A DNA stretch of 64,000 bases, from positions 75,642 through 139,641 of the forward strand of contig BEHX01000005.1 of the NCBI GenBank assembly GCA_002898295.1. Direction: 5' to 3'. The position numbers were made by a program, and so were the translations under genes. Position 1 is the stretch's first letter; every line of letters starts with the position of its first letter. Shown in pieces: positions 1 through 64,000 of the stretch. The DNA comes from a bacterium HR21 (lineage in GTDB: Bacteria; Bacteroidota; Ignavibacteria; Kapaibacteriales; HRBIN21). The notes under the pieces were generated by a model. It was not told the DNA's origin and did not search any database. It saw nothing but the letters and a program-made list of their open reading frames with translations.

Positions 1-2181
1 GGAAATGCCTGGGCAACCGTTGCCATCTCCGGTGGGCGCCTTCAGCCGCCGATTTCCCTTGGAGGGAGCGCCTCTGTTCGGATCATCGGGATCAATGTTT
101 TCTCTGCCAGCTTCTCCTCCAACTTCCAGCCCGGTAACCCCTGTTTCCAGCTGGGTCCCTTCCCATCGCGGCGCTGGACTCTGGCAGACTTAGACGCCAC
201 CATTGGGAACAACCTCATTGGTGCTGACGTCGTTGTCAAAGCATACGTCCAGCTCGGAGGACTTCAGCTCCGGGTCTGCCCGACCTCTGGGCAGTTTGCC
301 GGGAGCTTCAGCGGTGCCGGCGTCGTCGGGGTCAAGCTCAATGTTGCTGGCTCGAGCGTTCCGTTCCACTTTGGGCTGGGCTTTTCCAGTGGCTTCTGTG
401 GCTACTACCTCTTCCAATTCCAGCGGAGTGGGAACTCCTATGTCGGACGGGCCAAACTCGGCGGTGGACTCGATCTTTCGCTGACCTTCGACCAATCAGG
501 CTGGTTTAGCTGGGGCTGGAAGGGAACCCAAGCGTACGACCACCTCCAGGGGTCCTACTGTGGCTCCTCAGGCGAGTGGGTAGACCTCACCAAGCACTGG
601 CGCCATTGCCGAAAGAATGACAACTGTAACAACGGTGTCCAGGACTGCCGCCAGCAATCCATCACCGTCCGGGCTCGGGGTGTCTTCGAGGGAAGCCTCT
701 CCATCTCGCAGACCTGTTTCACTGTTGCTGGGCGCCAGATCTGCCTGCCCCAACTGCACTCTGCAAGTATCTCTGCTTCGTACGGCTACTACGGCTACGG
801 GAGATACAACGACCGGGAAGGAGCAAAGAAAGGCGGACCTCTGGCAGATGTTGCCCAATCTCTGAGCTGCAGTGGGCTCTCGAGTGAGCAGAGCAGCTGG
901 GCATCTCAGAATGCCAGCCAACAGCAGCCGCCGGCTTTGGTTGTGACGTCTTCCCCTGGTCGCGGGCAGTCAGGCTTCTCTGTCACCAAGCCGCTCCTCC
1001 TCGAACTGGGAGCCCCCGCCGATGGGACGTGGAGTCCGGGTGGGAGCGGACTCCGCCAGTGGCAGATCCGTAACCTTCAGCTCGAGCTCTGGGACATGGG
1101 CACTACCCCGCCGCGCCGGCTCTCGGTGAGTCAGGCGGTTACCGGTTCGCGGGTAACTCTTTATCCCACACGACAGACGGGCTCTTGGGTTGTCCGGGTT
1201 CCTCTGCTGCCCAATACATCGTACCGGCTGATCGTGCGTGGGGACTTCTACGCCCAAAATCCGAGTGGTGGTCCCTGGAGCGTGAGCGATACCATTGCCT
1301 TCACCACCGGTCCGATCGAAGACTGGAACGTCCGTGTGTTGACGTACCCGGGCGCTGCTCCCTTCCGAGACACTTCCACGCCCTTCACACCTTCTGGCAT
1401 CCAGCTCCAGGTCTTCGATACGCTGCTACTGCCTCTGGAGTTTGGGCGCGACCTCTGGCTGCGCATCCGCGACGGCAGCGGGCGGACGTACGAGTGGCGC
1501 GGTCCGACAACGCCGCTTATCCGGAATGTAGTGAACCTGACCGCTCCCTTCTACTACGGCACTGCCCTGCTCTGGGATACGCTCCAGCTGCAGCCCCGAG
1601 TCATCGTCACGCCTTGGGAAGGAGCACTGTTCCTCCCCAACCTGTTTACCTTCACGGTTATCAACGCCAAGAAGGCAGGCTCCACCGCTGTCCGTCCCGA
1701 TACTGCTGATCGGCTCCTGCAGGGGATGCCTCTGGAGATTGACTCCTGGACATGGGCGCGTGTGCCCTCGGCGGATGAGCGATCCGTGCAGCTTTCTACA
1801 AGAGTTGAGCAATTGCAGCTGAGCACAGAGATCGTCGGGGAAGTCCAGTACCTGGTTCGCTTGCGGAATACCGGCTCGCGGACCATCCTTGCGGGGACAC
1901 CGTTCGAGGTGCGGGTTCGGAAAAACATCGGCGGTCATGTGACGGAAACTCGTCAGCTCTGGGTGCTGCCGCAACCGCTCCCCGCTGGAGGGACAGTGGT
2001 GGCAAGCTTTACCCAACCGCAGGAGCCAGGTCTCCAAGGCGCCAGTGTCCGGATGATGCCGAAAGCTCCGTTCGTGGAGCTCACTCCGGAGGACAATTGC
2101 GCAGAGACCGGGAGTGCTGGCTGCGCTAGATGCGTTCCTCCCCCTCCGTGCGGTGTCCCAGTGGCAGAAGAGGGTGAATGA
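1..2181 (+). CDS. Secreted-type Cys-rich hypothetical protein, 5' end missing
   Basis: The reading frame is open from the first base of the window to the TGA at 2179-2181, about 726 codons, and has no plausible start, so the gene begins upstream. The first ATG-like start (TTG at 937) lies deep inside continuous coding sequence and is unlikely to be real. The protein is rich in Gly, Ser, aromatic residues and Cys, with a cluster of Cys and His around residues 180-250 and a Cys/Pro tail (GCARCVPPPPCGVP). The second half looks like beta-sandwich domains. No T9SS tail is visible. The next gene overlaps by 4 bases (ATGA), so the two are probably co-transcribed. I do not recognise the family; an extracellular or envelope role is inferred only from composition and neighbours. 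Confidence 0.75.
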   Translation, partial: GNAWATVAISGGRLQPPISLGGSASVRIIGINVFSASFSSNFQPGNPCFQLGPFPSRRWTLADLDATIGNNLIGADVVVKAYVQLGGLQLRVCPTSGQFAGSFSGAGVVGVKLNVAGSSVPFHFGLGFSSGFCGYYLFQFQRSGNSYVGRAKLGGGLDLSLTFDQSGWFSWGWKGTQAYDHLQGSYCGSSGEWVDLTKHWRHCRKNDNCNNGVQDCRQQSITVRARGVFEGSLSISQTCFTVAGRQICLPQLHSASISASYGYYGYGRYNDREGAKKGGPLADVAQSLSCSGLSSEQSSWASQNASQQQPPALVVTSSPGRGQSGFSVTKPLLLELGAPADGTWSPGGSGLRQWQIRNLQLELWDMGTTPPRRLSVSQAVTGSRVTLYPTRQTGSWVVRVPLLPNTSYRLIVRGDFYAQNPSGGPWSVSDTIAFTTGPIEDWNVRVLTYPGAAPFRDTSTPFTPSGIQLQVFDTLLLPLEFGRDLWLRIRDGSGRTYEWRGPTTPLIRNVVNLTAPFYYGTALLWDTLQLQPRVIVTPWEGALFLPNLFTFTVINAKKAGSTAVRPDTADRLLQGMPLEIDSWTWARVPSADERSVQLSTRVEQLQLSTEIVGEVQYLVRLRNTGSRTILAGTPFEVRVRKNIGGHVTETRQLWVLPQPLPAGGTVVASFTQPQEPGLQGASVRMMPKAPFVELTPEDNCAETGSAGCARCVPPPPCGVPVAEEGE

Positions 2182-4211
2182 AGAACGCCGCCATGGGAAG
2201 GGCATCGTTCGCAGGACTGCTCTGCGGGATTACGTTGATGTCTGCGGGTACACTTCCTGCCCAGCCTCCCCGGCTCCTGTTCTGGGCGAAGGGCGATAGT
2301 CTCGGGGTCCGGCTGGCATGGACACTCCCGCGGTCACTTCTGCCCCAGGAGTACCGTCTCCTGCGCCGGGAGAGCCGGAAGAATGTCTACGAGTTGCTGG
2401 CAATCGTGCGCCGCCTCCCACGCCCGCAGTGGGGACCTCTGCTCCCTGAGGATGTCTCCCCAGGCGCGGTCGACACGGTAGAGCTCCTGCTCCGGACGGC
2501 GGAGGATCCGCAGCAGCCCGATAGCATCCGCCGAGAAGTTATCGGACTACTCCGGGAGATGCTCCTCGATGACTTCCCGCGGGTTGCCCCCATCTTCGGG
2601 ACAACGTACACAGACACCACAGCACGGGCAGGGCGCCGCTACGACTATGCTCTCGCCATCGGCGAAGAAGTTCTTGCCGAAGTCCTGGATGTTCGCGCCG
2701 GGGTAGTAGAACTTCCTGAGCCGCCGCAGAACCTGCGGGGAAAGGCAGCCGACAGCCTCCGCATCCAGCTCCTCTGGGACTTCAAAGGCGGGCAGCGGCG
2801 CGGAATCTGGGGCTACCATGTCTGGCGTCAGGCTCCGGGCGATACGGGCTTTACCCGCATGACCAGCCGTCCGCTCATCACGCTCTGGCTCGATGAAGAG
2901 GTACCCGCCGAGTACCTCTACGCCGAGGGAGAGGGGCTGCAGAAAGGAGCCACCTACCGCTACCGAGTCAGTGCCGTTGACGTCTTCGGACGCGAAGGTC
3001 CCTGGAGCGAGCCCATCGCCGTCGTTGCCCGTGACGTGCGACCTATTCTGCCTCCACTGGGCGTTGTTGCTCGCCCGGAAGGAGATAGCGTGCTCATCTC
3101 TTGGGAACCTTCGCCTGATTCCCGGGCAGCAGGGTACCACGTCTACCGCTGGCCTTTCGGGATGGACACCGCCCGGGTACGCCTCACCCCAACTCCCCTG
3201 CCGGCAACAGCGCGCTCGTTTGTGGATCGCCCGGGGGAACTCCCCACGGAGTATGTCGCCTATGCTGTCAGCACAGTGACCGAGGATGGCGAGGAGGGGG
3301 AGACGTCGTTGCCGCACATTGTTCCAATCCCAGACCTCATCCCGCCGCCACCGCCTCGGTATCTCTTGGGATTCGGCGAGGTGGGGAAAGCCCGCCTGCG
3401 CTGGACGCGTAGCGCCGCTCCGGACGTCTGGGGCTATGAGGTTGCCCGAGCGCTCTCCCCGACCGATGTCTTCACGCTGGTCAATCCTCGCCTTGTAGAA
3501 GACACCAGCTTCACCGACGTGCTGACCCCAGAAGCAGGGCGAACCTCGTTCTGGTACAAGGTCCGAGCTGTTGATCGGCGGGGCAATCGCAGTCAGTGGA
3601 CCCCCGCTGTCCTGGTCTTACTGCCAGACATCGTCCCTCCACCGGCACCGTACTTCACAGAAGCCTCGGCTGAAGACGGTGCCGTTCGCCTTCGGTGGGA
3701 GATCGGCGCGGCGGGCGATGTGCTCGGTTTCTGGCTGAATCGCTACGAGGACACCTTACAGAGCCCGATAACGCTCAACGGCGGTGCCCCCCTCCCTGCC
3801 GAGGCGCGGGAGTTCCGCGATTCCCTCCTGGAACCCGGGCGAGTATACTGGTACGAGCTCGTCGCCATCGACAGTGCCTTCAACCTCTCACCCCCATCTG
3901 CACGCATTGCCGGGCAAGCGTATAGCACCCGACCGCCGGTCGTTCCGACAATTGACTCCGTCTACGCCGCCGCCGAGGGCATTGTTATCGTCTGGCGCCT
4001 GCCCGCTGCAGAAAACGCTGCCATCGTCGTCGAACGGAGCAGTGATGGAGAGCGCTTTGTCCCAATTTCTCCCCTGCTGCCGGTCTCCGAACGCCGCTTC
4101 GTGGATACTGCGGTCCGTGTTGGGCAGACGTACTACTATCGCCTCCGGCTCCGTAGCCTGCAGACAGGGAATTGGAGCACTCCTTCGGCTGTGGCTGCCA
4201 TCACGCGGTGA
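2178..4211 (+). CDS. Secreted fibronectin type III repeat protein
   Basis: The 677-residue protein starts with a signal peptide (Lys/Arg, then a hydrophobic stretch ending near LPAQ, about residue 29). About five fibronectin type III-like repeats follow, starting near residues 183, 293, 390, 487 and 587. Each is introduced by a Pro-rich linker such as DIVPPPAPYF and contains the usual pattern of a Trp in strand B and a YxYRVSAVD-like strand F. No C-terminal sorting domain or enzyme motif is seen. The ATG overlaps the stop of the upstream gene; an alternative ATG at 2193 would shorten the signal peptide. Such arrays usually act as extracellular adhesion or scaffold modules. The exact role is unknown. 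Confidence 0.8.
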   Translation: MKNAAMGRASFAGLLCGITLMSAGTLPAQPPRLLFWAKGDSLGVRLAWTLPRSLLPQEYRLLRRESRKNVYELLAIVRRLPRPQWGPLLPEDVSPGAVDTVELLLRTAEDPQQPDSIRREVIGLLREMLLDDFPRVAPIFGTTYTDTTARAGRRYDYALAIGEEVLAEVLDVRAGVVELPEPPQNLRGKAADSLRIQLLWDFKGGQRRGIWGYHVWRQAPGDTGFTRMTSRPLITLWLDEEVPAEYLYAEGEGLQKGATYRYRVSAVDVFGREGPWSEPIAVVARDVRPILPPLGVVARPEGDSVLISWEPSPDSRAAGYHVYRWPFGMDTARVRLTPTPLPATARSFVDRPGELPTEYVAYAVSTVTEDGEEGETSLPHIVPIPDLIPPPPPRYLLGFGEVGKARLRWTRSAAPDVWGYEVARALSPTDVFTLVNPRLVEDTSFTDVLTPEAGRTSFWYKVRAVDRRGNRSQWTPAVLVLLPDIVPPPAPYFTEASAEDGAVRLRWEIGAAGDVLGFWLNRYEDTLQSPITLNGGAPLPAEAREFRDSLLEPGRVYWYELVAIDSAFNLSPPSARIAGQAYSTRPPVVPTIDSVYAAAEGIVIVWRLPAAENAAIVVERSSDGERFVPISPLLPVSERRFVDTAVRVGQTYYYRLRLRSLQTGNWSTPSAVAAITR

Positions 4212-4290
4212 GAGTCCCGGCAATTTCCCCGAGCCACGGACTTTTCGGAATTTTGCCTTCCCTCAAGCTGTCCCATCAGCCTAAGTGCCG

Positions 4291-6354
4291 ATGCCCATGC
4301 GCTTCCCCCAAATGGCTTTCCTGTTCTGTCTCTGCGGTATTTTCCTGGGTGCTGCGGTACAGAAACCGAGCACCTCTTCCTCGAAGAAGCGGGCTGCAGC
4401 AGGCTCACAGCGGGAGCAGCTCGTGCTGGCAACGGTCGGACCGGAGAAAATCACTTACGGCGAGCTGGAACGAGCCTACCAGAAGAACATCAACCGCCAG
4501 GGTACGAAACTGACAGAGGCACCCCGTGACAGCGTCGAAGCCTTCTTGCAGCTCTACATCAACTACCGGCTCAAAGTGCTCGATGCCCTCTCGCGAGGGC
4601 TGGACAAAGACTCTGCCGTACTGGCCGATATCCGCACAAACCGCCGCCTGCTGGCAGAAACGTTCTTCTTCGACAAGGTCCTCACGGAGCCTGCTGTCCA
4701 GGAGCTGCTGCGCCGTCGGCAGTGGGAACTCAAGCTGGCGATCCTCCTGTTTTCCCGGGATTTTGCCCAGGACACGCTCCCTGCCTACCAACGGGCACAG
4801 AGGGCACTGGCACTGCTGAAGCAGGGCGCTTCCTTCGAAGAGCTTGCTCGGGATTCCTCCGACGACCGAGAAACAGCGCGCAATGGCGGCGTTCTGCCCT
4901 ACATCACCGGTGGGATGATCCTGCGCCCGCTAGAGGACGTTGCCTACCGCCTCCGCCCGGGAGAGATTTACCCAGAGCCGATTCGCACCCAGCACGGCTA
5001 CTTCGTGCTCAAGCTGCTGGATCGCCAACCCCGCGTCGCCGTCTGGGCACGCCACATCCTCTTGCCGATTGCCAATGGGGATACTGCTGCAGCACTGGCG
5101 AAAGCGGACTCTCTTCTGACCCTGCTGCGCAACGGCGCCGACTTTGCCGAGCTCGCGCGACAACATTCCCGCGACAACATCACCGCCGAGCGTGGAGGAG
5201 CTTTCGGCAGCTGGTATAGCCGCTCTCTGGGCTTTGAGAACATTCCAAGCCGCCTGCTGCCAGAGTTCGAAGAAGCGCTCTTCTCCATCCGCGACGGAGA
5301 GCTGACCACCGCCATAACTGCCTTCGGGGTCCATATCATCCGACGGGACTCCACGAAACGCTACACCGCGGAGGATGAACGCGAAACCCTCCGCCGGCTC
5401 TACCGCCGCCTCTACTACGAGGAAGACCGTCGGCGCTTCCTGGACTCCGTGCGCGCCAGGCTCGAATGCCGGTGGAATACGCCCGTTTACCAGGCACTGT
5501 TGAGCCACCTGGATACCACGAAGACCACCGCTGACACCGCATGGGCTGCAGCAATCCCAGCAGCTCTCCGGGAACAGCCCCTCTACATCTGCGCTCAACT
5601 CCCGGGGTTGACCGTCGGGCAGCTGCTCGATACACTCTCTACCCCAGCGTATCGAGCCTATCCCCTCCGTGCCTCAAGCCTGAAGCAGGCTGCCGAACGC
5701 GCTACTACCCCCGCGCTCATCGAGTACCTGACCCGTGACCTCGAGCGCCAGTATCCCGAATTTGCCCACCTGATGCAGGAATTCCGTGACGGACTCCTCC
5801 TCTTCCGTGTCGAGCAGCTGGAGGTGTGGAACAAGCTCGCCCGCTTCGATACTGCCGCTGCCCGGGCGTACTATGACTCAACCAAGCATCGCTACTTCAC
5901 CGAGCCGGTCTACGACCTGAGTGAGATCTACCTCATGTCCGACTCGCTTGCCCGCGAACTCCGGCATCAGCTCGATAGCGGCGCCGACTTTGCCACCCTT
6001 GCCGAGCAGTATACGCAACGCCCTGGCTACCGTGAGAAGAAGGGACACTGGGGTAAGCTTACCCCAAAGCAGAGCCAACTGGCAGCCCTGGCAGAGCAAC
6101 AGCAAGCCAAGAAAGGCGATATCCTTGGCCCCCTGCCGTACGAGAACGGATACGTCATACTTCGGGTCAATGACTACGAGCCCCCCCGGCAGAAGAGCTT
6201 TGAAGAAGCCATTCCGGACTTTGCCGCCGCTTTCCAGGACCAGCAGCAGAAGCTCCTCACCGAACGTTGGCTCCAGCAGCTGCGGCAGCGTTTCCCCGTC
6301 CGCATCAACACCGCAGTCTTGGACCGACTCTTCCGGAGCGGCAAGCGGCACTAA
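4291..6354 (+). CDS. Periplasmic peptidyl-prolyl isomerase with parvulin domains (SurA/PpiD-like)
   Basis: The protein has an N-terminal hydrophobic signal (AFLFCLCGIFLGAA), then a SurA-like helical region (VGPEKITYGELERAYQK). Three parvulin-type rotamase domains follow, at about residues 146-250, 250-350 and 540-640, recognised by segments such as FEELARDSSDD, NGGVLPYITGG, FAELARQHSRD and GYREKKGHWGKL. Family members isomerise X-Pro bonds and chaperone outer-membrane and exported proteins in the periplasm, which fits the many surface proteins encoded here. Three start codons lie close together (GTG 4285, ATG 4291, ATG 4297) without a clear ribosome site; ATG 4291 was chosen. The gene converges on hslO and their stop codons overlap by 3 bases. 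Confidence 0.88.
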   Translation: MPMRFPQMAFLFCLCGIFLGAAVQKPSTSSSKKRAAAGSQREQLVLATVGPEKITYGELERAYQKNINRQGTKLTEAPRDSVEAFLQLYINYRLKVLDALSRGLDKDSAVLADIRTNRRLLAETFFFDKVLTEPAVQELLRRRQWELKLAILLFSRDFAQDTLPAYQRAQRALALLKQGASFEELARDSSDDRETARNGGVLPYITGGMILRPLEDVAYRLRPGEIYPEPIRTQHGYFVLKLLDRQPRVAVWARHILLPIANGDTAAALAKADSLLTLLRNGADFAELARQHSRDNITAERGGAFGSWYSRSLGFENIPSRLLPEFEEALFSIRDGELTTAITAFGVHIIRRDSTKRYTAEDERETLRRLYRRLYYEEDRRRFLDSVRARLECRWNTPVYQALLSHLDTTKTTADTAWAAAIPAALREQPLYICAQLPGLTVGQLLDTLSTPAYRAYPLRASSLKQAAERATTPALIEYLTRDLERQYPEFAHLMQEFRDGLLLFRVEQLEVWNKLARFDTAAARAYYDSTKHRYFTEPVYDLSEIYLMSDSLARELRHQLDSGADFATLAEQYTQRPGYREKKGHWGKLTPKQSQLAALAEQQQAKKGDILGPLPYENGYVILRVNDYEPPRQKSFEEAIPDFAAAFQDQQQKLLTERWLQQLRQRFPVRINTAVLDRLFRSGKRH

Positions 6355-7274
6355 TTCTGCCGCGCCTGGATACGGCGCAGAATCTCAGTGAAATCCTGCT
6401 CATCGAGCCGGTAGCGCTCGCCGCAGTACTGGCAGACCAGCTCGTTGTGCCCTAAGCGCTGCATTTCGCGAATCTCCTCAGCGCTGAGCGTCGTTAGCAG
6501 CTCTTTGAAACGTTCCCGAGAACAGCGGCAGAAGAAATCCACCGGCGTGTTGTTCAAAACGGTGAATGGTCCGGGCAGGACACGCTGGAGAATCTCCTCG
6601 GGTCCACATCCAGCCGCCAGCAGCTCGGTCAAGGAAGGCAGCTCTTGCAAGCGCTTCTCCACCTGCTGCATCCCCGAGGGATCTGCCCCCGGCATGGGTT
6701 GTACCAGAAACCCCGCCGCCGACGTGATGAGCCCATCAGGACTGAAATCGACATCGAAGCGCAGCGCAGTCGGAATCTGCTCCGATTGCTCAAAGTAGTA
6801 CTCCAGATTCGTCACCACATCCCCCGGTTGGAGCTCGACAACGCTGACGAGAGGCTCGACGTGATTGTAGAGAATCCGCACCACCCGGAACAATCCCCGA
6901 CTGCCAAGCGGAAAGGGATGCGCGCCTAAGGGAAGCCCATCGGTGCGCCCCAGCGCGTAGTGAACGTACCCGCGCACCTCCCCGACCTGGAGTGCTTCAG
7001 CCGCAACGGTGTCAATAGGACCATCACCATCGGCCTCAACCACGATGCGCTCTTCCCCCTTGAGGAATGATGCCAGCAGCGAAGCACTCCCAAGTGCCTG
7101 TGCTAGGAGGCGAGCCCCCACCGGCTCTAAGCCATGACGTTGCTGTGCCGTCTGCGCCGTTACCGTGTTCCTGACCACCACAGCGCGAAAAGCACCATCG
7201 AGCGTGAGAACACGAATGACACGATCCCGCTGCCGGAAGCGCTCTTTGAGTTCCGCCAATGTTGGCATCGTCAA
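6351..7274 (-). CDS. hslO: Redox-regulated chaperone Hsp33
   Basis: Hsp33 is a cytoplasmic holdase switched on by oxidation: its four Cys release zinc, form disulphides, and the protein then binds unfolding clients. The 307-residue product has the family's length and the diagnostic C-terminal zinc site CRC at residues 249-251 and CQYC at 281-284, spacing C-x-C-x29-C-x2-C. The N-terminal body (RVLTLDGAFRAVVVRNTVTA) and the GDGPIDTVAAEALQVGEVRGY segment are also typical. TTG at 7274 sits 6 bases after AGGAG, whereas the ATG at 7268 sits 12 bases after it, so the start is uncertain by two residues. The gene is transcribed divergently from the operon beginning at 7443. Confidence 0.95.
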   Translation of the reverse strand: MTMPTLAELKERFRQRDRVIRVLTLDGAFRAVVVRNTVTAQTAQQRHGLEPVGARLLAQALGSASLLASFLKGEERIVVEADGDGPIDTVAAEALQVGEVRGYVHYALGRTDGLPLGAHPFPLGSRGLFRVVRILYNHVEPLVSVVELQPGDVVTNLEYYFEQSEQIPTALRFDVDFSPDGLITSAAGFLVQPMPGADPSGMQQVEKRLQELPSLTELLAAGCGPEEILQRVLPGPFTVLNNTPVDFFCRCSRERFKELLTTLSAEEIREMQRLGHNELVCQYCGERYRLDEQDFTEILRRIQARQN

Positions 7275-7405
7275 TCACATCTCCTGTGCCACACACGGGC
7301 ATAAGACGGCTGCCTAGGAAGTGACGTGTCCCGAACCGGCATGGATGTACCCTCCGTGCAACAGTGTTACACTCCCGTGATCCCGAAGCGAGCGGAGCCT
7401 TCCCC

Positions 7406-7413
7406 TATTTTCG
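7406..7413 (+). promoter_or_regulatory. Possible Bacteroidetes-type -7 box (TATTTTCG)
   Basis: The octamer TATTTTCG matches TAnnTTTG at all but one fixed position and lies 29 bases before the ATG at 7443, the spacing seen for better boxes in this window. The same octamer precedes tsaE at 33140. No -33 TTTG is visible at the right distance, so support is weak. Confidence 0.35.
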
Positions 7414-7442
7414 CGCCCGCGTTTCACAGCCCTGGTCTGTCC

Positions 7443-7997
7443 ATGCTCAAACAGGCTGCTTTCCTCCTCTGCTGGGCATTTCCTGCCTTCGCACAGCTCA
7501 GCTTTGCTGGAGCTGGTGCCGCTGTCTGGCTGCCGTTTCGGGAAATTGCCACACCGGTGCGCATCGGCTACGGCTCGAGCTTCATTCTCGGGTCTCGGCA
7601 GTACTGCCAACTCTGGGTCTTGCTCGGGCTTCACCACTATCAGCTCCGCATGCGCGACACGGCTTCGATTCCCCAGCGCCCACTTCCCCCACCGTACCGG
7701 ACCGCTTCTGCGCTGGAAGTTGCTGCTCGGCTCTTCCCATGGCACCCAACGCGCATCCCATTCTACGCTCAGTTCGGCATGCTGGTCAGTGCTGTCAGTG
7801 CTGAGGATGCAAACTCACCCCTAGGGGCTGGCACATCTCTCGGAATTGGAGCGGTCTTCCCGTACTCACATGCGTGCTGCTCGTGGTTCTTGGAGGCATC
7901 GGCGCAGTACGCCCTCTGGAACGTGCTCCTGCGCGGGGAGACCCGTCCCATTATCCGCAGCTGGCTTGTTGGACTGCACCTGCGGCTTGGACTATGA
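7443..7997 (+). CDS. Secreted outer-membrane-like hypothetical protein
   Basis: The ATG at 7443 was chosen because it begins a clean signal peptide (MLKQAAFLLCWAFPAFAQ); the 39 in-frame codons before it look non-coding. The mature part, about 166 residues, alternates aromatic and small residues in a pattern suggesting membrane beta-strands (LWVLLGLHHYQLRM, FYAQFGMLVSAVSA, SWFLEASAQYALWNVL) and ends in LHLRLGL. An outer-membrane barrel or periplasmic beta protein is likely but I cannot assign a family. It is the first gene of a tight four-gene operon; its stop overlaps the next start as ATGA. The three genes after it have lipoprotein-type signals, so the operon probably builds an envelope assembly. 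Confidence 0.7.
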   Translation: MLKQAAFLLCWAFPAFAQLSFAGAGAAVWLPFREIATPVRIGYGSSFILGSRQYCQLWVLLGLHHYQLRMRDTASIPQRPLPPPYRTASALEVAARLFPWHPTRIPFYAQFGMLVSAVSAEDANSPLGAGTSLGIGAVFPYSHACCSWFLEASAQYALWNVLLRGETRPIIRSWLVGLHLRLGL

Positions 7998-9163
7998 GGA
8001 AGCTCCTGTGGCTTGTGCCCGTTTTGCTCCTCCCTGGCTGTGTGCGACCGCCACAGTACAACGATATCGTGCGGATTCGCCCAGAGGCGGTCCCGCAGTG
8101 GCAAAACGCGCTGCAGGACACCCTCTACGGTGGGCACTTCCTGCGCGGAACCGCTCTGGAGCTCCAGATTCGCCCAAACGAGCGCGGCAGCTTCGACACT
8201 GTGCTGCTCTTCCGCCCGGCGGTCTCCCGAGAGGAGCGTTCCCCGGTATGGCAAATTCCGATTGCGCAGCTGCAAAACATTGCCCAGCGGTTCGGGCTGG
8301 ACACCACGGCGTATGGTGGGTGGAACGTTGTTGAAACATACGGCGTGACGGAGCACATCCCGACCGTGCGCTCCATCCCGGTCCGCTTCCTGGCGTGTGA
8401 CTGCCTCCCGCTCGGGATAGGGCTCCCCGGCTTTGCGCTACGCTGTCCGGAACGGAGACTGCCGTGGTACTTCATCGAGCTGCGCGGGGTTGCTGGTGGA
8501 TACACGGACCTGCCCACCCGTACCAGCCGCCAGGGATGGATCCGGTATTCGGGAGAGCTCGCCGTCGGAATGCGCTTTGGCACACACCGTCAATGGGGAA
8601 TCGGGCTCGTTGCCAGCCCCGGCATGCCGCTATATAATTCGTTCCGCACTGAGCTCCTGCGGCGCCCTTTGACGCTGCTGCACCTACGCTACCAGTTCGG
8701 GAGCGAACGGGTCATCCGACGCCGAGAACGGCTCTTCCACATTGATCCGACATGCGGTCCGGTCCGCACTGAACCAGTGCTTGAAGAAGAGGAGCTCAGC
8801 TCCCCTGCGACCGGCTGTATCCGCCCGTTTCTCTATGGGCAACTCGGGCTCAGCGTTGATCGGCTCACACTGCGCATGGCGCGCTTCTGGCTTGCACAGA
8901 AGCAGCAGTGCAGCGACTGTGTTCGCTTCCTCAAGGACCTGGAGGCATCAGGGCAGCTGCCCGAGGTAGATTTCAGCGCTCCCCTCAGCTACGGGCTCGG
9001 GATCGGCGTGGAGGTAGCAGCTACCTCGTGGATGGATCTCGCACTCGATCTCGGCTGGCGCTCGCTGGCAATCGGGGAGGAAACTGCTCTTCTGGGCTTC
9101 CAGAATGTTCCCTCAACCCGGCGCCTGCATATGCTCCTGTTTCGTGCCGGAGTAACGTTCTGA
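7994..9163 (+). CDS. Putative outer-membrane lipoprotein of unknown function
   Basis: Translation from the ATG overlapping the upstream stop gives 389 residues with a lipoprotein signal: MRKLLWLVPVLLLPGC, lipobox LPGC, acylated Cys at 16. The body contains several predicted beta-strands (ELAVGMRFGTHRQWGIGLVA, YGLGIGVEVAATSWMDLALD), and the last residue is Phe after an alternating strand (MLLFRAGVTF), as in outer-membrane beta-barrel proteins. A lipidated N-terminus joined to a barrel-like domain is consistent with an outer-membrane protein, but I do not recognise a family. A Cys-containing stretch (CPERRLPWYF, KQQCSDCVRF) may form disulphides. Upstream in-frame codons were rejected because they lack a signal peptide and overlap the previous gene. 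Confidence 0.7.
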   Translation: MRKLLWLVPVLLLPGCVRPPQYNDIVRIRPEAVPQWQNALQDTLYGGHFLRGTALELQIRPNERGSFDTVLLFRPAVSREERSPVWQIPIAQLQNIAQRFGLDTTAYGGWNVVETYGVTEHIPTVRSIPVRFLACDCLPLGIGLPGFALRCPERRLPWYFIELRGVAGGYTDLPTRTSRQGWIRYSGELAVGMRFGTHRQWGIGLVASPGMPLYNSFRTELLRRPLTLLHLRYQFGSERVIRRRERLFHIDPTCGPVRTEPVLEEEELSSPATGCIRPFLYGQLGLSVDRLTLRMARFWLAQKQQCSDCVRFLKDLEASGQLPEVDFSAPLSYGLGIGVEVAATSWMDLALDLGWRSLAIGEETALLGFQNVPSTRRLHMLLFRAGVTF

Positions 9164-9186
9164 GTCAGACACTGGACGGAGGTCTC

Positions 9187-10020
9187 ATGCGACTCTCTCT
9201 TCTGCTTTGGAGCCTCCTGCTCTGCATGGGCTGGAGCTGCAGCTGCCCGGAGCTGCAACCAGACCCACTAGCTGATGTTCGCGTACGCGAAGCCACCATC
9301 ACGCAATTCGATCCTCGCTGGGATGCAGCGCAGAATACTCCCGCGCCGACGTACTCCATTCACACGTTCCTCTTCCCCAGCACCCCGAACAGCTCCGGCT
9401 CCTTGCCTAACGACGACCGCGTTGCCTTTGGGCGCACCCTCGTGCTGGGACAGCAGACATTCGTCGCCAATGGGGTCGAATACACAGCGCAAGCAATTAC
9501 CGTCCGCCCGCCCAACTGGGCAATGCAGGGTGACTGGATGGTCGTCGAAGTTGACCCGACAGCGAATCCACCGCAAGCCTGGATTCGGGTTGCTGGCTCA
9601 CTGGCGCTTCTCCCCGATCGGCTGCTTTCTGCCAGTGCGGAAGACTTCGTCACCTACCTGCGGGCACGGCTAGGACAGCTCAACACTGCAGCCCAGTCGG
9701 CTTCACTCTATGGGCAAGCTCTTGTCCCCCGGCGACAGCTGCCCGATGTGGTCACCCGCGTGCTGGATCCTCAGGGCGCCGACGTTACGGGCGCTGTACC
9801 GGTACCACCGGACATCCTGCAGGCGCTGGCATCGCTCCTCCAGCCGGCGGTGGATGTCCGAGTAGAAATCGGGCAAGTGTACTACTACCGGGCAAAGAGT
9901 GGGGCGGAATTCGCCGTCCTCATTGAGGACATCCGTCCCGGAACACTCCCACCCAACCTCAACCGGGTCACTCTCAAGTTCGCACAGGTTCTCACAACCG
10001 AAGGATGCCAGACACCATGA
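9187..10020 (+). CDS. Putative lipoprotein of unknown function
   Basis: The ATG at 9187 follows a purine-rich GGACGGAGG ribosome site and starts a signal sequence (MRLSLLLWSLLLCMGWSCSC) with candidate lipidation Cys at residue 18 or 20. The remaining 255 residues show no recognisable domain. They are mixed alpha/beta, with segments such as DWMVVEVDPTANPPQAWIRV and RVEIGQVYYYRAKSGAEFAV that look like small beta barrels or barrel-sandwich folds. The stop overlaps the start of the next gene (ATGA at 10017-10020). Because it lies between a barrel-like lipoprotein and a PD40/OmpA lipoprotein, it is probably part of the same envelope complex. That function is inferred from neighbourhood only. Confidence 0.68.
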   Translation: MRLSLLLWSLLLCMGWSCSCPELQPDPLADVRVREATITQFDPRWDAAQNTPAPTYSIHTFLFPSTPNSSGSLPNDDRVAFGRTLVLGQQTFVANGVEYTAQAITVRPPNWAMQGDWMVVEVDPTANPPQAWIRVAGSLALLPDRLLSASAEDFVTYLRARLGQLNTAAQSASLYGQALVPRRQLPDVVTRVLDPQGADVTGAVPVPPDILQALASLLQPAVDVRVEIGQVYYYRAKSGAEFAVLIEDIRPGTLPPNLNRVTLKFAQVLTTEGCQTP

Positions 10021-12356
10021 GGACCTCTCTGCTGTACCTTTGCCTCCTCTGCTGTACATGCTGCCTGTGGCATGGCTGCACATCTCCCCGCGGTGTGGAA
10101 CGCCCGCGGGGCAATCTGGAACCGCTCAACTCCTCCGCTGACGACTTCGCCCCGAGCTTCCATCCCAATGCCCCCGAAGAGCTCTTCTTTACCTCAAGCC
10201 GCCGAGGCTCGGAAGATCTCTGGAGCGCCCGATTCCAGACCCAAGCCGGCACCCTCACCGTGCACCCCCCTCTTTTGGACAGCTCTGGCTTCGGACGCTG
10301 GCTCAGCAGCTTCCTGGCAAACGAAGGAACCGTCGCCTTCATCTCCCCCACGGAGGGTATCGCGGCAGCGCAACGTATCCAGACACCACAGCTCCAGATG
10401 ACAGGCGGGATGGACCTGTTCGGCTTCCTCTTCCGGGACGGCGCCTGGCATGCCTTCCCACTGGGGGAAACTCTCAATTCCCCCGCGTGGGATGCCCAGC
10501 CAACGGTGGGAAGGCGCGGAGATACTGTGCTGCTCATCTTCGCCTCCGATCGCATGGTCCCTTTGCCTGGACCCGAGCATGGCTGGAGCCGTCCGTTTGC
10601 CAATGCCTCAACACTCCTCCCGCAGGGAGACACACTCTGGGGCAATGCGGATCTCTACTACGCCTTTCGCGTCGGCGGGCGCTGGAGTCCGGCTCGCAAT
10701 CTCGCCGAAGTTCCCGGCGGGCAGCTGGTCAACACTCCGGCACACGAGTACTTCCCCTTCCTCTTCTGCCCAGAGTATCGTCCTCGGCTCCTGTTTGCCA
10801 GTAACCGGAGCGGAGATTTCGACCTTTACCTTGCGGAACTCGATGTGGATTTCGCCCACCAACGTTTGGCTGTGCGTTCTGTCCGGGCACTTCCCAAAGG
10901 GGTAGATACGATCAACTCCAGCTTTGCTGAGCTTTCGCCGGCAATACCTCCGCCGCACGCACGCCCGGATTCGCTTCGCTGGCTTTTCTTCGCCTCCAAT
11001 CGTGACACGCTTCCGCGCCCGGGCACGGACCCGCGGCGGGTGCTCCGAAACGTCGGCGGTCTTGATCTGTATGCCTTTCCCATCGAGCTGGAGTGCCGCC
11101 CTCCGCGAATTACTTACACAGTCGTCGTCCTGGACCAGGAGAACCCTGCCCGTCCTCTGCGCCAGCCGGTCATCGAGCTGCGCGACGCCCAGGGAACCGT
11201 GCGGGAACGCCGCACCGCACAGCAGACAAGCTTTGAGCTGCGCCCCGGAGAGTTCTATACCGTAGCCGGTGGCTCGCTCTATGACTCGCTCAGCTGTCAC
11301 AGTCCCGAGCTACAGCTCATCTTCTACGCCACCCCTGAAGGTATTCCCAACCGGCAGCAACTGAGCCTCTCGGAGCGGAGCCGGACCGGCGCTTTTGCCT
11401 TCACCGGTGTAACGGCAGATACCACCGTCTGGGATACCATCTGGATTCGTCCCGTCTGGTATGCCCCGCCGCAGTGCCGCTGGATGTTCTCCGAGATGCT
11501 CAGAGACCCCCTACGGCGCAGTGTCCCATACTACCAGACGGCGTTCTGGGAGGTCAATACCTCAGCGAATCTGCAGCGTCATCTCTGGCTTTTTCGAACC
11601 TCTGTGTACCGCGACGCTGGCTTCATTGAGCTCCATCCGGATAACCAGTACTTCGGGTACCGCTCCGTTGAACCAGCCGCCCTGCGGGAGCGCCGGCGGC
11701 AGCGCTATGACCGCCGCGTTAGCGAGTACAGAGCCTTCGCCCGTATTGTAGACCAAAACCTGCAACTCCTCGCCGATAGCATCACCCACATCATCCTGCC
11801 CCGCTTCCTGGAGTACAATGCTCGCCGCGGAGGACAAGCGAAGCTCATCATCACGCTGGCTGCCTACAGCGATGTGCGCCCTATCCTGCGCGGTGACTAC
11901 CGAGGCAGTGACACTATCGCCTACATTAGCGGTTCGTACGACAGCACAGCCTCGCACTTGCGCCTGACCTCCGTCATCATCCGTCCCGGTGCTAGCCTTG
12001 TCGGAGCCGACAACGACACGCTCTCCAAGCTGCGTGCCTACTTCGGTTTCCGAGAACTCCTGCAGTACCTCCAGCGCGATAGCCTCTTTGCTGCTCTCCG
12101 CCGGCAGGGACAGATCCTGCTACCGACCGATGTCACAACCCCGGCGGAATTTCTCCGCCGCTCCCAGCAGACACCGATTCTCGTGCTAGCGGAGGGACGG
12201 CAGTACGACCCAACCGTCGTCCCCCGAAAGTGGGGCTACATTGACCGGGAGGACGACTTCTACGAGCTAGACATCGTACGCCGACTGGATGTCTTCGTCG
12301 ACCTTGTCGAGGCACAGGGATCTCTCCTGCGCAAGCCGCCATGCTGCATGCCGTAG
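10017..12356 (+). CDS. PorE-like lipoprotein: PD40 repeats, regulatory-like domain and OmpA-like C-terminus
   Basis: The 779-residue protein has a very Cys-rich lipoprotein signal (LLCCTCCLWHGC, lipid Cys at about 21). Beta-propeller PD40/TolB-type blades are visible near residues 41-65 (FFTSSRRGSEDLWSARF), 240-277 (LLFASNRSGDFDLYLAELD) and 314-336 (LFFASNRDT). A carboxypeptidase-regulatory-like beta sandwich follows around 363-430, then a region with degenerate OmpA-like features around 580-640. This order resembles PorE, the T9SS lipoprotein thought to tie the machinery to peptidoglycan, and PD40/OmpA lipoproteins generally. The OmpA part lacks a clear canonical peptidoglycan-binding motif. 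The ATG overlapping the upstream stop was chosen over the ATG at 10005. It ends the operon and converges on a T9SS cargo gene. Confidence 0.72.
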   Translation: MRTSLLYLCLLCCTCCLWHGCTSPRGVERPRGNLEPLNSSADDFAPSFHPNAPEELFFTSSRRGSEDLWSARFQTQAGTLTVHPPLLDSSGFGRWLSSFLANEGTVAFISPTEGIAAAQRIQTPQLQMTGGMDLFGFLFRDGAWHAFPLGETLNSPAWDAQPTVGRRGDTVLLIFASDRMVPLPGPEHGWSRPFANASTLLPQGDTLWGNADLYYAFRVGGRWSPARNLAEVPGGQLVNTPAHEYFPFLFCPEYRPRLLFASNRSGDFDLYLAELDVDFAHQRLAVRSVRALPKGVDTINSSFAELSPAIPPPHARPDSLRWLFFASNRDTLPRPGTDPRRVLRNVGGLDLYAFPIELECRPPRITYTVVVLDQENPARPLRQPVIELRDAQGTVRERRTAQQTSFELRPGEFYTVAGGSLYDSLSCHSPELQLIFYATPEGIPNRQQLSLSERSRTGAFAFTGVTADTTVWDTIWIRPVWYAPPQCRWMFSEMLRDPLRRSVPYYQTAFWEVNTSANLQRHLWLFRTSVYRDAGFIELHPDNQYFGYRSVEPAALRERRRQRYDRRVSEYRAFARIVDQNLQLLADSITHIILPRFLEYNARRGGQAKLIITLAAYSDVRPILRGDYRGSDTIAYISGSYDSTASHLRLTSVIIRPGASLVGADNDTLSKLRAYFGFRELLQYLQRDSLFAALRRQGQILLPTDVTTPAEFLRRSQQTPILVLAEGRQYDPTVVPRKWGYIDREDDFYELDIVRRLDVFVDLVEAQGSLLRKPPCCMP

Positions 12357-12359
12357 GGA

Positions 12360-15300
12360 TCAGCGCAAGAGCAGGAACCAGAGGGAACGCCGAACATCGC
12401 CCTGTCGGAGCACCGCCCCGTAGACTCCCGCGGCTAGATGGGCACACGGCACGCGCAGTTCCACACGCCGTCCGCTCTGAGCCGGATCCCCACGCCAGGC
12501 GAAGACCTCGTGTCCGCGAAGGTCCATGAGCCGAAGCTCGACCTCCTCATCACTACCGAGCTCCACGATGAGCCGCGGACACTCTCCCGGCTCCAGCCAA
12601 AGGGCAGTTGCCTTTCCGGTCCCAAAACGGCGCTCCCATGCCAGGCAGGCACTATCCACTTGGAGGCTCCCCGGCTGTATTACCAGCTCTAGCGGGATAC
12701 GACTCTCAACACTATCCACGCGCAGCTCCAGAGGCGTTTGCATCTGCGGATGCCAGAGCGCCCGCCCGGAGAGGCGGAAGAGTTCACCTGACACGGGGAG
12801 TCCATCGGCAGCACTCCCCTCCAGCAGAAGCTCTCCTGCGGTCAACTCTTGCCAGCGGAAAGGAAGAGGGCTTTCGAGCTGCTGAACTTGGAAAAGGCGC
12901 CAGTCGTACCGGAATCGAAGCCGCACCGCACGCACCGCGCCCGCAATTCTGTCCTCTTCGGCAGAGACCAGAACCGGGATAGCGAGCCGCTCCCCAGGGG
13001 CAGCCCGGACCGAGGAAACCTGTAGGGAGAGACGCGCCGTCCGCGTCGGGACTGGAACGGCTTCGCCAACGAAGAGCACGGCAAAAACCGTATCACACGG
13101 GGCAGACCAACGGAGCCGGAGCCGGAGCGTGTCCCGGCGCGGTGCCTGCAGAGGAGCATAGAGAATCCCAACAGCGCGCTCGGCACCAGGTTCGAGCGTA
13201 TCAGGGACCACCAATGGCTGCGCCAGTGCAAACGGCGGAGCGATCCCCTGGAGGGCTTCGAGCACCAGCGGGAAAGCATTGGGATTACGCACGTATAGCA
13301 CCCGCTGTGCCTGCTGCCCGACGGGAACAGCGCCGAAATCCCAGCTGTCGGCGCTGGAGGTGTATCCAGGAACCGAAGCCTCCCCGGTGAGCACTAAGCG
13401 TTGCTCTAGCGTACAGGTATCAACCCGGAGCGTGTAAACAACCTCTGCCCGGTGCCTTCCCGGCTGTGTCGGGTGAAAGCGCACGCGAATGGTGTACCCA
13501 TCGGCGAGCTGCTCCCCAGGACTCCAGCTCAAGGAGAAGCTCCCCGTATCGCCCTCCAGACGGAAGCTGAGAAGCTCTGCTACCGAAGCCGTCGTGGTAA
13601 ACTCAAGGAGCTGCTCCAGAGTATCGGGACGACCACACCAGATGCTGGTTCCGAAATCCCACGCGCTGAGTACAAACCCTGCACGCACACCTTCGACTAG
13701 CGCCCGAACAGGTACCCGGAGTGTGTCCCCACACGGCTCGAGCCGGAGGAGTGCTTCTGCTGTGAACATCCCACCGCTGCTCGGGGCTATCCGCAGGGGA
13801 AGCGCTCGACTCTCGAATGGCTGCAGTTCAAGTGGTGTTCCTCCAATGGTGACACCCGGAACGGGCAACGCACGCAGACGGAGCGGAAGCACGCCCGTAT
13901 TGCGGACCACAAGGCTGGTCTCCGCCGCTGTGGTACAGCCCCGCAGCGGAGGGAATACAACCTCGGACGGAACCAATGCAACCTGCGGCAGCACTGCCGC
14001 AGCACTCACCGTTGCCCGCACAGTATCGCGGCACGTCCCAGCCTGGAGCGCGATCTGGAGCTCTTGCTGGAAGCTGCCCCCCTGCGGCAAGTACCGAATT
14101 CGAAGACGGAGGCTATCTCCGGGAGCAAGCACAACGCGGGGAGATACCGGCTCCACAAGTTGGAACGGCGGTGCCAGCGGGAGTGCCTCCGTCTCCAGCA
14201 TCGTCCCACTCTGGTTGAAGAGCCAAAGCGTTGTATCGCGCGGACCAGCCTCGCAGAGAGCCTCCACCCCGAAGTCAAGCTCTGTCTGGCTCAAGGTGGC
14301 AACCCCTGCCTGCTTCTCCCCTCGAACGGGGAGGACCAGTGTATCCGAGCACGGCTGGACTGGGAAACGTACCCCTCCTGCGAAGCCTCCGCTACGCGTC
14401 GGTGTGAAGCGAAGGCGGAGAGTCACCACCTCTCCCTCTGCCAAGACCCGTGGGAAGCTCTGTCCAACGAGAGCAAATCCCGATGGCAGAAGGGGGCGGA
14501 AGAGGAAGACTGCTGTATTGCTCGCATTGCGGAGGTGGACGGTTCGCTCCCGTGTACTCTCGCAAGCTCCCAAGACTCCAAAGTCGAGGGTATCTGGCTC
14601 TGCTGCTACCTCAATCCGGCGCTCCCGCAGCTCCACCACCGGTGAGGTTGCCCCGCAGCCGAATTCATTCCACCCCATCACCCAGTACCGTCCAGGCTGG
14701 CTGACACGGAGCACTGCGCCGGAATCAACCGGTACGCCATCCCGATACCAGCGATAGCGCCAGGCTCCCGAAGCCCGCAGGAGCACTGTATCGCCGGGAC
14801 AGAAGAGCGTATCGCCATCGGCTGCCACCCAGACTTGTGGCAGCGGATGGACCTGTACCTCGAGCTCTGGCGAGCGTGCCATGCACCCCAGTTCCGTTTC
14901 CACGCGAACACTGTAGCGCCCGCTGCTCCGGACAACCAGCCGCGGTGTTGTCTCCCCACCGAGCTGCTGCCCATCCCGGAACCACTGATATCGATAGCGC
15001 ACCGTATCGGGATTCTCAACCCAGAGTACGGCACTGTCGCCAGCACAGAGTTCACGAGCCGACGCAAATACCTGCGGCACTGGAGGTAGAGGCTTCTCCA
15101 GAGTGGCTTCCGAGTAGACCTCTTCTGCATAGGAGCGACCCCTTGCTAGAGTCGGTCCCGGGGCATTCCCGAGGCGATTATCCGTCCAATAGCGAAAGGC
15201 ATAGACCCGATAGACCATCCGAGCGCCGCAGGGGAAAGGAAACGTATCGAGTGCACGCCGCACCGAGCTGAGCGTCTGTGCTACCACTAACCCAGTGCCC

Positions 15301-16202
15301 AGACGCTCTCCGACCCCGTAAGTTCGCCCATCCTCTGGGACACTGCGCTGACCGACCGTATCCCGCACGACGATGTAGCCCTGGAGGCTATCGTCGGGGA
15401 GAGGGTCTGCAGCAGCAGACCATTCCAGGAGGACACCTGTTGGCGTAAGTTCCGCCCGCGTCATCTGCGGTGCATTCCATCGGGGCTGCCGAAGCTGCCG
15501 CCAGAGAAGCTGGTTACGGTCACGGTGCTGCGGGCTTTGATTCGGCAGACCTTTCGTCACATCGGTCGAGAGGGCAGCCGTTGAGTCCGTACCTGCTCCC
15601 GCCGCATACGCCGCCAGCGAAAGCCCAGGCACAACCCGAATACTGCCCGGATTGGGACACTGCCCATTGTGGTGCACCTTCGGCGGTGGCAGCGTATCGT
15701 AGAACGGACCTGGCACATCCCGATGCCCCAGTGCATGGACGTGGCGCCCTTGGGGATCGAGAATCTGCACTAAATCGCCCTGCAGCGCAATGTTGAGCGC
15801 CACATCCTCCCAGGTCAAGCCAGGATTGGAGTCGAAGCGAACCTGCTCGAAGTACGTCGTGTTCTGCGCCCCGACTTCAATGTAGCCATCCCGGGGATCA
15901 TCATCCACCACTTGCGAGCCCCGGTGATTGATGACGAGGATCGTGCCCGCCCGCAGACGGCTCCAGAGCGGGACATCCCGGAAGCGAACCCCACCTTGCC
16001 GTTGTGTCTGGGTTTGGTTGTTGTCCGTCAGCACGTATCCCCGAAGGTCCAGCGTATCAGCCACAACCAGAAGCTCGGTCCATTCCTCCACAGGCAGCGG
16101 ACTGGTGTTGAAGTACTCACTGACAACCACAGGGGGTACTTGTGCCCCGGCAATCGCTGCCGAGAGGACCCATAGAAGGCACTGCCGCCCCATTTGGCTC
16201 AC
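12360..16202 (-). CDS. Very large T9SS-exported protein with Ig-like and Hydin/ASPM-type repeats
   Basis: The 1280-residue protein has a signal peptide (CLLWVLSAAIAGAQ). The N-terminal region resembles a lamin-tail domain (VVVSEYFNTSPLPVEEWTEL). Ig-like domains follow (residues about 370-520, RYQWFRDGQQLGG), then four or more repeats of the ASPM-SPD2-Hydin type seen in choice-of-anchor D proteins (DFGVLGACESTRERTVHLRN and LDFGVEALCE). The C-terminus has the T9SS type A pattern: VELRLMDLRGHEVFAW, then LAAGVYGAVL and a terminal LLLR. Such proteins cross the outer membrane through T9SS and are displayed or released. The GTG start overlaps the stop of the upstream gene (GTGA); the ATG at 16193 is an equally good start. 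The two cargo genes are probably one transcription unit. Confidence 0.85.
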   Translation of the reverse strand: MSQMGRQCLLWVLSAAIAGAQVPPVVVSEYFNTSPLPVEEWTELLVVADTLDLRGYVLTDNNQTQTQRQGGVRFRDVPLWSRLRAGTILVINHRGSQVVDDDPRDGYIEVGAQNTTYFEQVRFDSNPGLTWEDVALNIALQGDLVQILDPQGRHVHALGHRDVPGPFYDTLPPPKVHHNGQCPNPGSIRVVPGLSLAAYAAGAGTDSTAALSTDVTKGLPNQSPQHRDRNQLLWRQLRQPRWNAPQMTRAELTPTGVLLEWSAAADPLPDDSLQGYIVVRDTVGQRSVPEDGRTYGVGERLGTGLVVAQTLSSVRRALDTFPFPCGARMVYRVYAFRYWTDNRLGNAPGPTLARGRSYAEEVYSEATLEKPLPPVPQVFASARELCAGDSAVLWVENPDTVRYRYQWFRDGQQLGGETTPRLVVRSSGRYSVRVETELGCMARSPELEVQVHPLPQVWVAADGDTLFCPGDTVLLRASGAWRYRWYRDGVPVDSGAVLRVSQPGRYWVMGWNEFGCGATSPVVELRERRIEVAAEPDTLDFGVLGACESTRERTVHLRNASNTAVFLFRPLLPSGFALVGQSFPRVLAEGEVVTLRLRFTPTRSGGFAGGVRFPVQPCSDTLVLPVRGEKQAGVATLSQTELDFGVEALCEAGPRDTTLWLFNQSGTMLETEALPLAPPFQLVEPVSPRVVLAPGDSLRLRIRYLPQGGSFQQELQIALQAGTCRDTVRATVSAAAVLPQVALVPSEVVFPPLRGCTTAAETSLVVRNTGVLPLRLRALPVPGVTIGGTPLELQPFESRALPLRIAPSSGGMFTAEALLRLEPCGDTLRVPVRALVEGVRAGFVLSAWDFGTSIWCGRPDTLEQLLEFTTTASVAELLSFRLEGDTGSFSLSWSPGEQLADGYTIRVRFHPTQPGRHRAEVVYTLRVDTCTLEQRLVLTGEASVPGYTSSADSWDFGAVPVGQQAQRVLYVRNPNAFPLVLEALQGIAPPFALAQPLVVPDTLEPGAERAVGILYAPLQAPRRDTLRLRLRWSAPCDTVFAVLFVGEAVPVPTRTARLSLQVSSVRAAPGERLAIPVLVSAEEDRIAGAVRAVRLRFRYDWRLFQVQQLESPLPFRWQELTAGELLLEGSAADGLPVSGELFRLSGRALWHPQMQTPLELRVDSVESRIPLELVIQPGSLQVDSACLAWERRFGTGKATALWLEPGECPRLIVELGSDEEVELRLMDLRGHEVFAWRGDPAQSGRRVELRVPCAHLAAGVYGAVLRQGDVRRSLWFLLLR

Positions 16203-19200
16203 CGCAGGATGAGAAGCGGAAGACGCTGGCGCCCAGAGGAGCTCTGCACTACCAGCCAGTAGACACCAGCAGCGTAGGAGCCGAGCTCAAGCTCAACAGT
16301 GGGCTGCGACGGCTGAATTTCCCGCTGCCAGAGCCGCTTGCCCTGCGGGGAATAGAGGCTCACTTGCAGGGTGACAGTGCTCGCGCGCAGCTCAATCCAC
16401 ACCCGGTCACCCGCTGGCTGCGGGACAACGCGTAGCAGTGGCGCATCCACTCGCGCGTCCTCTACACCGACGCCTTCGACACGCACCAGCGTTGCCTCGG
16501 AATCAAGGCTATCGCATAGCCCATAGACACGGCAGAAGTAGCTCCCCGAGTCGCTCAGGCGGACCGAAGGAATGGACAGTGTCGGCTGCGTCGCCCCGGG
16601 AAGTGGCTCTCCATTGCGGAACCACTGGTAGCGCCTGCCCTCGCGGGCAACAACCACGAGCTCCAGCGGACTCCCTTCCCGGACTGTCAACTGCCGCGGT
16701 GGCTGCTGGAGAATTTCCACGCGGGGGATCCGCAGGGTGGCGATCAGTACTGTGTCCGCCCCGCAGGCATTTGCAACTACCAGCCAATACTGTCCCGCAG
16801 CCGAGGAGTCGGTCACGGTAAACTGCAGTACGCTGTCTTGTCCGACCACCCTACCCGTGTGGAGCCATTGGAAGCGGAGCTTTTTCCCTTCAACGACCGC
16901 AGCACTGCCGGAGAGTCTGACATCCATTCCCGGGCAAACATCATAGTCGGAGCTGGACGGCTGCGTGACCGGGGGCTGGAGGACATCTACCAACGCAGGC
17001 TGGGAACGTGCCGTCTGACCCACCTCAACCACCGTTACCTGGAGCTCATAGATGCCGGAATCACTCGGCAGAACCGGGGAGATAACCAGCTCCTCCGATT
17101 CTGCCCCACTGATCCGTCCTCCCGAGCTCAGCGGGATCCCATCTCGGAGCCACCGATACTGGAGCGTCAGCGCTGGAGAGGTAGCAACTGCCAGTCCTCG
17201 AAGCCGCAGCACTCCTCCGGCGCAGATATCCTGGCTCTGCGGGTGCTCCAGGAATGCCACTTGGAGCAATCGCAGCCGCGCCGGCTGTGAGACTTCTTCC
17301 CCACAGCGCCCACGGACGAGCACATCGTAGACGCCGAGCGTATCTTCCGGCTGTACCGCGCGAATCGTAAGGAGCGAGGAAGTCGTCCCGAACATGCGCT
17401 CTCCATCTTGCAGCGGCACTCCATTGCGGCGCCATTGGTAGCTGGCATCGAGCACTTCTGCTTCGACCCGAAAGTACGCCGTCCCGCCGAGCGGCACTAC
17501 CTGGTCTATCGGATGCTGGACAATCCGGGTTGGACCGACGACGTAGATGTGCGCGACAGCGGAGGTCTCCGGCGGACAGGTTCCCACACCGGAGACGACG
17601 CAGGTATAGGCACCGCTGTGTTCATAGCCGACTTCAGAGATGCGCAGGAGAGGCTCTCTGGCTGCCTCGATGGGGACGCCGTTGCGGTACCACTGGTAGC
17701 TCAATCCCGTCCCTGTGGCACGGAGACGCAGCTCGAGCGGCTCACCCACGCAGACGAATGCCGACTGTGGCTGCTCGTGGATTCGGGGCGGGGCATTGAG
17801 GGTAAACACGGCACTGGTCTCGGCAAACCAGGGGCGAGCTTCATCAACGAGGCGGAGCCGATAGAGCGTCCCTGCCGGAAAGGTATCGGGCACCTGCCAG
17901 GCAAAGCTTCCCACAGAGGCAGGGATATCGGTGGCAAGAGGCACATACGTACGCCCACTATCGGCGGAGAGCTCAATCCGGAGTCTCTGTACTCCCCGGG
18001 CATCCCAGCGGATGGTATGGAGGTTCGCCATGCACCACGCAGCACCGGCAGCCGGTTCGAGCAGTCTGATACAGGGCGTCTCGATATACACCGGGGCAAT
18101 TGCACCGCCACTGGGATTGACCGTTGAAACACCTCCCCAATTCCCATCAGGCGAGGTCCAGTACTGCACTAGCTCCCCATCCTCGAAACGCCGCTCCTCG
18201 ATCCGTCGGATGCCTGCCGGAAGCGCATTCGGGATCAGTGTTGCCCACCCCCCGGAGACAGAATCCAGTGCAGCGTAGAATGCCGCCCCACCCGGCAGCT
18301 GGATCCCCTCATCCTGGACCATTGCAGTAGCAATCGGACGCCCCGTCCCTTGGGGATTGTCGTAGAAACAGAGAATCCGGCGTGGAGGAAGACAACTGCG
18401 CCGGTCTGCCAGCCCGGTTGCCCGCATCGGTTCGCTTCCGAAATCCAGTGTCTGCATCGCTAGCGAGCCGCTGAAACGCCGGATAAGATTGCCTACGCTA
18501 TCACCCAGGAAGAGCAGCCAGTAAATGCGGTTCCCCTCGGTGAAACGGATATTCGTGCTCGGGATGAGATTGAGCCAGAGCCGGACTCTGGTCTGTCCAG
18601 GACCGGTGCGGAAAACCGAGTACTGTCCAGGAGTTGTCAGCGAGCGGAGACTGTTGTAGAAGAAGGAGTCGCGCAGAGCATCGTAGAAGAGCGTGATTCC
18701 CGCACCAATCCCTGATGTTGTTGCAGACGTGTCGCCACCGGCAAAGTAGCGGTAGGTCGTGTTGGGTTGCAAATCCGTCAACTCCACCAGCGCCCAGACA
18801 GGGACGCGCAAGGTTGAGCTGAGTGACTTCATGTACTGCGGCACAATCAGCTCGCTCATCTGCGGCACAGGCAATACGGTAAAGGGTGCCGTCTGCACTG
18901 GCGGCAAATCAGGGGTAGAGACCCGCAAGACGTACGTCCCAGGCTGGTCAACGCTCAAATCCGTAAAGCTGACAACACCATTTGTAGGCGTTCGCGAGAG
19001 CGTCCCGCTGAGTGTTCCAGGACCGGAGACTTTCGTCACTGTGAACACCTCGGGGTAGTTCGGGTCAACTGTACCATCAGGACGGCGCGCTTCCACTGTC
19101 AATGGAGGCAATGGGATAAGGGTGTAGCCCGCTGTCGGCGCTGCTGTAATCGCCAGCGAACTTGCCCGGGGAAGAACGGTGAAAGGTGTGCTCAGAGCAT

Positions 19201-20146
19201 CGCTCAAGCTCATGCCCGAGGTTGTCCGCGCGCGGAGGCGAACCCCGGACTCGGCTACACTGTAGCGCACCCCGCTGATCGTGACCGTATTGGTTCCCGC
19301 AGCGATGACTCCGGAAACCGTCCCGCTGAGCACCCCGGTACCGGCAGCCACAGAGAGCGTCACCGTAGTGGTCTGCGTCACGTTGCGCGGGATGCCGCTA
19401 CTATCTTCTGCGCGCACGGTGACGGAAAACGGGGTATTTGCCGAAGGCGCCGTGGGCAGAATTTCCGTAATCGAAAGCCGTGTTGGCAGTCCAGCGGCTG
19501 GGATGCTAGTCACGATGATGTCGTCAACCCGCAGCTGCGGACGAGTCCCTGTTGCCGGCGGAACGTAGTAGTACTTCCAGCGCAGCTGCACTACTGGCTG
19601 GTTCTCCAGGGCTGCCGGCAGCGTAATGGGACCGAACGTCTGCGCGTGCCCTGCCGTTGAGCTGGCAACGTACTCCACCGGCTGCCCGCCGACGAGCACA
19701 TCAGTAAAGCTCCCTGTGGTTCCAATCCGGTACTGGAGCCGAATCCGGTACTCCCGTGCCCCTGTTGCAACAGTCCCACCAGTCCACGTCACTTGGATGT
19801 TGACACGCCCAGTCGTATTGAGCGCTAGCACAGCCGCCCCGAGATTCCCGTTGGTCGCAGTGTTGAGGAAGGAGAAGCCGTCTGTCCCCAGCCCATTGAT
19901 GCGTGTACCACTGGTCAGGTTGTATGCCCCGGTGTAATCCGTTACCATTTCATCGGCAAGTTGCGGATCCTGCACGTTCGAGCGATGGAAGAGCATGTTC
20001 GGTGGGTATGTACCTGCCGGATTCGCTGCATCCCAGGCCGTCATTGCGTAAGTGCCCGAGGAGAGATTGAAGGGCGTCGGATTGGTCTGTCCGAGTCCCT
20101 TCCCTACCAGAACACCGAGAGCCAGAGCAATAGGGAACAAGCGCAT
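16199..20146 (-). CDS. Very large T9SS-exported protein with Ig-like domains
   Basis: The ATG at 20146 was chosen because it begins a signal peptide (MRLFPIALALGVLVGKGLGQ) and follows GGAG; the in-frame extension upstream runs into pyrB. The protein has 1315 residues. It opens with an N-terminal beta domain common in secreted Bacteroidota proteins (LSSGTYAMTAWDAA), followed by a Big-type Ig domain near residues 205-300 (TPFSVTVRAEDSSGIPRNVT). At least five immunoglobulin domains lie in the second half, each with Cys-YQWYRNGVPI and DSGxYxC signatures. The C-terminus is a T9SS sorting domain (VSLYSPQGKRLWQREI, AAGVYWLVV, LLILR). It is probably a surface adhesin or matrix protein. A TATTTTTG promoter box lies 34 bases upstream of the start. 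Confidence 0.87.
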   Translation of the reverse strand: MRLFPIALALGVLVGKGLGQTNPTPFNLSSGTYAMTAWDAANPAGTYPPNMLFHRSNVQDPQLADEMVTDYTGAYNLTSGTRINGLGTDGFSFLNTATNGNLGAAVLALNTTGRVNIQVTWTGGTVATGAREYRIRLQYRIGTTGSFTDVLVGGQPVEYVASSTAGHAQTFGPITLPAALENQPVVQLRWKYYYVPPATGTRPQLRVDDIIVTSIPAAGLPTRLSITEILPTAPSANTPFSVTVRAEDSSGIPRNVTQTTTVTLSVAAGTGVLSGTVSGVIAAGTNTVTISGVRYSVAESGVRLRARTTSGMSLSDALSTPFTVLPRASSLAITAAPTAGYTLIPLPPLTVEARRPDGTVDPNYPEVFTVTKVSGPGTLSGTLSRTPTNGVVSFTDLSVDQPGTYVLRVSTPDLPPVQTAPFTVLPVPQMSELIVPQYMKSLSSTLRVPVWALVELTDLQPNTTYRYFAGGDTSATTSGIGAGITLFYDALRDSFFYNSLRSLTTPGQYSVFRTGPGQTRVRLWLNLIPSTNIRFTEGNRIYWLLFLGDSVGNLIRRFSGSLAMQTLDFGSEPMRATGLADRRSCLPPRRILCFYDNPQGTGRPIATAMVQDEGIQLPGGAAFYAALDSVSGGWATLIPNALPAGIRRIEERRFEDGELVQYWTSPDGNWGGVSTVNPSGGAIAPVYIETPCIRLLEPAAGAAWCMANLHTIRWDARGVQRLRIELSADSGRTYVPLATDIPASVGSFAWQVPDTFPAGTLYRLRLVDEARPWFAETSAVFTLNAPPRIHEQPQSAFVCVGEPLELRLRATGTGLSYQWYRNGVPIEAAREPLLRISEVGYEHSGAYTCVVSGVGTCPPETSAVAHIYVVGPTRIVQHPIDQVVPLGGTAYFRVEAEVLDASYQWRRNGVPLQDGERMFGTTSSLLTIRAVQPEDTLGVYDVLVRGRCGEEVSQPARLRLLQVAFLEHPQSQDICAGGVLRLRGLAVATSPALTLQYRWLRDGIPLSSGGRISGAESEELVISPVLPSDSGIYELQVTVVEVGQTARSQPALVDVLQPPVTQPSSSDYDVCPGMDVRLSGSAAVVEGKKLRFQWLHTGRVVGQDSVLQFTVTDSSAAGQYWLVVANACGADTVLIATLRIPRVEILQQPPRQLTVREGSPLELVVVAREGRRYQWFRNGEPLPGATQPTLSIPSVRLSDSGSYFCRVYGLCDSLDSEATLVRVEGVGVEDARVDAPLLRVVPQPAGDRVWIELRASTVTLQVSLYSPQGKRLWQREIQPSQPTVELELGSYAAGVYWLVVQSSSGRQRLPLLILR

Positions 20147-20180
20147 CAGGGGTCTCCGCCTTGTGAAACCGTTTGCACGG

Positions 20181-20188
20181 CAAAAATA
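20181..20188 (-). promoter_or_regulatory. Bacteroidetes-type -7 promoter box (TATTTTTG)
   Basis: On the minus strand the octamer TATTTTTG fits TAnnTTTG exactly and ends 34 bases before the ATG of the 1315-residue cargo gene, in the only gap between pyrB and that gene. No clear -33 TTTG is seen. Confidence 0.5.
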
Positions 20189-20241
20189 GCTGTTCACCGG
20201 GCACCGCATCCCTGCCACCGATGTTACGGGATGACAACCTT

Positions 20242-21165
20242 TTAGCTCACCCCGAGCAGGAGCGAGAGCACTGCCATGCGGATTGCAACGCCATGCGTTA
20301 CTTGTTGCCGGATATGGGCGTTTGGTCCTAACGCGACCTCTGGGGTGAGTTCTATGCCGTAGTTGACCGGACCGGGGTGGAGAATCCGCACGCGGGGATT
20401 CCAGGCAAGCACCTGCGGTGTGATGCCGAAGAAGCGATGGTATTCCTCCAGGCTCGGGATTAGCCCGCTTTCCATCCGCTCTCGCTGCAGTCGGAGGACA
20501 TTGAGGGCATCTGCCCACCGGACAGCATCCTGCAGAGAAGTAAAGAGGCGCACCCCCCAGACCTGTTCAGCTTCCCGAGGGACAAGGGTGAGCGGACCGC
20601 AGAGTCCTACTTCCGCCCCGAACAAGCGCAAGAGCGCAATGTTGGACCGCGCCACACGGCTATGGAGAACATCCCCCACAATGCAGACCCGCAGTCCTTC
20701 CAGCCGCCCGAAATGCTTCCAGAGCGTAAAACCATCCAGGAGCGCTTGTGTGGGATGCTCATGGTGTCCATCGCCAGCATTGACAATGCTGCAGCGGAGA
20801 AAGCGCCGCAGAAACCAAGGGACACCAGAGGCATGATGCCGAATCACAAGCGCATCGATGCCCATCGCCTCGAGAGTCTGCACTGTGTCGAGCAACGATT
20901 CCCCTTTGGCAAGACTACTACCCGCTGCCTGGAAGGAGACCACATCAGCAGAAAGTCGCCGGGCAGCTAGTTCGAAGCTCACCCGCGTCCGGGTGGAAGG
21001 TTCGAAAAAGGCAAGCACCACTGACTTGCCCCGCAGGTCTGGCAGCCGATGGAGCGCCGAGCGGCAATACGGCAGATATGCCTCAGCACGGTGGAAAATG
21101 AGCTCAATGTCTTCTCGACTCAGCTCCGCAATGCCCAGAAGATGTTGGTGCCGGAAGGACCCCAT
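20242..21165 (-). CDS. pyrB: Aspartate carbamoyltransferase catalytic chain
   Basis: The enzyme joins carbamoyl phosphate and aspartate to form N-carbamoyl-aspartate, the committed step of pyrimidine synthesis in the cytoplasm. Starting at ATG 21165 gives 307 residues, the normal size. It carries the carbamoyl-phosphate loop FFEPSTRTRVSFE (PSTRTR at 56-61), HPTQALLDG, the GDVLHSRVARSN segment and the C-terminal HPGPVNYGIEL. The longer in-frame version beginning at 21237 was rejected because its first 24 residues read through the terminator hairpin of the HU gene. No regulatory chain gene pyrI and no other pyrimidine gene is nearby. A signal peptide-like stretch appears only in the rejected extension. 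Confidence 0.95.
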   Translation of the reverse strand: MGSFRHQHLLGIAELSREDIELIFHRAEAYLPYCRSALHRLPDLRGKSVVLAFFEPSTRTRVSFELAARRLSADVVSFQAAGSSLAKGESLLDTVQTLEAMGIDALVIRHHASGVPWFLRRFLRCSIVNAGDGHHEHPTQALLDGFTLWKHFGRLEGLRVCIVGDVLHSRVARSNIALLRLFGAEVGLCGPLTLVPREAEQVWGVRLFTSLQDAVRWADALNVLRLQRERMESGLIPSLEEYHRFFGITPQVLAWNPRVRILHPGPVNYGIELTPEVALGPNAHIRQQVTHGVAIRMAVLSLLLGVS

Positions 21166-21200
21166 GGCGAGCACGAAAATAAGTACCGCTGGAGCTTTCA

Positions 21201-21232
21201 TAAAAAAGCCGCCCGCCTCATCGGCGGGCGGC
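21201..21232 (-). terminator. Rho-independent terminator of the HU gene
   Basis: A perfect 10-base inverted repeat (GCCGCCCGCC at 21208-21217 and its complement at 21223-21232) with a 5-base loop is followed on the minus strand by six T residues. It begins 24 bases after the HU stop codon and separates HU from pyrB. Confidence 0.92.
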
Positions 21233-21255
21233 ATCACGCGCGCTCGTCGGACGCC

Positions 21256-21585
21256 TCACTTCTTTTTCGCCTTCGCCGCCTTTGCTTTCGTCCCACCTGC
21301 TGGCTTCTTCTGCCCTGCAACGATGTCCCGCAGCGTCTTCCCAGGGGTAAACTTCGGAACCTTCCGTGCAGGAATGGTAATGCGTGCACCCGTGCGCGGA
21401 TTCCGTCCTTTCCGAGACGAGCGCTGCTGCACGGAGAAAGTCCCGAAGCCCACCAGCGAGACCGACTCGCCCTTGGACAGGGCTTCTGTAATGGCGTCCA
21501 CGGCGCCCTTGAGCGCCTTCTCGGCAACCGCCTTGGAAATCCCTGCTTTCTGGGCGATTGCCGCAACCAACCCAGCCTTGTTCAT
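21256..21585 (-). CDS. HU/IHF family DNA-binding protein
   Basis: HU-type proteins bend and compact DNA as dimers. The ATG at 21585 starts the classical N-terminus (MNKAGLVAAIAQKAGISKAV). The protein then shows the conserved VSLVGFGTFSVQQRSSRKGRNPRTG beta-arm entry (residues about 43-67), ITIPARKVPKFTPGKTLRD, and a short Ala/Lys-rich basic tail (KAKAAKAKKK) beyond the usual 90-residue core, giving 109 residues. Tails of this type are seen in some Bacteroidota and Actinobacteria HU proteins and add non-specific DNA affinity. It is a single-gene unit with its own promoter-like boxes upstream and a strong terminator downstream. Confidence 0.95.
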   Translation of the reverse strand: MNKAGLVAAIAQKAGISKAVAEKALKGAVDAITEALSKGESVSLVGFGTFSVQQRSSRKGRNPRTGARITIPARKVPKFTPGKTLRDIVAGQKKPAGGTKAKAAKAKKK

Positions 21586-21627
21586 GGAACCACCCCATAA
21601 ATTGTGGAACATCACCCAACGGCGGCG

Positions 21628-21658
21628 CTAAAATACAACAAATCCGCCACAGATGCAA
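21628..21658 (-). promoter_or_regulatory. Candidate promoter of the HU gene (TTG-N20-TATTTTAG)
   Basis: On the minus strand TTG at 21658-21656 is separated by 20 bases from TATTTTAG at 21635-21628, close to the Bacteroidetes pattern TTTG-N19-TAnnTTTG with one mismatch. It ends 42 bases before the HU start codon. The rest of the gap between HU and the OmpA-type gene (21586-21743) shows nothing else I can support. Confidence 0.5.
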
Positions 21659-21743
21659 CCTCTTTGTCCGCCGCAGAGCGCACTATCACTGGGTTTTCCC
21701 TATCCCCCTTTCCATCCACGCCGTATCTACGGCGGGTTTCCGG

Positions 21744-23843
21744 CTACTCCACTGGCACGAAGAGCTCGACAATCACCGTCCGGCTGTATGCCCGTCCTTC
21801 GGGCAGCTCATTGGGATATAGCAGCACATCGCTCCCGATTGCCCGAATTTCGGGTGTGCCCTGAAGCCTGAGAGCTTGCCAGACGTTACGGCAGCGCCGC
21901 TCGGCAAGCTGCTTGTTGTAGACGGGGTCTCCTGTCCGGTCTGTATAGCCGCTGATGACAATGCGCGTGGAAGCGGTACTGCGCTGCCGAATGAGCGCCA
22001 GGAGGCGCTGATGTTCCGGGGTGAGAGTAGCCTTATCGTACTCGAAGAGCGTCAGGGCAAAGCGTTCTCGCCGCTCGCTGCCGACCCGTTCGGCACGCTT
22101 CTGCCGAAGGCTAAGTCGGCGGAAAGGCAGCACAGCCTCCGCTGTCTGTTCCGTCCCCAGAGCATCACGGAGGAAGAGCTCTGCTCGCAGCAGGCTATCA
22201 CCGCGGGCGAGCTTCTCCGAGGGCACCTCGAGGAGCATGCTGGCAGGAGGATTCCCAGTGCCCTCTCGGGACAGCACGGGGATGCCATCATGGGAAAGCT
22301 GCAGCCGCCACCGTACTACGGTCGTCTCCGCACGCACCGTTGCCCGAGCAACAACAGCACTCGGTGTTGCCACATAGCTCACTTCCGAGAGGAAGACCGG
22401 GGCAAGGATCTCCGGCAACGTTGCCGAGAGCTCAACCCGGCGATTCTCCTCCTGCCCTTCTGGCACCTGGGGATTGGACGGCACCGCCGGCAGCAGCCGA
22501 GCCCGAACGTGTATCCGACGCGGCTCAATGTTCCAAACCTTCACAAGGTACTCCCGCACCGCTTCTGCCCGACGCCGGGCAAGCTCGTGATTGTTCAATT
22601 CAACCCCTACATTGCTGACACAGCCCGTCACGGTCAGTTCTGCTGTAGGGAATTGCCGCAGGCGCTTGCCTACAATGTTGAGCAGATGGTAGTAAACCTG
22701 CAGCGTGTTCATCGGGAGCCGCTTCTCCTCGAACTGGTCTGCCTCCGAAGTGGTCAACAGCTCCATGCGGGTCTGCTCCAGCTGCGCTGACCCTTCGGGG
22801 AAGAACACATAGGGCAACAAGGGGAACGCCTCCTCCTGTTCCAGCTCCTCCAACACGAGTGCAGATGCCGTATCGGGCAGCTGCAGAGCGAGCTCCGATA
22901 CCAGCACAGGCTGCCGGGGAAGACGATGGTGCCACACCTCCACAATCGTCGTTCGATACCACGGGAGCCCGTCTACCTGAAGCGTATCCACCCACTCCCG
23001 ACGGCTCTGCAGCACGAGCTCCTCTCGGGGTAATCCCAGAACGCTGACCACGACCGTATCCCGCCGGTAGATTGTGTCCCGCAGCGGCGCCGGTGGCGGA
23101 TAGAGCGTGTAGAGCAGAGAAACGCCAAAGCGTAATGCCGAGGGCTTCCAGGAAACGCTGCTGAGGTTGTTGAGGAAAGTCACATAGTGGAGCATCGGCA
23201 CAAGTTCCCATGTGCCTCCGACCGGGAGCACGTACCCAACTGAAAAACTCGCCCCGACTAACCCACGGGGAGCCTCCGGGATCGGACCACGATACTCATT
23301 GCGCCGACGGCTCCCCTCGGCAGCAAAGACGAATCCTTCGGGAGCAATGAGCTGCTCGTATTGGTGGAAGTCTCGCCGCAGCAATACACCCAGCGCCACC
23401 CCTAACCGGGTCATGAAATGCCCGAAGAAGCGGGAGCTTATCCCCGCATCGAGTATCCCCACACTCAGGGAGGCTCTCAACGTGTGTCCCACTTCCGCTG
23501 CGCGGATGACCGTATCGCCCTGCGCGCCGAGCAGAGCAACGTTACCGATGCGTTCCTGCTTCCAGAGGTCCCCGGATAACGTCCAGTAGCCAAGCTGCCC
23601 TGAGAACCATGCGTACGGCAGCCACGGGTATTCTCCCAGCAGATTTACAGCAATCCCCGTTCCACGTCCCCCATCGAATCCCGGGCAGCAGTTCGGCACC
23701 CCTGGCAACTGCCGGAACTGCGCCGTATAGAGATTCGCCCCGTATCCTGCAGCAATCCCGAGCCGTGCAATTGGCTGCCGTGCTGGCTGCCCGCAGAGGC
23801 TGACGATTCCTCCCACCAGCAGCCCCAGAATCCATACCCCCAT
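21744..23843 (-). CDS. OmpA family outer-membrane protein with two OmpA-like domains
   Basis: The ATG at 23843 follows GGGAGAG and begins a signal peptide (MGVWILGLLVGGIVSLCG), giving 699 residues. The first 230 residues look like a membrane beta-barrel (aromatic, alternating strands, for example AWFSGQLGYWTLSGDLW and GVALGVLLRRDFHQYEQL). An OmpA-like domain is seen at about 361-470 (NNHELARRRAEAVREYLVKV) and a second at the C-terminus, about 598-699 (FEYDKATLTPEHQRLL, ISGYTDRTGDPVYNKQLAERR). OmpA domains bind peptidoglycan, so the protein probably anchors the outer membrane to the wall. Two such domains in one chain is unusual. A good promoter overlaps the 3' end of the upstream sensor gene. 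Confidence 0.88.
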   Translation of the reverse strand: MGVWILGLLVGGIVSLCGQPARQPIARLGIAAGYGANLYTAQFRQLPGVPNCCPGFDGGRGTGIAVNLLGEYPWLPYAWFSGQLGYWTLSGDLWKQERIGNVALLGAQGDTVIRAAEVGHTLRASLSVGILDAGISSRFFGHFMTRLGVALGVLLRRDFHQYEQLIAPEGFVFAAEGSRRRNEYRGPIPEAPRGLVGASFSVGYVLPVGGTWELVPMLHYVTFLNNLSSVSWKPSALRFGVSLLYTLYPPPAPLRDTIYRRDTVVVSVLGLPREELVLQSRREWVDTLQVDGLPWYRTTIVEVWHHRLPRQPVLVSELALQLPDTASALVLEELEQEEAFPLLPYVFFPEGSAQLEQTRMELLTTSEADQFEEKRLPMNTLQVYYHLLNIVGKRLRQFPTAELTVTGCVSNVGVELNNHELARRRAEAVREYLVKVWNIEPRRIHVRARLLPAVPSNPQVPEGQEENRRVELSATLPEILAPVFLSEVSYVATPSAVVARATVRAETTVVRWRLQLSHDGIPVLSREGTGNPPASMLLEVPSEKLARGDSLLRAELFLRDALGTEQTAEAVLPFRRLSLRQKRAERVGSERRERFALTLFEYDKATLTPEHQRLLALIRQRSTASTRIVISGYTDRTGDPVYNKQLAERRCRNVWQALRLQGTPEIRAIGSDVLLYPNELPEGRAYSRTVIVELFVPVE

Positions 23844-23873
23844 GGGAACTCTCCCGAAACTTCCGCAGCGCAA

Positions 23874-23904
23874 CAAAAATACCGGATTCAGGCTGCCGAG
23901 ACAA
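23874..23904 (-). promoter_or_regulatory. Bacteroidetes-type promoter (TTG-N20-TATTTTTG) for the OmpA-type gene
   Basis: On the minus strand TTG at 23904-23902 is followed after 20 bases by TATTTTTG at 23881-23874, a full match to TAnnTTTG, which ends 30 bases before the ATG at 23843. The -33 element lies inside the last codons of the upstream sensor gene, so the OmpA-type gene can be expressed on its own. Confidence 0.65.
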
Positions 23905-26074
23905 GCCCGACGCTGCGCGGCATCGGGAGCGTGAAAACGGCAACTACAGTTTTCTCAACACACTCCACCTGGAGCTCTCCTCGGAGACGCCGCAGAAGAG
24001 CTTGTGCCAAGAGCAGGGAGAAGCTCATCCCGCTGTCATCGGCAGCGAGAACTTCCAACGGCGGACGCTCTGCCACGAGCGAGACGGCACGGCAGAGCTC
24101 CTCGGTTGCGGGAGCACTCACACTCCACTCCGATCCCCCCTCCCACGGATTCAGCTCGACGCGCAGAGCCATCACCACAGCCTCTCCAGCACTCCGGAGG
24201 GCTTGGAGCAGCGTACGGAGGGCTTCCCGGAGCAGGTTTTCATCCGCCAGGACAGAGGCATCTTCAGGAAGCGACTGCAGCTGTAGCTCTATACCCTGTG
24301 CTTGCGCCCACTTGTGGAGCTCGTCCAGGAGCGGTCCAAGTAACACAGGCTGACGCTTCAGTCCCGCTGCCCCAACAGCTTCCGGTGTCTCTGCCACAAG
24401 GCTCAACAGATACTCTGCACTCTCCTGGATGGCGGTGGCATACTCCCGCAGCTCTGCGTCGGAGCCATACTGTTTCTGCGCAATCAGCTCGGCAAAGCCC
24501 ATCAGCCCTGTCAAACCATTGCGGAGCTGGAAGCTCAGCCGAGCCAGGAACTCTGCCTTGAATTCATTGGCTTCCTGTGCCCACTGTTCTGCCAGCAGGA
24601 GCTGGCGTCGGGTCAGCTCTTGGTGCCGCTCGATTTCCTTCTGCGCTGTGATATCTCGCCCGATGGCGTAGATGACCCCGTCACGGGTGGAGCGAGTCAG
24701 GTTCCATCCAATCCAGCGCTGCTGCCCAGAGACGCCCTGCATGGGGACCTCGATGACGGTTGCCTCCTCCTCCGGTGCCGCAGCAAGGTGCCGCAGGAAC
24801 GTTTCCCGAAAGCTCGGAGCAACGAGCTCGACGACTTTCCGCCCACTCAGCGCCTCGGGGGATATCCCCAGGATACTCTGAACAGCTGGGTTTGCCGCCC
24901 GCCAACGACCATCGAGCTCCCAGACAGCGATAATGTCGCGCGAGGCTTCCAGAATCCGCCGCTGCGCCCGCGTCATACGGTCTGCCAACTCTAACGCCCG
25001 AGCCCGTGTAGTCAGAAGCGAGAAAACGAACCCAAAAGCGACGAAACTCGTTGCTATCCCACCGGCGAGCACCAACCAGGGCATCCAACTCTGGAAGGTG
25101 CGTTCAAGCTGCGGCGTTGCAGCGAAGACAAAGCGCAGCCTGCGGTCGCCGATCTGCACCTCACGTGTTGTCGCCAGGGCTGAGCGGTAGGACGCCGGGA
25201 ACTGAGAGCGATTCGGCGATTCCGCAATCTTGATTTGCCGCGCCCCACCGGTGGGAAGTGGCTGAATATCGAACCCTTCGAAGACAATGAGCGAATCTGT
25301 CGGTGCCGGCGTTGCCAGCGCTTGCTGCAACAGGCGTTCCCCGGCAAGCTCGAGGAACACAACGCCTTCCACGAAGCGCTCGCCAACCCGCAACTGACTG
25401 AACGGATGAGGGTGTGCACGGTATACCGGCGCGATAAGGGCGAACCCCCACACCGTATCCTGCCCCACCCGCAGGGGAATCCATGGCGTGGCACACAGCA
25501 TCCCGGTCAGATACGCCCGCTCAATGACCTCCCGCCAGACCGGGTCGGAAAAGGCGTTCCATCCAGTACGCTCCGGTGCGCTCTCCACCGGCACAACGTA
25601 GAACACCGGGAACACGTACGGCTCCGTTGCCGAAGGGAAAATCCGGTAATCCCAATAGCGTTCGGAACGAGCATAGTGGAGATATGCACCCAGCTGCCGG
25701 GCATCCACGCAGGGGGCGTAGGCAATAGAGAGCACTGCAGCATGGCTTCGAGCCGGCACCGTAGCATAGAGCTCGAATACATCCCGGACCACCTGCACGA
25801 AGTTGCTATAGAGTCCTTGCACGGAGGAGAGCACCTGCTCGTGCTCAGCAATCTGTCGCTCCAACCGGTTGACGACCGAAGAGACGGCGCGCTCAAACGT
25901 CGCGTGCTGTTCGGCGCGGAGCTGTGCCCGGACTAACCACCAGAGTAGCCCACTGATTCCCAGGAGCAAGAATAAAACGATGAAAGCTGGGTATGTCACC
26001 CGCAGCTGGACGAGCCGAACTCGGGTCGGACCGCGAGCGAAGAGCGCCTTGTAGGACACGCTTTCCCCCTGCAT
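23888..26074 (-). CDS. CHASE-PAS membrane sensor with a degenerate histidine kinase core
   Basis: The 728-residue protein has a transmembrane helix at about 28-49, an extracytoplasmic CHASE-like domain (about 50-330), a second helix at 331-354, and a cytoplasmic PAS domain (about 372-480, RILEASRDIIAVWELDGRWR to YAIGRDITAQKEIERH). What follows aligns with HisKA and HATPase, but the H-box reads FLARLSFQLRNGLTG, with Phe515 (codon TTC) where the phosphorylated His belongs. The N-box (DENLLREALRTLLQAL) has no Asn, and the ATP-lid glycine boxes are reduced to DDSGMSFSLLL. The protein should sense a signal but not autophosphorylate by the usual route. It may act allosterically or with a partner. 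The ATG at 26074 avoids overlap with queC. Start and partner are inferred. Confidence 0.85.
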   Translation of the reverse strand: MQGESVSYKALFARGPTRVRLVQLRVTYPAFIVLFLLLGISGLLWWLVRAQLRAEQHATFERAVSSVVNRLERQIAEHEQVLSSVQGLYSNFVQVVRDVFELYATVPARSHAAVLSIAYAPCVDARQLGAYLHYARSERYWDYRIFPSATEPYVFPVFYVVPVESAPERTGWNAFSDPVWREVIERAYLTGMLCATPWIPLRVGQDTVWGFALIAPVYRAHPHPFSQLRVGERFVEGVVFLELAGERLLQQALATPAPTDSLIVFEGFDIQPLPTGGARQIKIAESPNRSQFPASYRSALATTREVQIGDRRLRFVFAATPQLERTFQSWMPWLVLAGGIATSFVAFGFVFSLLTTRARALELADRMTRAQRRILEASRDIIAVWELDGRWRAANPAVQSILGISPEALSGRKVVELVAPSFRETFLRHLAAAPEEEATVIEVPMQGVSGQQRWIGWNLTRSTRDGVIYAIGRDITAQKEIERHQELTRRQLLLAEQWAQEANEFKAEFLARLSFQLRNGLTGLMGFAELIAQKQYGSDAELREYATAIQESAEYLLSLVAETPEAVGAAGLKRQPVLLGPLLDELHKWAQAQGIELQLQSLPEDASVLADENLLREALRTLLQALRSAGEAVVMALRVELNPWEGGSEWSVSAPATEELCRAVSLVAERPPLEVLAADDSGMSFSLLLAQALLRRLRGELQVECVEKTVVAVFTLPMPRSVGLVSAA

Positions 26075-26103
26075 AGCCTTCTGCAGATTACGTTGGCACA
26101 GCA

Positions 26104-26146
26104 CGGGAGTTTTTTCGGCACAGGAGCGAAAAAGTTTAGACTCCCG
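26104..26146. repeat. Interrupted inverted repeat across the queC stop codon
   Basis: CGGGAGT-TTTTTCG (26104-26117) pairs with CGAAAAA (26127-26133) and ACTCCCG (26140-26146); a 6-base bulge (26134-26139) and a 9-base loop interrupt it. The stem spans the queC stop (26136-26138) and the short gap before the sensor gene. It could act as a weak terminator or RNA-stability hairpin between queC and the sensor gene. Confidence 0.55.
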
Positions 26147-26831
26147 ATGGGATGCGGGCATATGGCAGAGGATCCTCCACCCCAGCCTCCCGAAAGCCAC
26201 GGAGCCGCAGCAGGCACGAATCACATTCCCCACAGGCGAGATCTTCCCGCTGGTAACACGACCACGTCAACTGGAAAGGTACACCCAGCTCCACTCCCCG
26301 CCGAACAATGTCCCGCTTACGCAGCTGGATGACCGGGGTAAGCAGTTTAATCCGTGTCTCCGGACGCGTGCCCAGCTCAATGACCCGCTGGAAGGCTTCA
26401 TAGAAGACCTTCCGGCAATCGGGATATCCGCTGGAATCCTCCTCAACAGCCCCAATGACGACGGCGGAGGCTCCCAGAACCTCTGCCCAGCTTACCGCAA
26501 TCGCCAGCAGGTTCGCGTTGCGAAACGGGACATACGTCGGCGGGATGCCTTGCCGGGAGAGTTCCCCCTCGGGCACCGGAATTGCCGGATCCGTCAACGC
26601 ACTGCCCCCGATGAGCCGCAGGTGCTCCAGAGAGACAACGAGCCGCCGCACAATGCCCCAGGCATCACAGAGCGCCTCGAAAGCTCGGCGTTCACGCGCC
26701 GCTGTGCGGTGCCCATAACTAATGTGCAGCCCTGCCAGTTCATAGCCCGCTTGGCGGACCAGCGCTGCCGCAACGGCGGAGTCCATCCCACCACTCATGA
26801 GGGCAACCGCCAGCCTAGCCTGAGCTGCCAT
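26136..26831 (-). CDS. queC: 7-cyano-7-deazaguanine synthase
   Basis: QueC converts 7-carboxy-7-deazaguanine to preQ0 using ATP and ammonia, a step in queuosine tRNA modification. The 231-residue protein has the PP-loop SGGMDS at residues 13-18, the typical [18 protein letters not shown] segment (usually VPGRN), [14 protein letters not shown] (family form GxNxxDxSGYPDCR) and the zinc-binding Cys set C192, C200, C203 and C206 (CGECDSC). ATG 26831 was chosen; it overlaps the trmD 3' end by 17 bases. Queuosine pathway partners (queD, queE, queF) are not in the window. It sits last in the rimM-trmD-queC transcription unit, linking several tRNA and ribosome maturation functions. Confidence 0.92.
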
Positions 26832-27537
26832 GGCACGGTTTCCGCCCCAGCTCCGGATAGACATCGGCAAGTAACTCGGGACGACGCTCTAAGGTCTTGC
26901 GCAGCGCCTGCTCGTACCGCCACTGCTCAATTGCCTTGTGATCGCCGCTCAGGAGCACTTCCGGCACCTTGTATCCCCGGAAGTCTGCCGGACGCGTGTA
27001 GACCGGTGGCTCCAGAAGCCCTGCCTGGAAGGAGTCTTCCAGAGCCGACTCCGGGTCATTGAGGACCCCAGGCAGCAGTCGCACAATGGCATCGATGAGA
27101 ACTAACGCCGGCAGCTCCCCACCGGTGAGGACGTAGTCGCCGATGGAAATCTCCTTTGTGACCAGCACGTCCCGGATGCGCTGATCCACCCCCTTGTAGT
27201 GCCCCGCTAGGATGATGAGGTTACGGCACAGCGAGAGCTGATTGACCAACGACTGCGTCAACCGTTCCCCGTCAGCGGTCATGTAAATGACCTCATCGTA
27301 GCGCCGCTCGGCTTGCAGTTTCTCAATACAGGCAAAGACAGGCTCACAGCGAATCACCATCCCTGCCCCTCCCCCGTAGGGGACATCGTCAATGTGTCCA
27401 TGACGATCTACCCCGTACTGGTGCAGATCGTGCACGACAATCTGCACCACACCCTTCCGCTGTGCCCGCCCGAGAATACTCTGCCCGAGAACCGGCTCGA
27501 TGATCTGCGGCACAGCTGTGACGACGTCAATCCGCAT
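26815..27537 (-). CDS. trmD: tRNA (guanine-37-N1)-methyltransferase
   Basis: TrmD transfers a methyl group from SAM to G37 of tRNAs, preventing +1 frameshifts. The ATG at 27537 gives 240 residues starting [18 protein letters not shown]. It shows the knotted SPOUT motifs: [29 protein letters not shown] and [20 protein letters not shown]. The C-terminal [17 protein letters not shown] is also family-typical. The start lies 11 bases inside the end of rimM, and queC overlaps the 3' end. The longer frame upstream of 27537 is antiparallel noise inside rimM. The rimM-trmD order is conserved widely in bacteria, usually with rpsP and rplS beside them, which are missing here. Confidence 0.97.
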
Positions 27538-28111
27538 CAACTCCTTCCTCCGCCAACTCTCGGTCATCGGCGCGCTTTGGCTCGGCAATCTCCAACAATC
27601 CCGGGAGGAGCCGGACCTCGATGCGCCGCCCTTCGGGATCGACTCGGCGCACAACCTCGGAGACGACCGGCAGCGGTAGGTACGAGGTCTCCGTCTCAAC
27701 TACCCACACATCGTTTGCCGGAAGTAGCCAGATATCTACCACGGTGCCCAGCACGCGTCCGGATTCCTCCTCCACCACCCAACAGCCCAGAATCTCCTCC
27801 AGCGCCCATCCGCCGGCATCCTGCAGGGCGGCAACTCGCTCTTCTTCGACGAAGACCCCATATTCGAGCAGCAGCTCCGCCTGTGCCCGCGTTGTCACCT
27901 CTTCCAACCCGATGAGCATTCCCCGGGGTACACGCTGAGACCAGCGCACCGTATATGAGCGCGCAAACTGGGCGGAATAGCCCACGTAAATGCGCTCGCC
28001 TTGCCGGAACTCAACCTCCGGAGCATCGGGGGACCATCGCAGGAGCAATCCCCCACGCAGCCCGTGTGCCCGCACGAATGCCCCGATGTAGCGCAGTGCT
28101 CTACTCCCCAT
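27527..28111 (-). CDS. rimM: Ribosome maturation factor RimM
   Basis: RimM binds S19 and assists 16S rRNA processing and 30S head assembly. The ATG at 28111 gives 194 residues with the N-terminal barrel ([20 protein letters not shown]) and the C-terminal PRC-barrel containing [21 protein letters not shown] and the [23 protein letters not shown] strand, all standard for the family. The longer frame beginning at 28426 is rejected because it overlaps the FlgO-like gene fully. The start lies within the last codons of the upstream gene (11-base overlap) and the stop overlaps trmD, so translation is probably coupled. The acidic C-terminal tail ([12 protein letters not shown]) is not conserved. Confidence 0.95.
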
Positions 28112-28589
28112 GGCGCAGCTGCGGCAGAAGACGGTCAACAATGAGCCGCGACAGCTCGTCGGCTCGTTCTTCCGAACGGTAGAGGTTGCGCGCACCGCCT
28201 TCCTCGCGCTTGGTGCGCACGTCATAGATGTAAGCGTTGACCAAAATCTTCCCAGGCAGCAAGTTGAAGTTGCCCGTGACGACTTTGTCTGCATGCAAAA
28301 GCTGGGCTGCCTTCCAGATATCGGAGTCATACTGCGGCGTGGTAGGGTCCAGGTTGAGCTCACCGAGAACCATCTCGAGCGAGTCCCGCGGGATAATCCG
28401 GTAGTGCTGCTGGGCTGTATCGGCACGGGTCAAGAGGACAGCTACGGTGTCAGCGAAGCGGTAACACCACAAGTTGTAGCGCAGATCGCCATCCATATTG
28501 CGGAATGGCAGCACAGCCACGCGAACCTGAGCCCACAGGAGAACGTGTCCGAAAAGGCAAATCAGCAGGGGCAGTCTCACACGGCGCAT
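28101..28589 (-). CDS. Secreted protein with CsgG/FlgO/TolB-like N-terminal fold
   Basis: The 162-residue protein begins with a signal peptide (RLPLLICLFGHVLLWAQ) followed immediately by VRVAVLPFRNMDGD, the hallmark of the CsgG/FlgO/TolB-N family, in which a small alpha/beta domain carries VAVLPF at its first strand. The segments IIPRDSLEMVLGELNL and LHADKVVTGNFNLLPGKI correspond to the middle of that fold. It therefore is probably a periplasmic component of an envelope complex. Its ATG shares an A with the stop of the HPt gene (TGATG), so the two are translationally coupled, suggesting a link between signalling and the envelope. The exact partner is unknown. Confidence 0.72.
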   Translation of the reverse strand: MRRVRLPLLICLFGHVLLWAQVRVAVLPFRNMDGDLRYNLWCYRFADTVAVLLTRADTAQQHYRIIPRDSLEMVLGELNLDPTTPQYDSDIWKAAQLLHADKVVTGNFNLLPGKILVNAYIYDVRTKREEGGARNLYRSEERADELSRLIVDRLLPQLRHGE

Positions 28590-28897
28590 CAGTGTTTCTC
28601 CGCAGAGTTCCTCAGAAGCTGCTCTACTGCACGGAAGCCCGAGAGGATCTGCTCGTAGAGAGAAGCGACCTCATCCCAGGCGCGGGTGCGGGCACATTCC
28701 ATAAGCTGGATGCCCAGCTCTGCCAGTTCGGTCAGACCGAACTGGAGGCAGGTTCCCTTGAGCGTATGCCCCAGGCGATAGAGCTCTGCCTCGTTGTGGG
28801 ATTGCGCTGCTTCTAAGATGCGCACCGCATCGTGCTGCCAGGTCTGGAGAAACTCTGGCAGGAGTTCACGCAAGACCGGATCGTCGGGCAGCTGCAT
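28589..28897 (-). CDS. Stand-alone histidine phosphotransfer (HPt) protein
   Basis: HPt proteins carry a phosphoryl group on a His between receiver domains of phosphorelays. The ATG at 28897 gives 102 residues forming one four-helix HPt domain, with the signature RLGHTLKGTCLQFGL and phospho-accepting His44 plus the conserved Lys and Gly. Upstream in-frame sequence is rnpB and is non-coding. No receiver or kinase is fused to it. PorX lies about 3 kb away on the other strand, and a CHASE-PAS sensor without the kinase His lies 2.5 kb downstream, so the HPt might feed either system; this is inference. A TATATTTG promoter box lies 32 bases upstream. Confidence 0.85.
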   Translation of the reverse strand: MQLPDDPVLRELLPEFLQTWQHDAVRILEAAQSHNEAELYRLGHTLKGTCLQFGLTELAELGIQLMECARTRAWDEVASLYEQILSGFRAVEQLLRNSAEKH

Positions 28898-28929
28898 GGA
28901 ACGCCGCGTCGGAGCAGCACTTGCGGGAG

Positions 28930-28937
28930 CAAATATA
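28930..28937 (-). promoter_or_regulatory. Bacteroidetes-type -7 box (TATATTTG) for the HPt operon
   Basis: The minus-strand octamer TATATTTG matches TAnnTTTG exactly and lies 32 bases before the ATG of the HPt gene, just after the 3' end of rnpB. No -33 TTTG is seen at the expected distance. Confidence 0.5.
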
Positions 28938-28969
28938 GGAACCCTGGGATGATACCTGCGCAGGCACAA

Positions 28970-29402
28970 GCGGGGAATGCTGTAAGCCGAATTCTGTCTG
29001 CCCAGTTCTGGGGAGGCAGTCATGAATCTGGGAGCACGGTCTCCCGTGCTCTCCGGCGACCTACCCGGATGCGGGGGGTGAGGAACCCACACAGGCGAGC
29101 CACCTGTCACCCCTGGGACGGGGTCCGCATCCCTATTTGGTCTTGCTCCGCGTGGGGTTTGCCAAGCCACCCCGGTTACCCGAGGTGCTGGTGGGCTCTT
29201 ACCCCACCCTTTCACCCTTGCCTCCATGACCTCGTGGAGGAGCTCTCCACGAGCGGATCGGCGGTCTGGTCTCTGTGGCACTTTCCGTCGGGACACCCTT
29301 ACGGGAGCCCGCCCGGCTGTTAGCCGGCACGCTGCTCTGCGGAGTTCGGACTTTCCTCAGGAGCCCGCTAAAGGGTCTCCCGCGACTGCCCGCATTCCCC
29401 GC
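28970..29402 (-). ncRNA. rnpB: RNase P RNA (bacterial type A)
   Basis: The catalytic RNA of RNase P removes tRNA 5' leaders. Read on the minus strand, the conserved GAGGAAAGTCC block (complement at 29348-29358), GAAAGTGCCACAGA (complement at 29272-29285), GGGTAAGAGCCC and the 3' block ACAGAATTCGGCTTACA (complement at 28981-28997) occur in the right order. The ends are set by an 11-base perfect P1 helix: GCGGGGAATGC (29402 to 29392) pairs with its complement at 28980-28970. The length of about 433 nucleotides is in the usual range. The 5' end lies inside the last 35 bases of rnhA. No protein gene overlaps the body. Confidence 0.97.
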
Positions 29403-29862
29403 CAGCCTGCAGAGCAGGAGACGAAGAAGCCCCCTCCGCGGTGCGTGAACCGCTGGCAGCCATCTGCGCCCCAAGCCGCGCCAGCCGGTCTGCTTCCCGG
29501 TTGAGCTCTCGGGGAACATGTTCGATATGGACTGGAGCAGCAAGCTCACGCAGCCCTCGCTGGACTGCCTCCCAGAGTGGCAGCAAGTGCGCCGCCGTCA
29601 CCCGGTACTCACCGCTGAGCTGGCGCACCAGGAGCTGGCTATCGCTGCGGATCGTGACCTGCGTAATCGGTCTTTCCCAGTGCCGCAGCAAGTCCAGCGC
29701 TCGCAGCAGCGCTCGGTACTCTGCCACGTTGTTTGTCGTCTGCCCGATGGGTTCAGCACACTGGATCAGCGGAACCCCGTCTTCGGTGGCAATGACCACT
29801 CCAATGCCCGCAGGTCCGGGATTACCTGCTGCCGCTCCATCCACGGAGACGACGAGCTTCAT
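29368..29862 (-). CDS. Ribonuclease HI family protein
   Basis: The enzyme cleaves RNA in RNA:DNA hybrids. The start MKLVVSVDGAAAGNPGPAG and catalytic residues D8, E48 (NNVAEYRAL), D74 (IRSDSQLL) and D125 (NREADRLA) are present, and the architecture matches the reverse-transcriptase-like RNase HI family. The catalytic domain ends near residue 135. The last 30 residues (for example SSSPALQAGGECGQSRETL) are encoded by the same bases as the start of rnpB, including its P1 helix, so the tail is probably a by-product of overlap. The start overlaps the stop of the upstream zinc-ribbon gene by 4 bases (ATGA). Confidence 0.9.
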   Translation of the reverse strand: MKLVVSVDGAAAGNPGPAGIGVVIATEDGVPLIQCAEPIGQTTNNVAEYRALLRALDLLRHWERPITQVTIRSDSQLLVRQLSGEYRVTAAHLLPLWEAVQRGLRELAAPVHIEHVPRELNREADRLARLGAQMAASGSRTAEGASSSPALQAGGECGQSRETL

Positions 29863-30602
29863 GCAATTGCCTCAGCCACCTCCTCCAACTCCGGCAGGCG
29901 CTCCTCCGGGTAGAGAATGCGCCCGCAGTGTTCACACCGGAAAATCCGATCTCGGTGCATGCGAATCTCAACCAAGCGCTGGGGCGTAATACGATTGTAG
30001 CAGCCCGAGCAGCTCTCCCGCCGCACAGGCACGAGGGCGTCGGGATGGAAGGTGCGAATCCGCTCATATTCTGCCAGGAGCTCGCCGCGGAGCTTCTCAC
30101 TCAAGCGCTGTCGCCACTGTTGGAGTTGCATGAGCTCCTCATTCTGATCCGAGCTCAAAAGCTGCAGAGCGTGCTCCAGTTCCGCCAGCTCCTGCTGGGC
30201 TCGGGCTAGTTCTTCTTCCTGACGCTGGAGGATTGCTTCCAGGTTCTCCAGCTTGGTTACTGAGTTGCGCAGTTCCTGTTCAACCCGTTCCCGTTCGGCT
30301 CGAACGGTCTGGATTTCGCGGGTCAGTGCATCGAATTCCCGGTTGTTCCGGACGCGGAACTGCTGTTCAGAGAGGCGCTGTTCCCGATCGCGCAGCTCTT
30401 GAATTGTCACATGTGCGCGGGCGCGGAAGGCGCGAATCTCCTCAATAATGCTCCGTGTCTCGGTGACCAGTGCTTGATGGTGTTCCACGGCCAGCCGTGC
30501 CCGGTGGACCTGCTCGGGGAGCTCTCCGACGTCTTCGTGGAGCTCATCGAGCCGCCGGTCAATTACGGCAATGAGCGCCAAGTAGTACAATGCGGGTTTC
30601 AT
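29859..30602 (-). CDS. C4-type zinc ribbon coiled-coil protein (DUF164/zf-RING_7 family)
   Basis: The protein consists of about 180 residues of coiled coil (LEAILQRQEEELARAQQELA) followed by a C-terminal zinc ribbon with Cys198, Cys201, Cys223 and Cys226 (CSGCYNRITP and FRCEHCGRILY). Family members include proteins implicated in chaperone-like or translation-related roles; the precise function here is unresolved. The ATG at 30602 shares a base with the stop of the Nif3-like gene (TGATG). It sits between the Nif3-like protein and RNase H, a combination common in Bacteroidota and related lineages. The 247-residue length is normal for the family. Confidence 0.88.
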   Translation of the reverse strand: MKPALYYLALIAVIDRRLDELHEDVGELPEQVHRARLAVEHHQALVTETRSIIEEIRAFRARAHVTIQELRDREQRLSEQQFRVRNNREFDALTREIQTVRAERERVEQELRNSVTKLENLEAILQRQEEELARAQQELAELEHALQLLSSDQNEELMQLQQWRQRLSEKLRGELLAEYERIRTFHPDALVPVRRESCSGCYNRITPQRLVEIRMHRDRIFRCEHCGRILYPEERLPELEEVAEAIA

Positions 30603-31417
30603 CACGGACGAAGGTTCATGGGACCAACCCGAAGAGGATACCACTGTACCGGACTTCGCCATGCCTGCGCAATCGCCACCGGCACTGGCAGGCGCTGGCG
30701 TAGCCGGTCAGCAATTGCCTGCGGCACAAATCGCTCTGTCTCTGCATGCCCAGCATCAATGAGCCAGAGCTTCCCCCACGCCTGATGGAAAGCATGGTAC
30801 TTGACATCACCCGTCACGAAGGCATCGACGCCGTGCAAGAACACCTCTGGGAGGAACCCAGCTCCGCTGCCTCCAACAATAGCAACAGTCCGTATCTGCG
30901 GCGCTCTGCCCGGGACATACCGCAAGGGCTGCTCCACCCATGTGAAGATCCGCTCCAGGAACTCTTCTGCCCTCAGCGGGGGCTCTGCTTCTGCGATGAC
31001 CCCCATGCCATAGCCCGGGTAGCGCGGGTTGGGAATCAGAGGCTCCCGGACCCGCAATCCCAACGCCTGAGCAAAACGGGCGTTGGTCCCCTGCGGGTGC
31101 GCATCGACTCGAGTGTGGAGAGCAATCAGCGCAATCCCGCTCTGGATAAGGCGAGTGCTCAAGCGCCCGACTCTCTCCGATTCCGTCAGTGCCCGGAGTG
31201 GCTGGAAAAGCAGCGGATGGAAGCTGACCACAACATCGTAAGCCCCTTGCTGCGCTTCGCTGACAACCTCGTCGGTTACCTCCAGCGAGACCAATACCGA
31301 GTCCACCTCCGTCCGTCCTGCCTGGAGCTGTAGCCCTGTTACATCACCATCAACCGCCGTTGCCGGGGGGAATTCCTCATCGAGCAGCTCCAGAAGCTGT
31401 GCAAGGGCTATGCCCAT
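30602..31417 (-). CDS. Nif3-like dinuclear metal centre protein
   Basis: The YbgI/YqfO/Nif3 family forms hexameric rings with a two-metal site; the in vivo reaction is unknown. The protein (271 residues from ATG 31417; an upstream start at 31444 is possible) contains VTGLQLQAGR, VVVSFHPLLFQPL with a metal-binding His, ALHTRVDAHPQGTN, GGSGAGF, TGDVKYHAFHQA and LIDAGHAETER, which together supply the family's His/Asp/Glu ligands. It is the first gene of the nif3-zinc ribbon-RNase H unit and is divergently oriented from porX. A TAAGTTTG box lies 26 bases before the start codon. Confidence 0.92.
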   Translation of the reverse strand: MGIALAQLLELLDEEFPPATAVDGDVTGLQLQAGRTEVDSVLVSLEVTDEVVSEAQQGAYDVVVSFHPLLFQPLRALTESERVGRLSTRLIQSGIALIALHTRVDAHPQGTNARFAQALGLRVREPLIPNPRYPGYGMGVIAEAEPPLRAEEFLERIFTWVEQPLRYVPGRAPQIRTVAIVGGSGAGFLPEVFLHGVDAFVTGDVKYHAFHQAWGKLWLIDAGHAETERFVPQAIADRLRQRLPVPVAIAQAWRSPVQWYPLRVGPMNLRP

Positions 31418-31443
31418 GGAGATGTCGGTCGCTTCACAGCACA

Positions 31444-31451
31444 CAAACTTA
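31444..31451 (-). promoter_or_regulatory. Bacteroidetes-type -7 box (TAAGTTTG) for the Nif3-like operon
   Basis: The minus-strand octamer TAAGTTTG matches TAnnTTTG and ends 26 bases before the ATG at 31417. The identical octamer occurs at 62050-62057 upstream of the metalloprotease gene. The rest of the 31418-31545 divergent region shows no further recognisable element; a porX promoter was not found. Confidence 0.5.
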
Positions 31452-31545
31452 CAAAATCCCTATCTGCTCATTGGCACCAGCGTTGCGATAATGGAGCCCT
31501 CTTTCCTTCGTCTCCCCAGTTGCCCCACGAACCGAGAGACCGACC

Positions 31546-33123
31546 ATGACCAACCCACGCGGGAGAATTCTCTGGGCAGATGATGAGATCGAGCTCCTCC
31601 AGCCCCATCTGCTGCTCCTCCAGCAGCACGGCTACCAGGTCGATACCGCTACCTCCGGAGAGGATGCCCTTGAGCTGGTCCGGCAACACGCCTACAACCT
31701 CATCTTCCTCGACGAAATGATGATGGGGATGACTGGGCTGGAGACGCTGGAAGTCCTCAAGGAAATCGCTCCACACGTCCCCGTCGTCATGGTGACCAAA
31801 AACGAAGCCGAGACGCTGATGGAAGAAGCCATCGGGCGGAAGATTGACGACTACTTGACCAAGCCTGTCAACCCTACGCAAATCTTGGCTGCCTGCAAGA
31901 AGTTCGTGGAAGCTCGCCGCATTACAGGACAGCGGCTCACGCAGGAGTACCTCCACGGCTTCTACACCATCAGCCGCCGTCTCCAGGAACCGCTCTCCTG
32001 GTACGATTGGCTCGATATCTACCTGAAGCTGACCACCTGGAGCATGGAAATCGAGCAGCATCCCGAGCTGGGGCTCCAGGAGACGCTGGCAGCGCAGTGG
32101 CGGGAGTGCAACGCTGCCTTCGGTGCTTTCATCGAGCAAGTCTACCAGTCATGGGTCCACACTCCGCACGGGGACGATACCCCAACCCTTTCCCCCTTCA
32201 TCCTCGACCGCTTCGTCGCTCCCCGCATCTCCCCGGAACGTCCCGTGGTGTTCATTCTCATTGACTGCCTCCGGCTGGACCAGTGGTTGGTCATCGAAGA
32301 AATGCTCCACCCGCTTTACACCATTGAACGCCACTACGCCTGCTCGATTCTGCCGACAGCAACGATGTACGCGCGCAATGCCGTCTTCTCAGGGCTCTTC
32401 CCCCTGCAGATTCAGCAGCACTATCCGCAGTGGTGGACCGAAAGCGCAGATGAGCAAAGCCAGAACGCCTACGAACCGCAGCTACTGGAGGCCTATTTCC
32501 ACCGCCGCCGCATGACCGTCCCTGGCGGCATCGGCTACATCAAAATCATCGATCCGGGCTACGGGCGGAAGATCGAGCAGGAGATCCGCCGCTACCTCCG
32601 GCACGGGCTGTTGGCAATCGTGGTCAACGCCGTGGATATGATCGTCCACTCCCGCTCCGAATCCCCTGTCCTGCGAGAGATCGTTCCTGACGAGGCTGCT
32701 TACCGCGCCCTGACTCGCTCCTGGTTCCGCCACTCCAGCCTCTTCAGCCTTCTGCAAACGCTGGCAACAGTTGAGCCCCCTCCGATTGTCATCATCACAA
32801 CCGACCATGGCTCCATTCGCTGCCTGCGTCCAATGAAAGCCTACGGCGATCGCGAAACCACAACGAACCTGCGCTTCAAGCTCGGGCGTAACGTCCGAGC
32901 TGAGTACGAGCGGGGGGTCGTCTGGCTCCGCGATCCGCACCAGTGGAAGCTCCCGCGCAGCAGTGCTGTGACCACCATGCTGGTGGCAAAGGAAGACTTC
33001 TACTTCGTCTACCCCACAGATTACCACCACTACGCCCAGCGCTATCGGGATAGCTTCCAACACGGAGGCATCTCGCTCGAGGAGATGGTGCTCCCGGTGG
33101 CACTCCTAGAACCCCGGCGATGA
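31546..33123 (+). CDS. porX: PorX: response regulator with PglZ effector domain
   Basis: PorX controls type IX secretion in Bacteroidota. The 525-residue protein has a CheY-like receiver with D12/D13, phospho-acceptor D56 (LIFLDEMMMGMTG), T84 and K106 (YLTKPVNP), a helical linker, and a PglZ (alkaline phosphatase superfamily) domain with FILIDCLRLDQW (D240), a Thr at about 271 (CSILPTATMYARN), and IITTDHGSIR. PglZ in characterised PorX is a zinc-dependent phosphodiesterase that acts on cyclic and linear oligonucleotides and couples to a sigma factor. A partner kinase (PorY) is not in this window. Purine-rich GAGAGACCG precedes the ATG. The gene is followed by tsaE. This supports a working T9SS in the organism. 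Confidence 0.95.
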   Translation: MTNPRGRILWADDEIELLQPHLLLLQQHGYQVDTATSGEDALELVRQHAYNLIFLDEMMMGMTGLETLEVLKEIAPHVPVVMVTKNEAETLMEEAIGRKIDDYLTKPVNPTQILAACKKFVEARRITGQRLTQEYLHGFYTISRRLQEPLSWYDWLDIYLKLTTWSMEIEQHPELGLQETLAAQWRECNAAFGAFIEQVYQSWVHTPHGDDTPTLSPFILDRFVAPRISPERPVVFILIDCLRLDQWLVIEEMLHPLYTIERHYACSILPTATMYARNAVFSGLFPLQIQQHYPQWWTESADEQSQNAYEPQLLEAYFHRRRMTVPGGIGYIKIIDPGYGRKIEQEIRRYLRHGLLAIVVNAVDMIVHSRSESPVLREIVPDEAAYRALTRSWFRHSSLFSLLQTLATVEPPPIVIITTDHGSIRCLRPMKAYGDRETTTNLRFKLGRNVRAEYERGVVWLRDPHQWKLPRSSAVTTMLVAKEDFYFVYPTDYHHYAQRYRDSFQHGGISLEEMVLPVALLEPRR

Positions 33124-33139
33124 GCATTGCACAGTCCCG

Positions 33140-33147
33140 TATTTTCG
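33140..33147 (+). promoter_or_regulatory. Possible -7 box (TATTTTCG) for tsaE
   Basis: TATTTTCG, one mismatch from TAnnTTTG, lies 40 bases before the tsaE ATG in the 64-base gap after porX. The same octamer occurs before the gene at 7443. The evidence is weak because no -33 TTTG is visible. Confidence 0.3.
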
Positions 33148-33187
33148 CGCTTTGCAAGAGCTCTGCTCAACTGTGAGAACCTCTCCC

Positions 33188-33679
33188 ATGGGTAGCCCAG
33201 CACCGAGGTCACGCATCGAAGAGTACATCTCCCGCAGTGAGAACGACACTCTGCGGATAGCCCGCTCCTTCGCCCAGCGACTGCGTCCCGGGGATGTCAT
33301 TGCATTCTACGGAGAGCTGGGTGCTGGGAAGACAGAATTCGTCAAAGGGATCTGCCAGTACTTCCAGGTCGAAGAGCTTGTCAGCAGCCCAACCTTCACC
33401 ATCATCAACCAGTACGTGGGAAGCTTCCCCGATGGGGAACACGTCGTGCTATACCACGTTGACCTCTACCGGGTCAAGTCCCCGCAAGACCTGGCAGAAA
33501 TCGGCTTCGGAGAGTGCATGGCAACGCCTGACTCTATCAAGATGGTGGAATGGTCTGAGAACGCCGACAACTACCTGGCAACAGTGCCTCACTACACGGT
33601 CAGCATCGAGTTCTCGCCCGAATCGGAGACGGCCCGTATTATCCGCATTGCGCACGTTCAACCGGTGGAGGTATTCTGA
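33188..33679 (+). CDS. tsaE: tRNA threonylcarbamoyladenosine biosynthesis ATPase TsaE
   Basis: TsaE is the P-loop ATPase that works with TsaD and TsaB to make t6A37 in tRNAs reading ANN codons. The 163-residue protein has GELGAGKTEFVKGICQYF (Walker A at about 44-51), LVSSPTFTIINQY, VDLYRVKSPQDLAEIGF and VEWSENADNYL, the standard order of family motifs. The ATG at 33188 is preferred to the upstream TTG at 33152. The next gene starts directly after the stop with no gap (33680), so they are likely one transcript. The other t6A genes are not seen in this window. Confidence 0.95.
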   Translation: MGSPAPRSRIEEYISRSENDTLRIARSFAQRLRPGDVIAFYGELGAGKTEFVKGICQYFQVEELVSSPTFTIINQYVGSFPDGEHVVLYHVDLYRVKSPQDLAEIGFGECMATPDSIKMVEWSENADNYLATVPHYTVSIEFSPESETARIIRIAHVQPVEVF

Positions 33680-34888
33680 ATGCACATCGCCAGCCGCATT
33701 GCCCGCTTGGGGACGGAGACCGCCTTTGAAGTGCTCGCCCGTGCCCGCCAGCTGGAAGCCCAAGGGCGCCACATCATCCACTTGGAAATCGGCGAACCGG
33801 ACTTCGATACCCCGGAGAATATCCGCGAGGCGGCAAAACGCGCCCTGGACCAGGGATACACGCACTACGGTCCCTCTGCCGGTCTACCCGAGGCACGGGA
33901 GGCTGTCGCTGAGTACTTCAACCGCACCCGCGGCGTACAGCTCTACTCGGGCAAAGAGGTTGTCATCACCCCAGGGGCTAAGCCCATTATCTTCTTCGGC
34001 ATGATGGCGGTGCTGGAGGAAGGCGACGAGGTCATCTATCCAAACCCTGGCTTCCCGATCTACGAATCCGTTATCCGCTTCCTCAATGCTGTCCCCGTTC
34101 CGCTCCCACTCCGCCAGGAGAAGGGGTTCCGCATTGATGTTGCCGACATCGAAGCGCGCATTTCCCCGCGGACACGCCTGCTCGTCCTCAATAGCCCGCA
34201 TAACCCTACCGGCAGCGTCCTGGATGCCACGCAGCTGGAGCAAATTGCCGAACTGGCTCAGCAGCACAACCTCATCGTCATGAGCGATGAGATTTACTCG
34301 CAAATCACTTACGACGGCGTGCGCCACGTCAGCATCGTCCAGTTCGAAGGCATGAAGGAGCGGACTATCGTTGTGGATGGATTCTCGAAAACCTTTGCCA
34401 TGACGGGCTGGCGTATTGGCTACGGACTGATGCCCGAACACATCGCTGAGGTCGTTGCCCGACTCCAGACGAACTGCACCAGTTGCACGGCAACGTTTAC
34501 CCAGATTGCCGGCATGGAAGCTCTCCAGGATCGGACTCTCCCCGCCGTGCAGTCCTTTGTAGAGGAATTCCGCCGTCGGCGTGATGTCCTCGTTGAGGGG
34601 CTCAACCGTTTGCCTGGCATTACCTGTATACGCCCTCAGGGCGCCTTCTACGCTTTCCCCAGTATTGAGGGCACAGGGATGGACTCTCGGGAGTTTGCCG
34701 ATGCGCTCCTGCTGGAAGCTGGTGTAGCGTGCCTGAGTGGGACTTCCTTCGGTGCCTATGGCGAAGGCTTCGTTCGCTTCTCATACGCCAACTCTGTGGA
34801 AAACATCGAGCGTGCACTCGAGCGCATTGCGGAGTTCCTGGAGCGCCGTGGTGTCGGGGTTTCCACACTCCACAGAGAGCGTCCATGA
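33680..34888 (+). CDS. PLP-dependent aminotransferase, class I/II (aspartate aminotransferase family)
   Basis: The 402-residue protein belongs to fold type I aminotransferases of the AspC/AspB group. The sequence has EIGEPDFDTPENI, ITPGAKPIIFFGMM, NSPHNPTGSVLD (substrate and PLP contacts), a Tyr in MSDEIYSQITYDG, and the PLP-lysine motif FSKTFAMTGWRIGYG with Lys at about 237. The C-terminal GEGFVRFSYANSVENIERAL carries the substrate carboxylate-binding Arg. The exact amino donor is unknown; aspartate or aromatic substrates are typical. The start codon follows the tsaE stop without a gap. The stop overlaps the next ORF's start as ATGA. Confidence 0.93.
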   Translation: MHIASRIARLGTETAFEVLARARQLEAQGRHIIHLEIGEPDFDTPENIREAAKRALDQGYTHYGPSAGLPEAREAVAEYFNRTRGVQLYSGKEVVITPGAKPIIFFGMMAVLEEGDEVIYPNPGFPIYESVIRFLNAVPVPLPLRQEKGFRIDVADIEARISPRTRLLVLNSPHNPTGSVLDATQLEQIAELAQQHNLIVMSDEIYSQITYDGVRHVSIVQFEGMKERTIVVDGFSKTFAMTGWRIGYGLMPEHIAEVVARLQTNCTSCTATFTQIAGMEALQDRTLPAVQSFVEEFRRRRDVLVEGLNRLPGITCIRPQGAFYAFPSIEGTGMDSREFADALLLEAGVACLSGTSFGAYGEGFVRFSYANSVENIERALERIAEFLERRGVGVSTLHRERP

Positions 34889-36936
34889 GGTGCGGGCTTC
34901 TGTCCCTGGTCCTGGCGATGCTCATCGCAGGGGGTCCTGAAGCACAGAGCTGGACCCGGCTTACCGGACGCCTTGAAGCTGGGACGCCTGTAGCACTGGT
35001 CCAATCTGCCCGGAGTGGGCGCCTGTGGGTAAGCACGGGCGAAGCACTCTACAGTGCTCCAACTGTTGGGGCAGCCTGGAGTCTGATTGCTTCCCTGCCT
35101 TTCCGAACCGCAGCGCTGGCACTGGCTCTGGAGGGAACAACGGAAGCTCTGCTGGTCAGCACGCCGTACGGTCTATGGCGCAGCACGGATGAGGGCACTA
35201 CGTGGGCACAGGTTCATCCCGCCCTCACCGACCGAGGAACGCAGCTGCGCGTCCATCCAGCCTACCCGCACGTCGTGCTGGGCATCCGGGGTCAGATGCT
35301 CTGGCGCAGTACCGATGCCGGTGCAACGTGGCAGCAACTTTCCCTGCCCCCGGGCATTCTCTACGATGCTTGCCCCTTCGGGGCACTCAATGACCTCCTT
35401 GCCTGGACCAGTCAGGGTGCCTTTCGAAGCTCCGACGGTGGTGCCTCGTGGGAAGCTCTCTCGACACCTTTCTCTCCGCAGCCGGTCCGCAGCCTCGCTG
35501 TCACTGCCGGCGTTGAACCCCAGCTCTGCCTCCTGCTGCCCGACGGGGTATACTGGAGCACCGATGGGGTCAACTGGAGAGCAACGACGCTCCCGGGTTC
35601 GCTCCCCCGCGCACTGTTCGCCTCCGTCAACGCCATTGCTGCCATTGCTCCTGGCGGGCTGCTCGTGCTACGGGCAGATGGAACATGGCAGACAGTCTAC
35701 AGCGGATATACGGACCACATCACCGTGCTCTTGCCTCTGGGTCCGGACCGCATCCTTGTTGGCTCAGAAGGGCGAGGGATAGAGCTCTACCGCTGGACTC
35801 CCCAACCTCAATGGCAGGCGCTGCGCACAGGGATGGATGCCCCACCGATCCGCTGGCTCCTCTCCCCGGGAAGTCAGCTGGTTGTGGCAGGTCCCAGCGG
35901 CATTTTCTGGTCTTCAACGGACCTCTTCGGATTGGATAACATCTCGCTCGCTTTGCCCACACCCGGTACTATCACCGCCGTCGCTGCGTCCAGCGATGGA
36001 ATTGTGGTTGCTACCTCCCGAGGGCTTTACCGCTACGTGCGCTCCACAGGGCAATGGCAAACCCTCACCGAGAGCCTTCCTGCCGTGGGGACCATCATCG
36101 CGATCGGCGTAACCCCTGGCGGTGACACCCTCCTGCTCTCTTCCGATCTTGGTGAACTTCTCCGCTCGCTCGATGGTGGTGTGACGTGGGAGGAGTTGTC
36201 ACCCTCGTTCCGGTTCGGGCAGCTACGTGCCGTGCGGCATACTTTCTACGCCTTCGGCGAGGATGGCATCTTCCGCAGCACAGATGCTGGACAACACTGG
36301 GAAGCTCTCACCAGCTATCCCGGGCGAGGATGCTACCGGCTGCTCATCCACCCTGCTGACGAGCGGGTGCTTCTTGCCAGTTCGGCGTTGCCTGGCTCCC
36401 GGAGCGGCAAGCTCTACCGTAGCACTGATGGCGGACAGTCCTGGCAAGAACTTCCCGCAGCCGACCTTCTCAACCGAGGACTGAGCACCATCGCCGGAGG
36501 AGCACCCTCGATATGGTATGCGGGGACTCTCGAGGGGGAAGTCTTCCGCTCCACTGACGGCGGGCTGACATGGCACTCGCTGGGCATTGTCGGGGATGGG
36601 CTCCCGGTTGAAGCACTGCTGGAGTTCGGTTCCTTGGTGCTCGCCGGCACCTCTCGTGGTCTATGGTGGCAGCAGCAAGTCTCCGTCTCTGCCGAGAGCT
36701 CATCGCCTCTCGTCCAGCTCCGGCGCGGTGAATCGGAACTCGTGCTAGGAGCTCCTGATGGGACACCCCTGAGCGCGGAGCTCTACGACCTGCTCGGACG
36801 CTGCCTCGGGCGCTGGGCAGCTCTGCCGCCCCTCTGCCAGATACGCATCCCGACGCTCGGCATGGCCAGCGGTATCTACGTGCTCCGCGTTCGGACAGGG
36901 AACCTCCGAGAGCACTTCGTGCTGAGCCTTCCCTGA
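34885..36936 (+). CDS. T9SS-exported beta-propeller protein (YCF48/BNR-like repeats)
   Basis: The ATG at 34885 overlaps the aminotransferase stop and starts a signal peptide (MRCGLLSLVLAMLIAGGPEAQ); 52 upstream in-frame codons are rejected. The 683-residue protein has about ten repeats resembling BNR/YCF48 blades: LWRSTDEGTTWAQV, LWRSTDAGATWQQL, FRSSDGGASWEAL, FRSTDAGQHWEAL, LYRSTDGGQSWQEL and FRSTDGGLTWHSL (Asp-box consensus S-x-D-x-G-x-T-W). These fold as a beta-propeller. The C-terminus is a T9SS type A sorting domain (AELYDLLGRCLGRW, MASGIYVLRV, FVLSLP). It is probably an extracellular binding or photosystem-like scaffold protein; the target is unknown. Confidence 0.9.
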   Translation: MRCGLLSLVLAMLIAGGPEAQSWTRLTGRLEAGTPVALVQSARSGRLWVSTGEALYSAPTVGAAWSLIASLPFRTAALALALEGTTEALLVSTPYGLWRSTDEGTTWAQVHPALTDRGTQLRVHPAYPHVVLGIRGQMLWRSTDAGATWQQLSLPPGILYDACPFGALNDLLAWTSQGAFRSSDGGASWEALSTPFSPQPVRSLAVTAGVEPQLCLLLPDGVYWSTDGVNWRATTLPGSLPRALFASVNAIAAIAPGGLLVLRADGTWQTVYSGYTDHITVLLPLGPDRILVGSEGRGIELYRWTPQPQWQALRTGMDAPPIRWLLSPGSQLVVAGPSGIFWSSTDLFGLDNISLALPTPGTITAVAASSDGIVVATSRGLYRYVRSTGQWQTLTESLPAVGTIIAIGVTPGGDTLLLSSDLGELLRSLDGGVTWEELSPSFRFGQLRAVRHTFYAFGEDGIFRSTDAGQHWEALTSYPGRGCYRLLIHPADERVLLASSALPGSRSGKLYRSTDGGQSWQELPAADLLNRGLSTIAGGAPSIWYAGTLEGEVFRSTDGGLTWHSLGIVGDGLPVEALLEFGSLVLAGTSRGLWWQQQVSVSAESSSPLVQLRRGESELVLGAPDGTPLSAELYDLLGRCLGRWAALPPLCQIRIPTLGMASGIYVLRVRTGNLREHFVLSLP

Positions 36937-36937
36937 G

Positions 36938-37738
36938 ATGCTGCTCTCCGTCTGTATGATTGCCCGCAATGAAGCTTCCCGCATTGCCGCTGCTCTCGAA
37001 AGCGTTGCCTGGGCAGATGAGCGGATCGTTCTGGACTGCGGCAGTCAGGATACCACTGCGGATATTGCCGCAGCCTGCGGGGCACGCGTCTACCGGGCAG
37101 AGCATACGCCGAATTTGAATGTCAACAAAAACCGGTGTCTGCGCCTGGCCTGCGGGGAGTGGATTCTGCTCTTGGATGCCGACGAGCGTGTCTCGCCACA
37201 GCTGGCAGCAGAAATCCAAGAACGCATCAGCGGCGCTCCCCGCGAGCAAGCCTTCTGGATTCCTCGACGCAACTGGTACTTTGGACATCCTCTCCGCTAC
37301 GGGCGGCAGTATCCCGATTACCAGCTCCGGCTCTTCCGCCGTGGGGCAGCGTACTTCCCCGAGCGCCACATCCACGAATACCCTACGGTGCACGGAGCCG
37401 TAGGGTACCTGCACACGCCGCTGGAGCACTTCCCCTACGAGACCCTTTCCCACTACCTGCAGAAGCTGGACCGGGATACGGACTTCCAGGCGCGGTGGCT
37501 CCAGCAGCGGTACGGGGCTATCTCCCTTGGGAAGTTCTTCCGACACGGACTCTGGCGTGCAGCTAAGCGCTTTATCGAACGCTACATCATCTGGGGTGGC
37601 TTCCGCGATGGCTTTGCTGGATTCTGGGCAGCATGGCTCGATGGGGTCAATACCTTCGTGACGTTGGCGAAGTGGTGGCATCTATCCCAATACGAGCACG
37701 GCTATGCGCTTTCCGAAACGAACTCTCTACTGCGGTGA
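36938..37738 (+). CDS. Glycosyltransferase family 2, WaaE/KdtX-like
   Basis: The 266-residue protein has the GT-A fold start LLSVCMIARNEASRIAAALE, WADERIVLDCGSQDTT (nucleotide-sugar contact) and the metal-binding DxD in LLLDADERV. The acceptor region carries RRNWYFGHPLRYGRQYPDYQLRLFRRG, typical of WaaE/KdtX enzymes that add the first sugar to the lipopolysaccharide inner core. A lipid-linked sugar acceptor is therefore likely, but the substrate cannot be read from sequence. The gene starts 2 bases after the beta-propeller stop and overlaps aspS by 35 bases. The amphipathic C-terminus (FRHGLWRAAKRFIERYIIWG) suggests membrane association. Confidence 0.88.
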   Translation: MLLSVCMIARNEASRIAAALESVAWADERIVLDCGSQDTTADIAAACGARVYRAEHTPNLNVNKNRCLRLACGEWILLLDADERVSPQLAAEIQERISGAPREQAFWIPRRNWYFGHPLRYGRQYPDYQLRLFRRGAAYFPERHIHEYPTVHGAVGYLHTPLEHFPYETLSHYLQKLDRDTDFQARWLQQRYGAISLGKFFRHGLWRAAKRFIERYIIWGGFRDGFAGFWAAWLDGVNTFVTLAKWWHLSQYEHGYALSETNSLLR

Positions 37739-39485
37739 AGTCCGTCCCGTCCATGTCGGGCATCGGGTAACGCTCAACGGCTGGCTCGCCCGGGTACGCG
37801 ACCTCGGTGGCGTCCTCTTCCTGGATATTCGGGACCACACGGGCATCTGCCAGGTTGTGATCCGCCCCTCGGAACAGCCCGAGCTCGCCTCACTGACGCG
37901 CTCACTCAATCCGGAAAGTGTTCTGTGGGTGCACGGCACCGTCCGACTGCGGGAAAATCCGAATCCCGCCCTGCCCACGGGCGAGGTCGAGCTACTGGTT
38001 GAAGCCCTCGGGGTGCTCAACCCCTCGCTGCTGCCCCCGTTTCCCCTCAGCGATGAGGCAACGCTGACGGAAGAGACACGGCTGCGCTACCGCTACCTGG
38101 ATTTGCGCCGTCCGCGCATGCAGCGCTACCTACGGCTGCGCCACCGAGCTTATCAAGTCATCCACCGCTACTTTGATCGGCATGGATTCGTGGAGGTAGA
38201 GACTCCCATGCTGACTCGCTCCACTCCAGAGGGCGCCCGCGATTTCCTGGTGCCAAGCCGTCTCCATCCGGGACGGTTCTATGCCCTACCGCAATCTCCG
38301 CAGCTCTTCAAGCAGCTGCTCATGGTCGCCGGCTTTGACCGCTACGTCCAGATTGTCAAATGCTTCCGCGATGAGGACCTGCGCGCTGACCGCCAGCCGG
38401 AATTCACCCAGGTGGATGTCGAGATGTCCTTCGTCGAGCGGGAGGATATCTTCCAGCTCATCGAAGGGCTCTTCTGTGAGCTCTGGCAGGAGCTTCTGGA
38501 CACCGAGCTGCCGGTTCCCTTCCCCCGCCTGACTTACACCGAGGCAATGACCCGCTACGGGAGCGACAAACCCGACCTGCGCTACGGGCTGGAGCTGACA
38601 ACTGTCACAGACCTCTTCACCAATTCTGCGTTTGCCCTCCTCCGGAACGCGGCTGCCGCGGGGGACACTATTGCTGGCCTTCGGATCGAGGGTGGGGCAG
38701 CGCTTTCCCGTAGAGAACTCGACGAGCTTGCCGAGGTGGTGCGCCCATATGGACTGCCCGGCATCCTCTGGCTCAAGTACGATGCCTCTGGCTGGCACTC
38801 TCCCATCGCCAAACATCTCTCCGACACCGAGCAGGAAGCGCTCCGCGAGCGTTTCCGGGTGCAGGTCGGTGACCTCGTGCTTCTGGCAGCAGCTCCCTGG
38901 GAACCGTGCTACACCGCTCTTGGAGCCCTCCGCCACCACGTTGCCCGGCGTCTGGGGCTACTGCAAAGCGCTCTCCCGACATGGCGCTTCGTCTGGATCA
39001 CGGACTTTCCGCTCCTGGAATACTCCGCCACTGAAGGACGCTACGTTGCCCGCCACCACCCCTTTACCGCCCCCGTTGAGGAGGACATTCCACTGCTGGA
39101 GACAACGCCCGAGCGCGTCCGCGCCCAAGCCTACGACCTTGTCCTCAATGGAGAGGAAATCGGTGGCGGGAGCATTCGCATCCACACGGCAGAGCTTCAG
39201 CAGAAGGTCTTCACCGTGCTGCACATCCCTCCCGAGCGTGCCGAGGCACAGTTTGGCTTCCTGCTGGAAGCGCTCCGCTACGGTGCCCCACCCCATGGTG
39301 GGATTGCTCTCGGCTTAGATCGCATCGTCATGCTCATGACCGGGGCAGAAAGCCTACGCGACGTCATTGCCTTCCCGAAAACCACCAGCGGGCTTTCGCT
39401 CGTGGATGGCGCCCCCGCGCCGGTGGAACCAGAGCAGCTCGAAGAACTGGGCATTTGTCTGCGCATGCCGGAAAATTCTCCATGA
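37704..39485 (+). CDS. aspS: Aspartyl-tRNA synthetase
   Basis: The enzyme charges tRNA-Asp in the cytoplasm. The 593-residue bacterial-type protein has an N-terminal OB-fold (VTLNGWLARVRDLGGVLFLD), class II motif 2 in FRDEDLRADRQPEFTQVD, a bacterial GAD insertion (about residues 290-410) and motif 3 GGIALGLDRIVMLM. The length is normal. The start overlaps the preceding glycosyltransferase by 35 bases, and the stop overlaps the DUF1460 gene start as ATGA. Whether it is discriminating or non-discriminating (also charging tRNA-Asn) cannot be decided here; the answer depends on whether the genome has asnS or gatCAB. Confidence 0.97.
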   Translation: MRFPKRTLYCGEVRPVHVGHRVTLNGWLARVRDLGGVLFLDIRDHTGICQVVIRPSEQPELASLTRSLNPESVLWVHGTVRLRENPNPALPTGEVELLVEALGVLNPSLLPPFPLSDEATLTEETRLRYRYLDLRRPRMQRYLRLRHRAYQVIHRYFDRHGFVEVETPMLTRSTPEGARDFLVPSRLHPGRFYALPQSPQLFKQLLMVAGFDRYVQIVKCFRDEDLRADRQPEFTQVDVEMSFVEREDIFQLIEGLFCELWQELLDTELPVPFPRLTYTEAMTRYGSDKPDLRYGLELTTVTDLFTNSAFALLRNAAAAGDTIAGLRIEGGAALSRRELDELAEVVRPYGLPGILWLKYDASGWHSPIAKHLSDTEQEALRERFRVQVGDLVLLAAAPWEPCYTALGALRHHVARRLGLLQSALPTWRFVWITDFPLLEYSATEGRYVARHHPFTAPVEEDIPLLETTPERVRAQAYDLVLNGEEIGGGSIRIHTAELQQKVFTVLHIPPERAEAQFGFLLEALRYGAPPHGGIALGLDRIVMLMTGAESLRDVIAFPKTTSGLSLVDGAPAPVEPEQLEELGICLRMPENSP

Positions 39486-40348
39486 GACGCCGCCATTTCC
39501 TGGGCTTGCTCTGTGCTGTCCCCTTACTGTGGAGCCAGCAGCGGCAGCGCGATGATGCCGAAGGCACCATTACCCACTTCATCGTCTCGCGCATGATGCG
39601 GAAGGCGCTCGCTGAAGGCTGGGCAGCGCTCCCGATCGGCGTGGTCATGTGCCGCTTCGGAGAACTCTTGCTCGGGACACTCTACGACGTCGGAACCTTG
39701 GAAAGCCCGACAGGCGAGGAACTCTGCCGGGTGGACTTCACCGGCATGGACTGCTTCACCTTCGTAGAGGCAACACTCTGCCTGGCGCGCGCCCTCAAGA
39801 GCGGGAAACCAACCTTCGAGGGCTTTCTGGAGCAAGTCCGCTGGACACGCTACCGCAACGGGCAACTGGGTGACTACAGCTCCCGTCTCCACTACACCGC
39901 TGACTGGCTCTCCGACAACGAGCGCCGAGGCGTGCTCCGGAACATTACCCGGGAGCTCGGCGGAGAGCCGCTCGTGCTCTCTGTCTCCTACATGTCGCAG
40001 AATCCGCAGCACTATCCTGCCCTGCGGGCTCGTCCGGAACTGGTGCCGATCATTGCGGCGATTGAGCACCAGATCAATGCCCGACAGCATTGGTACATTC
40101 CGCGTTCTACCGTCGGGACCATAACCGCTCTGCTCCAGCCCGGCGATATCCTTGCCTTCACGACCAACCGCCGCGGCTTAGACTACGGACACCTTGGTCT
40201 AGCCTATCCCATCGAAGGGCGGGTCCACCTGCTCCACGCCTCGCAAAGTGCCCGGAAGGTGCTCGTCGATAAGCCCGTGGAGCAATACATTGCCTCCGTC
40301 CCGACCCACACCGGGATAACGGTTGCCCGAGCACTGGAACCTGTCTGA
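39482..40348 (+). CDS. DUF1460 family N-acetylmuramoyl-L-alanine amidase-like protein
   Basis: The 288-residue protein starts with MRRRHFLGLLCAVPLLWSQ, a signal with a twin-arginine-like motif (RRHFLG) followed by a hydrophobic stretch, so Tat export is possible. DUF1460 (NlpC/P60-like) proteins are peptidoglycan or envelope peptidases with a catalytic Cys; here the likely active site is DFTGMDCFTFVEATL. The later LLQPGDILAFTTNRRGLDYGHLGLA segment carries the probable His of the dyad. The start overlaps the aspS stop (ATGA). The histone deacetylase-fold gene begins 6 bases after its stop. The substrate is not shown by sequence. Confidence 0.87.
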   Translation: MRRRHFLGLLCAVPLLWSQQRQRDDAEGTITHFIVSRMMRKALAEGWAALPIGVVMCRFGELLLGTLYDVGTLESPTGEELCRVDFTGMDCFTFVEATLCLARALKSGKPTFEGFLEQVRWTRYRNGQLGDYSSRLHYTADWLSDNERRGVLRNITRELGGEPLVLSVSYMSQNPQHYPALRARPELVPIIAAIEHQINARQHWYIPRSTVGTITALLQPGDILAFTTNRRGLDYGHLGLAYPIEGRVHLLHASQSARKVLVDKPVEQYIASVPTHTGITVARALEPV

Positions 40349-40354
40349 GGCGGC

Positions 40355-41299
40355 ATGCGCATCTTCTACTCAGACCACTACACGTTGGAGCTTCCCCCGG
40401 GACATCGTTTCCCGATGCACAAATACCGCATGGTCCGCCGTGCTCTCGTTGCCGAAGGGGTGGTCCCGGGGACGTGTTTCCGGGAAGCCCCGCTGGCAGA
40501 TCCCGGGGCACTCCTGCGAGCACATACACCGGAGTACGTTCAGGCAATCCTCACCGGCACCGCTCCTCCTGCCGTTATGCGGCGCATTGGCTTTCCGTGG
40601 AGTCCAGCGCTGGTCCGACGTTCGCTCGCAACAGTCGGCGGAACCCTGGCGGCTGCTGAAGCGGCATTAGAAGACGGCATTGCTGGGAACCTCGCCGGAG
40701 GCACTCACCACGCCCTGCCCACCCACGGGGAAGGCTTCTGTGTCTTCAACGACTTGGCAATTACGGCATTGACGCTCCTGGAAGGTCGCCGCGTGCGCCG
40801 TGTGGCGATCATCGACCTCGACGTCCACCAGGGCAATGGGACAGCTGCTATTCTCGGTACCCGCCCGGAAGTGTTCACCTTCAGCATGCACGGCGCCCGG
40901 AATTACCCCTTCCGCAAGGTACCCTCCACACTCGATGTTCACCTTCCTGACAATACAGACGACGACACCTACCTGCTGCTCCTGGAACAGCTCCTGCCCC
41001 GCGTCCTTGCCTTCAAACCAGACATCGTGCTGTACCAGGCTGGGGTAGACCCCCTGCGCGAGGACACGCTCGGTCGCTTGGCGCTGAGCCCTTTGGGTCT
41101 CATGGAGCGGGACTTCCTGGTACTCTCCGCGTGTGCGCGCCACGGCATCCCCGTGGTGATGACCCTCGGTGGGGGATACGCCGAGCCGCTCGAGCTGAGC
41201 GTCGCTGCTTACGTCAACACCTACCGCGTCGCCGTCGAGCTCTTCGGTACCGAGGAGCACCGGTCAGCTCAGAGAGGAGCCCGTCATGAAGCTCCATAA
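40355..41299 (+). CDS. Histone deacetylase superfamily protein (AcuC-like)
   Basis: The 314-residue protein is a bacterial class II-like deacetylase fold member. It has the active-site GGTHHALPTHGEGFCVFND (two His at about 118-119), the zinc ligands IIDLDVHQGNG, and GVDPLREDTLGRL (Asp ligand), plus the GGGYAEPLE loop before the C-terminus. Substrates in bacteria include acetylated polyamines, acetoin-pathway acetyl-CoA synthetase and acetyl-lysines; the exact one is unknown. It lies 6 bases after the DUF1460 gene and overlaps the following GH2-like gene by 14 bases. An operon of amidase, deacetylase and sugar-binding membrane protein could concern cell-wall or polysaccharide turnover, by inference. 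Confidence 0.92.
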   Translation: MRIFYSDHYTLELPPGHRFPMHKYRMVRRALVAEGVVPGTCFREAPLADPGALLRAHTPEYVQAILTGTAPPAVMRRIGFPWSPALVRRSLATVGGTLAAAEAALEDGIAGNLAGGTHHALPTHGEGFCVFNDLAITALTLLEGRRVRRVAIIDLDVHQGNGTAAILGTRPEVFTFSMHGARNYPFRKVPSTLDVHLPDNTDDDTYLLLLEQLLPRVLAFKPDIVLYQAGVDPLREDTLGRLALSPLGLMERDFLVLSACARHGIPVVMTLGGGYAEPLELSVAAYVNTYRVAVELFGTEEHRSAQRGARHEAP

Positions 41300-43751
41300 G
41301 CACCTCCGATGGGGCATCACCCTCGGCGCGGTTCTTCTCTGCCACGCTGGGATAGTTGACGCCATGCCCCATCGCTGGCTCCAGCGCTGGCTCATCCCCC
41401 TGGAAGGCACCTGGGAGATGTCCACCGACGGAGGCGAAACCTGGGCTACCGTTCGCCTACCACATATCGCCTCCGGCTCCCAGGTCCGCTACCGCCGGGT
41501 GATCACGATGGAGAGCGCCGCTCTAGCGTATCGCTGGCATCTGTCCACATTCGGGCTCGGAGATATTGCTGACATCTACCTCAACGGCACCCACGCCGGG
41601 CAGCTCATCAGCTACGGTCTACCGACAAGCGTGGTGCTCCCGACGAGCCTCTGGAGAGTTGGCACGAACGTACTCGAACTGCGCATCACTCGAGCTTCGC
41701 TCCCGGTTTCCTTCTTCGGTCCCCGCCGTCCTCTGGGATGCTTCCGTGAGCTGACACTGATGGGGACAGACCCGAGAAGCTGGCTCCATGGAATTGAGGC
41801 ATCGGCAACTGTAGACCCTGGCGGACGTCAAGGACGGCTGACCCTGCTTGTTGGCATCAGCGGTCAGGCGGATACCCACACTCCGTATGTCCTCCGGGTA
41901 CGTCTGGTGCGTGCCCGCGATAGCTTACCCGTTGCCGATCAGCTCATCCCCATTGCGCGGCTGCCGCAGCGGATTCGGACACAGCTGGAGGTACTAGCAC
42001 CAGAGCTGTGGTCGCCGGAGGCTCCCGCGCTCTACACGCTCCGAATCGAGCTCGTGCAGGGTTCAACGCTCCTGGACGGTGCACTCCTCAGCGTCGGCTT
42101 CCGGAGCGTGGAGGTTATCCGCTCTGGCGAGGCTCTCAGCCTGGCATGGAACGGGAAGCCGGTGCCACTGTACGGGGTAGAATACTCCACCGTCTCCTCC
42201 TCAGCAGAGCTTGACAGGGAGCTTTCCCGCCTGATAGCGCTGGGCATCCGCGCTGTCCGCTTCCGGGGGCTTCCTCCTCATCCCCTCTGGCTCCAAGCAT
42301 GCTCCCGGACAGGGATCAGCGTCATCCTCGATATGCCCGCTACGGAGATCCCCCCTTCGCAGCTATGGAGTCCCGCTTTCCGCTTTGCTCTGCAGCACTA
42401 CCGCCAGCTCCTCACGCCACTGCTGACCTACCCTGCCGTGACCGCTATTACGGCATGGCAAGGACTCTACCCGCACCCTGCAACAACGGCATATGTGGAC
42501 GAACTACAGCGGTGGCTTCGAGGACGCAACCTCCTGCTCGCTGCTGAGCTCTATGGGAATCCGCCTCAGGCTGAATTCCCTCAGCTGCCGCTCCTCTTCC
42601 TGCGCTTCCATCCCCCGCTGACGAACTCCCCACCGGAAGCAGAGCAAGAGCGCTGGAAAACCTATGCTCGCTCGCATGCCCTCATCCCCGTCGGCGGCAT
42701 GCCCGTTGTAGCAACCGCTCCTCGGGGATACCTCAATCCGTACTCGGAGGAAGCCCGAGCACAATGGCTGTGGAGGTTCTTGACCACATGCGCAGCTGCT
42801 CGAACCGCAGGGGCTCTTCTGTGGAGCTGGCAGGACTACCCGACGGAGTATCCGCTGATCAGCTTTTCCTTCCCCGCCACTGAGTTCTGCCCGACAGGAA
42901 TCAGCAGCTTGCGGGACGAAGTCCGTCCCGCCTACGCTGTAGTGGATGCGTTTCTCCACGGCGAACCAGAGCCAATTCTAGCACCCGGCAATCCAGGGTG
43001 GGGACCGTTTCCCATGTGGATTGCCCTCGGCAGTGGTGTACTCCTCCTTTTCGGCTGGATCCTGAACCGTTCTCCCAACCTCCGGCAGCAGCTGGGACGA
43101 GCTCTCTGGCGGAGCACCGCTTTCTTTACCGACCTGCGCGAGAGGCGTGCTGCTGACGAACGGACAACGCTCCTGTGCGGCGGAGCCCTTGCCGCGGTCG
43201 TTGCGATATTCGGTGCTCTCCTCCACGAATGGCTGCGAACTCAACCGCCGTGGGTTATCCTCCTGTGGCATTTCCTCCCCTTCGACGAGCTTCGGCAACT
43301 GGTTGCATGGGTGCTGACTCGGCGGTGGGCGCTGCTCATCGGGTGTGCCCTGGTGTGGGGTATTTCCCTCAGCATTGGGGCTGGAGTGCTCAGTATTGGC
43401 GCTCGTCTTGTTCGGCGGCATCTTGCCTGGAGCGTAGGACTCCAGGCGCTGGTATGGGCATCGCTCCCTCTGCTCTTTCTGCTCCCGCTGCTGTTGCTCG
43501 GAGAACGGCTGGTGGAGCTGCATGTCCTGCGAGCAGTGACCCTCACCCTTGTGGGGCTCGCTCTGGGATGGAGCTTTTGGCGTGTTCTCTCAGCGCTCCG
43601 CAGCCTTTTGCAGCTCCGGCTTCGCTCTCTTTTCCTGGCTGTGCTCTGGATAGGTCTCCTGGCGGGCACTCTGCTGTTCGGGGTTGCCGAACTGACGTTC
43701 TCGCTGAGCGCGTATCTGCGGTACGCTGCAACCCTTTGGGGCATACCCTAA
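41286..43751 (+). CDS. Membrane-anchored GH2-like protein lacking both catalytic Glu
   Basis: The 821-residue protein has a signal peptide (ITLGAVLLCHAGIVDA), a GH2-type jelly-roll sugar-binding domain (YRWHLSTFGLGDIADIYLNGTHAGQL), an Ig-like middle domain and a TIM-barrel-like region. The barrel positions where beta-galactosidase family enzymes have the acid/base (WxxxNE) read AVTAITAWQGLYPHP (about 383-397), and the nucleophile segment reads GGMPVVATAPRGYLNP (about 470-485), without Glu in either. About six hydrophobic helices follow from residue 577 to the end, an unusual membrane domain for this family. It is probably a non-catalytic glycan-binding or membrane transducer protein. The start overlaps the deacetylase gene by 14 bases. 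Confidence 0.75.
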   Translation: MKLHKHLRWGITLGAVLLCHAGIVDAMPHRWLQRWLIPLEGTWEMSTDGGETWATVRLPHIASGSQVRYRRVITMESAALAYRWHLSTFGLGDIADIYLNGTHAGQLISYGLPTSVVLPTSLWRVGTNVLELRITRASLPVSFFGPRRPLGCFRELTLMGTDPRSWLHGIEASATVDPGGRQGRLTLLVGISGQADTHTPYVLRVRLVRARDSLPVADQLIPIARLPQRIRTQLEVLAPELWSPEAPALYTLRIELVQGSTLLDGALLSVGFRSVEVIRSGEALSLAWNGKPVPLYGVEYSTVSSSAELDRELSRLIALGIRAVRFRGLPPHPLWLQACSRTGISVILDMPATEIPPSQLWSPAFRFALQHYRQLLTPLLTYPAVTAITAWQGLYPHPATTAYVDELQRWLRGRNLLLAAELYGNPPQAEFPQLPLLFLRFHPPLTNSPPEAEQERWKTYARSHALIPVGGMPVVATAPRGYLNPYSEEARAQWLWRFLTTCAAARTAGALLWSWQDYPTEYPLISFSFPATEFCPTGISSLRDEVRPAYAVVDAFLHGEPEPILAPGNPGWGPFPMWIALGSGVLLLFGWILNRSPNLRQQLGRALWRSTAFFTDLRERRAADERTTLLCGGALAAVVAIFGALLHEWLRTQPPWVILLWHFLPFDELRQLVAWVLTRRWALLIGCALVWGISLSIGAGVLSIGARLVRRHLAWSVGLQALVWASLPLLFLLPLLLLGERLVELHVLRAVTLTLVGLALGWSFWRVLSALRSLLQLRLRSLFLAVLWIGLLAGTLLFGVAELTFSLSAYLRYAATLWGIP

Positions 43752-43800
43752 GCGCAAGCAGGAATTCGTCGCAATATGCAGGACTGTCTCGACAACCGGG

Positions 43801-44847
43801 ATGGCACCGAGGAGCGCCATATTGACTGAGCGGCAGCGGTGTGTGTTGCAGGCCATCGTCCGCCTCTACATCCGCACTGGGCAGCCGATTAGCTCACGGC
43901 TCCTGGCGCGGCATCTCCGGAACCGGCTCCGCGTCAGTGCTGCCACACTCCGCACCGTCATGGCAGAGCTGGAAGAAATGGGGTACCTCCAGCAACCTCA
44001 CACCTCTGCCGGGCGCATCCCGACGGACCGGGGATATCGGGCCTATATCGACAGCTTGGTCGGCTTCGAACCCCTACGTGACGAGGAACAGAGCCTGATT
44101 ACCCGTGAACTGCAGGCAGGCGATGATTACGACACCCTCCTGCAGGGCGCCTCTCGCGTCCTGAGCATGCTTGCCTCCGCTGTCGGTATTACCCGCTCGC
44201 CGGCACCACAGCAGCTCATCTTGCACCGCTTCGAGATCATTTCCCTCAGCTCAACGCATGTCCTGGTCATTCTGGTCTTCCAGCCTGCCGTGGTGCGAAC
44301 GCTCCTGCTGGAAAGCTCATGGGACCTGCCGCCGAACACTGCTGAGCAACTCACCCAGCTCCTCAACGAGCGGTTTGCCGGGCTTCCCTTCGCCACCGTG
44401 CTCAGAGCCCCGGCACTGACGGATGTGCTCTCTGCTCTTGCCTGGCCAGCGGCGCGTTTTGTCGAATCCCTCTGGGAGCAGCTGCCGTCGTTGCTCCATC
44501 CACAGGGGCGCCTCTACGTGAGCGGCACCTGGCAGCTTCTGCGCTATCCGGAGTACGCCTCAGCAGAGCGACTGCGGACCCTGACGCTCCTCCTGGAGGA
44601 AAGCTCCGGGCTGCTGCAGCTGCTCTCTCAGTACGAGGAATTGCTCCAGCATCAGCCCCTCTTCATTGGCATTGGGCGTGAGCTACGGATGGCTGCCCTC
44701 TACGATTCTGCCCTCATCTTGCACCGCTATCCGCTCGGCTCCTCGTACGGCGTGGTGGGCATCATTGGTCCGAAACGGATGCCCTACGCGAGAGTCATTC
44801 CCGCTGTTCACTCCGTTGCTCAGCGCTTGGCTGAGCTGTGCGCATAA
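43801..44847 (+). CDS. hrcA: Heat-inducible transcription repressor HrcA
   Basis: HrcA represses heat-shock genes by binding CIRCE elements and is kept active by GroEL. The 348-residue protein has the winged-helix N-terminus (LTERQRCVLQAIVRLYIRTG, LRVSAATLRTVMAELEEMGYL, HTSAGRIPTDRGYRAYIDSL) and the C-terminal dimerisation/GAF-like region ending in GIIGPKRMPYARVIPAVHSVAQRL. All are family hallmarks. grpE and dnaJ follow on the same strand. No CIRCE inverted repeat (TTAGCACTC-N9-GAGTGCTAA) is visible before hrcA or grpE, so the target promoters must be elsewhere or degenerate. Confidence 0.96.
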   Translation: MAPRSAILTERQRCVLQAIVRLYIRTGQPISSRLLARHLRNRLRVSAATLRTVMAELEEMGYLQQPHTSAGRIPTDRGYRAYIDSLVGFEPLRDEEQSLITRELQAGDDYDTLLQGASRVLSMLASAVGITRSPAPQQLILHRFEIISLSSTHVLVILVFQPAVVRTLLLESSWDLPPNTAEQLTQLLNERFAGLPFATVLRAPALTDVLSALAWPAARFVESLWEQLPSLLHPQGRLYVSGTWQLLRYPEYASAERLRTLTLLLEESSGLLQLLSQYEELLQHQPLFIGIGRELRMAALYDSALILHRYPLGSSYGVVGIIGPKRMPYARVIPAVHSVAQRLAELCA

Positions 44848-44905
44848 AAACAGCTACCCTTTCGTCTAATCCGGACGCAGATGTCTACCAATGCGTGGGG
44901 ACGCA

Positions 44906-45574
44906 ATGAGTGGAGAGATCCCCGAGGAACTCAAGCCCTCACCAGACCTGACCGAGAAGCTGCGCCAGACATATCTCCAGCACGAAAGCGCTTCCCCCGG
45001 CATGGAATCCACCCCAGAGCCGGAAGCGGAGGAACCCGCGGCACAGCACACGGCACTGGAGGAGGAATTGGCGCAGCTTCGCCAACAGTATGAGGAGCTG
45101 CGGGAACAGCACCTCCGGCTCGCCGCCGACTTCGACAACTACCGGAAGCGCATGCTTCGAGAGCGGGAAGCCTGGGCAGAAACACTCACCGAACATCTCC
45201 TCCGACAGCTCCTCCCGATTGCCGACCAGCTGGAAATGGCGCTGCAGTTAGAATCCTCCGAAGAGGCGCTCCGGCGTGGGGTAGAGCTTATCTACCGCAA
45301 CCTGATGAAGCTCCTGGAAACACTCGGCGTCAAGCCCATTGACGTCAGCCCGGGGCAGCCCTTCGATGTCTACTACCACGAAGCGGTCCTGCGCCTCCCC
45401 TCGGAACTTCCCGAAGGCACCATCGTCAAAGAGCTCCAGCGGGGTTACCTCTTCCGCGAACGCGTCCTCCGTCATGCCCGAGTGGCAGTCTCAACGGGAG
45501 CCCAGGACGATCACCACGCCTCACAGCAGGACCAGCACGACTCAGCCTCTGCCACACCTGAGGCATCCTCGTAA
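44906..45574 (+). CDS. grpE: Nucleotide exchange factor GrpE
   Basis: GrpE speeds ADP release from DnaK. The protein has an acidic disordered N-terminus, a long coiled coil (ALEEELAQLRQQYEELREQH), the conserved RLAADFDNYRKRMLREREAW, ADQLEMALQ and the beta-wing signature PIDVSPGQPFDVYYHEAVLR...GTIVKELQRGYLFRERVLRHARVAV split around 440-bp of sequence. A His/Gln/Asp-rich tail (DDHHASQQDQHDSAS) follows. The start is uncertain: ATG 44906 is preceded by GGGGA and fits the length of relatives, but ATG 44891 is in frame. dnaJ starts 3 bases after the stop. Confidence 0.95.
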   Translation: MSGEIPEELKPSPDLTEKLRQTYLQHESASPGMESTPEPEAEEPAAQHTALEEELAQLRQQYEELREQHLRLAADFDNYRKRMLREREAWAETLTEHLLRQLLPIADQLEMALQLESSEEALRRGVELIYRNLMKLLETLGVKPIDVSPGQPFDVYYHEAVLRLPSELPEGTIVKELQRGYLFRERVLRHARVAVSTGAQDDHHASQQDQHDSASATPEASS

Positions 45575-45577
45575 GCA

Positions 45578-46744
45578 ATGCGAGACTACTACGACATTCT
45601 GGGCGTACCTCGCACGGCAACCCTGGAAGAAATCAAAGCCGCGTACCGAAAGCTGGCGCTCCAGTACCATCCAGACCGGAATCCAGGCAATAAGGAAGCC
45701 GAGGAGCGCTTCAAGGAAATCGCAGAAGCATATGCCGTTCTCAGCGATCCGGAGAAGCGAGCACTCTACGACCGCTACGGTCACGCCGGTCTCCAAGCCG
45801 GTGGTACTCCAGCCCCGCACTTTACGACGTTGGAGGATGTCTTCCGCTACTTCGCCGATTTCTTCGCCGATGATTTCTTCCGGGACCTCTTCGGCACTTC
45901 CGGGCACGGGGTCGTTTCCGAAGCAGAGCAGCGCGGCAGCGATCTCCGGGTGCGACTGCGCTTGACCCTAGAAGAAATCGCCCACGGCGCGCGGAAGACG
46001 CTGGAGCTGACGCGCTGGAATCGCTGCCCCGACTGTGGTGGTAGCGGCAGCCGCAGCGGAGCACCGCAGACCTGCCCCCAGTGCCATGGACGCGGGGAAG
46101 TCCAGCATGTGAGCCGCTCGTTCTTCGGGCATGTCCTGCAGATCACGACGTGCCCGAGATGCAATGGGAACGGCTATATCCTCCGGGACCCGTGTCCGCG
46201 CTGTGCTGGCGAAGGACGTATCCGCTCAACCGTTAGCCTCACCGTGGATATCCCACCCGGGCTCAGCCAGGGCGATGTGCTGTCTCTCCGTGGCGAGGGG
46301 AATGCCGGACGACGCGGAGCCCCAGCAGGTGATCTCTTGCTGGTCGTAGAAGAAGCCGAGCATCCTCTCTTCGAGCGGGATGGTGCCGATATCCATGCTC
46401 CACTCCTGGTGAGCTTCCCCGAGGCAGTGCTGGGTGCCTCCCTGGAAATCCCAACCGTCTGGGGGACCACTTCCATCGAGCTGAAACCCGGGACTCAGCC
46501 AGGCACTGTGCTGCGCGTGCCCGGACATGGGTTACCCGTACCCCATAGCGGACGACGCGGAGACCACTACGTCCACGTGTTCCTCTACGTGCCCGAGCAC
46601 CTCTCCCCGGAAGAGCAAAAGCTGGTCGAGCAGCTTGCCCAGAGCCCAAATCTCCAGCCGCCAACCCGCCAGCCACACTCGCAGCCGTCCCGGCGCCGGG
46701 AAAGCCTCTGGAAGAAGGTCCGGAAAGCATGGTCGTCGCGATGA
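45578..46744 (+). CDS. dnaJ: Chaperone protein DnaJ
   Basis: DnaJ stimulates the DnaK ATPase and delivers substrates. The 388-residue protein has a J-domain with HPD at 31-33 ([19 protein letters not shown]), a Phe/acid-rich linker instead of a Gly/Phe-rich one, four CxxCxGxG zinc repeats ([32 protein letters not shown], about 150-215) and C-terminal domains I/II. The C-terminal tail is basic ([19 protein letters not shown]). No dnaK is adjacent although grpE and dnaJ are. The stop overlaps the start of the next gene (ATGA at 46741). Confidence 0.97.
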
Positions 46745-47193
46745 ATCCCCTCGCTGCCCTCCAGCGCCTCTTCGGCATCAACCGCCGCGAAGCCATTGCG
46801 GTCTGCGCTCTCGTCGGGTTGCTCGCCGGTGGCGCTCTCTACCGCTGGCTCTCCGAGCCGAATGAGGTTGTGCTGCCACTGGAGCTAGAGCGCCTGCTCG
46901 ATAGCCTTGCCCTGGCATCGATGGCACCTCCCGCTGCGGAAGCTTTTGCCGATACCACCCACCGCACGCTGCCGAAACGTGCCCCGAGCAAGCTGCCCCG
47001 CGAGGTAGTCAACCTCAACACCGCTACGAAAGCCGAGCTGATGAGCTTGCCCGGCGTTGGGGAAGTGATCGCCGAACGCATCCTCGAATACCGTCGGCAG
47101 AAGCGCTTCGAAACTCCGGAAGAACTCATGGAAGTCAAAGGCATCGGTCCGAAGAAATTCGAGCGCATCCGTCCCTACATCCGTGTTGACTGA
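46741..47193 (+). CDS. ComEA-like helix-hairpin-helix protein with one membrane anchor
   Basis: The 150-residue protein has an N-terminal transmembrane segment ([20 protein letters not shown]), a linker, and a C-terminal double helix-hairpin-helix domain ([34 protein letters not shown]...[20 protein letters not shown]). Such membrane-anchored HhH proteins are DNA receptors like ComEA in natural transformation, or other DNA-handling factors. The start overlaps the dnaJ stop. No other competence gene is nearby, so a competence role is plausible but not shown. Confidence 0.85.
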
Positions 47194-47199
47194 GCTGCC

Positions 47200-48120
47200 G
47201 TGCTCGTCGCCGCTGCCCATATCACCTCGACCGCGCTCTGGATGCTCGCGGCAGAGTACACGACCCGCGGACCTCGCCTCCGACAGGCAAGCTGTGTCCA
47301 GGACGATCGCGGGGAAGACCTCATAGGATGGGCTTGCCAGCGTCTGCGCAGCTGGCTTGCAGCGCTCGACCCACCACCGGCTGCCCTCCGACTGGCACTC
47401 TCACCAGAGCTAGCCGTCCTGGTCCATAGCTTCCCCTTGGAGGAATCCCCGCAGGGAGCAGAGCAACTCGCCACGGCTCTGGCATTTGAGCTCGGGCAAT
47501 TCCTCACAGACTACGACCGCCGGCACTACAGCACTTTCGCCCTCGTTTTGCCTCCTGGAAATGACGCCTTCCGGCAAGTGGTTGCCATCACCTACACGCG
47601 AAGTGAGCTGGAACAGCTCCAGACAGTAGGTGCGCCTGGCACCCGGACGGAGCTGATCATCCCTGACCTCTTCGCTGTTGCCCCGCTTTGGCGGTACAAC
47701 TACCCAGAACGGTGCGGGCACTCTGTCGTAGCCCTCCACGTTGCACCGCCGTACCTGGATATCCTCACCCTACATGGTGGCAATCTTGTTTCCCTCTCCA
47801 CACGGAGCCTGCCTAGCGAGACCATGCCAGAGCTGCTCGCCGCCTGTCTTCAGAGCATCACTGCTGCAAGGGAAACCGGTGCAGTAGAGGAAGTCGTCGC
47901 CTTCGGGACAGCGGTTCGCCGAGAGTTCCTCGACGCCCTCTCGGCGGAGCTCGCTGCGGCAACGGGGGGACAACTTGCCTGCCGCCGTCTCAATGCTTTC
48001 CGCTTCTGGCTCCCGCCCGAGCAGGAGCGAGTACGGCGCTACGCTATTCGGACAGCGCACCTGTTCTGGGCATGCAGCGCTGTGTGTCTGCCAGTCGAGG
48101 AAGAGGTTTCCGTGCTGTGA
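47200..48120 (+). CDS. Hypothetical protein, possibly DUF3822/actin-ATPase-fold like
   Basis: The 306-residue protein starts at a GTG and shows no signal or membrane segment. The patterns PPAALRLALSPELAVLVHSFPLEE, LATALAFELGQFL, GHSVVALHVAPPYLDILTL and VEEVVAFG resemble the strands of actin-like (PilM-type) ATPase folds. In Bacteroidota a DUF3822 gene of similar size and composition stands directly before rsmD and coaD, as here. I treat this as a possible distant relative; no sequence motif confirms it. The stop overlaps the rsmD start (TGATG). Confidence 0.6.
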   Translation: MLVAAAHITSTALWMLAAEYTTRGPRLRQASCVQDDRGEDLIGWACQRLRSWLAALDPPPAALRLALSPELAVLVHSFPLEESPQGAEQLATALAFELGQFLTDYDRRHYSTFALVLPPGNDAFRQVVAITYTRSELEQLQTVGAPGTRTELIIPDLFAVAPLWRYNYPERCGHSVVALHVAPPYLDILTLHGGNLVSLSTRSLPSETMPELLAACLQSITAARETGAVEEVVAFGTAVRREFLDALSAELAAATGGQLACRRLNAFRFWLPPEQERVRRYAIRTAHLFWACSAVCLPVEEEVSVL

Positions 48121-48722
48121 TGCGCATCACTGCGGGGATCTGGCGAGGTCGCCGCCTTCCGGTCCAAGCTCCAGCCTGGGTGCGTCCGACGATGGACCGC
48201 GTACGCCAAGCACTCTTCGACCGCCTGCAGGCACACTCTGCCCTCGAAGGGAAGACGGTTGCCGATCTCTTCGCCGGGACAGGGGCACTGGGGTTGGAGG
48301 CTCTGAGCCGCGGAGCAGGCTTCTGCCTGTTTGTCGAACGCGACCGGCACCTGACCACCGCACTGCGGCAAACACTCCAGCTGTTCGGGGCGGCTCCCAG
48401 CCTGTATCGCATCATCACTGCTGATGCCTTCCGTGTAGTGCCCCGCTGGCAGGTGCTCGGTCTGCCGCGTCCGGAACTGGTGCTGGCAGACCCGCCCTAC
48501 GGCACGGGGCTGGCAGCGCACTTGCTGCGTGTTCTGGCACTCTCCGGCTGGCTCCCCTCTGGCAGCCTTCTCTGCCTAGAGGTCAGCCGGTGGGAGCACA
48601 TCCCCTCCCCCCATCCAGGCTGGGAGCTGCAAGAGGAACGTCTCTTCGGGGAAACCCGGCTCCTGTGGTGGTACTGGCATGGAATAGCAGATGCGACGGG
48701 CACTCTACCCAGGCACTTTTGA
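48120..48722 (+). CDS. rsmD: 16S rRNA (guanine966-N2)-methyltransferase RsmD
   Basis: RsmD methylates G966 of 16S rRNA in the 30S subunit. The ATG at 48120 overlaps the upstream stop and gives 200 residues. Motifs: ITAGIWRGRRLPVQ, RPTMDRVRQALFDRL, DLFAGTGALGLEALSRGA (SAM site), and the catalytic ADPPYGTG near residue 123. These are diagnostic. coaD overlaps the 3' end by 32 bases; the rsmD-coaD pair is widely conserved. Confidence 0.95.
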   Translation: MRITAGIWRGRRLPVQAPAWVRPTMDRVRQALFDRLQAHSALEGKTVADLFAGTGALGLEALSRGAGFCLFVERDRHLTTALRQTLQLFGAAPSLYRIITADAFRVVPRWQVLGLPRPELVLADPPYGTGLAAHLLRVLALSGWLPSGSLLCLEVSRWEHIPSPHPGWELQEERLFGETRLLWWYWHGIADATGTLPRHF

Positions 48723-49185
48723 CCCGATCACGAACGGGCACGTTGACGTCATCGAACGCGCGGCTCAGCTCTTCGACCACATCATCGTGCTCATCGGCGA
48801 AAACCCCGCCAAAACTCCCCTCTTCAGCGAGGAAGAGCGGCGGCACATGGCCGAGGAAGCGCTGCGCCACGTGCCGAACGTCAGCGTTGAGGTCTACCAC
48901 GGACTTATCGTTGACTACGCCCGACACTGCGGAGCGGTGGCGATCATCCGAGGGCTGCGTGCCATTTCGGACTTCGAGTATGAGCTCCAGCTGGCGCTCA
49001 CAAACCGCCGCCTGGCACCGGAGATCTGCACTCTGTTCCTGGCGCCCAGTGAGCGGTACGTCTACGTCAATTCCAGCATCGTGCGAGAGCTTGTCCGTTT
49101 CGGTCATGTGCCCGCAGAGCTCGTTCCTGAGCCGGTTGCCCGCCGTCTGGAGCAACTCGTCCGCCAGGGACGCACGCCTCACTGA
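48691..49185 (+). CDS. coaD: Phosphopantetheine adenylyltransferase
   Basis: CoaD makes dephospho-CoA from 4'-phosphopantetheine and ATP. The 164-residue protein starts MRRALYPGTFDPITNGHVDVI with the T/HxGH-type nucleotide site (GTFDPITNGH, His17), contains the substrate loop AIIRGLRAISDFEYELQLALTNR, and ends with SSIVRELVRFG near the C-terminus. Length is normal. It overlaps rsmD by 32 bases and converges on mutS with 7 bases of overlap. Confidence 0.97.
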   Translation: MRRALYPGTFDPITNGHVDVIERAAQLFDHIIVLIGENPAKTPLFSEEERRHMAEEALRHVPNVSVEVYHGLIVDYARHCGAVAIIRGLRAISDFEYELQLALTNRRLAPEICTLFLAPSERYVYVNSSIVRELVRFGHVPAELVPEPVARRLEQLVRQGRTPH

Positions 49186-51797
49186 CGAGCCTGCTGGCAG
49201 AGCTCTGCCAGAATCTGCAGTGCCTGCAGCGGGGTAAGAGTGTCGGGATCGAGCTGGCGCAGCCGTTCCCGCAGGGGGTCGTCCACGAGGGTAAACATGC
49301 TCAGCTGGATTGGCTCAGGAGGAGCTGGGGCACGCAAGGCACGGGTTGCAGCGTGCCCGTGCTCTTGCTCCAACGCCGCCATAATCTCCCATGCCCGTTT
49401 CACAACCCACTGCGGCAAGCCCGCCATCTGGGCCACGTGGATTCCAAAGGAATGGTCGGTTCCTCCAGGCAGGATCCGGTGCGTGAAGACCAGCTGCCCA
49501 TCCACTTCGCGAACTTCGGCATGGTAGGCTCGAATGCGTGGGTAGCGCTCAGCCAAGGCGTTGAGCTCATGGTAGTGCGTAGCGAAGAGGGTGCGTGCGC
49601 GGATGACCTCATGGATGTACTCCGCAATTGCCCAAGCGATGGAGAGTCCATCGAAGGTTGCCGTGCCGCGCCCGACTTCGTCGAGCAGGATGAGGCTACG
49701 CCGCGTGGCATTGTGGAGAATTGCTGCTGCCTCGTGCATCTCCACCAGGAAGGTGCTCTCTCCCCCGGTGATGTTGTCGTGCGCCCCGACCCGGGTGAAG
49801 ATGCGGTCCACGACCCCGATCCGTGCCCGCTGTGCCGGGACGAAGCTGCCGATTTGCGCCAGCAATACGATCAGCCCGACCTGCCGGAGGTAACAGGACT
49901 TGCCCGACATGTTCGGACCGGTCAAAAGGCAGAGCTGCTCCCGTTCGGTGTCCAGGTACGTGTCGTTGGGGACGTAGCGCTCCCCAGCAGGCAAGAGGCG
50001 TTCAACAACGGGATGGCGTCCTGCCCGGATCTCGAGAACGTCGGAGTCGTCCACCTCTGGCTCGCAGTAGCCATACTCTGCGGCAACCTCCGCAAGGCTC
50101 TGCAGGCAATCCGTGAGGGCAAGCGCCTGCGCCAGCTGCTGCAGTGTAGGAATGCGCTCCAGGATTGCCTGCCGAAGCTCTCCGAGCAATTCCTGCTCCA
50201 GCGCGGCGATGCGCTCCCCGGCATGGAGCAGTTTGAGTTCCATCTCTTTGAGGACCGGCGTCGTGTACCGCTCGGCATTGGTCAGCGTCTGCTTCCGTTC
50301 GTAGTCCGGTGGGACTTTCGCCCGGTGCGCGTGCGTCACCTCGATGTAGTAGCCGAAGACCGCATTGTAGCCAACTTTGAGCGAAGGAATGCCCGTTCGG
50401 CGGCGTTCACTTTCCTGGTAGTGCTCCAGCCACTCCCTGCTCGACTCCAGCAGCTGCCGCAGCTCATCGAGCTCGGCGGAGAATCCGTGCCGGAAAATTG
50501 CTCCATTCCCGAACCCCGAGGAAGGATTCTCCTGCAATGCCCGGCAGAGCTGCTCTCCGAGCGGCACCGCTTCCTGCAGCAGTTCCTCCCAGGCAATCCC
50601 TGCCAGAACGCCGTGTGCCGGCAGCTGCCGCAGTAGTGCAGCAACCCGCTGGGCACTGAGGATGCTCTGTCCCAGAGCAAGGTACTCCCGCGGCAGTGCT
50701 CGTCCTGTAGCAATGCGGGAGAGCATCCGCTCCAGGTCTCCGACCGATGGGAGGAGCTGACGGAGAGAGTGCCGTTGCGGCGCGTGCTCAACCAATACCC
50801 GAATGGCTGCCAACCGTTCACGGATCGCCTCCGGACGGCGCAGGGGATGGTGGAGCCAGAACTTGAGCAAGCGTCCGCCCATGGGGGTGAGGGTTTTGTC
50901 CAGAATCCGCCATAGGCTCCCGTCTGCCCGTCCGTCGGCAACGGTGGCCAGCAGCTCCAGATTGCGCCGCGTTGCGGCATCCAGCTCCATGTACTCCGAC
51001 GAGTTGTACGAGCGGATGCTGCGGATGTGGTGGGCGTGCTCCTGCTGCGTCTCCCGGATGTAGTGCAGAATAGCTCCTGCCGCTGCAATGCCTTGCCCGA
51101 GGTGGTCGATCCCAAACCCTTTCAAGCTTTCCACCCCGAAGTGACGTTGCAAGAGCTGTCGCGCAAAACTTTCCTCAACGAGCCAGTCCTCCAGCCGCGT
51201 CAGCACCGGACGCCACGCCCAACGGCTGCTCCACTCCTGCACGGTCCGGTAGTCGCGCTTTGCAACCAGCAACTCCGCAGGGGCAAAACCTTCCAACAGA
51301 TCGCTCACGTTCTCAGGTGGCACCTCCATTGTGAAGAACTCTCCCGTTGAGGCATCGGCGAGGGCAACCCCGACGAGCTGCCCCGAACGCACGGGCAATG
51401 CGAGCGCCGCAACATAGCGGCTCTGTTTCGCCTCCAGCAGCTTCTCCGAGAGGGCAACCCCCGGAGTGACAACCTCGACAACGCCTCGACGCACGATACC
51501 CCGAGCGAATTTGGGATCTTCCAGCTGCTCGCAGACCGCAACGCGATACCCCGCCCGGACAAGCTTCGCCAAATAGGTGTCCAGCTGATGGTGGGGAAAG
51601 CCCGCCATCGGGACATCGCCAGCAGCGCCGTTGTTGCGCCGTGTGAGCGCGATCCCGCACACCCGCGCCGTGATGGCGGCATCCTCCTCGAAGGTCTCGT
51701 AGAAATCCCCCAGCCGAAAAAGCACAATGGTGTCCGGATACCGCTGCTTGATCTGGCGATACTGCCGCATCAAGGGTGTCTCTGCCGCCCGTGTCAT
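49179..51797 (-). CDS. mutS: DNA mismatch repair protein MutS
   Basis: MutS recognises base mismatches and small loops and starts repair with MutL. The 872-residue protein has the mismatch-contacting F-x-E in LFRLGDFYETFEEDA, the connector and lever domains, the clamp region (RHGFSAELDELR, SLKVGYNAVFGYYIEVTHAH), Walker A GPNMSGKSCYLRQVG, Walker B region SLILLDEVGRGTATFDG and ATHYHELNALAERYP. It is the MutS1 type. A long antisense frame (49353-50636) on the plus strand is an artefact. The gene is convergent with coaD and divergent from nosZ. Confidence 0.97.
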   Translation of the reverse strand: MTRAAETPLMRQYRQIKQRYPDTIVLFRLGDFYETFEEDAAITARVCGIALTRRNNGAAGDVPMAGFPHHQLDTYLAKLVRAGYRVAVCEQLEDPKFARGIVRRGVVEVVTPGVALSEKLLEAKQSRYVAALALPVRSGQLVGVALADASTGEFFTMEVPPENVSDLLEGFAPAELLVAKRDYRTVQEWSSRWAWRPVLTRLEDWLVEESFARQLLQRHFGVESLKGFGIDHLGQGIAAAGAILHYIRETQQEHAHHIRSIRSYNSSEYMELDAATRRNLELLATVADGRADGSLWRILDKTLTPMGGRLLKFWLHHPLRRPEAIRERLAAIRVLVEHAPQRHSLRQLLPSVGDLERMLSRIATGRALPREYLALGQSILSAQRVAALLRQLPAHGVLAGIAWEELLQEAVPLGEQLCRALQENPSSGFGNGAIFRHGFSAELDELRQLLESSREWLEHYQESERRRTGIPSLKVGYNAVFGYYIEVTHAHRAKVPPDYERKQTLTNAERYTTPVLKEMELKLLHAGERIAALEQELLGELRQAILERIPTLQQLAQALALTDCLQSLAEVAAEYGYCEPEVDDSDVLEIRAGRHPVVERLLPAGERYVPNDTYLDTEREQLCLLTGPNMSGKSCYLRQVGLIVLLAQIGSFVPAQRARIGVVDRIFTRVGAHDNITGGESTFLVEMHEAAAILHNATRRSLILLDEVGRGTATFDGLSIAWAIAEYIHEVIRARTLFATHYHELNALAERYPRIRAYHAEVREVDGQLVFTHRILPGGTDHSFGIHVAQMAGLPQWVVKRAWEIMAALEQEHGHAATRALRAPAPPEPIQLSMFTLVDDPLRERLRQLDPDTLTPLQALQILAELCQQARQ

Positions 51798-51921
51798 TAC
51801 CGGCGCCGCAACCCGGAAGACCGCCGCGCGAAATTACCACGCGCCACCCCCGCACCACCCCTCGCCGGACTGACACATCCCCGAGGATGACATACATCAC
51901 CACCGACACTTACCTCGCTCA

Positions 51922-51952
51922 TTTGCCATCCAAAGTATCCGGTCGAAGTTTG
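51922..51952 (+). promoter_or_regulatory. Candidate nosZ promoter (TTTG-N19-GAAGTTTG)
   Basis: TTTG at 51922-51925 is followed after 19 bases by GAAGTTTG at 51945-51952, one T-to-G change from TAnnTTTG. It lies 42 bases before the nosZ ATG in the 197-base mutS-nosZ gap. No FNR or Crp-type palindrome is visible in this gap. Confidence 0.5.
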
Positions 51953-51994
51953 TGCCAGCGTGAGTGGCTGTCTCACAAGCTGGAGTGCTCTCCC

Positions 51995-53959
51995 ATGACT
52001 ACCCGCACTCTCCTTCGCTCTGCCATGTGGCTGGTGCCTGCCAGCGTACTCGTCGTCATCCTCGCCCTCAGCGGTTGCCCTGGTCCCAAACAGGCGGTGG
52101 CAACGGGGGATGCCGCCTCGCGAGTCTACATCCCACCGGGACAGTACGACGAGTTCTATGGCTTCTTCTCCGGCGGCTTCAGCGGACAGGTCACCGTGTA
52201 TGGTCTACCTAGCGGGCGGCTCTTCAAGATTATCCCGGTCTTCTCCGTCAACCCCGAAAACGGCTATGGCTATACGCCCGAGACCCAACCACTGCTGATG
52301 ACCTCCCACGGCTTTATCCCGTGGGACGATGCACACCACCCCGAGCTCTCGCAAACCGACGGTGTTCCCGACGGACGATGGCTCTTCGTCAATGCGAACA
52401 ATACGCCCCGGGTTGCCCGCATTGACCTGCGCACCTTCGAGACGGTGGAAATCCTGGAGATTCCCAACTCCGCGGGGAATCACTCTTCCCCGTTCGTGAC
52501 GCAGAACACCGAGTACGTCGTCGCCGGGACGCGCTTTAGCGTGCCTATCCCCCAGCAGGATGTGCCCATTCGCGGGGAGAACTTCCGCGGCACACTCAAC
52601 TTCATCAAGGTTGATCCTCAGAGCGGGCGGATGGAGCTGGCTTTCCAGATCCTGGTGCCGGGCTACGATTACGACTTAGCCCACGCTGGCAAAGGTCCCT
52701 CGCACGGCTGGGTCTTCTTCACCTGCTACAACAGCGAGCAGGCGCACACGCTGCTGGAGGTCAATGCCTCAAAGCGCGACAAAGACTTCATTGCTGCCGT
52801 CAACTGGAAGAAAGCTGAGGAATACCTGGCACAGGGCAAATACCATGAGATGACGGCAGACTACTTCCACAACATCTACGATGAACGCAAGCACATGGCG
52901 ACCTCCGAGCGCCTCACCAAAGTCCGTGTCCTCATCCCCTCGGAGTGCCCTGGACTGATCTACTATCTGCCTACCCCCAAGTCCCCCCACGGAGTGGATG
53001 TGGACCCGACGGGCGAATACATCGTCGCCGGAGGAAAGCTGGCGACAGTTATCCCCGTGCACTCCTTCTCCAAAATGCTCAAAGCCATTGAAAATCGGGA
53101 CTTCGACACCGTCATCGACGGCATCCCGGTTCTGAGGTACGATGCCGTCCTTGCCGGCGAGGTCCAAAACCCCGGGCTGGGACCGCTCCACACGGAGTTC
53201 GACGGCAAGGGCTACGCCTACACCTCCTGCTTCGTATCCTCGGAAATCGTCAAGTGGAAGCTGGGGACCTGGGAAGTGGTAGACCGTATCCCGACGTACT
53301 ACAGCATCGGGCACCTCCTGATCCCCGGCGGGGATAGCCGCAAGCCTTGGGGCAAGTACGTCGTTGCTCTCAACAAAATCACCAAGGACCGTTACCTGCC
53401 CACAGGTCCAGAGCTGGTGCAATCAGCGCAGCTTATCGACATCACAGGCGAGAAAATGCGGCTGCTGCTGGACTTCCCCACCCTGGGCGAACCTCATTAC
53501 GCCCAGGCAATCCCGGCCGAAATCCTGATGAAGAACTCGCTCAAAGTCTATCCACTCCAGGAAAATCAGCACCCCTACGCGGTGAAAACGCCGGAGCAAG
53601 CCCGGGTAGAGCGCAAAGGCAACGAGGTCCATGTCTACATGACCGCCCTCCGAAGCCACTTCCGTCCTGATAACATCGAGGGCATTCAGGTGGGGGACAG
53701 AGTATACTTCCACGTCACGAACCTGGAGCAGGATTGGGACATCCCCCACGGCTTCGCTATCCTGGGCGCGAATACTGCGGAAATCCTCATCATGCCAGGA
53801 CAGACTAAGACGCTGGTCTGGGAGCCGAAGAAGCCCGGCGTCTACCCCTTCTACTGTACAGACTTCTGCTCGGCTCTCCACCAGGAGATGCAGGGCTATG
53901 TCCGTGTCTCGCCACGCGGGACAAATGTCCCGCTGACTTACGGCACGGGTCAGGAGTAA
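51995..53959 (+). CDS. nosZ: Nitrous oxide reductase, Sec-type (clade II)
   Basis: NosZ reduces N2O to N2 in the periplasm. The 654-residue protein begins with MTTRTLLRSAMWLVPASVLV, an N-terminus without a twin-arginine motif and with a lipobox (ALSGC, Cys28), which puts it in the Sec-dependent clade II group and suggests lipid anchoring. The beta-propeller carries the CuZ-type His segments (DAHHPELSQTDG, SPHGVDVDPTG, GPLHTEFDG, IGHLLIPGG, EPHYAQAIPA). The cupredoxin domain has DIPHGFAI and the CuA motif CTDFCSALHQEMQGY (C-x3-C-x3-H-x2-M). In-frame codons upstream of 51995 overlap mutS and are rejected. It heads the nos operon. Confidence 0.97.
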   Translation: MTTRTLLRSAMWLVPASVLVVILALSGCPGPKQAVATGDAASRVYIPPGQYDEFYGFFSGGFSGQVTVYGLPSGRLFKIIPVFSVNPENGYGYTPETQPLLMTSHGFIPWDDAHHPELSQTDGVPDGRWLFVNANNTPRVARIDLRTFETVEILEIPNSAGNHSSPFVTQNTEYVVAGTRFSVPIPQQDVPIRGENFRGTLNFIKVDPQSGRMELAFQILVPGYDYDLAHAGKGPSHGWVFFTCYNSEQAHTLLEVNASKRDKDFIAAVNWKKAEEYLAQGKYHEMTADYFHNIYDERKHMATSERLTKVRVLIPSECPGLIYYLPTPKSPHGVDVDPTGEYIVAGGKLATVIPVHSFSKMLKAIENRDFDTVIDGIPVLRYDAVLAGEVQNPGLGPLHTEFDGKGYAYTSCFVSSEIVKWKLGTWEVVDRIPTYYSIGHLLIPGGDSRKPWGKYVVALNKITKDRYLPTGPELVQSAQLIDITGEKMRLLLDFPTLGEPHYAQAIPAEILMKNSLKVYPLQENQHPYAVKTPEQARVERKGNEVHVYMTALRSHFRPDNIEGIQVGDRVYFHVTNLEQDWDIPHGFAILGANTAEILIMPGQTKTLVWEPKKPGVYPFYCTDFCSALHQEMQGYVRVSPRGTNVPLTYGTGQE

Positions 53960-53973
53960 CGCTGCGTACTTTC

Positions 53974-54013
53974 GGGCGGGGAAGGGGGGAATGTTTTTTC
54001 CCTTTCCCCGCCC
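53974..54013 (+). other. GC-rich RNA hairpin after nosZ
   Basis: GGGCGGGGAA (53974-53983) pairs with TTCCCCGCCC (54004-54013), a 10-base stem that can be extended by GGG/CCC across a one-base bulge; the loop is T-rich. There is no T run after the stem, so it is more likely an mRNA-processing or 3'-protection hairpin that sets nosZ apart from the following genes than a full terminator. Confidence 0.6.
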
Positions 54014-54046
54014 AGCGTTTGTCAAACCTCCAGGCAGACAATCCCC

Positions 54047-54664
54047 ATGCGAGCGCTGCCACGCATACTCACTCTCGGCGCCATCCTCTCCCTCGGCTTG
54101 CTCTTCGTCCTGCCGCTATGGCGCATCACGTTGACAGCACCGCAGTACCCAGAGGGTGTCGTGATGCTGATTTGGCTGAACCGATTGAGCGGACAGCTCG
54201 ACCTCATCAACGGACTGAATCACTACATCGGTATGCGCCCGATCCGGGAGGAAAACTTCCCCGAATTCTCCTTCATGCCCTGGCTCATCGGCGGACTCAT
54301 TCTCCTGGGCATCCTCGCTGTGGTAGTCAACCGCCGGTGGCTCTACGCTACCTGGTTGGCGCTCTTTGCCGCACTCACCATTGTCGGACTGGCGGACTTC
54401 TACCGCTGGGGCTATGAGTATGGACACAATCTCGACCCAAATGCTCCCATCAAAGTCCCGGGGATGGCGTACCAGCCACCTCTGATCGGCTCGAAGCAGC
54501 TTCTGAACTTCACGGCGTACTCCTACCCCGATGCCGGTGGGTGTATCGCCTTCGGTTCGTTCCTGCTGGTTGCTGCAACCTTTACCGGCGAGTGCATTGT
54601 CGCTCGGCGGCGTGGGAAAGCATGCACCGCGCACATAGTCAGGGAAGCTGCTCCTGTGGCATGA
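54047..54664 (+). CDS. Membrane protein of the clade II nos cluster (NosB-like)
   Basis: The 205-residue protein has four likely transmembrane helices: ILTLGAILSLGLLFVLPLW, WLIGGLILLGILAVVV, WLYATWLALFAALTIVGLADF and GGCIAFGSFLLVAATFTGEC. A periplasmic loop (EFSFMP, IGMRPIREENFPE) separates the first two. Clade II nos operons often carry an uncharacterised membrane protein gene directly after nosZ, named nosB in Wolinella; position and topology match, but I cannot confirm homology. It might pass electrons or help NosZ mature. Its stop overlaps the nosL start by 4 bases. Confidence 0.7.
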   Translation: MRALPRILTLGAILSLGLLFVLPLWRITLTAPQYPEGVVMLIWLNRLSGQLDLINGLNHYIGMRPIREENFPEFSFMPWLIGGLILLGILAVVVNRRWLYATWLALFAALTIVGLADFYRWGYEYGHNLDPNAPIKVPGMAYQPPLIGSKQLLNFTAYSYPDAGGCIAFGSFLLVAATFTGECIVARRRGKACTAHIVREAAPVA

Positions 54665-55143
54665 GGAGCGCCAGACTCATCCTCGTACTCAGCACCACGG
54701 CAGGGCTTCTCTCCTGCCAGCCCAGACCCGAACCTCTCCGCTTCGGCGAGGAAATCTGTGCCTACTGCCAGATGGGTATCTCCGACCCGCGCTTTGGCGC
54801 CGAGCTGGTCACCCGTCAAGGACGGGTCATCAAGTTTGACGCCATCGAGTGCATGGTCGAATTCGAACACTCCGGGACCGTCTCTGCCGAGCGCATCCAC
54901 TCCCGCTGGGTCATTGACTTCAGCGCGCCAGGGCAGCTCATCCGCGTAGAGGAGGCTGAGTTCGTCTCCACACCCGAGGTTCGCAGTCCCATGGGATTCA
55001 ACGTCTACGCCGTCTCCCGCGGGGCATACGAGTCTGACCCTACGCTGCCACGCGGGCAGAAGCTGAGCTGGGCAGAAGTCCAGGAGCTCGTCCGAAGGCA
55101 GTGGCGGGAAGGACCTCCGCTCGGCGCGCCGCAACAGCACTAA
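54661..55143 (+). CDS. nosL: Copper chaperone NosL
   Basis: NosL binds Cu(I) and delivers it for CuZ assembly. The 160-residue lipoprotein has a signal MRSARLILVLSTTAGLLSCQ with lipid Cys19, and the family's CAYCQMGI (Cys33, Cys36, Met38), followed by a conserved D in KFDAIECMVEFE and SPMGF near the end, the copper-site motifs of the family. ATG 54661 overlaps the upstream stop. It lies between the membrane protein and nosD. Confidence 0.93.
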   Translation: MRSARLILVLSTTAGLLSCQPRPEPLRFGEEICAYCQMGISDPRFGAELVTRQGRVIKFDAIECMVEFEHSGTVSAERIHSRWVIDFSAPGQLIRVEEAEFVSTPEVRSPMGFNVYAVSRGAYESDPTLPRGQKLSWAEVQELVRRQWREGPPLGAPQQH

Positions 55144-55165
55144 CCCGACCACACCCGCAGGCAGC

Positions 55166-56404
55166 ATGGAGCTACGATTCCTCGGCATCGGGCTCTTCCT
55201 GAGCGTGCTAAGCCTTCCGGGCTGGGCGCGGCTCCTTACGGTTGGAACCGACGGGAGCTTCGCGACACTGCGAGAAGCCCTTGCCCGAGCACATCCCGGG
55301 GATACCGTTCGCCTCCAGCCGGGCATCTACCGGGAGCGCGAGCTGGAGATCCAGGTGCCGCTCCTGCTGGAGGGACTCCCCGGCGCCGTGCTCGACGCGG
55401 AAGGAACAGGCGAAATCCTGCGCATCCACGCCTCCGGAACCACCGTCCGGGGACTCATCCTGCGCCGCTCCGGAATAAGCTTCCTGCGGGATAACGCCGC
55501 AATTCGCGTTGAGAACGCCACAGATTGCCGCATCGAAAGGAATCAGGTGCAGGAATGCTTCTTCGGCATCTACCTGGCAAACGCTGCGCGCTGTACTGTC
55601 ACCTCCAACTCCATCCTCGGCAATGCCCGGCGAGAGGCGACCTCCGGCAATGGCATCCACCTGTGGCACTGCCGCGACATTCTCATCCGCGCAAACTCCA
55701 TTGCCCGCCACCGGGATGGCATCTACTTTGAGTTCGTCCGGCACGCAACGGTTGACTCCAACCACTCAGAACACAACCTGCGGTACGGACTCCACTTCAT
55801 GTTCTCCGACAGCTGCCTCTATCGGGCAAACCTCTTCCGGCATAACGGTGCCGGCGTTGCCGTCATGTACTCCCGCACAATCCTGATGGAGCAGAACCAC
55901 TTCGAACACAACTGGGGCGCTGCCTCTTTCGGACTCTTGCTGAAAGACATCGCACGCAGCCGGATCCGCCGCAATGTCTTCCTGAGCAACACCGTCGCCC
56001 TCTACATGGAGGGCTGCTCCGCCACGCTCGTGGACAGCAACCGCTTCCTCTCCAACGGCTGGGCACTCCGCTTACTGGCAAGCTCGGTGGACAATACCCT
56101 GACGGCGAACAGCTTTGTGGCAAATACCATTGACGTTGCCACCAATAGCACTACCTCTGCCAACACGTTCCGGCACAACTACTGGAGTCGCTACCGCGGC
56201 TACGACCTCGACCGCAATGGGCATGGCGATGTTCCGTTCTACCCGGTTAGCGCCTTTGCCCTGGTCAGCGAGCGTTACCCTGCCGTCTTGGTGCTCTTGC
56301 GGAGCTTTCTGGTCGAACTCTGGGACCTTGCCGAGCGCGTCTTCCCCGTCTTGACACCGAAAGCACTCGTCGATCCTGCCCCGCTCATGGAGCCGCCGGG
56401 ATGA
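55166..56404 (+). CDS. nosD: Periplasmic NosD, right-handed beta-helix copper-maturation protein
   Basis: NosD is the periplasmic component of the NosDFY complex needed to build the CuZ centre. The 412-residue protein has a signal peptide (FLGIGLFLSVLSLPGWA) and a CASH/NosD parallel beta-helix of about 12 turns (TDCRIERNQVQECFFGIYLANA, SCLYRANLFRHNGAGVAVMY) ending in FRHNYWSRYRGYDLDRNGHGDVPFYPV, typical of NosD. The stop overlaps nosF by 4 bases. Confidence 0.95.
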   Translation: MELRFLGIGLFLSVLSLPGWARLLTVGTDGSFATLREALARAHPGDTVRLQPGIYRERELEIQVPLLLEGLPGAVLDAEGTGEILRIHASGTTVRGLILRRSGISFLRDNAAIRVENATDCRIERNQVQECFFGIYLANAARCTVTSNSILGNARREATSGNGIHLWHCRDILIRANSIARHRDGIYFEFVRHATVDSNHSEHNLRYGLHFMFSDSCLYRANLFRHNGAGVAVMYSRTILMEQNHFEHNWGAASFGLLLKDIARSRIRRNVFLSNTVALYMEGCSATLVDSNRFLSNGWALRLLASSVDNTLTANSFVANTIDVATNSTTSANTFRHNYWSRYRGYDLDRNGHGDVPFYPVSAFALVSERYPAVLVLLRSFLVELWDLAERVFPVLTPKALVDPAPLMEPPG

Positions 56405-57105
56405 TTGAGCTTACCAACGTGACAAAGCGCTTCGGCGCAACCGAAGTCCTCCGCGGCATTTCTCTGAGCATCGCACCGGGCAGTGCGCTTGCCATCCTCG
56501 GACCCAATGCGTCGGGGAAAACAACGCTCCTGAAATGCATGCTGGGGCTGACCCGCCCGGACAGCGGCGAGATTCGCATCAATGGCACTCCGATTGGCGC
56601 CTCCGCTGAATACCGCCGCTGGATTGGCTACATGCCGCAACACCCGCACTTCCCCGAAAATCTGCGGGCTGCCGAAGTCATTGAGCTGGTCAAGCAGATC
56701 CGGGGGCTCTCTGCTCCTGTGGAAGCACCCTACATTGAGCAGTTCCGGCTCACCAGCGAGCTGCACAAGCCCATCCGCGCTCTGTCCGGCGGGACACGGC
56801 AGAAGCTCAGCGCAGTCCTGGCGCTGATGAGTTCCCCGACCATCCTCATCCTGGATGAGCCCACAGCAGGTTTAGACCCGCTGGCAGCACATACCCTCAA
56901 GACAGAGCTCCAGCACTGCCGGCAGCGAGGCTGTACACTCGTGCTCACCACGCACGTGCTCAACGACATCCCCGAGCTCGTCACCGAAGTTGTCTTCCTG
57001 CTGGAAGGGCGCATTGTCTTCCGGGAAAGTGTTCCCCAACTCTTCGCCGAGAGCAACAGCCGTCACTTCAGTGAAGCCCTCGTCCACCGGCTCCAGCGGT
57101 CATGA
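56401..57105 (+). CDS. nosF: NosF, ABC transporter ATPase for NosZ maturation
   Basis: NosF is the cytoplasmic ATPase of NosDFY. The 234-residue protein has Walker A GPNASGKTT (about 34-42), the Q-loop YMPQHPHFPENLRA, the ABC signature LSGGTRQKLS, Walker B TILILDEPTAGLDP and the H-loop VLTTHVL. All catalytic residues are present. It overlaps nosD and nosY by 4 bases each (ATGA), so translation is coupled. Confidence 0.96.
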   Translation: MIELTNVTKRFGATEVLRGISLSIAPGSALAILGPNASGKTTLLKCMLGLTRPDSGEIRINGTPIGASAEYRRWIGYMPQHPHFPENLRAAEVIELVKQIRGLSAPVEAPYIEQFRLTSELHKPIRALSGGTRQKLSAVLALMSSPTILILDEPTAGLDPLAAHTLKTELQHCRQRGCTLVLTTHVLNDIPELVTEVVFLLEGRIVFRESVPQLFAESNSRHFSEALVHRLQRS

Positions 57106-57887
57106 GAGGTACACTCTGGGTCCTCTGGGAATTCCAGCTCCGGAACGCTCTCCGCAGCCGCTGGGTGCTCCTCTACGGAGGCGGCTTGCTGCTCTTGACG
57201 GCGCTTCTGTTTCGCTTCGGAGGCACAGCGGAACAGGTTGTAGTCAGTCTCCTCAATGTCGTGCTGCTCCTGGTACCGCTGGTTGCCCTGCTCTACGGCG
57301 TGCTTGGAATCAGTTCAGCACGGGAATTCCTCGAACTCATGCTCGCCCAGCCTCTGCAGCGCCAGGAGCTGTTCTGGGGAACGTTCGGCGGAATGGCACT
57401 GCCACTCCTCTTGCTGCCGCCCTTGAGCATTGGGATACCGTGGCTTGTGTTCGCTGGCGGGCGGTGGGAGCTTCTCCTGACCCTGTCGCTGGGTAGCATG
57501 GTGCTGAGCCTCATCGGGGCTGCTGCCGGGGTTGCCTTCGCCCTCCGCTGGGAAGAGCGCCTCTACGCCATTGGGGTCGCTTTCGGCTTCTGGTTTGCCC
57601 TGACGATTCTCTACGACGGCTTCATCCTCTGGGCAGGCATCGCCTTGCGGGATTACCCCATTGAACACGGCTTGCTGCTTGCCTTGGTGCTCAATCCGGT
57701 GGACCTGGTACGCGTTGCCACCCTGTTGCAGCTCGATGCGGCGGCACTCTTGGGCTATACTGGTGCCGCGCTCGAGCGTTTCGCCGGGAGCACGCTGGGG
57801 ATTCTCCTCGCGGCTGGTGCACTCGCACTCTGGTGTGTCCTGCCACTGTGGCTTGCCCTTCGCGGCTTCCTGCGGAAGGACTTCTGA
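57102..57887 (+). CDS. nosY: NosY, membrane permease of the NosDFY complex
   Basis: NosY spans the inner membrane and couples NosF to NosD. The 261-residue protein has six predicted helices, for example WVLLYGGGLLLLTALLFRFG, VVVSLLNVVLLLVPLVALL and LGILLAAGALALWCVLPLWL. The amphipathic FLELMLAQPLQRQELFWGTFGG is typical of ABC-2-type permeases of this family. It closes the nos operon; a T-rich stretch and then the next gene's promoter follow. Confidence 0.94.
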   Translation: MRGTLWVLWEFQLRNALRSRWVLLYGGGLLLLTALLFRFGGTAEQVVVSLLNVVLLLVPLVALLYGVLGISSAREFLELMLAQPLQRQELFWGTFGGMALPLLLLPPLSIGIPWLVFAGGRWELLLTLSLGSMVLSLIGAAAGVAFALRWEERLYAIGVAFGFWFALTILYDGFILWAGIALRDYPIEHGLLLALVLNPVDLVRVATLLQLDAAALLGYTGAALERFAGSTLGILLAAGALALWCVLPLWLALRGFLRKDF

Positions 57888-57959
57888 AGCCCGGGACACG
57901 CAGCTTCCCCCTGTGGGGAGCCGAGAGCACGCACACCTGCGGCTGCCTGCTGTGTCAGC

Positions 57960-57976
57960 TTTTTTTTTTTTTTTTT
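57960..57976 (+). repeat. Homopolymeric T tract (T17) inside a promoter spacer
   Basis: Seventeen consecutive T residues, the longest run in the window, in a roughly 60% GC background. The tract ends in the first T of the TAACTTTG box at 57976-57983. Slippage would change the -33/-7 distance. It may also serve as a terminator tail for the nos operon, but no strong stem precedes it directly. Confidence 0.9.
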
Positions 57977-57983
57977 AACTTTG
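57976..57983 (+). promoter_or_regulatory. Bacteroidetes-type -7 box (TAACTTTG) downstream of a T17 tract
   Basis: TAACTTTG matches TAnnTTTG exactly and ends 31 bases before the ATG at 58015, the spacing seen at 23874 and 62050. A TGTG at 57951-57954 is a possible weak -33 element, 21 bases before the box; losing two T would bring it to 19. Confidence 0.6.
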
Positions 57984-58014
57984 CCTCGGTTTCAGAACTG
58001 CGGGAGAGCCGCCT

Positions 58015-61000
58015 ATGCTGAGGCACTGTCTTGCCTTCCTGTGTGTTGCTCCACTCCTTCTGGCACAGCCACTTGTGCGCATCGAGTTTCCCCACGACGG
58101 GGAGGAAGAGGTCCCTCTGCTGGTCCCGGTTGTGCTCACCACGCGGTATCCCGTCCTGGAGACACTCCTTGTTACACGGGCACCACTGCCAGACAGCCTG
58201 CAGGGAACCAGCGTCCTCCCTTCCGTTGTGCTCCTGCCGGAGCCTCTTGCTGACACAGCTTTCCGCCCTCTCTGGGGGCGGATAGCTCTGGCGGGCACTC
58301 TCCGGCGTATCAGCGATACCGTCCTGCACTTCACGCCTGACACCGGCGCCCTCGAGTACGGTCGCCGGTATGCTGTGTGGGTGCTCGGAGTTGCCATGGT
58401 CCGCGACTCTGCTGGACAACGGGACACGCTGCGGGTCTCTGCTGGACCGGTGCGTTTTACCACTGTCCGTCCGCCCCACCATGTGGTGTGGACTTCTCTG
58501 ACGGCGCGTTCCTCCACGCTGTGGTGCACGGATACCGTGTGCCTGCAGCTCAATCGTCCGTTCCCAGCCGCCCTGGCCGACAGTCTGGTGCAGCTGCTGC
58601 GCCTTCAGGGCATCAGCAGCACGGAGCTTCCGCGCTCGCTCTACCGTGCCTGGCGGTCGGCAGAGGATAGTTCGCGGCTCTGTGTTGCCTTCTCTGGGCT
58701 TCCGCCTGGGGGCTATGCACTGCTTGTGCAGCTGCAGCGGCTGACCGGGGACACAAGCTCCTGGAGCTTGTTTCCCTTCGTCATTCCAGAGCGGGCATTC
58801 TTCCGGTTGCGGGTGACCCGCGCCGACGGAGGCGATACACTGGTGCTGCAATCACGGCTTGCACCTGTGCTGCCACCAGGGAAACGTCTGGGACGCGCCT
58901 TGGGACAGGAACTCCGACTGGAAGCCCCAGCCTTCGCGGACACCTTCTGCTTCCGGCGCTGGCTCCTGGTCTCTGAAGACATTGCCGTGGTGGTGGATAC
59001 GCCGTTGTTGCGCCTTCGGATAGACTCCTGCCCACAGCTGCGAGAGTGGGAGCTGATTGCCGAATATGCCCTGGTTGACAAAGACACCGTGCGTCTGGAG
59101 CCGGGCTGCCTTATCGGGCAGGATGAAAGGGTCTACTACGACCGTGTGGACGTCTACGGCTATGCTGATTCGCTGGACATGTTCACCTACACCGTCTGGA
59201 AGCTCCCTTGGGCGCATCTGCGGATTGCCGCCTGGGTTAGTGACACCAGCAGAGGGTACTACCGCACAGTGCTCTGGCGCGGCAACGCTCCTGGGTATGG
59301 AGAAGTCCCGGGGCGCTGGCTGCAGTACTATCCCGCTGCCGACTGCCAGCCCGGACGCCTGTGGCACTTCTTCCCCTGCTTCGACCTCCTCCAGTCCTGC
59401 CCACCGCCTTTCACAGTGTGCGTGCGCTACATCCAGGAACCACCAGCCGAGCTGCCTGGACTGTCGTCCTCGTTCCTCCCTCCCTTCGACACCTGTGGGG
59501 TCATTGAGTGGTCCAGCCCTTTGGGATGTCCCGTTTTTCAAAACCGCTGTCGCACCAGCTACTATGTAGGCTTGGGAGATACAGTAATCGTAGCAGCATA
59601 TGCATACCCCTGCACTATCTTGGACACGGTGCCTCGCCCCACTGACTGCTGGGAATTCGTCGCATGGGAAGAAAGCAGTCGTTCCGGCAGAATCCGGCAT
59701 ATTCTCTCGCCACCACTATGTGGCTTCCGCGACACAACTCGAGTAAAGGATTGCGAAATGGAGATTCTCTTCCACGTGCGTCCGCACTTGGACACGCTAT
59801 GGGTGGAGCTGCGGGCGGAAGACTGGAGCACCATTCGGGATGCATATGAGCAGAAGTTTCTCGGGGTTGAGTTGACACCGGAGCCGCTTGTTGACATTCC
59901 GCTCGTGCAGGTGAGTGATTCGCTCATTCGCCTGGGCTACCTCTACCGCTGTGGGGATACTGTGCGGGTGGCTCCGATTGCCTTGTCCGGGAGTGGGCTG
60001 GCGGTTGGCTACTGGAACATCTACGTCGGGCGCTGGAAGCGGATTGAACCACCGCCGGATAGCACTGTATGGGTCCTCGTAACTCCGGGTGGGGATACTG
60101 TACAACACATCTTCTGCTCCAACTTCCGCCTGGTAGAGGTTGAGCTTCTCCGCCCCGATGGGAGCTTCGAACGCATCCCAAGTGACGAATTTGCCAGCTC
60201 GTACGAGCCCACCCTGGGCATGGTTGCCCTCGGTGGGCATTCCCGGACAACACCTTTACACGACCGTACCACCCAGATTCTCTTCCGCTTCAACGTCCCT
60301 GTGGACAGCTCTAGCCTTCGCCAGGGTCTTCTGCTGCGCGATGCCTACCCGGACTCCGTGGTCTTTCGCATCTCTGGACGCCGCTACAGTTTTCGCCTCA
60401 CCCGCCCACAGGATGGGGAGTTCACAACTGTCTACAACTGCCGCTTCGGTCCGGAAGGGAACGTGACGCTGACCGAGGGCGGGAAGGCGGTCATTGTCAA
60501 GCTCGTGGACTCCACGGGACTGTTTGCTGCCCACTATCTGCCGATTCAGATAAGCCTGCGGGAGGAGCTGCGGAGTCGGAGTGGGCAGAAGCTCGCCAAT
60601 CCCAGGACGGTCTACCGCCGTACGCAGTTGCCTTCCTTTGAGCTACGGCTCGACGAGCTCAGACTCTACGGCTGTTGGGAAGGCTGGCTCATGGGCGATC
60701 AGGAGGTTGTACTCTTCCACACTTTCGCTGCCGGGCAGGACAGCCTGCGCTCGACTCGCGCCGAGGCAGTGCGTCTGCCCAGCAACGACGCTGCGTACGA
60801 CATGCCGTGTGGGGGTTCTTCCGTCTCGATCGGGAGAATTCTCGCAGTGGAAAGCCACCTCAGTGAACGGCAGCTCTTCGCAGTGGGCTGGGATGCGTGG
60901 GAGGAGGATGATGATTGGCTCAAAAGCCTGGCGCAAGCCGTCGAGAACGAACTCGTGAGAGTTTTGACAGCAGTTTTGAACCGTTTTGTGCTCGATAGCC

Positions 61001-61296
61001 TCCTGCGCAGCATCGATCTTGGACCCTTGCTAGCGAGGACGATTGCCAACTTGCTCCAACAAACCACTCAGGAGAACGACCACATTTGCACGGGCAGCGA
61101 AGTCTTTCGGGCAGAGAACTGGTGGCATGGGCGGCTGGCGTACGAGAATCCGGCGAAGGGCTTTGAGCTCTACTGGTGGGACCCTGCTGGCTCGCGGGGC
61201 TACTTCTATGCCCGGCATCGGATAGCAGTCTCTCCCTATCCGTTCCCACCAGGATTTCCAGCAGCCCGAGTGTACTACTCTGTGCTGCTCCGGTAA
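58015..61296 (+). CDS. Very large secreted protein with Ig-like (Big_5-type) N-terminus
   Basis: The 1093-residue protein begins with a signal peptide (MLRHCLAFLCVAPLLLAQ). Residues about 20-145 resemble an SbsA/Big_5 Ig-like domain of surface proteins (HDGEEEVPLLVPVVLTT, DTVLHFTPDTGALEYGRRY). Later a second such segment (LHDRTTQILFRFNVPVDSSSLRQG) is visible near 750. Cys pairs occur in the middle third (SCPQLREWELIAEY, CRTSYYVGLGD, CEMEILFHVRP). A C-terminal region around 960-1010 is helical (LAQAVENELVRVLTAVL), unlike the rest. No typical T9SS C-terminal domain is seen; the end is YYSVLLR. The function is unknown. The promoter carries a T17 tract. Confidence 0.75.
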   Translation: MLRHCLAFLCVAPLLLAQPLVRIEFPHDGEEEVPLLVPVVLTTRYPVLETLLVTRAPLPDSLQGTSVLPSVVLLPEPLADTAFRPLWGRIALAGTLRRISDTVLHFTPDTGALEYGRRYAVWVLGVAMVRDSAGQRDTLRVSAGPVRFTTVRPPHHVVWTSLTARSSTLWCTDTVCLQLNRPFPAALADSLVQLLRLQGISSTELPRSLYRAWRSAEDSSRLCVAFSGLPPGGYALLVQLQRLTGDTSSWSLFPFVIPERAFFRLRVTRADGGDTLVLQSRLAPVLPPGKRLGRALGQELRLEAPAFADTFCFRRWLLVSEDIAVVVDTPLLRLRIDSCPQLREWELIAEYALVDKDTVRLEPGCLIGQDERVYYDRVDVYGYADSLDMFTYTVWKLPWAHLRIAAWVSDTSRGYYRTVLWRGNAPGYGEVPGRWLQYYPAADCQPGRLWHFFPCFDLLQSCPPPFTVCVRYIQEPPAELPGLSSSFLPPFDTCGVIEWSSPLGCPVFQNRCRTSYYVGLGDTVIVAAYAYPCTILDTVPRPTDCWEFVAWEESSRSGRIRHILSPPLCGFRDTTRVKDCEMEILFHVRPHLDTLWVELRAEDWSTIRDAYEQKFLGVELTPEPLVDIPLVQVSDSLIRLGYLYRCGDTVRVAPIALSGSGLAVGYWNIYVGRWKRIEPPPDSTVWVLVTPGGDTVQHIFCSNFRLVEVELLRPDGSFERIPSDEFASSYEPTLGMVALGGHSRTTPLHDRTTQILFRFNVPVDSSSLRQGLLLRDAYPDSVVFRISGRRYSFRLTRPQDGEFTTVYNCRFGPEGNVTLTEGGKAVIVKLVDSTGLFAAHYLPIQISLREELRSRSGQKLANPRTVYRRTQLPSFELRLDELRLYGCWEGWLMGDQEVVLFHTFAAGQDSLRSTRAEAVRLPSNDAAYDMPCGGSSVSIGRILAVESHLSERQLFAVGWDAWEEDDDWLKSLAQAVENELVRVLTAVLNRFVLDSLLRSIDLGPLLARTIANLLQQTTQENDHICTGSEVFRAENWWHGRLAYENPAKGFELYWWDPAGSRGYFYARHRIAVSPYPFPPGFPAARVYYSVLLR

Positions 61297-61336
61297 GCCG
61301 AACATACGGCATGTCTATTCTGCGGGTGTCCCAACC

Positions 61337-61963
61337 ATGACAATCGCTGCTTTCCTGCTGACCGTGTGTGCTGCAGCACTGCCTCTCAGGGCACAATGTG
61401 CCGATGGGGAGGTCTTTCCCTGCGGTGGAGAGCGTGTGCAGGCTGGTGGTCTCGTGCAGATTCGCTGGGCAGCTCAGCCTGTGGCAGACCAGCGCGTTGA
61501 CCTCTGGCTCTGGGATGGGGAGTCGGGGGTGTACCGTGAAATTGCCCGCGGTTTCCCTGGTGCTGCCGGGAAGTATTCCTGGAGTGTCCCGGAAGGGCTC
61601 CGCGGGAAGCTCTTCCGCATTCGGCTTCAGGCAGGGCAGCGCTCGTGGATGAGCCCGAGCTACTTCTGGATTGTCGGCGCAGCAGAGGTTCCTCCTGCAC
61701 CACCGCCATTCCCATTGCCGAGTAGCGTCTCCATCCGTCCCAACCCGAGCACGGGGGAAGTGCTGCTGGAATGGGGGCTCCGTGAAGCCCGGCTGGTCTC
61801 GCTGTGGAACGTTCTGGGACAGCGCGTCAAGACGGTCGGTCCGGGGAAGCTGCTCTCACCCCTTCTCCTTCAGATGCCTGAGCTGGCAAGCGGGCTGTAT
61901 CGGGTGGAAGTGGAGTTCACCACCGCAGAGAAAGCCATCGGCTGGCTTGTCCTCCTCCATTGA
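61337..61963 (+). CDS. Small T9SS-exported protein
   Basis: The 208-residue protein starts with a signal peptide (MTIAAFLLTVCAAALPLRAQC). It has one beta-sandwich domain (about 25-115, VDLWLWDGESGVYREIARGFPG), a Pro linker (VPPAPPPFPLP) and a complete T9SS type A sorting domain: VSIRPNPSTGEVLLEW, VSLWNVLGQRVKTV, LASGLYRVEVEF. The Cys pair CADGEVFPC sits at the mature N-terminus. The gene begins 40 bases after the preceding gene and could share its transcript. Function unknown; an adhesion or decoration module is possible. Confidence 0.85.
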   Translation: MTIAAFLLTVCAAALPLRAQCADGEVFPCGGERVQAGGLVQIRWAAQPVADQRVDLWLWDGESGVYREIARGFPGAAGKYSWSVPEGLRGKLFRIRLQAGQRSWMSPSYFWIVGAAEVPPAPPPFPLPSSVSIRPNPSTGEVLLEWGLREARLVSLWNVLGQRVKTVGPGKLLSPLLLQMPELASGLYRVEVEFTTAEKAIGWLVLLH

Positions 61964-62017
61964 GTGCTGGCTCCGGGTGCGGATTGCCGAGTACCGGAGC
62001 TGGCGAGGGTAAAGGCA

Positions 62018-62032
62018 GTGCACATGGTGCAC
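62018..62032. repeat. GTGCAC-N3-GTGCAC repeat before the metalloprotease promoter
   Basis: Two copies of the palindromic hexamer GTGCAC are separated by ATG, 17 bases upstream of the TAAGTTTG box. This could be a regulator binding site or a chance pair. Confidence 0.35.
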
Positions 62033-62049
62033 GGGAGGTGGATTTTACG

Positions 62050-62057
62050 TAAGTTTG
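62050..62057 (+). promoter_or_regulatory. Bacteroidetes-type -7 box (TAAGTTTG) for the metalloprotease gene
   Basis: TAAGTTTG matches TAnnTTTG and ends 30 bases before the ATG at 62088; GGGAGGA precedes the ATG as ribosome site. The GTG 20 bases earlier is a possible weak -33 element (one mismatch from TTG). Confidence 0.6.
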
Positions 62058-62087
62058 TATTAGCCCTTTTCCAGAGGGAGGAAGCCC

Positions 62088-63182
62088 ATGGGTAGTAGAA
62101 GCATTCTGCTATGGCTTTTGGTAGTGGGGGGGGTAGTAGGCTGGGGTCAAAGGAGCAATTCCTGTGACAGTGGTGATTGCCGTCCTGGTGCCCGCTGCCG
62201 CGGGGATTTGCGAGTCCCTCTTCACTACTGCCGTGGACAATCATGGCAGCGATGTGTGCACGTTGATTCCATTCGGAGAGCATTGTTGCCGTTGCCAATC
62301 TGCTTGGAGCTCGACTCGGCATCTCTACCGCCCGCAGAGCTGCGGACTGTGTACTTTCCTGTTGACCCAGCTAATCCGGAGGGTGAGAGGGTTTTGGTCT
62401 TTTCCCTGGATAGTGTTTGGCAAGATCTCTGCTGTGCCCAGCGCAGCTGGGCATGTATATGTGGGAAGCAGGATTTACCCTGCGCCTGCAAGGTGAAAGT
62501 CCGGTTTATAACCGACTCTTCCGTTTTTCGCCCAGGTTCCCGCGCTGCAGCCAGCACATGGGGTGGCATGTGTGATAGCTGTCGCCCAGATTTCGACATA
62601 CTTCTTAATGTTACTCGGTGGTTTATAACGAGCTATCCGAGCTACCGGTCAAATTCAACCAGCAAAGTACACCGTTTTTTCGTCAATCGATCTCTGATAG
62701 AGAATTATCGTCGGGTTCGGTATGACCCGGATTCGGGCTATGTTGCATACGACTTGTGCCTTATCCTCATTCACGAGCTGGGGCACGTCTATGGGCTGAA
62801 CCATATGGACTTATGCGATAGTTCTTATACTGGTGGTGTCATGCATCATGCAGGTCCGGCATATTGGTGGAACATCAGCGAAGACGAGCGGTGTGCCTTT
62901 GCGAAACTCTACTGTCCAGAAATGGTTGGTATTATCGAAGATAGGCGCGAATACCTCGTGGGTGGATTCAATAAGGTGTGCTTTTCGCCTTCAAGTTTTC
63001 TTCCAATAATTGTGCGGGTCTATACCCTCGAAGGGCGACTTGTTTACTCTCGTTTTCTGCCTCCCCATAGGGCATACATCTGTGAAGATCTTTCCACCGA
63101 AGGACTTGCTAGAGGTGTCTATGTAGTTCAGATTACCGAGAATAACAATGTTCGTTGTATATTACTTTATTTGATTCCTTAA
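62088..63182 (+). CDS. T9SS-exported matrixin-type zinc metalloprotease
   Basis: The 364-residue protein has a signal peptide (MGSRSILLWLLVVGGVVGWG), a Cys-rich propeptide-like region (CRGDLRVPLHYCRG, CICGKQDLPCACKV) and the catalytic zinc motif HELGHVYGLNH (HExxHxxGxxH) near residue 228, with the Met-turn GVMHHAG. This is metzincin (matrixin-like) architecture. The C-terminus (VRVYTLEGRLVYSRFLPP, LARGVYVVQI) is a T9SS sorting domain. The 3' half is AT-rich (about 28% GC over the last 60 bases) compared with flanking genes, which may mean transfer. A run of eight G lies in the signal-peptide codons. The substrate is unknown. Confidence 0.87.
   Translation: MGSRSILLWLLVVGGVVGWGQRSNSCDSGDCRPGARCRGDLRVPLHYCRGQSWQRCVHVDSIRRALLPLPICLELDSASLPPAELRTVYFPVDPANPEGERVLVFSLDSVWQDLCCAQRSWACICGKQDLPCACKVKVRFITDSSVFRPGSRAAASTWGGMCDSCRPDFDILLNVTRWFITSYPSYRSNSTSKVHRFFVNRSLIENYRRVRYDPDSGYVAYDLCLILIHELGHVYGLNHMDLCDSSYTGGVMHHAGPAYWWNISEDERCAFAKLYCPEMVGIIEDRREYLVGGFNKVCFSPSSFLPIIVRVYTLEGRLVYSRFLPPHRAYICEDLSTEGLARGVYVVQITENNNVRCILLYLIP
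62126..62133 (+). repeat. G8 tract in the signal-peptide codons of the metalloprotease
   Basis: Eight consecutive G encode part of VVGGVVGW. A gain or loss of one G would shift the frame early in the gene, so the tract could switch expression. No variation can be seen from a single sequence. Confidence 0.7.
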
Positions 63183-63206
63183 GTCTCTCAAGCAGGAGGT
63201 GGAGCG

Positions 63207-64000
63207 ATGAAGCCGATGCGTATTGCTTTCGCACTCAGCCTGTTGCTGTACAGTGAGGGCTTCGCCCAGCGGTGGTGGTATACCGCGCCTCGTCCTTCTC
63301 GTGTACCGCTGTCGGTCTACATGCCCTACGACGTGCTGCTCGGTTACGTTGCTCTGGACTCGGTCTGGAGAGGACCCCTTTACTGGGACCCTGCGGACAG
63401 CTGCTGGAGGACGAATTTCGAGCTGGTCAAACAGGTGCAGAACTTCCTGCGCCGGCAGACGTGGAACGACACCCTGCGCAAGATTGTGCGCTGTCTTTTC
63501 GCCATGGTGGACTACAACCCTATTTTGTTCTCCACCACGCTCGTGGGACTCGGCGTCCCAGAGCATCCCTACTGCTCGGCCGATGCCATCTCGCTCACGA
63601 CTTACCACGACGATGTTCTCCGCTACGCGCTTATTGAGGCGAACCGAGGCAATCACGCAGCGTATGCTCGCGATATGATGCTGTTAGGGGCGTCGTACGT
63701 TGCCCACATCAAGATTGTCGACACGGTCCACCTTCCCCGGAGGAAGGAACTGATTGCCACAGCGGAGGTGCTGGATCTCCTCAAAGGGCAGGTCCTGCCT
63801 CCGTGTAAGCCAGAGTGGACACATAGACCGACGGCAACCCGTCCTTGGCAGGAGGGTCCTGTCCTTGCCCAGTCACGGATGTGGTTCATGGCGGACCAGA
63901 TAGAAAGGGAATCGCAGCGACTATCCTCCTCCAACCCCTGCCTGCAGTTCCGGGTCTTTCCGATATCCTTGGAGGGACAGGAGGATGTGTTGTTGGCACG
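63207..64000 (+). CDS. Secreted hypothetical protein, 3' end beyond the window
   Basis: The frame from ATG 63207 stays open to the last base, 264 codons, so the gene continues past the window. GGAGGTGGAG precedes the start as ribosome site. A signal peptide is visible (MRIAFALSLLLYSEGFAQ), followed by an aromatic-rich mature part (RWWYTAPRPSRVPLSVYMPY, YWDPADSCWRTNFELVKQV) and a helical segment (RYALIEANRGNHAAYARDMM). I recognise no domain. It follows the metalloprotease by 24 bases and is probably in the same transcript. Function unknown. Confidence 0.75.
   Translation, partial: MKPMRIAFALSLLLYSEGFAQRWWYTAPRPSRVPLSVYMPYDVLLGYVALDSVWRGPLYWDPADSCWRTNFELVKQVQNFLRRQTWNDTLRKIVRCLFAMVDYNPILFSTTLVGLGVPEHPYCSADAISLTTYHDDVLRYALIEANRGNHAAYARDMMLLGASYVAHIKIVDTVHLPRRKELIATAEVLDLLKGQVLPPCKPEWTHRPTATRPWQEGPVLAQSRMWFMADQIERESQRLSSSNPCLQFRVFPISLEGQEDVLLA

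Follow-up and report, generated by a model that had tools for sequence, protein, structure and literature searches.

A T17 tract joined to a promoter box of a species-specific secreted-protein gene in a Kapabacteria genome: a candidate for graded tuning of expression by tract length

The nos cluster and the adjoining island

The window, i.e. the whole 64-kb stretch of DNA that was analyzed, carries a nos cluster whose NosZ is of clade II (Sec-dependent), and a mutS gene, the presence of which had been noted in the first-pass annotation and was verified by a profile match. Downstream of nosY lies an island of about 6.4 kb, which ends at a convergent gene (64282-65895, minus strand) and contains genes for proteins of 1093, 208, 364, and 373 residues (Table 1). 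In the congeners G001, G003, and G005, nosY is followed by the convergent gene within about 100 nt and the island is absent; as judged from this gene order, the island is species-specific. A hot-spring habitat is suggested by the name of a congener isolate (SKYG35) and by a bin name (GXS).

Two further observations were made on the arrangement of the island genes. In the congener G002, a homologue of the 373-aa gene also adjoins the convergent gene, and a 364/373 pair sits elsewhere. In addition, a direct repeat of 36 nt (92% identical) is found at 61968-62003 and 64290-64325 (L036:12290-12325). The second pair of coordinates is on the window scale. The repeat matches the 3' end of the 373-aa gene, with one copy just before the 364-aa gene, which suggests a remnant of tandem duplication or recombination.

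The first island gene was earlier described as encoding a secreted protein of 1093 residues, and this description agrees with the open reading frame and with its signal-peptide-like N-terminus. Sequence searches of Pfam, NCBIfam, and PDB gave no relative of the protein, and no close relatives were found in GTDB contigs. At E <= 1e-3, a match was obtained in 9 of 41 relatives, own genome included; the others were partial matches at 24-31% identity. Within the order, partial matches of 24-29% identity occurred in as few as four or as many as seven genomes, according to the cut-off applied. The upstream regions of six distant homologues contained no T-run longer than 5, and a TAnnTTTG box was present in one of them. 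The 1093-aa protein was not found in the five congeners, and the promoter described below could consequently not be compared with an orthologous one. The 1093-aa protein is, on the searches made, a species-specific and putatively secreted protein.

Table 1. Positions of the genes and sequence elements discussed in the text. Numbers refer to the window unless a genome handle is given (G000, own genome).
Feature	Position	Strand	Remark
mutS	49179-51797	-	TIGR01070 mutS1, above cut-off; adjoins nosZ on the opposite strand
nosZ	51776-53959		nos cluster
nosL	54541-55143		nos cluster
nosD	55166-56404		nos cluster
nosF	56401-57105		nos cluster
nosY	57102-57887	+	last gene of the nos cluster
Secreted-protein island	57888-64000	+	runs past the window to about 64330; T17 at its start
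Hairpin (GCTG...CAGC)	57942-57959	+	sole hairpin abutting T17; -3.8 kcal/mol, not terminator-like
TGTG, proposed -33-like element	57951-57954	+	21 nt before the box; no support
T17 tract	57960-57976	+	about -28 to -12, counted from the predicted transcription start
TAACTTTG, -7 box (TAnnTTTG class)	57976-57983	+	promoter of the 1093-aa gene, by motif enrichment
Predicted 5' leader	57988-58014	+	start about 5 nt past the box, by likeness to F. johnsoniae (PMC6847099)
1093-aa protein gene	58015-61296	+	ORF of 1093 codons, signal-peptide-like N-terminus
364-aa protein gene	62088-63182	+	secreted, matrixin-like (HELGH); own TAAGTTTG box at 62050-62057
G8 tract	62126-62133	+	signal-peptide codons of the 364-aa gene; in frame
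G12 tract	G000:C2:132082-132093 (L077:12082)		DUF3078-like gene
G12 tract	G000:C2:296567-296578 (L213:1568)		paralogous DUF3078-like gene, same position

The TAnnTTTG box, the T17 tract, and the promoters of the genus

The promoter statistics draw on 0.86 Mb of the organism's own genome and, for each of three congeners, on about 0.4 Mb; gene starts were taken from simple ORF calls and not from a gene finder. The results showed that TA..TTTG is the most enriched motif of the form XX..XXXX upstream of ORFs, both in the own genome (7.1-fold, 34 sites in 0.86 Mb) and in the congener G003 (8.9-fold in 0.4 Mb). The distances from box to start codon cluster at 28-35 nt, and the gap of 31 bases between TAACTTTG and the ATG of the 1093-aa gene is typical. 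The likeness of TAACTTTG to the Bacteroidetes -7 box, which had been claimed from the letters, is in line with the 7- to 9-fold enrichment of this class upstream of ORFs. By these statistics, TAACTTTG, which occurs once in the window, is a genuine promoter element of the organism, and it provides the -7 box expected of a TAnnTTTG (sigma-ABfr-type) promoter. The predicted leader contains a purine-rich GGGAG before the ATG. A sigma-70 promoter scan returned nothing relevant, and an RNA family search at the site gave only a chance-level match far below the gathering score.

We confirmed by reading the sequence that, as annotated, 17 T run directly into this box 31 bases before the ATG; the last T of the tract is the first base of TAACTTTG. 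The tract, being fused to a box whose spacing from the start codon is the usual one, thus appears to lie inside a promoter. The sequence evidence supports this placement of T17, and the region is predicted to have promoter activity.

The tract is an outlier in the genome. Within the window, no other T-run is longer than 6, and the second-longest homopolymer, i.e. the longest run apart from T17, is a G8. In the whole genome (1.83 Mb in 17 contigs, 62% G+C), T17 is alone among T/A runs of at least 9, and six others of 7-8 were found. At the run-extension rate measured in the window, which is about 0.19 per base, chance would yield about 2e-6 runs of this kind per genome. In the five congeners, the longest T/A runs were 11, 10, and 9 in three genomes and at most 8 in the other two. 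T17 therefore has both the slip-prone length and the outlier status that characterize homopolymer contingency loci.

To describe the promoters of the genus, we pooled 106 TAnnTTTG promoters from the own genome, G001, G003, and G004, leaving out the T17 promoter. No -33 element was detectable in this set: TTTG was present at a spacer of 17-23 in 2 of the 106 promoters and in none of the 34 from the own genome, and TTG occurred 14 times at this spacer, yet also 14 times at 29-35 and 14 times at 44-50. The -33 TTTG is absent from the T17 promoter as it is from 104 of the 106 others. In Bacteroides fragilis a -33 TTTG has been described, and the main motif of B. thetaiotaomicron includes one (PMC7366714). 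F. johnsoniae promoters show no clear -33; their AT-rich motifs are located at -18 and -28 (PMC6847099). Since F. johnsoniae also lacks an evident -33, the missing element is compatible with membership of the TAnnTTTG class.

Upstream of the box, the pooled promoters are rich in T. T-runs of at least 3 were found in the adjoining 12 nt in 31 of the 106, whereas a control stretch had them in 4 (p = 2e-7), and the longest had 6 T. A T/A patch lies at -16 to -18 (p from 4e-6 to 6e-5), with 63% A+T at -18 (p = 4e-6) and a preference for T at -16 (p = 9e-6). A weaker T/A peak at -28 (55%, p = 0.003 uncorrected) fails correction for the 45 positions tested. T17, which reaches from about -28 to -13, covers both positions, -18 and -28, at which Bacteroidota promoters are rich in T/A. 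The base preceding the box (position -1) is G or C in 94 and T in 4 of the 106 promoters; it is T in the T17 promoter, which may weaken it. The T17 promoter shares the -7 box with the TAnnTTTG promoters of F. johnsoniae and Bacteroides (PMC6847099, PMC7366714), and the genus resembles F. johnsoniae in having T/A-rich patches at -18 and -28 and no clear -33. As compared with both, the promoters of the genus have T-runs of up to 6, T17 excepted.

Proposed graded tuning by tract length and the alternatives

We propose, with a probability of about one half, that the promoter has T17 as its upstream half and that the length of the tract tunes expression of the 1093-aa gene in a graded, rheostat-like way. 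A short T-run is common just upstream of TAnnTTTG boxes in the genus; the tract would be such a run expanded to an extreme length, and a run of such length would be expected to gain and lose bases by slippage, which is plausible here. As there is no gap between tract and box, gaining or losing one to five T would spare both the box and the patch at -16 to -18 and would shift only the upstream edge, i.e. the -28 region and the DNA further up. Promoter strength would then be tuned by degrees and not shut off. With no -33 element that could be displaced, the effect is likelier to be graded than to be an on/off switch. Both the graded effect and a benefit of T17 length are what we infer from this analysis. 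Tracts of comparable form occur across the class. In 391 class genomes, T10 or longer was fused to ANNTTTG 54 times (own excluded) as compared with 25 times for the reversed pattern (p = 7e-4), and within the order the counts were 24 and 8 (p = 0.0035). When 30 of the loci were read, many had an ATG 24-40 nt downstream, and the genes concerned included those of secreted-looking proteins, e.g. a T15 before a gene for a 292-aa protein (L153). By these counts, the fusion of a T-tract to the box recurs as a promoter form. Such boxes also precede housekeeping-looking genes (gatB-like and pyrB-like by our own reading of the sequences), and a tract of this kind is thus no sign of phase variation in itself.

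Three known systems resemble the proposed one in part. In Helicobacter pylori sabA, T-tract length gives a multiphasic, rheostat-like output with a roughly 10-bp spacing (PMC4081817). As in T17, a T-tract of similar length (T5-T18 tested there) lies beside a core promoter element of a gene for a surface or secreted protein, and length is predicted to act on promoter geometry; however, the sabA tract adjoins the -35 and shifts UP-like A-boxes, whereas T17 abuts the -7 box of a class without -33. In the vlp genes of Mycoplasma hyorhinis, as described in PMC10502178, a poly-A homopolymer is likewise located inside surface-protein gene promoters, but on/off switching has been shown and each gene of the family has its tract, whereas T17 is a single candidate tract. 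In Neisseria meningitidis nspA, the length of a promoter poly-A sets the level of an outer-membrane protein, though only A5/A6 alleles are described, phase variation was not found, and the promoter belongs to another sigma-factor class (PMC6389960).

It is also conceivable, though we consider it unlikely, that T17 is a neutral and recent expansion of a T-run in an ordinary promoter, so that its length varies with little effect on expression and no selected function. Short T-runs are normal at this position and could expand by slippage, which the box and the -18 patch would survive. The housekeeping-looking genes that follow similar boxes of T10 or longer in the class also speak for it. Against neutrality, a rise from runs of at most 8 to one of 17 T would be hard to keep at 62% G+C without selection or a very recent origin, and the island holds a second tract-bearing gene.

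Alternatively, the nos operon could end in an intrinsic terminator whose U-tract is T17 and runs by chance into the next promoter. It is located 72 nt past the nosY stop codon and on the right strand, and long T-runs in the genus are usually terminators: five of the six other T7-T8 runs of the own genome are preceded by hairpins of -18 to -31 kcal/mol, and the T11 of G003 and the T10 of G002 by hairpins of -17 and -15 kcal/mol, respectively. No stable G+C-rich hairpin stands directly before T17, however. The value of the one abutting hairpin is equalled or bettered at 51% of 300 random positions, the fold of 57885-57978 is no better than that of shuffled sequences (z -0.87), and no T-run follows nosY in the congeners. 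With its hairpin at the background median, the terminator was rejected as an improbable explanation.

The first-pass annotation had itself suggested an on/off switch, in which slippage changes the distance between a -33-like TGTG and the -7 box. The TGTG does lie within the 17-23 range of spacers, and a -33 TTTG exists in the Bacteroides species mentioned above (PMC7366714). Nevertheless, TGTG differs from TTTG, and the pooled promoters, in which TTTG was rare (0 of 34 own, 2 of 106 in all) and TTG showed no excess at this spacer, gave no ground for regarding it as a -33 element; it was rejected as such. As no -33 is detectable in the genus, a change of spacer length has no second promoter element to act on, and the proposed switch is very improbable. 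Least probable of all is an assembly artefact in which the true tract is shorter or of another sequence: the length was read from one metagenome-type assembly and homopolymers this long are error-prone, but the tract lies mid-contig (at 133.6 kb of 144.8 kb) between unique flanks and is shorter than one short read.

Poly-G tracts in other surface-protein genes

The search for G+C homopolymers covered runs of 8 or more. The G8 of the window falls within the signal-peptide codons of the gene for the 364-aa protein, and in silico the gain or loss of one or two bases cut the protein to 15-26 residues. The G002 homologue of this gene has a G10 at the same place (G002:C2:281527-281536; L051:9528-9537), which is out of frame with the rest of the gene and would read through if two bases shorter or one longer. 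On this sequence evidence, the G8/G10 is a strong candidate for translational phase variation.

Two G12 tracts were found at the same position in two paralogous outer-membrane-type genes of the own genome, which we call DUF3078-like from weak Pfam matches below the cut-off. The paralogues are 84% identical over the aligned part; one is in frame (294 aa) and the other is frameshifted. Their G002 homologue has a G11 and is frameshifted as well (G002:C7:63011-63021; L215:1512). The three longest homopolymers found in the own genome (T17, G12, and G12), together with the G8, thus all belong to genes for secreted or membrane proteins. Homopolymer assembly errors are possible; the positions shared by paralogues and homologues argue for real tracts.

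The genus thus plausibly has contingency loci. A wider reading, which we put forward tentatively, is that this Kapabacteria genus uses homopolymer contingency loci on secreted and outer-membrane proteins, with poly-G tracts that would switch the reading frame and T17 as a rheostat acting via contacts at -18 and -28. T17 would then replace the entire upstream half of a TAnnTTTG promoter without -33. A review of phase variation in Bacteroidota presents it via DNA inversion and not simple repeats (PMC11868660), and among the papers searched there was none joining 'Kapabacteria' with 'phase variation'. Should the length of T17 vary and set expression, the tract would represent a promoter-tract rheostat in a class without -33, and natural length variants would make the role of the Bacteroidota -18/-28 T/A patches directly testable. 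Together with the poly-G tracts, this would extend slippage-based phase variation to a lineage that is uncultured and apparently free-living.

Another secreted-type gene of G002 carries a G10 in its signal-peptide region, in frame as assembled (G002:C11:57000-57009; L216:1501).
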